Shown here piece by piece: positions 1-37,303 of a stretch of DNA of 37,303 bases. Origin of the DNA: Candidatus Acetocimmeria pyornia (lineage in GTDB: Bacteria; Bacillota; Sulfobacillia; UBA3575); assembly GCA_004367365.1 (NCBI GenBank), contig SESX01000005.1, forward strand, positions 1-37,303, given 5' to 3'. Made by a program: the position numbers and the translations under genes. Below the pieces are notes generated by a model. It saw only the letters and a list, made by a program, of their open reading frames with translations, made no database searches and was not told where the DNA came from. The first letter of the stretch is position 1. Each line of letters opens with the position of its first letter.

Positions 1-15
1 TGGGGAAGTGATGAG

Positions 16-1131
16 ATGCGGATCGGAATTGTTTGTTACCCTTCCTACGGAGGGAGCGGGGTGGTGGCCACCGAACTAGGTCGGTCCCTGGCCGAGCGCG
101 GCCACGAAATTCATTTTATCTCCTACCAGCTCCCCTTTCGCCTTCAAGGGTCCAGGGAGAACATCTTTTTTCATGAAGTACAGGTCCCTTCTTACCCTCT
201 CTTCAGGGACCGTCCGTATGTTCTGGCCCTGGCCAACAAGATCGTCGAAGCCGTTCGTTATAGAAAAGTGGAACTGGTTCATGTTCACTACGCCATCCCC
301 CATGCTACCGCCGCCTACCTGGCGAAAGAAGTGGTTGGGGGTGGGCTGAAGGTGGTAACCACCCTGCACGGGACTGATATCACCCTCCTGGGAAATGACC
401 CGTCTTTTGCTGAGATTATTGCCTTTTCCATTAACAAGAGTGATGCTGTCACTGCTGTGTCGGAATACCTGCGGCGGGAAACCCTACGTTTATTTCCCAT
501 CCAGAGGGAGATCAAAACGATTTATAACTTCGTGGATCTTGAAGAATACCGACCGGGCCGGGGTCAGCACCTTCGGAGGAGATGGGTGTCAGGCCAGGGG
601 AAGCTCCTGGTGCATGTTTCCAACTTTCGCCGGGTCAAGAGGGTAGACGCTGTCGTGAGGGTCTTTCACCGCCTCCTCGGAAGGATTGAGGCCTGTCTCC
701 TCCTGGTGGGGGACGGTCCGGAGTCCATGGCTGTGAGAAGGCTGGTTTTGGACCTGGGGATTGAAGACCGGGTTTTCTTTCTGGGGAAACAGGACCGGGT
801 GGTCGACATTATTGCGGCCGCTGACCTGATGCTCCTCCCGTCAGAGCAGGAGAGCTTCGGGCTGGTGGCCCTGGAAGCCATGGCCTGCGGTGTACCGGTG
901 GTGGCTTCGTCTGTCGGTGGGCTGCCAGAGGTCGTTGAGGATGGGAAGACCGGGTACTTGCTGCCACCGGATAGATGGGATGAAATGGCCCAGAAGTCGG
1001 CTGAAATCCTTGCTAACCCGCGGCTGCACCGTACCATGTCGCGCCAGGCCCGGGAGCGCTCTCGTTTGTTTTCGGTCCGGCGGATTGTAGCTCAGTATGA
1101 GAGGATTTACAGGAGCCTGCTTGAGACCTGA
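16..1131 (+). CDS. bshA: N-acetyl-alpha-D-glucosaminyl L-malate synthase BshA (bacillithiol biosynthesis glycosyltransferase)
   Basis: Starts MRIGIVCYPSYGGSGVVATELGRSLAERGHEIHFIS; LHGTDITLLGNDPS and HVHYAIPHA motifs typical of BshA; GT4 C-terminal motif PSEQESFGLVALEAMACGVPVVAS. Confidence 0.93.
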   Translation: MRIGIVCYPSYGGSGVVATELGRSLAERGHEIHFISYQLPFRLQGSRENIFFHEVQVPSYPLFRDRPYVLALANKIVEAVRYRKVELVHVHYAIPHATAAYLAKEVVGGGLKVVTTLHGTDITLLGNDPSFAEIIAFSINKSDAVTAVSEYLRRETLRLFPIQREIKTIYNFVDLEEYRPGRGQHLRRRWVSGQGKLLVHVSNFRRVKRVDAVVRVFHRLLGRIEACLLLVGDGPESMAVRRLVLDLGIEDRVFFLGKQDRVVDIIAAADLMLLPSEQESFGLVALEAMACGVPVVASSVGGLPEVVEDGKTGYLLPPDRWDEMAQKSAEILANPRLHRTMSRQARERSRLFSVRRIVAQYERIYRSLLET

Positions 1132-1149
1132 GGGAAACGGTCCTTTCAG

Positions 1150-1178
1150 TTGACGTAAGACTGGAGAAGGGTTACAAT
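1150..1178 (+). promoter_or_regulatory. sigma-A-type promoter TTGACG-N17-TACAAT
   Basis: TTGACG at 1150-1155, 17-nt spacer, TACAAT at 1173-1178; lies downstream of bshA and upstream of the recombinase-like gene. Confidence 0.5.
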
Positions 1179-1428
1179 TAAATCAAGAAAAGGTGCAAGG
1201 TTCGGAGAATTATAAGAGCATGCGTTTTGCGGGATGGGCTTTTTGACAAGGCTCATGGACTGTGATCAATTAGATCAAAATCACCATAAAAAGGGATTAG
1301 GTTGCCGGAGGAATTTTTAGAAATCAATAGAATAATACTAATAATATGATAACAGGATGATCTTGTCTTGACTGGGTAGCCACAGCAAGCCCAGACCAGA
1401 AAGTAAGACCCCTGCGGGAGGGGAAAAA

Positions 1429-2232
1429 ATGGCAATCAGAAAGTTTATTGCTTTGGAAAAGGAACGCCGGGCCGTAGGTTTGCTAGTTGACCCTGGGTTA
1501 GCTGGCGTTTCCAGCTGGGACCTGGAAAAGCAAGAAAGGTTCCTGGAGAATTATGCGCAGTTTTACGGTTTGCGCCTGGAAAGGGTCTTCCGGGTGCAGA
1601 TGGGGCAGGGGAAAAGCCCAGTAGTTGACCGGGTCTTGGAGGCTCTAGAGGGGGAGGAGGAGGGCGTGATTACGGACCTGGTCTGCACCAAGATGGAAAG
1701 CCTCTCCTGTTCTCCGGGTGAGCTCCTTGACCTCTTTGAGCGCCTGCAGGAGAAGGGTGTTGACCTTCATTTTGCCCAGGACGACATCCATACCATGGCC
1801 GACGGAGGATACCTTTTCCGCAACATCCTGAGTGCGATGGCTGAGGCGCGCCCCCGGGTGCAAGACCGGCCTACAGGCTATACCCCCCTGAGGAGAACTG
1901 GGAAAAAGCTAGTGCGTAAGTTCACCCTGGGCTATGATTACGATTCTGCTACCGAGAGTTTGGTTGCCAATGAGGATGCACCAGTGGTGAAGCTTGTTTT
2001 TGAGAAGTTCCTGGAGATGCGTTGCTGCGAAAAGGTGGCCAATTACCTGAACCAACAGGGTGTTGATACCGGAACCACATTTCCCAGGAAATGGGACCGG
2101 GATTACGTGGAATTAATCCTCAATAATGATGCTTACGTGGGCAACTATACTTATCATAATTACAAGGTCGGCCGTCATCACGAACCCATCATCGACGTGA
2201 AACTCTTCGATGAGGTCCAGCGCATGCGGTGA
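1429..2232 (+). CDS. Serine recombinase-family protein, catalytically degenerate and C-terminally short
   Basis: Resolvase-like N-domain followed by Recombinase domain (FTLGYDYDSATESLVANEDAPVVKLVFEKFLEM...VANYLNQQGV...DYVELILNNDAYVGNYTYH). SD GGAGGGG upstream of ATG. Expected catalytic Ser/Arg positions are not conserved. Confidence 0.8.
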   Translation: MAIRKFIALEKERRAVGLLVDPGLAGVSSWDLEKQERFLENYAQFYGLRLERVFRVQMGQGKSPVVDRVLEALEGEEEGVITDLVCTKMESLSCSPGELLDLFERLQEKGVDLHFAQDDIHTMADGGYLFRNILSAMAEARPRVQDRPTGYTPLRRTGKKLVRKFTLGYDYDSATESLVANEDAPVVKLVFEKFLEMRCCEKVANYLNQQGVDTGTTFPRKWDRDYVELILNNDAYVGNYTYHNYKVGRHHEPIIDVKLFDEVQRMR

Positions 2233-2288
2233 ATCTTGGTTCGTAGGGGTAACTAGCTTGGGACGACTCCGAAAAAGAAAAATTTGGA

Positions 2289-2324
2289 CGGCGCTGACGG
2301 TACAGGGTTAGCGCCGTTTTTTTT
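2289..2324 (+). terminator. Rho-independent terminator after recombinase-like gene
   Basis: CGGCGCTGAC-GGTACAGG-GTTAGCGCCG (10-bp stem with one G-U) followed by T8. Confidence 0.85.
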
Positions 2325-2716
2325 AGTTTTTTCCCATCCAGCATTTAGCTTCCGGCTTGGATTCGAGGCTGGGTAGGTCCACGGTCAGCGGAGGGGTTCA
2401 AGAAGCGCATGCAGCGGAGGACCAGCCCTGGCGAGGCGGATAATGTCGTAGTAGTGCTCCATGCCGCCACCTGGGGCGGCACCACGAGGGATGAAAAATG
2501 CAAGGGTGGAACCAGCATTTTCGTAGAAGGTTGGATGTATTTTAGGGAAAGAAATTGTTCTGCAAGTAATTTATGGGATATAATATATCGCGGTACTGCA
2601 GGGGGTATCTACGACTGCTAGAAGTGATAATAAATGCTACGGGTAAAGGGGTTCTATAGCGTTCTCAGGAAATGAGACCAAAAAATGGGTAGTTGCAACG
2701 ATAGTTCAAAAGGTGG

Positions 2717-4453
2717 GTGCAAAGGGCATTGCAGCAGATTGAAGAACAACTGTGCAGGTCTCTTCTAGAGAAAGAGAAGAAGCAGTGTTTAATCATGAAG
2801 GTTCTCTTGATGGTTGTGGGCCTGGTGGTAGGCTACGTATACAGGGGACAGCCCCATCTAGCCCAGACGATACCCTTGACCCATGTTACGGTGGGTTATG
2901 GCCTCCTGACCTTAGCGTATACCTACTTGGTGAGGCACAGAGGAACTCCCGGAAACATTCGGCTCTTGTGGTACCTTTCATTCATACTGGACATTACCTA
3001 CGCCAATCTTCTTGTTGTCCGGAGTGGTGGGCTCAGCAGTCCCGTGGTCATCATCTATTCCCTGATCATGCTCCGGATTGCCCGCAGTGTTCCCAATATC
3101 AAGCAGGGTTTAATCATTGGTTTAATCTCTTTTGTCCTCAATGTTGCCACCTTTTTGTACTTCGACCCTTCCCTGGCTTTTCTCCAGGACCGTGAATACT
3201 GGTTTGGGATGCTTCTTTTGTGGGCTACCTTTCTGGGTACGGTAGTGGTAGTGGTTCGTACCATGTGGGCGGTGGCCAGGGAAAGGGAAAAACTTGCCAG
3301 TGAACTGGAACAGCTTTCGTACCGGGACGGGCTCACTAACCTATATAACCGACGCTATTTCCAGGCAAAGCTGAAAGAGCTGGAATTGCGATGCAAGGAA
3401 AGCTCTGAGCCCCTTTCCTTGGTAATGCTCGATATCGACTATTTTAAAGTGTACAATGATACCTACGGCCACCAGGAGGGTGACCACCTGCTGGTGGAAA
3501 TTGGGCGTCTCCTGAAGCGTACCGTGAGGAAAAACGACCTCGCTTTTCGCTATGGGGGTGAGGAATTTGCCGTTCTTCTGCCGGATACCTTGCCCGAGGC
3601 TGGCTTCCTGATTGCCGAAAGGATCAGGGAGGCAGTGGAACAATTCCCTTTCCCTGGCTTCGAAAAGCAGCCGGGTGGAAAGGTCACCGTTTCGTGTGGG
3701 GTAGCCACCATGCCCCAACACGCCCGCGATGCCGAAGACCTGGTTAGGAAGGCTGACAGGGTTCTGTACCGTGCGAAAGAGACTGGCAGAAACCGTACGC
3801 TTCTTTATTCCACCCAGGAGGAGGAACGCGATACTCAACGCGAGCCTGTCGAGCTTTTCCCGATTCTGGACTCCATAGAGACCTTGCTCTCGGTTCTCCG
3901 GGCCAGGGACCCGTATATCTGTCATCATTCCATAAGGGTTGAGAAGTACGCGGCGGCTGTGGCCGAGCGGTTGGGCCTGGGTGAGAAGGAGATCTTTCAT
4001 CTCCGGGTGGCCGCTCTCCTTCATGACCTGGGGAAAGTGAAACTGAATCAGGCAACCTTATCAAGACCCGGACGGCTCTCGGCCGGTGAATGGGAGAAAA
4101 TGAAGCTGCATACCCTCTGGGGAGCTGATGTGATCAAGTGCATCGATGGCTTTAAACCAGTGGAGGCGGCCATTACTTATCACCACGAACGTTACGACGG
4201 AACGGGTTATCCGGAGGGCTTACGCGGGGAAGAAATCCCCATTGAGGCCCGTATTTTGGCAGTTGCGGACAGTTTCGATGCCATGACTACCTCGCGGCCC
4301 TATCAACCGGCAAAGAAGCTGAGTGAGGCCATAGATGAACTAAAAAGGAACGCAGGTACCCAGTTTGACCCCCGGGTCGTAAAGGCCCTTATCGAGACCA
4401 TCGGAACAAGTCGTACTTTCGACCGCTATGTGGCCGCGACCCGGTCCGTGTGA
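2717..4453 (+). CDS. Membrane diguanylate cyclase / HD-GYP phosphodiesterase (bifunctional c-di-GMP enzyme)
   Basis: Hydrophobic N-terminus; GGEEF with upstream RKND I-site; LLHDLGK and HHERYDGTGYPEGL HD-GYP motifs. Confidence 0.93.
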   Translation: MQRALQQIEEQLCRSLLEKEKKQCLIMKVLLMVVGLVVGYVYRGQPHLAQTIPLTHVTVGYGLLTLAYTYLVRHRGTPGNIRLLWYLSFILDITYANLLVVRSGGLSSPVVIIYSLIMLRIARSVPNIKQGLIIGLISFVLNVATFLYFDPSLAFLQDREYWFGMLLLWATFLGTVVVVVRTMWAVAREREKLASELEQLSYRDGLTNLYNRRYFQAKLKELELRCKESSEPLSLVMLDIDYFKVYNDTYGHQEGDHLLVEIGRLLKRTVRKNDLAFRYGGEEFAVLLPDTLPEAGFLIAERIREAVEQFPFPGFEKQPGGKVTVSCGVATMPQHARDAEDLVRKADRVLYRAKETGRNRTLLYSTQEEERDTQREPVELFPILDSIETLLSVLRARDPYICHHSIRVEKYAAAVAERLGLGEKEIFHLRVAALLHDLGKVKLNQATLSRPGRLSAGEWEKMKLHTLWGADVIKCIDGFKPVEAAITYHHERYDGTGYPEGLRGEEIPIEARILAVADSFDAMTTSRPYQPAKKLSEAIDELKRNAGTQFDPRVVKALIETIGTSRTFDRYVAATRSV

Positions 4454-4617
4454 CCAAAGGCTGGCCGAGCCCTGGTCGATTAAGGGTGATCAGGCTGTCT
4501 GGGGCCGGGGAGTTGGATTGCCGCTGCACTACCCGGTCCCCCTTTCCTTTGACCCGACCTGCATGGTGTACTATAATAGCCACAGAGTTTTACCGGGGGC
4601 AAAGGAGGTCCATCCTT

Positions 4618-5946
4618 TTGGCAGCGTGGAAGGTCGGGTTTGTGACCCTGGGTTGTGACAAGAACCGGGTTGATACCGAATACATGCTTGGTGCCCTTAA
4701 GCAGGAAGGGTATACCATTACCGATAACCTGGATGAGGCCGATGTTTTGATCGTCAATACCTGTGGTTTCATCGACGCGGCGGTGGAAGAATCGGTGTAT
4801 ACCATCATGGACCTGGCGGAAAAGAAAGAAGATGCCTGCTGCCGTGCCCTGATTGTTACCGGCTGTCTCGCTCAACGTTACCGCGACACCCTTGAGGCGG
4901 AAATCCCCGAGATTGATGCCCTGGTGGGTACCGGTGACTTTGGGCAGATCAACCAGGTGGTAAAAAAGGTACTCGAGGGGGAAAAGGTGGCAGAAGTCGG
5001 TGTCCCGGAGAAGGCAGGCGAATGGTCTGGAACTAGGTTTCTGACCACACCTGTCCATTCAACTTACGTCAAGATTGCAGAGGGGTGCAACAAGACCTGT
5101 ACCTTTTGTGTCATCCCGAGGCTCAGGGGCAGGTACCGCAGCCGGCAGCCTGAAGAAATCGAAAAGGAAGTCAGGTGGCTGGTCAGGCAGGGTACCCGTG
5201 AGGTCAACCTGGTGGCCCAGGATGTAACCAGGTACGGCCGGGACCTCCCAGATGGGACAGACCTTCCTGGGCTCTTGAAGCGGCTGGCCCGGGTGGACGG
5301 ACTCAAGTGGATCCGTCTTCTTTATGCCTCCCCCGAAGGGGTTACGGACGAGCTCCTGGAGGTGGTGGCCTCGGAGGACAAGGTCTGCCGGTACCTTGAC
5401 CTTCCTATCCAACATGGCAGCCCCAGGATTCTAAAGGAAATGGGCCGGCCTTCTGACCCTGAGGGTCTCATGGCTCGGATTGATGAAATCCGCAAGGCTG
5501 TCCCTGGTATCAGTCTGCGCACTTCACTGATCGTGGGTTTTCCCGGCGAAACGGAAAGGGAGTTTCAGGACCTTCTTGATTTTATTGACGAAGCTTCCTT
5601 TGACTATGCCGGGTTTTTCATCTATTCCCCTGAGGAGGGTACCCCGGCTGGGGGGCGAAAAGACCAGGTTCCCGTGGCTGTTAAGGAAGAACGGTACGAC
5701 CGGGCCATGGAGCACCAACGGCTCATTACCCGGCGGCGCAATGCCCGCTGGGTCGGCCAAAGGGTGCCGGTGCTCATTGATGAAGCCAGCGGGAATGAGC
5801 TTGTGGGACGGACCCAGGGACAGGCCCCGGAGGTGGACGGCCAGGTGCTCCTCGGGGGCCGAACCGGGCGGGTGGGGGCAATCGTCATGGCCCGGATCCA
5901 AGGTGTTTTGGATTACGATTTGGTGGGGGAGATAATTGAGCTCTGA
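4618..5946 (+). CDS. rimO: Ribosomal protein S12 methylthiotransferase RimO
   Basis: MAAWKVGFVTLGCDKNRVDTEYMLG, NTCGFIDAAVEESV, radical-SAM CNKTCTFCVIPRLRGRYRSR. TTG start at 4618 preceded by AAAGGAGG; the longer ORF upstream is not supported. Confidence 0.95.
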   Translation: MAAWKVGFVTLGCDKNRVDTEYMLGALKQEGYTITDNLDEADVLIVNTCGFIDAAVEESVYTIMDLAEKKEDACCRALIVTGCLAQRYRDTLEAEIPEIDALVGTGDFGQINQVVKKVLEGEKVAEVGVPEKAGEWSGTRFLTTPVHSTYVKIAEGCNKTCTFCVIPRLRGRYRSRQPEEIEKEVRWLVRQGTREVNLVAQDVTRYGRDLPDGTDLPGLLKRLARVDGLKWIRLLYASPEGVTDELLEVVASEDKVCRYLDLPIQHGSPRILKEMGRPSDPEGLMARIDEIRKAVPGISLRTSLIVGFPGETEREFQDLLDFIDEASFDYAGFFIYSPEEGTPAGGRKDQVPVAVKEERYDRAMEHQRLITRRRNARWVGQRVPVLIDEASGNELVGRTQGQAPEVDGQVLLGGRTGRVGAIVMARIQGVLDYDLVGEIIEL

Positions 5947-6073
5947 AAACGCTCAAAATGACGTGCCTTCTGGATTTTAAGGTTTGCCTGTTACTTGTTA
6001 ATTATGGTGTCATTATGAGACAAATACAGCGAGTTTCCCATCTGTATTCTATCTGTCAAGCTATAACCGGTTC

Positions 6074-6369
6074 TTAGTTAATCCTTTGAGCCAATTTTTT
6101 TACATTTCGACTGATGAAGGTCATCAGCATCTGGATGGTAACCCTTTCTCTTCCCCGGTATCTCGCCCTGCCCATCCGGTGCCAGGTCTTGGCCTCTGCG
6201 AACACGCCTTCAATGGCCTTTCTTACCCGCATCGCCTTCTTGATTTCTCGAGGTTGGTTCTCAAATACTTCCGGCCTTACAAAGACTCGTTTTCGGGTCT
6301 CTGATTTGCCAAGACATGAGCTTTTTACCGGACACCTCTGATTATGAGAAATGGGATAGGGGCGAGAAC
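6074..6369 (-). pseudogene. IS transposase C-terminal remnant (DDE, IS1182-like)
   Basis: Minus-strand translation GSRPYPISHNQRCPVKSSCLGKSETRKRVFVRPEVFENQPREIKKAMRVRKAIEGVFAEAKTWHRMGRARYRGRERVTIQMLMTFISRNVKKLAQRIN*; a stop immediately upstream and no N-terminal portion. Confidence 0.65.
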
Positions 6370-6507
6370 CTTATATAAATTAGTTAGAATGTTGTGTACG
6401 CAACCTAAGTACTTATTGTCCAGGATGAAGATGGTTCAGGCGGGTGTAGATATCTATTGAATACACAGCTTTATTCAATAAAAACTATAGAACTGAGGTG
6501 AAAATAG

Positions 6508-6924
6508 ATGGAAAGCCGTGAATCTGTGGTGCTAGTTCAAAAAAATGGCCCCATAGGCACAGTTACAATTAATAACCCCCCGTTGAACATTCTGGACCTT
6601 GTTGTGAGGCAGCGACTTTTTAGTGTTTTTGAAAACCTACAAGATACCCCAGATATCCGGATAGTTGTTCTCCAAGGGGCTGGGAGCAAGGCTTTTTCGG
6701 TGGGGTCCAATATCAACGAATTTCCCCTGTCTCACGGTGTTCAAGGTGGAAAAAAAAGGCAGAGTTTGAGCAAAAGTTACATAATCTCTAGACTAAAAGA
6801 ATCATGGTGGGGGAGGGCTACCGACAGAAGGCCTTACCCCCCCCTGATAGGACCGGAGAAAGTGCTACTAGCACCAGAAAAACCGGGAACGCTGGTTGTG
6901 AGGTGTTTGCCTACTTTTTCCTGA
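6508..6924 (+). pseudogene. Enoyl-CoA hydratase/crotonase N-terminal fragment, frameshifted
   Basis: VLVQKNGPIGTVTINNPPLNILDLVVRQRLFSVFENLQDTPDIRIVVLQGAGSKAFSVGSNINEF is crotonase-like. After an A8 run the family-like sequence continues in another frame (KAEFEQKLHNL*). No GGG...E catalytic region found. Confidence 0.7.
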
Positions 6925-7118
6925 TACGTATCCTGGCCGCCGTTACACCACCTATGGCCTGGGCCAGGGCAGAATATCGCTTTCGTAAAGGTATGGTAAG
7001 GAACACTTAACGATCGGATTCCCGCAGAGAGGTAGTACGCGGGTGGAACTTCTTGACAGGTCACGAGTTAAGCTGTGGGCGTTTCTGACTGTAGATTTTG
7101 TTAGTTGTTGAAGATATT

Positions 7119-8501
7119 TTATAAACACGGTTTTTGACAGATCATATTAAGTTGAATATCTATTTGGGCTGATGCCGGAAGATTTAGTACTCCAAGCAGT
7201 ACTTGGGCTCCTGGGTCAACAGGTATGACTTCTGTAATGGTATTGTCAATTACTGCAGTTCCCAAAACTGAACTTGATACAAGGGTGAAGGAAAGGGTTT
7301 TTTGAAAACTGCCACCAGAAGGTATCAATGCGGATTTACAAATAAAATCCAGGCCTACAGGTCCGGTAATATCGGTATTGAGTGGCACCGGATCACCGCT
7401 GCCGGAGAAACGTGCTTCGCAGCCGTTGAAACTGGTAAACTTAATGGTTACCCCAGTTGGCACCTCCATGTGGTCATGGATATCCACTACAATATCTGGT
7501 GAATCATTTTCACTAGATATCGTTAAGGTATAGGTTCCTTGGTTACCGTCTATTGTACAGCATTTATCAGCCCTTAATTCCACAACATCAATTTTAGTTG
7601 TACAGCTGGCAGAGTCTTTGGTTCCCTTGGCCGATACATCCGCTGTATTATTAATCAAATACTCCCCAGCGGTAGTGATACTTGCAATGGGAATTTCGTA
7701 GGTGATTGGAACTACTCCACCTGGTTCAATAGTCCCTAAATTACCACTGATCCTGACTTGGCCGGGGATGGTAGTATCGACAGTCAAGGTTGGCGGAGTT
7801 ACTGTAATTGGACCCGTAATCAGCTGGGTAGGGATGAAGATCGTGTCTTTGAAGTCCACATCATCTAGTGCAGCATTTCCGATGTTGGTGACACTAAGAC
7901 TATAGTGAAGTGTTGCTTGATTATTGATAATCGTATGTCCACATTCTTTAATAAGTACTAGTTCACCCTGGGGATTGCATTCTGGTACCAGGAAACAGTC
8001 ATCACACTCAAAGGTAAGGATACTGGTTCCTGCTTTGACTTTGATCGGTTGAACTGCGAGGGGAAAATCCCCCACGATTTCCAGGCGGTATTCAACACTG
8101 ACACCCTTTTCGTAGCGGTCCTCAGTTTCAATTTTTAGGAATTGAAACCCTTCAGGGGCAGTCCCGAAATTGGGATCAGTTTTTGTAAGGGTAAAGGGTA
8201 CTGGAACGAACTGACCGCATCCATCAATTTTTTCACTAACTATGATATTCTCAGCAGGAATGATATCACAGACTGGGATGACGAAATTGCTGATTGCTTT
8301 TGTAGCCTGGCTGCAGTCAGTAATAAGCTTATAGGTCCAAAAAGATTTATCCAGTTCAGGTACAAAAGCAGGATTGTTGACAACACTACCATCAGGTAGG
8401 TTCTGACACGCCGGCTGAACTACGGAAATCCCGTTCTTGGCTCCGCAGCAGCAAATATTCAAATACGGAGAACACGTGCACGGTTTGGCGACATCAGCCA
8501 T
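7119..8501 (-). CDS. DUF11/CARDB-like repeat protein with Cys-rich N-terminus, no obvious signal peptide
   Basis: From ATG at 8501 (SD AAAGGAGA): MADVAKPCTCSPYLNICCCGAKNG...; NNQATLHYSLSVTNIGNAALDDVDFKDTIF...GTIEPGGVVPITYEIPI is a DUF11-type domain. Confidence 0.75.
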   Translation of the reverse strand: MADVAKPCTCSPYLNICCCGAKNGISVVQPACQNLPDGSVVNNPAFVPELDKSFWTYKLITDCSQATKAISNFVIPVCDIIPAENIIVSEKIDGCGQFVPVPFTLTKTDPNFGTAPEGFQFLKIETEDRYEKGVSVEYRLEIVGDFPLAVQPIKVKAGTSILTFECDDCFLVPECNPQGELVLIKECGHTIINNQATLHYSLSVTNIGNAALDDVDFKDTIFIPTQLITGPITVTPPTLTVDTTIPGQVRISGNLGTIEPGGVVPITYEIPIASITTAGEYLINNTADVSAKGTKDSASCTTKIDVVELRADKCCTIDGNQGTYTLTISSENDSPDIVVDIHDHMEVPTGVTIKFTSFNGCEARFSGSGDPVPLNTDITGPVGLDFICKSALIPSGGSFQKTLSFTLVSSSVLGTAVIDNTITEVIPVDPGAQVLLGVLNLPASAQIDIQLNMICQKPCL

Positions 8502-8686
8502 ACGACTCATCTCCTTTACCGCCATAGTTTTAATGAACCCAAGTTTACTCCTCGACTCACTTACATAATATGTTTTCATGTGGAAAGGTGTTATTATGTT
8601 ATTATTAAACATGTAAGCATCGTTTGTTATGGGGAACTGCAAGGGAGATGGACAACTACCTTATCCACCACTCATAGCACCAGCCC

Positions 8687-8713
8687 AAGCCCCAGAAGAT
8701 ACCGGGGCTTTTT
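8687..8713 (+). terminator. Orphan plus-strand terminator between divergent genes
   Basis: AAGCCCC-AGAAGATACC-GGGGCTT followed by TTT. Confidence 0.5.
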
Positions 8714-8854
8714 CCATAGATTGTCCGGGCGGTGTGGCTGAAAATTGGGGTATTCTGTGCTATACTTTGAGGTGACGGCAAACTTTATGTAAACAAACCC
8801 GGGTGGGTGTGATTTTTTTGGCTCTTGTGTGATCAAGACTTGGGGGGTGAACAG

Positions 8855-9427
8855 GTGCATATTAACGGTTTCCGTCTGGCTGTCATTGGGGTCGCAGTCC
8901 TTTTTACCCTGGCTGTGTTAATGGCCGGACAGCACCTGGTTGAAAACCGCACCGTCGACCAACCACTCGAAGAACTCTACCGGGCACACCCTGCGGTCGA
9001 GACGTTCGCGATCAACGAAACACCGGAGCAGCTCGAAATTTCCATTAAACTCAAGAGAATTGACAACTTGCCCCAGAGCTACCGGGAACTGGAGGAAAAA
9101 ACCAGGGCCATCCTGGGAGATCGCCAGTTCCGCCTCACGGTTGAGGATGAGCGGAACCGTGACCTGGAGGAAGTCTATTACCACCTTCACTACGACCTTG
9201 AGGAGGCAGTGGCCACCGGACACTTCAGTATGATGGCAGAGAGGGTCGAAAAAAAGGCCCGGGCTTTGGGAGTGGGAAAGTACAAGCTTTACGTGGACGA
9301 GAACTACGTGTATCTTGCCCTCTACCAAGAGGACGGTTACCTTTACGAGCTGATTCCGCGTGGGGTTAACGCGAACCGTACTTTAGCCAAGACAACCTAC
9401 GGGCTTGAGGTAGGTGGTGGACGTTGA
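8855..9427 (+). CDS. Membrane-anchored hypothetical protein, putative partner of downstream AAA protease
   Basis: GTG start with upstream GGGGGG; N-terminal TM segment FRLAVIGVAVLFTLAVLMAG then soluble domain; stop overlaps the next gene's TTG start. Confidence 0.75.
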   Translation: MHINGFRLAVIGVAVLFTLAVLMAGQHLVENRTVDQPLEELYRAHPAVETFAINETPEQLEISIKLKRIDNLPQSYRELEEKTRAILGDRQFRLTVEDERNRDLEEVYYHLHYDLEEAVATGHFSMMAERVEKKARALGVGKYKLYVDENYVYLALYQEDGYLYELIPRGVNANRTLAKTTYGLEVGGGR

Positions 9428-10935
9428 TCAAGGAGATTGGTGCCGGAGCAGGAATTGGATTGGCTTTGTTCCTGCTCTTGCAGGGATACAATATCTTCCC
9501 GGTTGTTTTTCTCCTCGGACTGGTTTACCTGCTCTCGCAAACGGTTGGCCTGAAAAACTTGAGGAGAAAGTTTTCGACGGTGGTGGACAGAACCCGAGTG
9601 GCGAGGGTCAGCTTTGATGAAATAGGTGGGCAGGATTTCGCCAAGCAAGAATTGATTGAGGCCCTTGAGTTCATTACAAAACACCAGCAGTATAAGAGCC
9701 TCGGGATCAGACCTTTGAAAGGAATTCTCCTGACCGGGCCGCCTGGTACGGGGAAGACCCTTTTGGCCAAGGCGGCGGCCAGCTATACCGATTCTGTCTT
9801 TATCTCTTCCTCGGGAAGCGAGTTTATCGAGATGTATGCGGGTGTAGGGGCACAACGCGTCAGGTCCCTTTTCAGGCGGGCGCGCGAGACGGCCCGGCAG
9901 AAGGGAAAGGATAGTGCCATCATCTTTATCGACGAACTGGAGGTTCTTGGGGGCAAGAGGGGTCGGCACACAAGCCACCTTGAATACGACCAAACCCTGA
10001 ACCAGCTCCTGGTGGAAATGGACGGCCTGAGTATCGAGGATGACGTCATTATCCTCTTGATTGGGGCCACCAACCGTCCGGACCTTCTAGATGACGCTCT
10101 GACAAGGCCGGGGCGTTTCGACCGGATCGTGAGAGTAGATTTACCCGACAAGAAGGGCCGGCAGGAGATCCTAAAACTTCATACGGCCAACAAACCCTTG
10201 GATGACAAGGTTGACCTGGAGCAGGTCGCCAGGGAAACCTTTGGTTTTTCCGGGGCACACCTGGAAAGCCTGGCCAACGAGGCAGCCATCTTGGCGATGA
10301 GGGAAGGGAAGAAAGTCATTGAACCTTCCCACTTCAGCGAAGCCATCGATAAGGTGATGATGGGAGAAAAACTTGAACGGCGGCCCAGTGCTGGTGAGCT
10401 GGAGCGGATTGCCGTCCATGAGGGCGGCCACGCCCTGGTGGCCGAGAGTGAGCGGCCGGGGTACGTATCCTCCATCAATATCACTTCCCGGGGCAAGGCA
10501 CTGGGATACGTTCGAAACACCCCGGTGGAAGACACCTATCTTCAGACCAGGGAGAACCTGGAGGAGGATATCCGCCTTGCCCTGGCTGGTTCTGTGGCGG
10601 AAGAAGAGCTCCTGGGGAGCCGGAGTACAGGGGCCATTAATGATTTTGAAAAGGCGGTGGGCTTGGCCCGGCGCATGGTGCTTTCCGGTATGTCCCGCCT
10701 GGGTGTGGTGGACGAAGATATTGTTCCCGACCAAGAGCTGTACCAGGTAGTCTCGTCCATTATCCGTGAGGAGGAGGAAAAGGTCAGGAACATCATCTCA
10801 CGTCACCGCAGTTTCCTGCGGAAGATCGCTTGGATTCTCGTCGATAAGGAGGCGGTATCTGGGGCTGAATTCCGCCGGCTCTTCAAAGAAGAGGGTTTTG
10901 AGGAGGCTGAAGAAGTCAAGGCCCAGGCAGGTTGA
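9424..10935 (+). CDS. FtsH-like membrane AAA+ zinc metalloprotease
   Basis: Two closely spaced N-terminal TM segments, Walker A GPPGTGKT, Walker B IIFIDE, SRH ATNRPDLLDDALTRPGRFDR, zinc motif HEGGH, STGAINDFEKAVGLARRMV. Confidence 0.9.
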   Translation: MIKEIGAGAGIGLALFLLLQGYNIFPVVFLLGLVYLLSQTVGLKNLRRKFSTVVDRTRVARVSFDEIGGQDFAKQELIEALEFITKHQQYKSLGIRPLKGILLTGPPGTGKTLLAKAAASYTDSVFISSSGSEFIEMYAGVGAQRVRSLFRRARETARQKGKDSAIIFIDELEVLGGKRGRHTSHLEYDQTLNQLLVEMDGLSIEDDVIILLIGATNRPDLLDDALTRPGRFDRIVRVDLPDKKGRQEILKLHTANKPLDDKVDLEQVARETFGFSGAHLESLANEAAILAMREGKKVIEPSHFSEAIDKVMMGEKLERRPSAGELERIAVHEGGHALVAESERPGYVSSINITSRGKALGYVRNTPVEDTYLQTRENLEEDIRLALAGSVAEEELLGSRSTGAINDFEKAVGLARRMVLSGMSRLGVVDEDIVPDQELYQVVSSIIREEEEKVRNIISRHRSFLRKIAWILVDKEAVSGAEFRRLFKEEGFEEAEEVKAQAG

Positions 10936-10982
10936 GGCGCCTGGTCTGGTGGCTGTATAAGGGATGAGGGGGGCGAAATACT

Positions 10983-11011
10983 AGTACCGTGGCAGACACG
11001 GTACTTTTTTT
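10983..11011 (+). terminator. Rho-independent terminator after FtsH-like gene
   Basis: AGTACCGTG-GCAGA-CACGGTACT followed by a T-run. Confidence 0.85.
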
Positions 11012-11172
11012 ACTCATTTTACTCAGAGACCCCCACAAGCCACGGGCAGTAGAATCGCATGGAGGTCTTTGCCTCGCCCCACCGAACTATAACCGTAAGG
11101 CAAGGCGTGCGTTCGCAGCAGACGGTGCGGCGGTACCGGAGCGTCAGAAAGAAGAGAAGGGGGCGGGGTTTT

Positions 11173-12411
11173 GTGCAGGCCGAAATTATCTCCGTGGGTA
11201 CTGAACTGCTCTTGGGCCAGGTGACCGATACCAACCAGGTCTACCTTTCACGGCAGATGGCGGAGCTGGGCATTGATGTTTTCTTCCGGGTTACGGTAGG
11301 GGATAACGAGAACCGGATCGTGGAGGTTTTGAAGACAGCCCTCGGGCGGTCCGACATCGTCCTCTGCACGGGCGGGCTTGGGCCCACTGAAGACGACCTT
11401 ACCAAGCAGGCGGTAGCACAAGTGACGGGGAGAACGATGGTCGAGAATCTACGGGCCTTGGAGTGGGTGGAGGCGTTTTTCCGGCACCGTGAGCTTCCGA
11501 TGCCCGAGAGCAACCGGCGCCAGGCACGGTTTCCTGAAGGAGCCTCGGTGTTTCCCAATCCGGTGGGAACTGCGCCTGGGGCCATGGTCTTTCACAACGG
11601 GAAGACTATTGTTCTCCTCCCCGGACCGCCGCGGGAGGTCAGACCAATGTTTGAAACCTATGTTCGTCCAGAGCTTGAGAAGCAGCTGGGAACAGGCCGT
11701 CAGGTACTGGTTTCCCGGACCCTCAAGATTTGTGGTCTGGGCGAATCAGCCCTGGAGGAGCGGATAAAAGACCTCATTTTGGAACAGCGCAATCCCACCA
11801 TTGCCCCTCTGGCCGGCTTGGGGGAGGTTAGACTTCGCCTTACTGCCAAGGCCGAATCCACCAGTGAGGCCAGGGCCCTCTTGGAGCTCGCGGCCCAGAG
11901 GGTTTACGAGAGGGTGGGTTCCTACATTTACGGGGAAGACGACCAGACCCTGGAAGAAACGGTGGTAAACCTTCTGGCGCGCAACGGGCTGAGCCTGGGG
12001 GTAGCTGAATCCTGTACCGGGGGGCTCATTATAGACCGGCTTACAAATGTCCCCGGGGTATCAGCATACCTGGAACGCGGGGTGGTAGTGTACTCCAACC
12101 GCTCGAAACACGAGCTTCTGGGTGTACCGGTACGTTTAATCGAGCAGTACGGTGCAGTGAGTCGGCAGGTGGCGGAAGCCATGGCCACCGGGATCCGCCG
12201 TACGGCCGGGACCGACCTCGGGCTCGGGGTGACAGGGATTGCCGGTCCGACTGGTGGTTCCCCTGAGAAACCGGTAGGCTTAGTATACTTCGGCCTGGCG
12301 GGTAAAGGGGGAACCAGGGTGTTCAGGAGGGTTTTCTGGGGTGGCCGGGTGGAAATCAAGCGCAGGGCCGCCCTCGAAGCCCTGGTACTCTTGAGGAGAT
12401 ACCTCATCTAG
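11173..12411 (+). CDS. cinA: CinA family nicotinamide-nucleotide amidohydrolase/competence-damage protein
   Basis: MQAEIISVGTELLLGQVTDTNQVYLSRQMAELGID; C-terminal SLGVAESCTGGLI...GVTGIAGPTGGSPEKPVGLVY. Confidence 0.93.
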   Translation: MQAEIISVGTELLLGQVTDTNQVYLSRQMAELGIDVFFRVTVGDNENRIVEVLKTALGRSDIVLCTGGLGPTEDDLTKQAVAQVTGRTMVENLRALEWVEAFFRHRELPMPESNRRQARFPEGASVFPNPVGTAPGAMVFHNGKTIVLLPGPPREVRPMFETYVRPELEKQLGTGRQVLVSRTLKICGLGESALEERIKDLILEQRNPTIAPLAGLGEVRLRLTAKAESTSEARALLELAAQRVYERVGSYIYGEDDQTLEETVVNLLARNGLSLGVAESCTGGLIIDRLTNVPGVSAYLERGVVVYSNRSKHELLGVPVRLIEQYGAVSRQVAEAMATGIRRTAGTDLGLGVTGIAGPTGGSPEKPVGLVYFGLAGKGGTRVFRRVFWGGRVEIKRRAALEALVLLRRYLI

Positions 12412-12500
12412 ATTTTCTAATATACAGTTGAGAAAGGAGCGAACGCCTGGTCGCAGTAGGGACTGCACTTTGAGCCTCTGAGTTGCCAGGGGAAAAGCAA

Positions 12501-13946
12501 ATGTCCAGAACCAGGCGGGACATGGGGTTGCAACGGGCTGTGACGGTCGGTTTCTTCAGTGTTCTAGGGATGATCGTCTTTATCACTTTCCTGAGTCCCT
12601 CCGTGTATTCCCTGGATGCTTTCGAGATTGAACTGGCAGTCGAAATCTTTGACCGGGGCTATACCCAGGTTTTTGTGCCGCCCCTCGGAACCATCAGTGC
12701 CCGGACTCACCTGAGCCCGTTGCAGTTCAGTGTTACGCTGCGTAACGTGGACCCCGAGTTGTTGGTGGAGATGGCTGCCCAAGGGGTGGGGCAGGAGGCC
12801 TTTGTGGAAGGAATCAGGCAAAGGCTCCTTCGTATTATCGAAAGGTTTGTCCTGCGGGTACTTGGTCTTGCGGCCTTGGGCGGTGCTTTCGGGGTCCTTT
12901 TCTTGGGATACCGGAGGGGCCGGGTCATCTTGATGGGGGCCGTAGTTGGATTCCTGGTGATGGCCCTTCTTTTGGGTGTCAGTTATCTTTCGTATGATAC
13001 AGGGGCTTTTTTGCACCCGGAATACCGTGGGATCCTCCGGGCAGCCCCGTGGATGATCGGGCTCTTGGAAGAAGGGATTTTGAAGGTCAGAGAACTTGGA
13101 GAACAGATCCAGGTTACAGCCAGGAACCTGGCCACCCTCTTTGCAAGGATCGACAACCTCCCTCCCCTGGGAAGTGTCAGGGGGGATCTCAAGGTTCTGG
13201 TGGTTTCCGACATTCATAACAACCCGGCGGCCCTGGATTTCATTCAGGGGGTTGTTGATACCTTTGCCGTGGACCTGGCTATCGATGCCGGTGATTTCAC
13301 CGACTGGGGTACTCCTCTCGAGGCCGTGCTCACGGGGCGGTTGAAGGAATTGGGTATTCCCTACTTGTTCGTACCGGGAAACCATGAATCACCCCAGGTC
13401 GTTGAAGCCCTGGGGGCAATTGAAAACGTCACCATTCTTGACGGCCAGATAGTAAGGGTAAAGGGTGTTTCCGTCCTGGGGGTGGCTGACCCTTCTTCGC
13501 ACCGGGAGTTACCCAGGGTCGGTTCGGCCCAGGAGTTTGAAGAGGTGGCCCAAGGGCTGCGCCAGACCCTCAAGGCGAATCCAGAGCCCCAGGAGCCCCT
13601 TTTCCTGGTGGTTCACAACCCCATCTTGGCCAATAGGTTCCTGGGGGAAGCCCTCATCATCGTTCACGGGCACACCCATAAGATTGCCATTCGGAACGAG
13701 AAAGGGTCCATTGTTATTAACCCCGGGACAAGCGGGGCTGCCGGGATCCGCGGGCTTCAGGTGCGGCAGGAGGTCCCTTACTCGGTGGTCCTGGTACACC
13801 TGGAGAAAAGCGTGGAAGAAGACGGTAGGACCGTCCGCCTTGTGCCTTTAGCTGTCGATAGCATTCAAATTTCTAACGTCAAGAGTGGATTAATCCTGGA
13901 GCGGATCTTGGTTGAGGAAGGGACAAACCTTTTGCGGCAGGAATAG
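12501..13946 (+). CDS. Membrane-anchored metallophosphoesterase
   Basis: N-terminal TM region; metallophosphoesterase motifs VVSDIHNNP, DAGDFTDWG, VPGNHESP, VHGHTHK. Confidence 0.85.
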   Translation: MSRTRRDMGLQRAVTVGFFSVLGMIVFITFLSPSVYSLDAFEIELAVEIFDRGYTQVFVPPLGTISARTHLSPLQFSVTLRNVDPELLVEMAAQGVGQEAFVEGIRQRLLRIIERFVLRVLGLAALGGAFGVLFLGYRRGRVILMGAVVGFLVMALLLGVSYLSYDTGAFLHPEYRGILRAAPWMIGLLEEGILKVRELGEQIQVTARNLATLFARIDNLPPLGSVRGDLKVLVVSDIHNNPAALDFIQGVVDTFAVDLAIDAGDFTDWGTPLEAVLTGRLKELGIPYLFVPGNHESPQVVEALGAIENVTILDGQIVRVKGVSVLGVADPSSHRELPRVGSAQEFEEVAQGLRQTLKANPEPQEPLFLVVHNPILANRFLGEALIIVHGHTHKIAIRNEKGSIVINPGTSGAAGIRGLQVRQEVPYSVVLVHLEKSVEEDGRTVRLVPLAVDSIQISNVKSGLILERILVEEGTNLLRQE

Positions 13947-14189
13947 GCGTTCTGATGTCGAAGACTTGGGCAGGAGCAGCCTGAATGAGTAAGCCGGGGT
14001 GGTCCATTCCTAGGCCCCCTGAGTGTTGAGAATTGGGATTGTAAACAGCCTGAATAGTCCTAGGGAAATACTCCTCTACCAGGTCCAGGCCTGGTAGGGC
14101 CAGTAAAGCTCAGGTGAGGGAAAGAGTGAGGGAAGGAATCTTTTTGGGAGTACAGGCGAAGATACCGAGAATGACGTCGCAAGGGCGGT

Positions 14190-14756
14190 TTGATTCCTTT
14201 GAGGCTTTTTGTCGCGGTAGAAATAGAAGGAAGGGTTAAGGAAAGAATAGCCCGCCTGCAGGGAAGGCTCAAGACCTACGACCCCATCGGTGCGGTGAGG
14301 TGGGTGCGACCGGAAAACCTGCACCTGACCCTGAAGTTTCTGGGAGAGGTTCAGGATGATGTGCTGCCTCCCCTGGAAAGGGCGCTGGAGAGGGTAGGGC
14401 ACCAGGTAAGGCCCGGGGTCATCAATCTCCGCGGGGTGGGTGTTTTCCCCCGGTGGGACCGCCCAAGGGTGATCTGGGTCGGGGCCCCGAAGGCTGATAC
14501 CCTGGCAGAGGCGGCGGCCGCTGTTGATGCGGCCCTGGTACCTGTTGGTTTTGAGCCGGAAGAGAGACCCTTTGCTCCACACTTGACCATTGGAAGGGTC
14601 AGGAGGTCTCCTGGAGACGGGTTTGCTGAAGTATGCAAGAAGTACGACCAGACAGATTTCGGCACCATTAGTCTTGATGAAGTGTCCCTCGTCAGGAGCC
14701 GTTTGACTCCAAAAGGTCCCATTTATACGGTGTTGCGCCGGTTCTCGCTCGGATGA
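14190..14756 (+). CDS. thpR: RNA 2',3'-cyclic phosphodiesterase (2'-5' RNA ligase family)
   Basis: RLFVAVEI start, two HxTx motifs (HLTLKFLGEV and HLTIGRVRR). Confidence 0.92.
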   Translation: MIPLRLFVAVEIEGRVKERIARLQGRLKTYDPIGAVRWVRPENLHLTLKFLGEVQDDVLPPLERALERVGHQVRPGVINLRGVGVFPRWDRPRVIWVGAPKADTLAEAAAAVDAALVPVGFEPEERPFAPHLTIGRVRRSPGDGFAEVCKKYDQTDFGTISLDEVSLVRSRLTPKGPIYTVLRRFSLG

Positions 14757-14855
14757 ATTTTACCTTGCCAGGAAGGATGTTTTAGTGTTATGATAAATTT
14801 TGCAGGAAAATATTGACAACTCGGCTTTTGTCAACCGGTGGAAGGGGAGAAACCG

Positions 14856-15950
14856 ATGGAGAAACAAAAAGCCCTTGATATGGCACTGGCCCAAATAGAA
14901 CGGCAGTTTGGCAAGGGGTCAATTATGAGGCTTGGTGAAGTTTCCGCGGCCATGAGCGTGGAAGTGATTCCCACCGGGTCCCTCGAACTAGACCGGGCGC
15001 TAGGCATCGGAGGTGTCCCGAGGGGAAGGGTGGTCGAGATCTTCGGGCCGGAAGCTTCGGGAAAAACCACCGTGGCTCTTCATATCATTGCCGAGGCGCA
15101 GCAGCAGGGAGGTGTGGCGGCCTTTGTCGACGCCGAGCACGCCCTTGATCCTGTGTACGCGCGTCAGGTAGGTGTTGACATTGATAACCTCCTGATTTCT
15201 CAACCGGATACAGGTGAACAGGCCCTGGAGATTACCGAGGCCCTGGTGCGCAGCGGGGCGGTGGACGTGGTAGTCGTGGACTCGGTGGCCGCCCTGGTCC
15301 CGAGGGCCGAAATTGAAGGGGAGATGGGGGATGCACACGTTGGCCTGCAGGCTCGCCTGATGTCCCAGGCCCTTCGGAAACTGACGGCGGCCATTAGTAA
15401 ATCCAGGACAACGGCGGTCTTTATCAACCAGATCAGGGAAAAGGTTGGGGTCATGTTTGGCAACCCGGAGACCACACCGGGTGGAAGGGCCCTAAAGTTT
15501 TATTCTTCGATTCGGATCGAGGTTAGAAAGGCTGAGACCCTGAAGCAGGGTAATGAAGTGATTGGAAGCCGGACCCGGGCCAAGGTGGTTAAGAATAAGC
15601 TTGCCCCACCTTTTAGGAACGCTGAGTTTGACATATTATACGGGAAAGGGATTTCTCGAGAAGGTGGAATCCTCGACCTGGGCGTGGAATTGAAGCTCAT
15701 CACTAAGACCGGGGCCTGGTACTCTTACGGTGATCTGCGGCTTGGTCAGGGCCGGGAAAACGCCCGGGAGTTCTTGGGGAAAAATCAGGAACTGGCTGCT
15801 GAAATTGAGGGGAAGATCCGGGAGGCTATGGCGCCGGTCAATACCCAGCCTGCACTGAAACAAGGTGCAACCGGGGAAAAGTCAAAGGTTGAGGCCAGGG
15901 GTAAGGCTGACCAGACAAAAAAGGTTGACAGGGTCAAGGCAAGGCGGTAA
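14856..15950 (+). CDS. recA: Recombinase RecA
   Basis: [63 protein letters not shown] before ATG at 14856. Confidence 0.98.
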
Positions 15951-15980
15951 GGACCTGGTAGAAAGGCGTGGATCGGTGGA

Positions 15981-16454
15981 GTGGAGCCGGGCAAAAGAGG
16001 AGGGGCGCTCGCCTACGCCCTTAAGGTTTTGACTAGAGGACGTAAAACGAGATGTGAGGTTGAAGGCAAGCTTCTGGAAAAGGGATACCCCCGGTCGGCC
16101 GTGGAGGGTGCACTGGCTGACCTTGAGCGCTGGGGCTATATCGATGACTCTTCTTTCTGCCGGGCTTGGCTCGAGGAAAGGTTGCGGCAAAAACCAATGG
16201 GAAGGCGTCGGCTTGCCTTGGAGCTCCTGATGCGCGGGGTAAACGAAACGGTCGTCAAGGAAAGCCTGTCCCGGTATTACCCGGCCGACGAGTATGAACT
16301 GGCCCTGGACGCGGCGCGAAAACGTATTTCGGTGCTCAAAATGGGCGGCAAAGGACCTCTTACTGACCGGGACAGAAGGCGCCTGGCTGCCTTTTTGGAG
16401 CGGCGTGGTTTTGAAACCTGGGTCATTGCCCGGGTCCTGGAAGAAGTGTTTTAG
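15981..16454 (+). CDS. recX: Regulatory protein RecX
   Basis: Immediately downstream of recA; YALKVLTRGRKTRCEVEGKLLEKGYPRSAVEGALADLERWGYIDDSSFCRAWLEERL. Confidence 0.9.
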   Translation: MEPGKRGGALAYALKVLTRGRKTRCEVEGKLLEKGYPRSAVEGALADLERWGYIDDSSFCRAWLEERLRQKPMGRRRLALELLMRGVNETVVKESLSRYYPADEYELALDAARKRISVLKMGGKGPLTDRDRRRLAAFLERRGFETWVIARVLEEVF

Positions 16455-16494
16455 GTTAGACTGCCCTAACATGAGTCCGGTACCACCGGTCGGC

Positions 16495-16523
16495 TTGACA
16501 CCTTTTGAAAAAAAAGCTAAAAT
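16495..16523 (+). promoter_or_regulatory. Strong sigma-A promoter TTGACA-N17-TAAAAT
   Basis: TTGACA at 16495-16500, 17-nt spacer, TAAAAT at 16518-16523. Confidence 0.7.
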
Positions 16524-16529
16524 AGATCT

Positions 16530-16756
16530 TAGGTTTGAAATCATGACTTGGCTTGCCACTTACCAGGAGGTTTATCGGATAAATAAGTCTGGACGCGCCG
16601 AACTGTCACCGGCGAACTTGTACGCCGTTTGCATATAAAGAGGAGCTGGAACAAGACTAAAGTGCGTCCGTGTGGTGAGGCTCATATTTATCGGATAATT
16701 CAGTAATTACCTTCATCCTCATTGGTTGGAAGCCGAGTCGTATACTCGGCTTTTTT
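16530..16756 (+). ncRNA. Candidate structured ncRNA, possibly 6S-like, between recX and rny
   Basis: Bounded by promoter 16495-16523 and terminator AAGCCGAGT-CGTAT-ACTCGGCTT-TTTT (16730-16756). 5' GACTTGGCTT (16545-16554) pairs with AAGCCGAGTC (16730-16739), apical GGACGC/GCGTCC stem, AT-rich flanks between. No convincing ORF. Confidence 0.5.
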
Positions 16757-16790
16757 CGTTTAACGTTGCGCGTCAGGGGAGGTGAACCAG

Positions 16791-18332
16791 GTGAATGGGA
16801 TTCTAATCGGTCTTCTAGGGCTTGTCATCGGTTCTGTCATTTTTATGGCCGGCTATGTGATGCGCAAGTTCATTGCTGAAGCCAAAATCGGCTCTGCCGA
16901 GGAGGCGGCCCAGCGCATCGTGGAGGAAGCTACCAAGGAAGGGGAGGCCAGAAAAAGGGAGGCCATCCTTGAGGCCAAGGAAGAAGTGCACCGGCTCCGG
17001 AATGACCTGGAAAAGGAAAGCCGTGAACGCCGCAGTGAACTGCACAGGCTGGAGAGGCGCCTCGTCCAGAAGGAAGAAGCCCTCGACCGTAAGAGCGAAA
17101 CCCTGGAAAAGAAGGAAATCAGCCTTATCAAGCAGGAGGAAGAAATCAGAAAAACCAAGGAGGAATTGGACGAGCTCAAGGCCAGGGAGTTGAAGGAACT
17201 AGAAAAGATTTCGGGACTCTCTAGTGATGAGGCCCGGAAATTGCTTCTCAATAACATTGAGAAAGAAATCGAACATGAGGCAGCCGTGATGGTTCGGGAT
17301 CTTGAAGCCAAGGCTAAAGAGGAAGGCGAAAAGAGGGCTCGCGAGATCATCTCCCTGGCTATCCAGCGGTGTGCAGCCGACCACGTGGCCGAAACCACGG
17401 TTTCAGTGGTGGAATTACCCAATGACGAGATGAAGGGTCGTATTATCGGCAGGGAAGGGCGGAATATTCGCGCCCTGGAGACCCTGACCGGTATTGATCT
17501 CATTATTGACGATACGCCGGAAGCGGTAATTCTCTCGGGATTTGACCCCATCAGGCGCGAGATCGCCCGGATTGCCCTGGAGAAGTTGGTGGCTGATGGA
17601 CGCATCCACCCGGCGAGGATTGAAGAGATGGTGGAAAAGGCAAAGCGGGAGATGGACGCCCGGATCCGTGAGGCCGGGGGACAGGCAACTTTTGACACCG
17701 GTGTCCACGGACTGCATCCGGACCTGGTCAAACTGCTGGGGAGGTTAAACTTCCGGACAAGTTACGGGCAAAATGTTTTGAAACACTCCATCGAGGTTGC
17801 TTTCCTTGCTGCGGCGATGGCGGCGGAACTTGGGGTTGATGCCCAGCTGGCCAAGAGGGCAGGCCTCCTTCACGACATCGGCAAGGCTGTCGACCACGAG
17901 GTGGAAGGCCCCCATGTCGCCAGCGGCATCGAGCTCCTGAAGAAATATCGTGAAGCCCCTGAGGTCATTGATGCCATGGCTGCCCACCATGGGGACGTGG
18001 AACCTGCTTCGGTTGAGGCCGTCCTGGTGGCTGCAGCTGATGCCCTTTCGGCTGCCCGACCCGGTGCGCGGCGGGAAACCCTGGAGGCCTACATCAAGCG
18101 TCTTCAGAAACTCGAGGATATTGCGGATTCCTTTGAAGGTGTAGAGAAGGCGTATGCGATTCAGGCCGGGCGGGAAATCCGGATCATGGTCAAGCCAGAA
18201 AGGGTGGATGATACCAGGGCTGCCAAGATGGCCCGTGATATCGTTAAGAAAATAGAGGGCCAGCTTGAGTACCCAGGCCAAATCAAGGTGGTTGTGATCA
18301 GGGAAACCCGGGCGGTCGAGTACGCCAGGTAG
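16791..18332 (+). CDS. rny: Ribonuclease Y
   Basis: N-terminal TM, long coiled coil, KH domain [74 protein letters not shown]. Confidence 0.97.
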
Positions 18333-18362
18333 CCTGAGTTAAACAAGTTGCAGGCCTTGAAA

Positions 18363-18403
18363 AGCACCAGACACCCCCGGCCCTGCCGGGGGTGTCTGGT
18401 GCT
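18363..18403. repeat. 18-bp perfect inverted repeat (hairpin) downstream of rny
   Basis: AGCACCAGACACCCCCGG-CCCTG-CCGGGGGTGTCTGGTGCT; no plus-strand U-tract, while TTTT follows on the minus strand. Confidence 0.85.
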
Positions 18404-18543
18404 ACCAAAACTTTCTGCTTGGATGCCTTGCTCCGATGGCAGGAATCGGAACTACGGTAGAGAATCTTTCCGGTAACACAAACTACTGTACGGGAGGTTG
18501 CTTGGCACTGGTCATGCGGTTTCAGCCGTCAGGAGGGTGAGAA

Positions 18544-19062
18544 TTGGATAAACATCTGATGGTGAGCAGTAATGTTTCCAAGAGTGTGAGCCTGCTGATC
18601 TCAATTCTAGTGAGATACCCGGAGCTGGGAACAATAAACTACGACCCCAAGAACCATATTTTGAAATTTACCTTTCTCATTGCCAAGCTCATATCTGATT
18701 CGGAATACAGGCTTCTCGAGGAGAAGCTTTCAGCTGGTATCGAGGTTTACCACCAGCTGCGAGGAAGTTCGGATTATGTTTTTAAAGTCAAGACGACCCG
18801 GTTTGGGCGGGTAACGGTAGTTGACATCAAAAGGGATGTTACCACGTTAAGCCAGGAGGAGCTATCCCTCATGATCGAGGTTTTGAGGGAACAATGGGGT
18901 GATGTCCTGGTTGTGGATGAAAACGATGCCGTTTTGGAAGAGGAGTTGTTGATTCAGGAAGAATTAATTGAGGAGATGCTTGAAGATCTCAAGGATGGCG
19001 CCCAGGGCAAGAATTTAATCGCCTTTCGCGAGGAGGGGCGGGTTTTGGTCTTCAATAAGTGA
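18544..19062 (+). CDS. Conserved-looking hypothetical protein between rny and ymdB
   Basis: Good SD (AGGAGGGTGAGAATTG), full ORF with acidic C-terminal region EEELLIQEELIEEMLEDLKDG. Confidence 0.75.
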   Translation: MDKHLMVSSNVSKSVSLLISILVRYPELGTINYDPKNHILKFTFLIAKLISDSEYRLLEEKLSAGIEVYHQLRGSSDYVFKVKTTRFGRVTVVDIKRDVTTLSQEELSLMIEVLREQWGDVLVVDENDAVLEEELLIQEELIEEMLEDLKDGAQGKNLIAFREEGRVLVFNK

Positions 19063-19108
19063 AGGACCGAAGCTAGGCTCTGGCTTGGGATGATGTGGAG
19101 GTCCGACT

Positions 19109-19891
19109 GTGATTATCCTTTTTATTGGTGATATTGTTGGTAAACCGGGTCGGCAAATTGTGAAGTCCTGTTTACCCGACCTTCTGGCCAGGGAACGGGT
19201 TGATTTCTGCCTGGCCAACGGCGAGAATGCCGCCGGGGGCATGGGGATCACCAGAGCGGTGGCTGATGAGCTCTTTGCGGCCGGGATCGATATTCTTACC
19301 ATGGGGAACCACGTCTGGGACAAAAAAGAGGTCTACCAGTTCATCGACCACGAAACCCGGATGGTAAGACCGTTGAACTACCCCGATGGGACACCGGGTC
19401 GTGGTTCTGTGCTGGTACAGACTAAGAAGAAGCTCAAGGTAGGCGTGGTGAATGTTTCGGGACGGGTATTCTCCCAGGTCAGCCTCGGTTGTCCTTTCCG
19501 TGCGGCAGCGGTGGAAACAGAGAAACTCAAAAGGGAGACCCCGGTGGTCATCGTTGACTTTCACGCGGAGGCAACTTCGGAAAAAATGGCCATGGGCTGG
19601 CACCTGGATGGGAAGGTAAGTGCTGTCTTGGGTACCCATACCCATGTTCCGACTGCGGACGAGCGGATTCTACCCGGCGGAACGGCCTACATAACCGATG
19701 TTGGGATGACCGGCCCTGTTGATTCAGTGATCGGGGTGAAGAAGGAGCTAATTCTGGAGCGCTTTTTGACCCAGCTTCCGGTGCGCTTCGAAGTGGCCAA
19801 GGGGAAAAGGGTTTTCCAGGCCGTGGTACTTGATGTCGAGGAAAAGAGCGGTAAAGCGAGGTCTATCCGCAGGCTCGAATGTAGGGAGTGA
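19109..19891 (+). CDS. ymdB: TIGR00282 family metallophosphoesterase (YmdB-like)
   Basis: MIILFIGDIVGKPGRQIVKSCLP, NGENAAGGMGIT, GNHVWDKKE, DFHAEATSEK, GTHTHVPTADERILPGGTAYITDVGMTGP. Confidence 0.94.
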   Translation: MIILFIGDIVGKPGRQIVKSCLPDLLARERVDFCLANGENAAGGMGITRAVADELFAAGIDILTMGNHVWDKKEVYQFIDHETRMVRPLNYPDGTPGRGSVLVQTKKKLKVGVVNVSGRVFSQVSLGCPFRAAAVETEKLKRETPVVIVDFHAEATSEKMAMGWHLDGKVSAVLGTHTHVPTADERILPGGTAYITDVGMTGPVDSVIGVKKELILERFLTQLPVRFEVAKGKRVFQAVVLDVEEKSGKARSIRRLECRE

Positions 19892-20156
19892 CCCGGATCC
19901 AACGGGCGGCATCACTACCTCCTTCCGTGTCGTTACCCGTATACATACCCCAATGAAGATGAGTAATGGGGCGAGAATATTGTCAGAAAAATGGAGCTTT
20001 TGCGTCTTGTCAAGAAACGATTTCAGTGGTAACATAGAGGTGCTAACACTATCATAGTAGCCAGGGTGGGTACGGACATGACAGCCACAGTATTAGTAGT
20101 GACGGTGTAGGATCAAGTATAAGGTATTGATACTCACACGAAGGAGGGCATTGCTA

Positions 20157-20417
20157 GTGGAAGTTCTAAAGGTGTCGGCCAAGTCGAGTCCTAACGCAGT
20201 TGCCGGGGCATTAGCTGGAGTCCTGCGGGAGAGAGGTGGGGCCGAGATACAGGCCATCGGAGCTGGAGCTTTGAACCAGGCGGTGAAAGCGGTGGCGATC
20301 GCCCGGGGCTTTGTTGCCCCCAGTGGAATGGACCTTGTGTGCATCCCTGCCTTCACAGATATCCAGATCGACGGAGAGGAAAGAACCGCGATTAAACTCA
20401 TCGTCCAGCCGCGTTAA
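20157..20417 (+). CDS. spoVS: Stage V sporulation protein S
   Basis: MEVLKVSAKSSPNAVAGALAGVLRERGGAEIQAIGAGALNQAVKAVAIARGFVAPSGMDLVCIPAFTDIQIDGEERTAIKLIVQPR; GTG start after AAGGAGG. Confidence 0.96.
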   Translation: MEVLKVSAKSSPNAVAGALAGVLRERGGAEIQAIGAGALNQAVKAVAIARGFVAPSGMDLVCIPAFTDIQIDGEERTAIKLIVQPR

Positions 20418-20461
20418 GAGAACAAGTCTATTTGATCCGTTCCACGCGAGAATGGTCTCTT

Positions 20462-20489
20462 GATCCGTCCTTGTGTGCGGACGGATTTT
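20462..20489 (+). terminator. Rho-independent terminator after spoVS
   Basis: ATCCGTCC-TTGTGTGC-GGACGGAT followed by TTTT. Confidence 0.85.
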
Positions 20490-20536
20490 TATTTGTCTGG
20501 AGCCAAGAGACTGAAAGCAAAGAGAATAGGGGGGAG

Positions 20537-21517
20537 ATGATGCCGGGAAATTTACACCATGAGAGCATTGTGGTGGACATGCATGCCGATACCCTTTTGG
20601 ATGTGTTGAAAGGGAAAAGACGCCTGGCGGACCAGGGTAAAGGCGGGCATGTTGACCTCAGCCGGCTGCGCCGGGGCGGGGTAAGGGTGCAGTTCTTTGC
20701 CTGCTTTATCGAGCCCGAGTACAAGCCGGAAAGGGCCCTGAAGCAAGCACTGCGTTTGCTTGACGCTTTTTACCGGGAGGAAGAAGCCAACCGGTCTGAA
20801 CTGCAGTTGGCCACCAGTGTCGAAGAAATCCAAGGCATCGCGGCAGCCGGGAAGATCGCTGCCATTCTCAGTATTGAGGGAGGGGAGGCCTTGGAGAGAG
20901 ACCTGGGGGTCTTGCGCATCTTCTACCGGCTGGGGGTAAGGTCCCTCTGCTTGACCTGGAACGAGCGTAACTACCTGGCCGACGGTGTTGCCGAGGGGCG
21001 GGCAGGCGGGGGGTTGACCCGGTTTGGGGTTGAGGTGGTCCGAGAACTTAACCGGCTTGGCATGCTGGTAGATGTCTCCCATCTTGGGGAAAGGGGATTC
21101 TGGGATGTCCTCGAGGTTTCCACTTCTCCGGTGATAGCTTCCCATTCCAATGCGAGGGCCCTGTGTGACCATCCTCGTAACCTCACAGACCAGCAGATCC
21201 GCGCTTTAGCTGCCCACGGGGGGGTAGTAGGGATCAATTTTGCCCCTCATTTCCTGGCCGAGGACGGCAATGCATGCCTGGACGCGGTGGTTGCCCATAT
21301 TGAGTACCTGCTTGAACTTGTAGGCCCGGACCACGTCGGGCTTGGGTCTGACTTTGACGGTATTGAAAAGACCCCGCGTGGCCTGGAGGATGTCCGGTTC
21401 CTCCCCGAGTTAACCGAAGCCCTGCTTGCCCGGGGAATCGATGCCGAGACCGTGCAGAAGGTCCTGGGGCGTAACATCCTGCGGGTGATGGACCAGGTTT
21501 TCAGACCTGGCACGTAA
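20537..21517 (+). CDS. Membrane dipeptidase (peptidase M19 family)
   Basis: VVDMHADTLLD, SIEGGEAL, LTWNERNYLADG, DVSHLGERGFWDVLE, SHSNARALCDHPRNLTDQQI, GLGSDFDG. Confidence 0.94.
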   Translation: MMPGNLHHESIVVDMHADTLLDVLKGKRRLADQGKGGHVDLSRLRRGGVRVQFFACFIEPEYKPERALKQALRLLDAFYREEEANRSELQLATSVEEIQGIAAAGKIAAILSIEGGEALERDLGVLRIFYRLGVRSLCLTWNERNYLADGVAEGRAGGGLTRFGVEVVRELNRLGMLVDVSHLGERGFWDVLEVSTSPVIASHSNARALCDHPRNLTDQQIRALAAHGGVVGINFAPHFLAEDGNACLDAVVAHIEYLLELVGPDHVGLGSDFDGIEKTPRGLEDVRFLPELTEALLARGIDAETVQKVLGRNILRVMDQVFRPGT

Positions 21518-21687
21518 CTGAAAGTTCAGGGTATTGAGTCTTTTCCTCTATGAGAGGAGAAAGAAGTGGTGGTAGCTAATTAATGGAATTGTGGCTTTGA
21601 GGAAGAAGGTAACCCGTTGGAATACCCCCTCAGAACCCTAGGTATAATACTACAGGATTTCTTCGATGTTCTGGGGAGGGTGAAAGT

Positions 21688-21969
21688 GTGAGAGGCGATT
21701 CCAATGGTTTTCGGGTCCAGATTGAGACTCTAGAAAGGAAGGTGGCCGGTTTACGACTCAGCCGGAGGGTCTTGATGAACCTGGTAATCACCCAGGAAAG
21801 GGAAAAACAGGTTCGGGTGAGACGCCTCCAGGAGGAAAACAAGCGGCTCAAGGAGGCAAACCGGAGGTACGTCAAAACCTTATGGGCAAAAAACCGGCGC
21901 ATACACTACCTGGAAGAGATGGTCCGAAGTCTTCTTAACCGGGACCAAGAGATCAGCCCGGCCAAGTAA
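21688..21969 (+). CDS. Small basic coiled-coil hypothetical protein
   Basis: 93-aa ORF with heptad-like pattern; SD GGGGAGGGTGAAAGTG; followed by a strong terminator. Confidence 0.65.
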   Translation: MRGDSNGFRVQIETLERKVAGLRLSRRVLMNLVITQEREKQVRVRRLQEENKRLKEANRRYVKTLWAKNRRIHYLEEMVRSLLNRDQEISPAK

Positions 21970-22007
21970 GGGGTTGGCCCTGAAAGCAGAGTAAGATCTT
22001 ATCGTTC

Positions 22008-22042
22008 ATGAGGAGAAGGCCGGAAAGGCCTTCACTCATTTT
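22008..22042 (+). terminator. Terminator after coiled-coil gene
   Basis: ATGAG-GA-GAAGGCC-GGAAA-GGCCTTC-A-CTCAT followed by TTTT. Confidence 0.75.
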
Positions 22043-22283
22043 CTGCGTCAATATCCTTGGTGTCACGTACAAGGCTGTGGGGAAACCACTTATTGGACCA
22101 CCAGCCGCTGATGGGAGTAATCTCATATCCTGTCTCGAAATCGTCGGGTCGGAGTGGTGTCTCGAAACGTCGCGACCTGGGCACGGGTCTTGACCTGGTT
22201 AGCCGGTTCTTGTTGGGTTCTTCCCTGGGCACTCCTTTAGACCTCCTTTCGCTGGTTGCCGGGACTGGCCCGGGTTCTTCCAC
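22032..22283 (-). CDS. Possible small basic protein
   Basis: 83-aa ORF with plausible protein-like C-terminus PDDFETGYEITPISGWWSNKWFPHSLVRDTKDIDAENE; no good SD seen. Confidence 0.3.
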   Translation of the reverse strand: MEEPGPVPATSERRSKGVPREEPNKNRLTRSRPVPRSRRFETPLRPDDFETGYEITPISGWWSNKWFPHSLVRDTKDIDAENE

Positions 22284-22427
22284 GGAAGAATCTGTACGCC
22301 GCAGGCCTGGAGGGTCAGGGAATCAGAAACGGGACTGAAGCAAGGACCATGGCAGCAGGAGCATTAGGGATTAGTGTTTTTTGGGACGAGATACGGCGCA
22401 TACTTTCCAGAGAGAGGTGGACGGTTG

Positions 22428-23009
22428 GTGACAATAGCTATTCCGGTGGGTATCTCCAGCAGACACATCCATCTGACGGCAGAGGCGGTCGAAGTTCTGT
22501 TCGGGCCGGGCCACGAGTTAAGAGTGTACAAACCCTTGAGTCAACCGGGTGAGTTTGCCGCGGTGGAAACTGTAAACCTGGTGGGGCCAAAGGCTACCCT
22601 GAAAAAGGTCAGGGTCCTGGGGCCGGTTCGGAGTCAGACCCAGGTGGAGATCTCCAAGACAGACGGTTATATCCTGGGGATTCGGCCTCCCATTAGAGAA
22701 TCGGGTCACCTCGAAGATACCCCAGGGATTGTCGTACAGGGACCCGCCGGTGAATTGGCCCTCGAGAAAGGAGTCATTGTCGCCCAGAGGCACATTCATG
22801 CCACTCCAGAGGACGCTCAACGCCTGGGGGTCAAGGATTCCGACCTGGTAGCGGTAAAGTGCACCGGAAAAAGGGCCCTCATTTTCGAAAATGTTATCTT
22901 CCGGGTCAAGAGAGACTGGAAGCTGGAGATGCACATGGATACCGATGAAGCCAATGCTGCCAACCTGCGTACTGGCGACTTGGTCGAATTATGGGTACCG
23001 GGAGAGTAA
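22428..23009 (+). CDS. pduL: PduL-type phosphate acyltransferase
   Basis: IPVGISSRHIHLTAEAVEVLFGPGHEL...IVAQRHIHATPEDAQRLGVKDSDLVAVK...LEMHMDTDEANAANL; duplicated PduL domain with SRHIHL/QRHIHA motifs. Confidence 0.93.
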   Translation: MTIAIPVGISSRHIHLTAEAVEVLFGPGHELRVYKPLSQPGEFAAVETVNLVGPKATLKKVRVLGPVRSQTQVEISKTDGYILGIRPPIRESGHLEDTPGIVVQGPAGELALEKGVIVAQRHIHATPEDAQRLGVKDSDLVAVKCTGKRALIFENVIFRVKRDWKLEMHMDTDEANAANLRTGDLVELWVPGE

Positions 23010-23143
23010 CCAACCGGATTTTCTACACTCTTGGGTCCCCTTTATTATTTTCGGCTGGGGGACAGTGGATACGGGGATCTTACAGGAAGGAGATAGAACA
23101 TCTGTCTCGAATGATAAAATAAGCCACGTACGGGGGGTTCCCA

Positions 23144-23659
23144 ATGGAAGCCGAATTAAAGCGTCTGTACTCCGCCCAGAAGGTCTGCGAAATGCTCGGG
23201 ATAACCCCGCATATGCTCCGTATCATCCTCTCGGAGTACCGTTCCTGGTTAACGGGTCCGGAAGTTGAAATAGGACCCCTCCATGTCCCGGCTGAAGATG
23301 TGGCTACGATCCGGAAGATAGTGAAGATGCAGAACGGCGGAAAAAGAAAAGGAGAGATTGTAGCGTCCTTGAAACAGGCCCAAGCAGGTACAGGTCATGG
23401 ATCCAGCGCGGATGCCGCCGGTGGCCAGGCACTTCAGGGGGGTAAGGGACTAGAGCCGGAAGAACTCCTGCGACGTCTGGATGAGCTTAACAAGGCCCTG
23501 GCCCAGAGTGAAAGCCGGCGCCTGGAGGACCGGGATCGCCTTCTTACTGCGCTGATCCGGACCCAACAGGAAATCCAGCAGCTGAGGTATGAGCTGGCCC
23601 TGGCAAGCTCCCGGAAGGACCGCAGGAGGAAAGGTTTTCTGGCCCGGCTCTTCGGGTGA
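23144..23659 (+). CDS. MerR-like HTH protein with C-terminal coiled coil
   Basis: LYSAQKVCEMLGITPHMLRIILSEY HTH region followed by long charged coiled-coil and basic tail. Confidence 0.75.
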   Translation: MEAELKRLYSAQKVCEMLGITPHMLRIILSEYRSWLTGPEVEIGPLHVPAEDVATIRKIVKMQNGGKRKGEIVASLKQAQAGTGHGSSADAAGGQALQGGKGLEPEELLRRLDELNKALAQSESRRLEDRDRLLTALIRTQQEIQQLRYELALASSRKDRRRKGFLARLFG

Positions 23660-23688
23660 TGGATTGGGTGTGCCAATGGGCGAAAAGG

Positions 23689-23721
23689 AAACCGGGGAAC
23701 ACTTGATAGGTCCCCGGTTTT
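23689..23721 (+). terminator. Rho-independent terminator
   Basis: AAACCGGGGA-...-TCCCCGGTTT + T. Confidence 0.8.
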
Positions 23722-23801
23722 GCGTGGCCGTCTACTTCCCACCGTTGGTGCTGCTACCTGTGGATACCTGTGGATACTGGTTTACTTAGAGCTGGTAACA
23801 G

Positions 23802-24320
23802 TTATTGCTGCTCTAGCCCTTTCACGACTACCGTTCCCTGCTCATCAACCTGGTGGCAGTTGATACAGTTCTTATCGTACTCTTCTGTGTAATGCTCTCC
23901 TTCGATGATGTGAGCCCGGTGCAGGATTTTCCGGAAGGGCCTTTCGCTTTCCGCGTCGTGGCAGACAATACACTCGGCTACCGTGTTGGCATTAGTTTCA
24001 GGATGGTCTGCGATTGCCTTGGCCTCTGCATTCAAGGTGTAGTCCTTTTCTTCGTTAATCTTGCGGTGACAGTCACCACAGCCCCCCGGGGCATTGTCCT
24101 TAGTTACCCGTTCAAGTTTTTCCGCAAGCTCGTCGGCACCATCGGCTCCATCTTCATCACCGTCCTGCTGTTCTTCTCCTGCCCCGTCATCTTCATCGGC
24201 CCCATTGCCTTCGTCCGGATCTGCCTGGGGACATCCAGAGAGAACAAGAGCCCCTGCCAGAACCATGATTACAAAGACCACCAGCACCAAGAGCCTGCTT
24301 CTTTGTCCTGCCCATACCAA
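23802..24320 (-). CDS. Tri-heme c-type cytochrome lipoprotein with acidic linker
   Basis: Lipobox LVLSGC, acidic linker (DEGNGADEDDGAGEEQQDGDEDGADGADE), three CXXCH motifs CGDCH, CIVCH, CINCH. TTG start at 24320 preceded by AGGAGGG. Confidence 0.85.
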   Translation of the reverse strand: MVWAGQRSRLLVLVVFVIMVLAGALVLSGCPQADPDEGNGADEDDGAGEEQQDGDEDGADGADELAEKLERVTKDNAPGGCGDCHRKINEEKDYTLNAEAKAIADHPETNANTVAECIVCHDAESERPFRKILHRAHIIEGEHYTEEYDKNCINCHQVDEQGTVVVKGLEQQ

Positions 24321-24467
24321 GTTACAACCCTCCTCGCATTTTGATTTCTGACATAATATTCCCCTCATTGGAAGGCTTTATCCCTTCTTGCGCCGATATT
24401 CCGAAAGGCAGCCAATTTGTCCTGCCTGCTGCCTTTGGCATGGGGTGGGAGGGACAGGGGAAAAGGC

Positions 24468-24947
24468 TTAGGTGAGTAGGAGCTTGGCCCCTGCGGCCAG
24501 AAGGACCAAGCCCACGAACTTGAGCCAGGTGAAGGGTATTTGTTGAAGCCCGAAAAGGCCGAAATGGTCAACCAAGGCAGCCATTCCTACCTGGCCGACG
24601 ATAATGGCCGTGGTGGCTACGGCTGCCCCCAGTTTGGGGATGGTGATCACCACGCCGTAGGTGATGAGGATTCCCAGAAAACCACCGAGATAATAATACC
24701 ACGGGGCCTCACCAGCCCTTAGAAAACTGCCCTTTCCGAGGTTGAAGGCAAAAAGGATCACCGATACGGCTATGGTGGCAGTGAGGTGAACGATCAAGGT
24801 TGTTTCCCACAACCCAACTATTTTCCCCAGGGCGGAATTGATGGACCCCTGGATGGCCATGGATACACCGGACACTGCTGCTACCAGGAGAAAGACAATG
24901 GTTCCGGAAAGTAGATCAACTGTCAATGACACTGGGGGGAAAGACAT
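24468..24947 (-). CDS. DMT family transporter (YdcZ/DUF606-like)
   Basis: Five hydrophobic segments; VSMAIQGSINSALGKIVG, GGFLGILITYGVVITIPKLGAAVATTAIIVGQ. Confidence 0.9.
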   Translation of the reverse strand: MSFPPVSLTVDLLSGTIVFLLVAAVSGVSMAIQGSINSALGKIVGLWETTLIVHLTATIAVSVILFAFNLGKGSFLRAGEAPWYYYLGGFLGILITYGVVITIPKLGAAVATTAIIVGQVGMAALVDHFGLFGLQQIPFTWLKFVGLVLLAAGAKLLLT

Positions 24948-25025
24948 CAGATGACCTCCACTCTCAACGAAGACAGGTGGATATTGGGACCGGGATTACC
25001 AGGGTAGGGACTGGCAGCAACGACA

Positions 25026-25733
25026 TCATTGGGTCTTCATCTCACTCTGGCGAACCTCGGCGAGCTTTTCAAGGATCCGGTCAGCGGTCACATCGGATAG
25101 GTAGTCCTGTTTATCTTTACGGGCCAACGCCACTTCCAGGTTTCGCCTCGCCTGGGAAGTACGCCCCCGGGCGGCGTTCAGGCATCCCATCCAGTAATGG
25201 CTGTCGGGGTTCTTGGGATTGAGTTTGATGGCTTTGGAAAGGAAACGGTAGGCGCGGTCGTATTGCTGCTGGCGGAGATAGAGTTCACCAAGATGGGAGC
25301 AGGCCAGGTCATCTTTGGGGTTGAGGCGGAGGGCATGGTTAAGGGCTTGCTCAGCATCCTTCAAGCGCCCTAAGCGGCTCAAGACGAGCCCTTGGATGGC
25401 ATGGGCCCGGGCTGAGTTTGGAGCCAGGGAGATGGCTTCCTTAACTGTTGCCAGTGCTTGCTGGTAATCCCCCAGGTGCATGTATGCTAGTGCCAGGTTT
25501 TCGGCAACCTCAGGGTTTTGGGCGTCCAATTCTCTCGCCTTCCGGAGCAGGCGTTTGGCCTCGGGAAAATCACCTTCCACTAGAGTGAGATAACCCAAGC
25601 GTCCGTACGGGGAAGGATCCTCCGTGTTGCTGTTGAGGGCGCGGCGGTAAAAGGTGGGAGCCAGGGAGGTATTGACCCTCAAGAACTGGTTGATCCAGCC
25701 CAACCAGTGGTAGAAGATACTTTTCAGGCCCAT
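25026..25733 (-). CDS. TPR repeat protein
   Basis: ATG at 25733 after GGAAGGTGA; consecutive TPR units (NLALAYMHLGDYQQALATVKEAISLAPNSARAHAIQGLVLSRLGRLKDAEQALNHALRLNP...). Confidence 0.9.
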   Translation of the reverse strand: MGLKSIFYHWLGWINQFLRVNTSLAPTFYRRALNSNTEDPSPYGRLGYLTLVEGDFPEAKRLLRKARELDAQNPEVAENLALAYMHLGDYQQALATVKEAISLAPNSARAHAIQGLVLSRLGRLKDAEQALNHALRLNPKDDLACSHLGELYLRQQQYDRAYRFLSKAIKLNPKNPDSHYWMGCLNAARGRTSQARRNLEVALARKDKQDYLSDVTADRILEKLAEVRQSEMKTQ

Positions 25734-25958
25734 ATGGTTCACCTTCCAAGTGGATTCTCTGACTCTAATTAGTGTCACATCGACACGCCTGAAATATGAC
25801 AAGGGAGAGAGGCCTGGACGGGTGCAAATTCTGGCTGGACGATACGAATTTGGCAAGCTCAAGGAGATACAAACGGGAGGAAGCATTGGGGGTTCTGACG
25901 AATGAAACAGGAGAGGTTTGGAGTAAATTGAGCCAACAAAACGTAAAGGTGATACCAT

Positions 25959-27386
25959 GTGAAGTTTGCTTTACAGGTATTTTTTCATAACTTCAATTTC
26001 CTCGTCTATTTCATCTACGGTCTCGTTTTTTTCCTCAGCGGGTTTGCCGCCTGGTTTCAAGCACGCAGGAGGAGCGAACTGGTAATAGCCAGGTATTTGC
26101 CCTTCTTAGCTGGCTTTGGTATCCTTCATGGTCTTGCCGAATGGGGTGTGATCTTTATCCCCATTTATGCCGCTTACGTCGGAAGCCTCACCCTGCTGGC
26201 GATGAAGGTTTTTGAGGTTCTCCTGGTAGGTTCCTCCTTTGCCCTTCTCCTTCATTTTGGGGTAAGTCTTCTTTGTGATTCAACCAACCTGAACCGGCGG
26301 CTCAGTTATGTAGCACCGGTATTGTTTGGGGTTTGGCTGGGTGTGGTCATGATCACCCTGATTGTAAATGGCGGGCAGGTCCTACCGGGCTGGTTCTTAA
26401 GCATGGAAGCATCTGCACGGTATGCCTTCGGTCTGCCCGGGGCCCTGGTCACAGCCTTCGCTTTCTGGCGCCAAATTTCAGAATTCGATGCGCTGAAGCT
26501 ACCAAGGGTCAGGCTCACCGTCGCCATTATGTCCCTGGGCTTTGCCAGTTACGGGGTGGCTGCCGGGGTCTTCGTTCCCGGTGCTCCATTCGTACCAGCT
26601 TCTGTGGTTAACGCCGAAGCATTTTTCCAGGTAGTAGGTATTCCGGTCCAGGTCTTTCGCATGTTTTTCGGCGGCCTGATTACCTGTTGCCTGATTCGAG
26701 TGATGGATGTTTTTGAGCTTGAAGTAAGTAGATGGTTGGAAGAGTCAGCGCGGCAGCAGGCCGTTCTGACAGAGCGGGAGCGGATCAGCCGTGACCTCCA
26801 CGATGGGGTTATCCAGTCTATCTACGGGGCAGGCCTGGTTCTCGAGACTGCCCTGCATACCATGGACAATGACCCCGGTGCGGCGTCAACCTTGGTTTCA
26901 AAGGCCATAGAAAGGTTGAACGGAACCATCCGTCAAATCCGGGAGTATATCCTCCAGCTTGAAGAGAGGGAAAGTATTAGTTTCACCGACGAAATGGCCA
27001 GGATCAGCCGCGAACTAGAGGAAGAGACCGGCATTAAGGTAAATCTTCGCATTAAAGGTGGAAGCGAAAGACAGCCACCGGCGCTACTGCGAGAAGAACT
27101 CTCCTACGTCCTCCGGGAAGCCATCAACAATGCAAAGCAACACGGGCGGGCGAAAAAGGTGGATGTCCTAGTGGTTTACAAGGATAGGAAAATAGAAATG
27201 GTTGTCGCTGACAACGGAACTGGCTTTGACCTGCACCTGGTGAGGAGCAAGGGCCAAGCCCTGCGCGGTCGCGGTCTGGTTAACATGGAACGCAGGTGCC
27301 GGCGCTTGGGTGGGTCATTTCAGATCACCAGTGCACCGGGACAGGGTACAGTGGTCAAAGCTAGTATTCCGTACGGGGGGGTCTGA
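25959..27386 (+). CDS. Membrane sensor histidine kinase (HisKA_3, LiaS/DegS-type)
   Basis: Multiple TM segments; ERERISRDLHDGVIQSIYGAGLVLETAL; HATPase motifs EAINNAKQHGRAKKV, VADNGTGFDL, GRGLVNMERR. Confidence 0.93.
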   Translation: MKFALQVFFHNFNFLVYFIYGLVFFLSGFAAWFQARRRSELVIARYLPFLAGFGILHGLAEWGVIFIPIYAAYVGSLTLLAMKVFEVLLVGSSFALLLHFGVSLLCDSTNLNRRLSYVAPVLFGVWLGVVMITLIVNGGQVLPGWFLSMEASARYAFGLPGALVTAFAFWRQISEFDALKLPRVRLTVAIMSLGFASYGVAAGVFVPGAPFVPASVVNAEAFFQVVGIPVQVFRMFFGGLITCCLIRVMDVFELEVSRWLEESARQQAVLTERERISRDLHDGVIQSIYGAGLVLETALHTMDNDPGAASTLVSKAIERLNGTIRQIREYILQLEERESISFTDEMARISRELEEETGIKVNLRIKGGSERQPPALLREELSYVLREAINNAKQHGRAKKVDVLVVYKDRKIEMVVADNGTGFDLHLVRSKGQALRGRGLVNMERRCRRLGGSFQITSAPGQGTVVKASIPYGGV

Positions 27387-27387
27387 C

Positions 27388-28056
27388 TTGGCTGCACTTG
27401 AGAAGGGGAAAAAAACGAGGGTCATGATTGTCGACGACCACGAGGTGGTCAGGGTTGGGCTAGCTGCACTCCTGGAAAGGGAAGAGGATTTGACGGTAGT
27501 ATCCAACGTGGGGCGCACAGATGAGGTCATGGCTGATTTCAAAAGGCTCCGGCCGGATGTGGTGGTCATGGATATCCGGATGCCCGGGGAGAGCGGTATC
27601 GAGCTTTGCCGGACCATGCTCGACCACGACCCCGATACCAGGGTTATCATGCTCACCGCCTATGCCAATGAAGAAGCAGTAATGGCCTCCATCATGGCTG
27701 GGGCAAAGGGTTACGTGCTTAAAGAGATTGGTAGCCAGGAACTGGTCAAGGCCATCAAGACGGTGGCTGCAGGGGAGTCGCTTTTGGACCCGGCTGTAAC
27801 CGAGCAGGTCTTGAGACAGATCCGGAATTCCAGGGAGGGTCAGATTCTTTCGCATCCAGACCTCAATGATAACGAGCGGAAAATCCTTGAATTGATCGCC
27901 GAGGGGAAAACTAACCGCGAGATAGCTGATGAGGTCTTCTTGAGCGAGAAAACGGTTCGAAACTACGTGAGCAGCATTCTCAATAAACTGAAGCTCAAGA
28001 ACCGCTCGCAGGTGGCCGCTTACGCGGCCCGCGAAAAGCTTTGGAGTTCAAGGTGA
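27388..28056 (+). CDS. NarL/FixJ family response regulator
   Basis: VMIVDDHEVVRVGLAALLE, VVMDIRMPGESGIE, LuxR-type HTH LNDNERKILELIAEGKTNREIADEVFLSEKTVRNYVSSILNKL. Confidence 0.94.
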   Translation: MAALEKGKKTRVMIVDDHEVVRVGLAALLEREEDLTVVSNVGRTDEVMADFKRLRPDVVVMDIRMPGESGIELCRTMLDHDPDTRVIMLTAYANEEAVMASIMAGAKGYVLKEIGSQELVKAIKTVAAGESLLDPAVTEQVLRQIRNSREGQILSHPDLNDNERKILELIAEGKTNREIADEVFLSEKTVRNYVSSILNKLKLKNRSQVAAYAAREKLWSSR

Positions 28057-28093
28057 GATATTGGAGGTCACAAGGGGCCGGGGTGTTTGAACG

Positions 28094-28840
28094 GTGAGGG
28101 TTGCAGTTCTTTCTGATATTCATGGGAATCTGGCTGCTCTACAGGCAGTTCTGGCCGATGTACGGGAGCAGAAAGTAGACGAGCTGGTGGTTCTGGGGGA
28201 CCTTGTTTCCAAGGGCCCCGAGGGCAACGAGGTGGTTGAAGCCATCAGGGGTATCAGCAGGACCCGTACCACCGTGATTATGGGTGGAGGGGAGGAACTA
28301 CTCGCAGCACCCGGACGGGCCGGAGATTGCCTGCCCAATTCGCAGCGCCTTGCCCTGTATATATGGGAGAAGGAGCGCCTGACGGAAGAAAGTATTCAGT
28401 ACCTGACAGCCCTGCCCTATTCACACCGGGTCCTGTTGCCAGGAGATGCCGGAGGCCAGATTGCCTTCTACCACGCCTCACCCTGGAATACCGTTGAGAT
28501 CATTAATCCTGACGCACCGAACCACGTGCTGGAAAAGCTCTTTGTGCGGACGGAGGACCGGATCGTGTGTTACGGTCATATCCACCGTCCTTTTGTCAGG
28601 TTTGTGGGTGGTAGGGTGGTGGTTAATGCAGGAAGTGTGGGCCAGCCCTTCGACGGAGACCCCCGGGCTTGTTATTTCCTTTTGTCCTTTCAAGGCGGGC
28701 GTTGTTCTTTTGAGCTGCGAAAGATACCGTATGATGTGAACGTAACCATAAACATGGCCCGGCGCACAGGGATGCCTGGGGTTGAGGTTTACGCCGAGAT
28801 GATGCGGAACGCGATGTATCCTCTTGCCTCGCAGGACTAG
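28094..28840 (+). CDS. Metallophosphoesterase family protein (YfcE/PrpE-like)
   Basis: MRVAVLSDIHGNLAALQAVL, VVLGDLVSKGPEG, CYGHIHRPF, VVNAGSVGQPFDGD. Confidence 0.92.
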   Translation: MRVAVLSDIHGNLAALQAVLADVREQKVDELVVLGDLVSKGPEGNEVVEAIRGISRTRTTVIMGGGEELLAAPGRAGDCLPNSQRLALYIWEKERLTEESIQYLTALPYSHRVLLPGDAGGQIAFYHASPWNTVEIINPDAPNHVLEKLFVRTEDRIVCYGHIHRPFVRFVGGRVVVNAGSVGQPFDGDPRACYFLLSFQGGRCSFELRKIPYDVNVTINMARRTGMPGVEVYAEMMRNAMYPLASQD

Positions 28841-29871
28841 CTTAGCTTTTTCACTTGCTTGTTCTTGAGATCGGCTTCCCAGAGGCCGATCTTTTCTGGG
28901 TCTGCCTTCTTCTTGTCGCCTGCCTCCACCTCGAAAACGATTCGGTCGCCGGATGGCTGCGAGCGGACCAAGGAGAGCTGGTAATCTGGCTGAGGGAACC
29001 GGTTGGAAAGCCCCAATCGTACCGGCTGGCCTGAGGAGGTTTCGTAGAAAGTAATTTGTCTGACCCCGGGACCGGTAGTCACTTCCGCGGCCAGAAAGCG
29101 CGAAGTAGCGGTCCATAAGACCCGGTTCCCAGTTCCCATGGGGTAAAGGTTTATGGGCGTGATTGTGCCCGATTCCATCTCTACCATGGCGAGCAGGCCG
29201 TTGGTGCCCCGCGTGATAAAGGCCAGTTTCTTCGTGTCCGGTGAAACCGCGAGGGGGCCAAATCCTTCCCGCCCGACCTTTGCCGCGGGGTCCTGCCTGT
29301 TAAAGGGTGGAATGAAGGTCTCTGGTAGGGCTGTGATGGGAATGAGCATTCTTTGGCTTCCTGAAGCGGTGGCTGTGTGCCGAACTTCATAGAGGGTACC
29401 ATCTTCCTGGATAAACTCCGAGCCGCCTAGAAGCTCTGCGGCCACGATCTTAAAGGTGCCGTTCTTCCGGGCCAAGGTGAAATCCTCATCGATGAAACGG
29501 GCCCATGGTTCCCGGGTATAGGCTAGGTGGGTTCTGACTTCAAAGCTGATGTCCCCCACGCCTGTCTGGGGAGAGGAGAGAACGTACCCGGTGGGCTGGG
29601 GGTTGGACATGGCTAGGCTGAGCCGGAGCCCTGGGAGACGGTTAAACTGCTTGAGGGCTGCCGGGTCCAGGTGCTTCCGGGCGGCGGCTTCATCCCCGCG
29701 GAGGCGGGCTTCCATGAACGTGGTGAGGACGGAATGGGCCTCTTTCTCTTCAGGGGAGGAGCCTTTTTTATCCGACGAAAAAAGGGAGCAGGAGGCCAGG
29801 AACACCAGGCTAACCGAAAGTGGAATGATGATGAGTAGGATGAGCCGTGGTAACCGGTGGTGGTTAAGCAA
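28837..29871 (-). CDS. Lipoprotein with TolB/WD40-like C-terminal region
   Basis: Start TTG at 29871 after GAAGGGGGG; signal/lipobox LILLIIIPLSVSLVFLASCS; C-terminal FGPLAVSPDTKKLAFITRGTNGLLAMVEMESG-type repeats. Confidence 0.8.
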   Translation of the reverse strand: MLNHHRLPRLILLIIIPLSVSLVFLASCSLFSSDKKGSSPEEKEAHSVLTTFMEARLRGDEAAARKHLDPAALKQFNRLPGLRLSLAMSNPQPTGYVLSSPQTGVGDISFEVRTHLAYTREPWARFIDEDFTLARKNGTFKIVAAELLGGSEFIQEDGTLYEVRHTATASGSQRMLIPITALPETFIPPFNRQDPAAKVGREGFGPLAVSPDTKKLAFITRGTNGLLAMVEMESGTITPINLYPMGTGNRVLWTATSRFLAAEVTTGPGVRQITFYETSSGQPVRLGLSNRFPQPDYQLSLVRSQPSGDRIVFEVEAGDKKKADPEKIGLWEADLKNKQVKKLS

Positions 29872-30125
29872 GAACGACCCCCCTTCGGGAAATAGTTTTT
29901 CACAGTGCAGGCATTTTAATCGTGGTGGCGGCATGGGCGACCAGTACGAAAATGCCACCATCCGCCTTGCCAGGGGTGCTCCTCCACTCGCCTTCTTTAT
30001 TCCTCGGCCCTCCGGGCCTGCGGCATAACCGGTCTCGTTCCGGAGTACCCCTGGCGTGCAACCTTTGCGAAATACCGCTTACAATTTTACTCGGGGGTGC
30101 CGCCGCTTCAGAGGCGGTATGGAGC

Positions 30126-30160
30126 AAAAAAAGGGCGTGCCCTGAGATCAGAGAACGCCC
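30126..30160 (-). terminator. Terminator downstream of HesB-like selenoprotein gene
   Basis: Minus strand GGGCGT-TCTCTGATCTCAGGGC-ACGCCC followed by T7. Confidence 0.75.
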
Positions 30161-30235
30161 AAGGAAAGGATCGTCAGGCTGGCGGTTAACTGGTGGCCTG
30201 CCCCGGGTTAACTTGGTTGCAGGGGCTTCTAGAGG

Positions 30236-30535
30236 CTAGCAGGAGGAAGTCATTGGACCGCGAATGGCAAACCCACCCCCGCCGAACCAGGTTCTGTGGT
30301 AGTCAATGGTAGCCCCGGAAAGATACCTGGCGGCCTGGGGGTCGATGATAAACTTGAGGCCAGAAATCTCCACCACTTTATCGTTCTCTTTCTCTGACCC
30401 GTCCAGGGCCAGTCCAAAACTGGGACCTCCTCAACCGAAACCCTGGATAAAGAGGCGGATGGAATTTGAAGTGGTCTTTTTGTCTTGCAGGAGTTCCTTG
30501 AACTTTTTGACCGCCTTCTCGGTAACCTTGATCAA
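30236..30535 (-). CDS. HesB/IscA-like selenoprotein (UGA-encoded Sec35), 99 aa
   Basis: Minus strand: MIKVTEKAVKKFKELLQDKKTTSNSIRLFIQGFG-U-GGPSFGLALDGSEKENDKVVEISGLKFIIDPQAARYLSGATIDYHRTWFGGGGFAIRGPMTSSC*. HesB-like sequence runs uninterrupted through the in-frame TGA (30431-30433), which replaces the family Cys of GCGGPSFGLALD. SD GGAGGG upstream of TTG. Confidence 0.88.
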
Positions 30536-30620
30536 AGCAAACCCTCCTTGTTCACGGTCTTCCGTGCCAAATTCAAAGCAAAAGGTTCTCGAGCATAGGC
30601 TTTAGGAATTACTTATACCT

Positions 30621-30663
30621 ATACCCCTAGTGGTATCATAACACACCCTGAAGGGAAAGTCAA
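30621..30663 (-). promoter_or_regulatory. Promoter (TTGACT-N17-TATGAT) overlapped by ATACC-N6-GGTAT palindrome
   Basis: Minus-strand -35 TTGACT (30658-30663), 17-nt spacer, -10 TATGAT (30635-30640); palindrome ATACCCCTAGTGGTAT at 30621-30636. Confidence 0.65.
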
Positions 30664-30705
30664 TGTTGGTCTGTTACTGGTTTAAAAATTCGGGTTCAAA
30701 AAAGT

Positions 30706-30845
30706 GGTAACGACTATGGTGACCAACGTTGGTCAGCGGATCCGAGCCAGCAGGCCGAGGAGAGAGGCTTTGGGTTGAGCAAAGACCGTCCGTCGCAGGC
30801 CATAGGATTGTGGTGTGATGGCTTCTAAACGCCATGGTCGTTACC
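30706..30845 (+). ncRNA. Candidate structured RNA/cis element upstream of FtsA-like gene
   Basis: GGTAACGACTATGG (30706-30719) pairs with CCATGGTCGTTACC (30832-30845) with a single G-U; encloses perfect palindrome TGACCAACGTTGGTCA (30720-30735). Confidence 0.4.
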
Positions 30846-31066
30846 GGGGCTGGTGGCCTGTTTTGTCCGTCATATCCTGTAGGTAGGTGAAGGAAAAAGA
30901 TGGTGGTTGTCGAATTACGGCATCGATAACCTTTCTTGCTCTATTTTTCGGCCCCTTCGGCTTGCGGCCCAAGCCTTGTTCCCGGGGGAACTTGGCAAGG
31001 AGGTCTTCAGATGTCAATTCTTGCCGGGACTGCCTCGGTTAGAAAGAAATGTGCGGAGTTGATACC

Positions 31067-33283
31067 ATGAAACAGAAATCCTCTTTACGGTTTTCCCTGG
31101 ATATTGGTACCAGGAAGGTGCTCGGGCTTTTGACAGAGGAGCACGGCAGCGTAATCAGGGTCCGCTACGCAGCCCGCCGGGAACATGAGGGCCGGTCGAT
31201 GCTGGACGGGCAGATTCATAACATTCCTGAGGTGGGTCGCGTTTTGATAGAGGTTAAGGAGGAACTTGAAAAAAAGGCCGGGGTGAAGCTGATGGAGGCG
31301 GCGGTGGCCGCGGCCGGTCGGGCTTTACGTACCGCCCGGGGAAAGGCCGAGGTAGTTTTCGGGACCCTTTCGCCCGTAAGAAAGGAGCAGATCCGCGCCC
31401 TGGAATGGGAGGCGGTAAGTGACGCGCAGGAAAGGCTGGCGAGTGAACTTCGGACCAGCAATGAACAGACACGTTTCCACTGTGTTGCCTACAGTGTTCT
31501 CCGGTACTGGCTTGATGGGGTGAGGATGGCTAATCTGGAGGGGCAGGTTGGGGAAAGGGTTCAGGTGGAGGTGATTGCCACCTTCCTCCCGACTGCAGTG
31601 GTAGATTCCCTGGTAGCCGCTTTGGACATCGCCGGGCTTGCGGTAGCCAGCCTGACCCTGGAGCCCATTGCTGCCTTGAAGGCGGTAGTAAAACCGACCA
31701 TGAGGCATTTAAACTTGGTGCTCATCGATATCGGGGCTGGGACTTCGGACATTGCAGTCACCCGGGACGGAGCAGTTGTTGCCTATGCAATGGTACCCGA
31801 GGCAGGAGACGAAGTCACCGAAGAACTGTCCCGCCTTTACCTGCTGGAATTTAATGAAGCTGAAAAGGCAAAACGGCGGCTCTGCCGCGAGAAAGAGTTT
31901 GAGGCCGTGGATGTTCTGGGACAGAACCGGGTACTGCGTACTGATGAGGTCCTCGAGGCCCTCGGGCCGACACTGGACCGCTTGGCGGGTTCCCTGGCTG
32001 AGGCCATCACCAGGATCAACGGTGGCCCACCTACAGGGGTGATGCTGGTGGGAGGGGGGAGCCTCACCCCTACCCTGCCGGAGCGGCTGGCCAAAGCCCT
32101 CGGACTGGACCCAGCACGGGTAGCTCCCAGAACTGCTCAAGCCGTAGATGTTATCAACCGGGGTAGAAAAGGGTTGTCTGGGCCAGATGCGGTGACCCCG
32201 CTGGGAATAGCATTGAACGCCCACCGTGGGGAGGACAACAGGGCTGTAGTCACAGTTGGGGAAAGGCAGGTCCAGGTGTTTCATCCTGGGAGGCTGACGG
32301 TAGGTGCAGCCCTCCAGTCGGCCGGGGTGCGGGCCAGGGATCTGGTAGGAAAACCTGGACCTGGACTGGTGATCAAGGTTAACGGTGAAACCAAGGTGGT
32401 ACCTGGGACCCGCGCTAAGCCGGCGGTGGTGAAGGTCAACGGCCAACCGGCTGACCTGAACACCCAGCTGACTGGTGGGGAGGCAATTGAAATTTTGCCT
32501 GCCGTTGATGGGGAGCCGCCACGGGTTCAGGTGGCAGAGTTTATGCCAGCCGATAGTTTAAGGATAACCATGAACGGGAAAGAGGTTAACATCAAACCCA
32601 GCTGTTTTGTGAATGGTAAACCTTCTCGCCCGGACAGGTACTTGAGGGACGGTGATACGGTTGAATTCAGGTTTCCCCGCATGGTGGGGGAGTTGGTGCA
32701 AGGGTTTTTGAGCGGTTCTCGCTCTGAGGATGCACCTGATGGAAGCGGAGGAGCTGAGGCTGCAAGCTTGGAACAGGTACTCAGTTATGAGTTAAACGGC
32801 GAGAAGAAGGAAGAGGTCTGGCCGCGCTACGTTTTCCTGGTGAACGGTTCACCGGCGGAGAACGATACCCCGGTTAGAGATGGAGACCGTATCGAGTGGC
32901 GCCCTCGGGAGGTTACCATGCGAGTGGTTTTAGAGCAGGCCGGTTTTTCCATGTCGGAACCCGTCCGGGTTACAGTCAACGGGTCTCCGGTATTGATCCC
33001 ACCTATCTGCGAATTGCGAAAGAACGGAAAACCAGCCAGTCTTGAGACCCCTGTGGAAGATGGAGATTTGCTGGAGGTCCTGGAGGCTGGTTCCGGCGGA
33101 CCCCTTTTGAACCAGCTTTTCACGCTGGTTGATTTTGACCCAACCCCACCGAGAACCGGGGCCCGGTTGATCCTTAAGGTGAATGGGAAACCTGCCCGCT
33201 TTACCACACCCCTCAAGGAAGGGGATAAAGTTGACCTTTACTGGGACGGCGGTAGTTCTGGTTCTTTGGAAAACGAGGGATAG
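31067..33283 (+). CDS. FtsA-like actin-fold ATPase with C-terminal VNGxP/DGD repeat array
   Basis: FSLDIGTRKVLGLLTEE, LVLIDIGAGTSDIAVTRDGAVV, VMLVGGGSLTPTLPERLAKALG (ASKHA/FtsA motifs); C-terminal repeats VKVNGQPADLNTQLTGGEAIEI, CFVNGKPSRPDRYLRDGDTVEF, FLVNGSPAENDTPVRDGDRIEW, LRKNGKPASLETPVEDGDLLEV, LKVNGKPARFTTPLKEGDKVDL. Confidence 0.88.
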   Translation: MKQKSSLRFSLDIGTRKVLGLLTEEHGSVIRVRYAARREHEGRSMLDGQIHNIPEVGRVLIEVKEELEKKAGVKLMEAAVAAAGRALRTARGKAEVVFGTLSPVRKEQIRALEWEAVSDAQERLASELRTSNEQTRFHCVAYSVLRYWLDGVRMANLEGQVGERVQVEVIATFLPTAVVDSLVAALDIAGLAVASLTLEPIAALKAVVKPTMRHLNLVLIDIGAGTSDIAVTRDGAVVAYAMVPEAGDEVTEELSRLYLLEFNEAEKAKRRLCREKEFEAVDVLGQNRVLRTDEVLEALGPTLDRLAGSLAEAITRINGGPPTGVMLVGGGSLTPTLPERLAKALGLDPARVAPRTAQAVDVINRGRKGLSGPDAVTPLGIALNAHRGEDNRAVVTVGERQVQVFHPGRLTVGAALQSAGVRARDLVGKPGPGLVIKVNGETKVVPGTRAKPAVVKVNGQPADLNTQLTGGEAIEILPAVDGEPPRVQVAEFMPADSLRITMNGKEVNIKPSCFVNGKPSRPDRYLRDGDTVEFRFPRMVGELVQGFLSGSRSEDAPDGSGGAEAASLEQVLSYELNGEKKEEVWPRYVFLVNGSPAENDTPVRDGDRIEWRPREVTMRVVLEQAGFSMSEPVRVTVNGSPVLIPPICELRKNGKPASLETPVEDGDLLEVLEAGSGGPLLNQLFTLVDFDPTPPRTGARLILKVNGKPARFTTPLKEGDKVDLYWDGGSSGSLENEG

Positions 33284-33553
33284 GTACGGGGTCGGCTGGA
33301 AGTCCAGTTAAGGGGTGTTTTTCAGAAGCAACCCGGGGTCCTGGCTGCCCTGGGCTCTGTTTTTTTGCGGCTCGGTTATGGTAGAATAACGGGTGAGTCA
33401 TGGGGCTGAGGCAGCGAAAGCCGGGGGTCGGGACACGGACTATTAGAGCAAGCCTGGGATACAGCTGCCTTGGCGAGATGGTGGTGGGTAGGGGGGCAGA
33501 TGAAGGTGGGCCTTGGCCTGGTAACGGACGTGTGCTGAAGGGGGAGTGGATCC

Positions 33554-34873
33554 TTGAAATACTTTATCCAGACCTATGGTTGTCAGATGAATGAACGCGA
33601 CTCGGAAACCATTGCAGGGATTCTCGAAGAAGAGATGGGTTACCAGGCTGCCTCGGGGCCGGAAGAGGCTGACCTGATTGTGGTCAACACTTGTTGTGTG
33701 CGAGAGAGCGCTGAAAACAGGATTTACGGCAGCATCGGACAGCTCAAGCGCTATAAGTATAAAAATCCCAACCTCCTCATCGCAGTCTGCGGGTGTATGG
33801 CCCAGGAGAAGGAAACCCCGGAGAAGATTCGAAAACGGGTTCCCCACGTTGACCTGGTTTTCGGTACCCACAACCTTCACCAGCTTCCGGAATTGGTCCG
33901 GCGGGCCCAGGAGTCCGGGGAAATGGTGGTCGATGTTTGGGAGAGTGCCGGCGAGGTACGGGAACACCTGCCGGCCAGGCGAGGCCAGAAGTTCAAGGCA
34001 TGGGTTAACATAACCTTTGGTTGTAATAACTTTTGTAGTTATTGTATTGTACCCTATGTTCGGGGGCGCGAGAGAAGCCGGCGGCCGGAGGAAATTGTGC
34101 GGGAGGTGGACGAGCTGGCCCGTGACGGGTGCAAAGAAGTCACCCTCCTGGGACAGAATGTGAATTCCTACGGCTCTGACCTGGAAGAAGGGGTAGATTT
34201 TGCGGAACTGCTGCGCCGGCTGGATAAGGTTGAAGGTATCCAGCGGATCCGGTTTATGACTTCCCATCCCAGGGATTTTACAACCGAAATGGTCCAGGTG
34301 ATAGCCGATTCGGAAAAGGTGTGCGAACACTTCCATTTGCCACTTCAGGCCGGGAGTAACAGTGTTCTGAGGCGGATGAACAGGGGGTATACCCGTGAAA
34401 GGTACCTTAAATTGGTGGACGAAATCCGCCGTTTGATCCCGTCGGCCAGCATTACAACCGACCTGATTGTTGGTTTCCCAGGGGAGACAGAAAAGGATTT
34501 TGAGGATACCCTGGATATGGTGCGCCGGGTTGAATTTGATAATGCCTTTACCTTTATCTATTCACCTCGTTTGGGAACAGCGGCAGCCAGGATGCCGGAC
34601 CAGGTTCCAGAACCGGTGAAGAAGGAACGGCTTGAACGCTTAATGACTGTGCAGTACCCGGTTGCCCGGAGGAAAAACGAAGCCCTGGTGGGCGCTACGG
34701 TAAGTATCCTGGGAGAAGGGAAGAGCAAGACTAACGCCCAAGTGCAGATGGGCCGGACCCGGACCAACAAGATCGTTCTTTTTGAAAGCTCCAAGGACCT
34801 CACGGGCAGGTTCGGGAAGGTCCGGATCGAGGAAGCCAAGACCTGGACCCTCACAGGGCGTTTGGTGGATTGA
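33554..34873 (+). CDS. miaB: tRNA-2-methylthio-N6-dimethylallyladenosine synthase MiaB
   Basis: MKYFIQTYGCQMNERDSETIAGIL, NTCCVRESAENRIYG, FGCNNFCSYCIVPYVRGRERSR, TRAM region. Confidence 0.97.
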   Translation: MKYFIQTYGCQMNERDSETIAGILEEEMGYQAASGPEEADLIVVNTCCVRESAENRIYGSIGQLKRYKYKNPNLLIAVCGCMAQEKETPEKIRKRVPHVDLVFGTHNLHQLPELVRRAQESGEMVVDVWESAGEVREHLPARRGQKFKAWVNITFGCNNFCSYCIVPYVRGRERSRRPEEIVREVDELARDGCKEVTLLGQNVNSYGSDLEEGVDFAELLRRLDKVEGIQRIRFMTSHPRDFTTEMVQVIADSEKVCEHFHLPLQAGSNSVLRRMNRGYTRERYLKLVDEIRRLIPSASITTDLIVGFPGETEKDFEDTLDMVRRVEFDNAFTFIYSPRLGTAAARMPDQVPEPVKKERLERLMTVQYPVARRKNEALVGATVSILGEGKSKTNAQVQMGRTRTNKIVLFESSKDLTGRFGKVRIEEAKTWTLTGRLVD

Positions 34874-34987
34874 TGACCTGGAGGAGCAGCACCAGGCATG
34901 GTTTCATGGTTCTGTTTAATTCATGAGCCCCCAAAGGCGTCCTGGCTCAGTTCGCAGGCTGGCAAGTACCGCTCCTAGTTAATAGTC

Positions 34988-35013
34988 GAAGCAGTCCCCA
35001 TGGGGACTGCTTC
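34988..35013. repeat. 26-bp perfect palindrome between convergent genes
   Basis: GAAGCAGTCCCCATGGGGACTGCTTC. Confidence 0.85.
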
Positions 35014-35044
35014 TCGGTCTCATGCTTTATTCCTCAACGGAGGT

Positions 35045-35626
35045 TCAGGTACGCCGGTACTCGGTGTTACCTCCCTGGTAGTCAATGTTCTGCCCGTAAG
35101 CCCACTGTGGGAGCTGCACTCCACCACCGGTAGCCTGCTGGGCGTAGATCCCTTGACTGAAGACGGCCTGGCCTCCGACCTGGCCTCCCATTTGGCCTCC
35201 GGCCTGACCGGTGACCTGCTGGCCCCCAGCCTGTCCGGCGAAGCCGGTCTGCTGACCGTAGTCGTAACCGGTCTGGCCCACGGTGGTCTGCCACGTACCC
35301 TGCTGGCCGGTCCCCCAGGCCGCGCCAGCGCCTACTCCCGCCCCGCCAACCTGGCGGACGTCGTTCTGGATGCTGCTGATGGCCTGGTTGAACCACGATA
35401 CGGTCTGCTGATCGGCCATCCGGGGACGATACCATCCGCGCTGGTTCAGGTATTCGTATATGCTCCGGGCGGTTAAGTGGGTGTCGTGTTCCAAGTCTTC
35501 GATGGTATTTCTCAGTTGCAGGTTCTGGCACTCCAGGGTCGTCCAGTTGTAACGCTCTGAGAGTGCTTTCTCGGAGAAGAGAAGGTCTTCGGCAAGATCC
35601 CGGTCTCTCATTACCATCTGTGGCAT
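35045..35626 (-). CDS. CotF-like spore coat protein with Gly/Gln-rich C-terminus
   Basis: RDLAEDLLFSEKALSERYNWTTLECQNLQLRNTIEDLEHDTHLTARSIYEYLNQRGWYRPRMA (CotF domain), then GGQVTGQAGGQMGGQVGGQ low-complexity tail. Confidence 0.87.
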   Translation of the reverse strand: MPQMVMRDRDLAEDLLFSEKALSERYNWTTLECQNLQLRNTIEDLEHDTHLTARSIYEYLNQRGWYRPRMADQQTVSWFNQAISSIQNDVRQVGGAGVGAGAAWGTGQQGTWQTTVGQTGYDYGQQTGFAGQAGGQQVTGQAGGQMGGQVGGQAVFSQGIYAQQATGGGVQLPQWAYGQNIDYQGGNTEYRRT

Positions 35627-35659
35627 TGAGACGTGTCACTCCCTTCGTGTTATGCGGTG

Positions 35660-35854
35660 TCAGAAACCTGGGCGTCTTGTGACACTGGCAATGGTGTCAA
35701 TATGTCGCCGATGGGTTTGCTCCAAGTTGCGGCAGATTTGTTGGAGCTGGGGGTCTTGGGCCACCTGCTGGATCATCTGGCACTTCTTTACCATCAAAGC
35801 TTCAGCCTTGGCGCACTCTTCTACCCACCAGGTCTCGGTTTGAGTTAGCTGCAT
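35660..35854 (-). CDS. Small CotF-associated/spore coat-like protein
   Basis: MQLTQTETWWVEECAKAEALMVKKCQMIQQVAQDPQLQQICRNLEQTHRRHIDTIASVTRRPGF; SD AGGAGGTG; directly upstream of the CotF-like gene on the same strand. Confidence 0.75.
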   Translation of the reverse strand: MQLTQTETWWVEECAKAEALMVKKCQMIQQVAQDPQLQQICRNLEQTHRRHIDTIASVTRRPGF

Positions 35855-36026
35855 GGGCATCACCTCCTGTACTGGGATTATGGGTTTGCGTGGTCCCACA
35901 CGATGTATTTTGTCACGGGAAGAAAATGATATACACATTATCACTTAGATCCAGTTGCAGTCCAGGGGACGATCCCCTAGACCCTTGAGATGGCCGGGGC
36001 GGGCTTTGAAGGCTAGGTTCAAGCCG

Positions 36027-36058
36027 TGGTTAACGTCAACTTCGGTTAACGTTGACCA
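36027..36058 (+). promoter_or_regulatory. UUCG-capped hairpin in mutS upstream region
   Basis: TGGTTAACGTCAAC-TTCG-GTTAACGTTGACCA (14-bp stem, one mismatch, one G-U). Confidence 0.5.
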
Positions 36059-36316
36059 TGTTGACCGGTTTCAAAGGCGGTTTAGGGGATCTGCTTCACT
36101 TCAACCGTTTTGGTATGATATACTAAAGGCGGTCAGAAATGGTACCCAGAGGATACAACGTTAAGTACAGGGTCAAGCCGGCACCCTACCCGGTAGCCGG
36201 CTTCGGTTATCTTGGGTCACACTGTGCAGCACGGGTGAACGGTTGAACATTCCCATCCCTGGACCTGGTGCTGTCCGTACCCGACCCTTGCGTCGTGCAA
36301 CAGGGGAGGAATTGGC

Positions 36317-37303
36317 TTGAAGGATACCCCCATGATGCGTCAGTACCGCGAGATCAAGCGCCAGTACGAAGATGCAATTCTCTTCTTCCGGCTTGGGGAT
36401 TTCTACGAAATGTTCTTTGACGACGCCAAGATCGCGGCCCAGGAACTGGATATTGTCTTGACTTCCCGGGAAGCAGGAAAGGGCAAGAAGGTTCCGATGG
36501 CCGGGGTTCCGTACCACGCAGCAGAATCCTACATTTCCAAGCTTATCCGCAGGGGCTACAAGATCGCCATCTGTGAACAGGTCGAGGACCCAGAGACCGC
36601 GAAAGGCCTTGTACGGCGCGAAGTAGTCCGGGTTATCACCCCAGGGACCGTGATGGAAAACGAGCTCCTGGAGGACAAGAGCAACAACTTCCTGGTCGCT
36701 CTGGCCCGGGAAGGTGACCGGGTGGGGCTGGCCGTGGTCGATTACTCCACTGGCGAGTTCATGGTCACGGAGTTTTCCCCACCGAATGTGGAAAACAAGA
36801 CCCGGGATGAAATCGGCCGCCTCTCCCCGGCGGAATGCCTGGTGGGACCAGGCGTCGCCGGTGACCGGCAGTTTACAGCGAACCTGGAGAAGTACGGTAT
36901 TTCCGTCACCGTGGGGCATGAATGGGATTTTTCCTACCCTGCCGCCTATGACAAACTGACTGCCCACTTCAAGACCTCTTCCCTAAGGGGGTTTGGTTGT
37001 GAGGACAAACCGGCGGCAGCAAAAGCGGCCGGAGGCTTGCTGGCTTACCTGGAGGAAACCCAGAAAAGCAACCTGGGCCATATCACCAGCTTGAAAACTT
37101 ATTCAACCGAAGAGTACATGACACTGGACGGGGCGACCAGGAGGAACCTGGAGCTCGTAGCCAGGCTTCAGGATTCCTCGCGTCAGGGGAGCCTCCTTTG
37201 GGTCCTGGACAGAACCGTCACTGCCATGGGGGGACGGATGCTGCGGGCGTGGGTGGAAATGCCCCTTTTGGACCTTGAAAAGGTTGAGAGACGCCTGGAA
37301 GCG
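36317..37303 (+). CDS. mutS: DNA mismatch repair protein MutS, 5' part (truncated by window end)
   Basis: TTG start after GGGGAGGA; MKDTPMMRQYREIKRQYEDAILFFRLGDFYEMFFDDAKIAAQELDIVLTSREAGKGKKVPMAGVPYHAAESYISKLI; open to the end of the window, so absent from the ORF track. Confidence 0.96.
   Translation, partial: MKDTPMMRQYREIKRQYEDAILFFRLGDFYEMFFDDAKIAAQELDIVLTSREAGKGKKVPMAGVPYHAAESYISKLIRRGYKIAICEQVEDPETAKGLVRREVVRVITPGTVMENELLEDKSNNFLVALAREGDRVGLAVVDYSTGEFMVTEFSPPNVENKTRDEIGRLSPAECLVGPGVAGDRQFTANLEKYGISVTVGHEWDFSYPAAYDKLTAHFKTSSLRGFGCEDKPAAAKAAGGLLAYLEETQKSNLGHITSLKTYSTEEYMTLDGATRRNLELVARLQDSSRQGSLLWVLDRTVTAMGGRMLRAWVEMPLLDLEKVERRLEA

Follow-up and report, generated by a model that had tools for sequence, protein, structure and literature searches.

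A putative terminator/antiterminator leader preceding the ribonuclease Y gene rny in Candidatus Acetocimmeria pyornia and related genomes

RNase Y, which occurs in most Firmicutes, ranks among the main enzymes of mRNA degradation in Gram-positive bacteria; in Bacillus subtilis, it initiates the breakdown of a large share of the mRNA. The level of this enzyme must stay balanced, and the self-regulation described for RNase E and for B. subtilis RNase Y proceeds via mRNA decay. In B. subtilis, RNase Y represses its own gene by cutting the rny mRNA within the 5′ UTR and the early coding region (PMC10303841). The sites cleaved by RNase Y preferentially contain G^A in GC-poor sequence (PMC11780869) and have structure downstream (PMC11321564). 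In Escherichia coli, the level of a major endonuclease, RNase E, is likewise set by the 5′ UTR of its own gene (rne), as discussed in the same publication (PMC10303841); this control relies on stem-loop binding and mRNA decay and not on termination, and the enzyme and the RNA are unrelated to those treated here. Transcription attenuators of Gram-positive bacteria are known from the trp/TRAP, pyr/PyrR, T-box, and riboswitch platforms, in which a terminator lies before the ribosome-binding site and an alternative helix takes up the 5′ arm of the terminator.

Here, we describe the rny leader in a 37,303-nt stretch of contig SESX01000005.1 of Candidatus Acetocimmeria pyornia (hereafter called the window; all window features given below are on the + strand). 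It shares with the B. subtilis rny 5′ UTR the gene that it precedes, a similar leader length (about 160 nt in B. subtilis), and the presence of regulatory sequence within the 5′ UTR. The B. subtilis system acts through RNase Y cleavage and mRNA decay, and a terminator or antiterminator is not mentioned in the available part of that report (PMC10303841), whereas the anatomy of the window leader points to a control of transcription termination. The leader has the terminator and the alternative helix of the trp/TRAP, pyr/PyrR, T-box, and riboswitch systems, but differs from them in that the antiterminator strand is located at the extreme 5′ end and closes a long rod, the interior varies greatly in length, neither an aptamer nor a binding site of a known type is present, and the target is the gene of an mRNA-decay enzyme.

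In the window, recA (14838–15950; TIGR02012, 567 bits) is located 5′ of recX (15981–16454; RecX models, best 100 bits, under the curated cut-offs), and rny (16782–18332; TIGR03319, 785 bits) follows. Position 16782 is the mechanically listed start, and the start codon of rny is most likely GTG at 16791; the Shine–Dalgarno sequence GGGGAGGTG occupies 16776–16784. Between recX and rny, the boxes TTGACA (16495–16500) and TAAAAT (16518–16523), separated by a 17-nt spacer, form a sigma-70-type promoter that matches 11 of 12 consensus positions; this promoter had been recognized in the preliminary description of this DNA. In 801 nt, two promoter-like sites were found against 0.4 expected. The leader RNA spans 16531–16756, with its 5′ end (about +1) placed from the −10 box and its 3′ end from the terminator. 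The approximately 226 nt between the promoter and the terminator end hold no convincing gene, in agreement with the earlier reading of about 225 nt devoid of a convincing ORF. The terminator ends 20 nt 5′ of the rny Shine–Dalgarno sequence, and there is therefore no space for a separate rny promoter. Because the terminator stands directly before the ribosome-binding site, transcripts from the promoter get to rny only by read-through. rny could also be fed by read-through from recA–recX. On the other side of rny, a 172-aa ORF (18544–19062, +) with no match in NCBIfam lies between rny and a ymdB-like gene for a TIGR00282 metallophosphoesterase.

The intrinsic terminator (16730–16756) is composed of the hairpin AAGCCGAGT-CGTAT-ACTCGGCTT (16730–16752) and a T6 run (16751–16756). 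Its 5′ arm (16730–16738) is shared with a putative antiterminator rod. GACUUGGCUU (16545–16554) is complementary to AAGCCGAGUC (16730–16739), and in the MFE fold, the helix is lengthened to 12 pairs between the antiterminator 5′ strand AUGACUUGGCUU (16543–16554) and 16730–16741; AAGCCGAGU is common to the rod and the terminator. The two structures are mutually exclusive because the terminator requires its 5′ arm. The closing helix is followed by the rod and then by an apical stem. The 5′ strand of the upper rod (16556–16589) is the counterpart of the CUACCAC strand of the relatives, whose helix shows covariation, and the 3′ strand occupies 16685–16729. The AU-rich rod strands are two near-palindromic copies of TTTATCGGATAA (16571–16582 and 16687–16698, the second within the 3′ strand), which pair with each other. 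The apical arm (16591–16669) is closed by GGACGC/GCGUCC (16591–16596/16664–16669), and its interior differs widely among the relatives. The terminator with its T run, the 5′/3′ closing pairing, the opposing AU-rich strands, the apical stem, and the segment used by both the closing helix and the terminator had been pointed out in the preliminary description, and all of them are confirmed here. The energy of the whole fold is of modest significance (z −2.0; 5 of 200 shuffles equally good). The duplex between the leader 5′ end and the terminator 5′ arm, in contrast, is far better than in shuffles (z −5.5), and the computed rod state is better than the terminator state by 5.3 kcal/mol.

A BLAST search of the leader DNA in 61 relatives gave no homology beyond its own genome, and tests of synteny and structure were therefore used. 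Two sets of rny loci were sampled, one from 80 named genomes (mostly other Firmicutes) and the other from the window's own class (about 70 genomes). A promoter of the type TTGACA-17-TANAAT precedes rny in most of these loci. A terminator, counted when it had at least six perfect pairs and lay within 145 nt 5′ of the rny start region, was found in 62 of the 70 class loci (4.5 expected from shuffles) and in 21 of the 80 named loci (1.4 expected). A second promoter-like site between the terminator and rny was seen in 5 of 49 class loci. Among the leaders, the −10 box and the terminator are separated by anything between about 20 nt and more than 400 nt. Four minimal leaders (L079, L061, L014, and L015) have a promoter–terminator gap of about 20–50 nt, which indicates that all versions have the terminator as their core, whereas the rod varies. 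Identical leaders occur in some class members and named genomes, one of which is labelled Symbiobacterium thermophilum (L081 and L104). RNase Y appears to be missing from one part of the class, family f7, whose genomes (e.g., G006 and G109–G114), near-complete ones included, gave no full rny match and a few weak, short matches.

Other elements were observed near rny in relatives. In rny leaders of the Clostridium type (L006, L022, L023, L031–L034, L036, L043, L047, L050, and L082), another sequence recurs, AAATACAAATACTGGTTTAGCAT ... ACACCTTTTC-AGCTTTCAT, with no evident terminator; it is apparently a further leader element of rny, unrelated to the one described here. In other clostridial genomes (L008, L009, L016, L040, and L042), a short 5′ hairpin, GATAT-TGGTG-TATC, lies right after the rny promoter. 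Two matches to the TwoAYGGAY RNA (RF01731) were found on a contig of Peptococcaceae bacterium BRH_c4a (L027, 124–282 and 5736–5893, both on the − strand), away from the rny leader.

The closing rod was analyzed in 51 non-redundant leaders by pairing the first 50 nt with the last 40 nt plus the terminator 5′ arm. The duplexes of each leader's own 5′ and 3′ segments had a mean energy of −27.6 kcal/mol compared with −20.8 kcal/mol for swapped partners (sd 0.58), and none of 20,000 permutations was as low. Dinucleotide and mononucleotide shuffles served to control the swap test for a GC-content artefact. With the 5′ segment shuffled so that its dinucleotides were preserved, the combined z value was −11.9; it was −5.4 when the terminator arm was left out and −4.8 for the arm alone. 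In the class leaders, the partner of the first ~35 nt is the terminator 5′ arm (combined z −6.7); they show no pairing with its 3′ arm (z +0.7) or with the pre-terminator sequence (z −0.3), and pairing of mid-leader segments with the 5′ arm is weak (z −2.2 and −1.4). No such arm pairing is seen at 11 loci outside the class (z −0.1), though terminators and rods are present at some of these. The pairing sequences themselves change from leader to leader, as seen in L107 (GGCUUUUGUAC/GUACAAAAGCC) and L106 (GCUCGGUUG/CAGCCGAGU) alongside the window pair, and the arm pairing is also found in L122, L102, and L087. The promoter, rod, and terminator thus recur before rny across the class with altered yet still pairing sequences. 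In 23 of the 51 leaders, the computed energies of the rod and the terminator differ by no more than 5 kcal/mol. For most relatives, the computation favors the terminator over the rod, which suggests that termination may be the default outcome.

An alignment of 15 trimmed leaders gave the consensus GGA-A-GGC-T ... CUACCAC ... AUAGAU ... GUGGUAG ... AGCCGAGUCC..UCGGCU-U6. The covariation score of the CUACCAC/GUGGUAG helix and the terminator was 0.259 compared with 0.156 for shuffled alignments (0 of 500 as high), a value biased towards structure because the columns were picked after viewing the sequences; the swap and shuffle tests described above are alignment-free. Shifting the partner by one to three columns lowered the score to 0.04–0.15. 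Covariation in relatives had been proposed beforehand as a check on the fold, and the outcome favored structure. Of 51 class loci, 16 have AUAGAU no farther than 130 nt from the −10 box, compared with 1.1 expected; some of these loci are closely related to each other. For this motif, an unpaired probability of about 0.44 was predicted; the mean lies near 0.34. In the window, the counterpart of the motif is the degenerate variant GUUUAUCGGAUAAAU, which is predicted to be paired, and the segment GTTTATCGGATAAAT (16570–16584) is a candidate contact of RNase Y. A small conserved hairpin formed by AUAGAU was also considered; judged by eye, it suits part of the leaders, but those of the UUUUAUAUAGAU types do not accommodate it, and it was dismissed. 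The leader interior is poorly conserved in sequence and ranges from tens to hundreds of nucleotides in length, and no large conserved core was seen in the leaders. The sequence GCAAAA-CGA-CTGGTCG occurs in the interior in some class families (L110, L125, L127, and L129, also L063 and L111).

A covariance model built from the 15 leaders was run over 154 class genomes at E ≤ 0.01. It gave 29 matches in 25 genomes, including genomes outside the training set (e.g., G046, G029, G063, G146, and G021), and 27 of the 29 are directly 5′ of rny. The two remaining matches (G019:C104 and G031) are weak and were taken as chance. When the model was applied phylum-wide, 15 of 24 matches were located before rny; on inspection, the other nine looked like bare terminators, with the remainder of the match within or against coding sequence. 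The position of the model matches indicates that the element is a cis-acting part of rny and not an independent sRNA gene. We regard the leader as a candidate cis-regulatory RNA family without an Rfam entry.

The preliminary description had taken this region for a 6S-like noncoding RNA and had named a terminator/antiterminator switch on rny as an alternative. The leader does resemble 6S RNA in its size, its strong promoter and terminator, and its rod with a closing stem, a loose middle, and an apical arm. In the window, the overall rod is present, but the AU-rich strands are paired and no open bubble is evident. RF00013 gave no match at the rny leader, either at the gathering score or at E ≤ 10, and no Rfam family reached its threshold over the window. 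Scattered low-scoring matches at E ≤ 10 in the leader region (SAM-II, RsaOG, and S15) were far below the gathering scores. The single RF00013 match of the genome is a canonical 6S gene at another locus (G000:C168, 104 bits), flanked by genes that resemble aspS and threonine aldolase when read by eye. The negative searches with RF00013, the 6S gene elsewhere, and the linkage to rny argue strongly against the identity of the leader as 6S RNA, and its closing stem, unlike that of 6S RNA, is shared with the terminator. Some bacteria have two 6S RNAs, and a second paralogue of 6S RNA or an RNA of the Ms1 type, bound to RNA polymerase and located before rny by chance, would have the same outline. 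Such an RNA is highly improbable here, given the linkage to rny, the lack of any Rfam match at the leader position in the rny loci of 20 relatives, and the minimal leaders, which are too short for 6S RNA. The switch on rny, in contrast, is strongly supported by the recurring anatomy and by the pairing and covariation tests.

The remaining explanations differ in how much of this anatomy they account for. With recX immediately 5′, the terminator might simply end the recA–recX operon and the pairing might be incidental; this is very unlikely, since a promoter lies 5′ of the terminator, there is usually none between the terminator and rny, and the pairing is better than in every swap control. AGGAGG at 16565–16570 would be compatible with translation of a leader peptide, but a start codon at a suitable spacing is absent. 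Moreover, a ribosome site with an ORF occurs in 5 of 51 leaders compared with 7.6 expected by chance; attenuation by leader-peptide translation was dismissed on this lack of enrichment and has next to no probability. A trans-acting, terminated small RNA that shares its promoter with rny, with read-through as constitutive leakage and a merely stabilizing stem, would fit the rod-plus-terminator form common among sRNAs and the long interior at many loci. However, a stabilizing stem needs no specific pairing with the terminator 5′ arm, which would weaken termination, and the interior sequence is poorly conserved while 27 of the 29 class matches lie directly before rny. We consider this explanation unlikely. 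In a ligand riboswitch or a protein-bound leader, the same switch would be controlled by a different sensor in place of RNase Y. The terminator/antiterminator part fits any sensor, and a short recurrent AUAGAU and a helix are available for recognition, but models of known riboswitch and T-box families did not match the window leader or the leaders of 20 relatives, and without a large conserved core, the interior is too variable for an ordinary aptamer. Such a sensor is possible, if somewhat doubtful.

Here, we propose that the RNA made between recX and rny is the 5′ leader of rny and that it probably acts as a transcription attenuator of the terminator/antiterminator type. When the 3′ strand emerges from RNA polymerase, the rod would zip and take the terminator 5′ arm along, which would result in read-through into rny. 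If the 5′ strand were occupied or removed beforehand, the terminator would form and rny expression would be lowered. The trigger that we prefer is RNase Y itself: by binding or cutting the emerging 5′ strand close to the AU-rich AUAGAU, surplus RNase Y might shut off its own gene. RNase Y would race RNA polymerase on its own leader, and if RNase Y won, no rod would form and transcription would stop before rny. This choice of trigger is tentative. A site AUAG^AU near the leader start would suit it, as it resembles mapped RNase Y sites. RNase Y is membrane-bound, and action on nascent RNA within seconds would therefore be demanding.

No report of a terminator or antiterminator in an rny leader was found in the open-access papers searched, and rny is unmentioned in two large structured-RNA surveys. 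The terminator/antiterminator architecture is of a known kind, but a switch of this kind on rny is apparently undescribed. A conserved rny attenuator would add a second, transcriptional layer to the control of RNase Y, and the leader provides a defined RNA for asking how bacteria sense their RNA-decay capacity. If the proposal is true, the leader would be a nuclease-sensing attenuator, in which RNase Y capacity is read out as termination, and would represent a new cis-regulatory RNA family.
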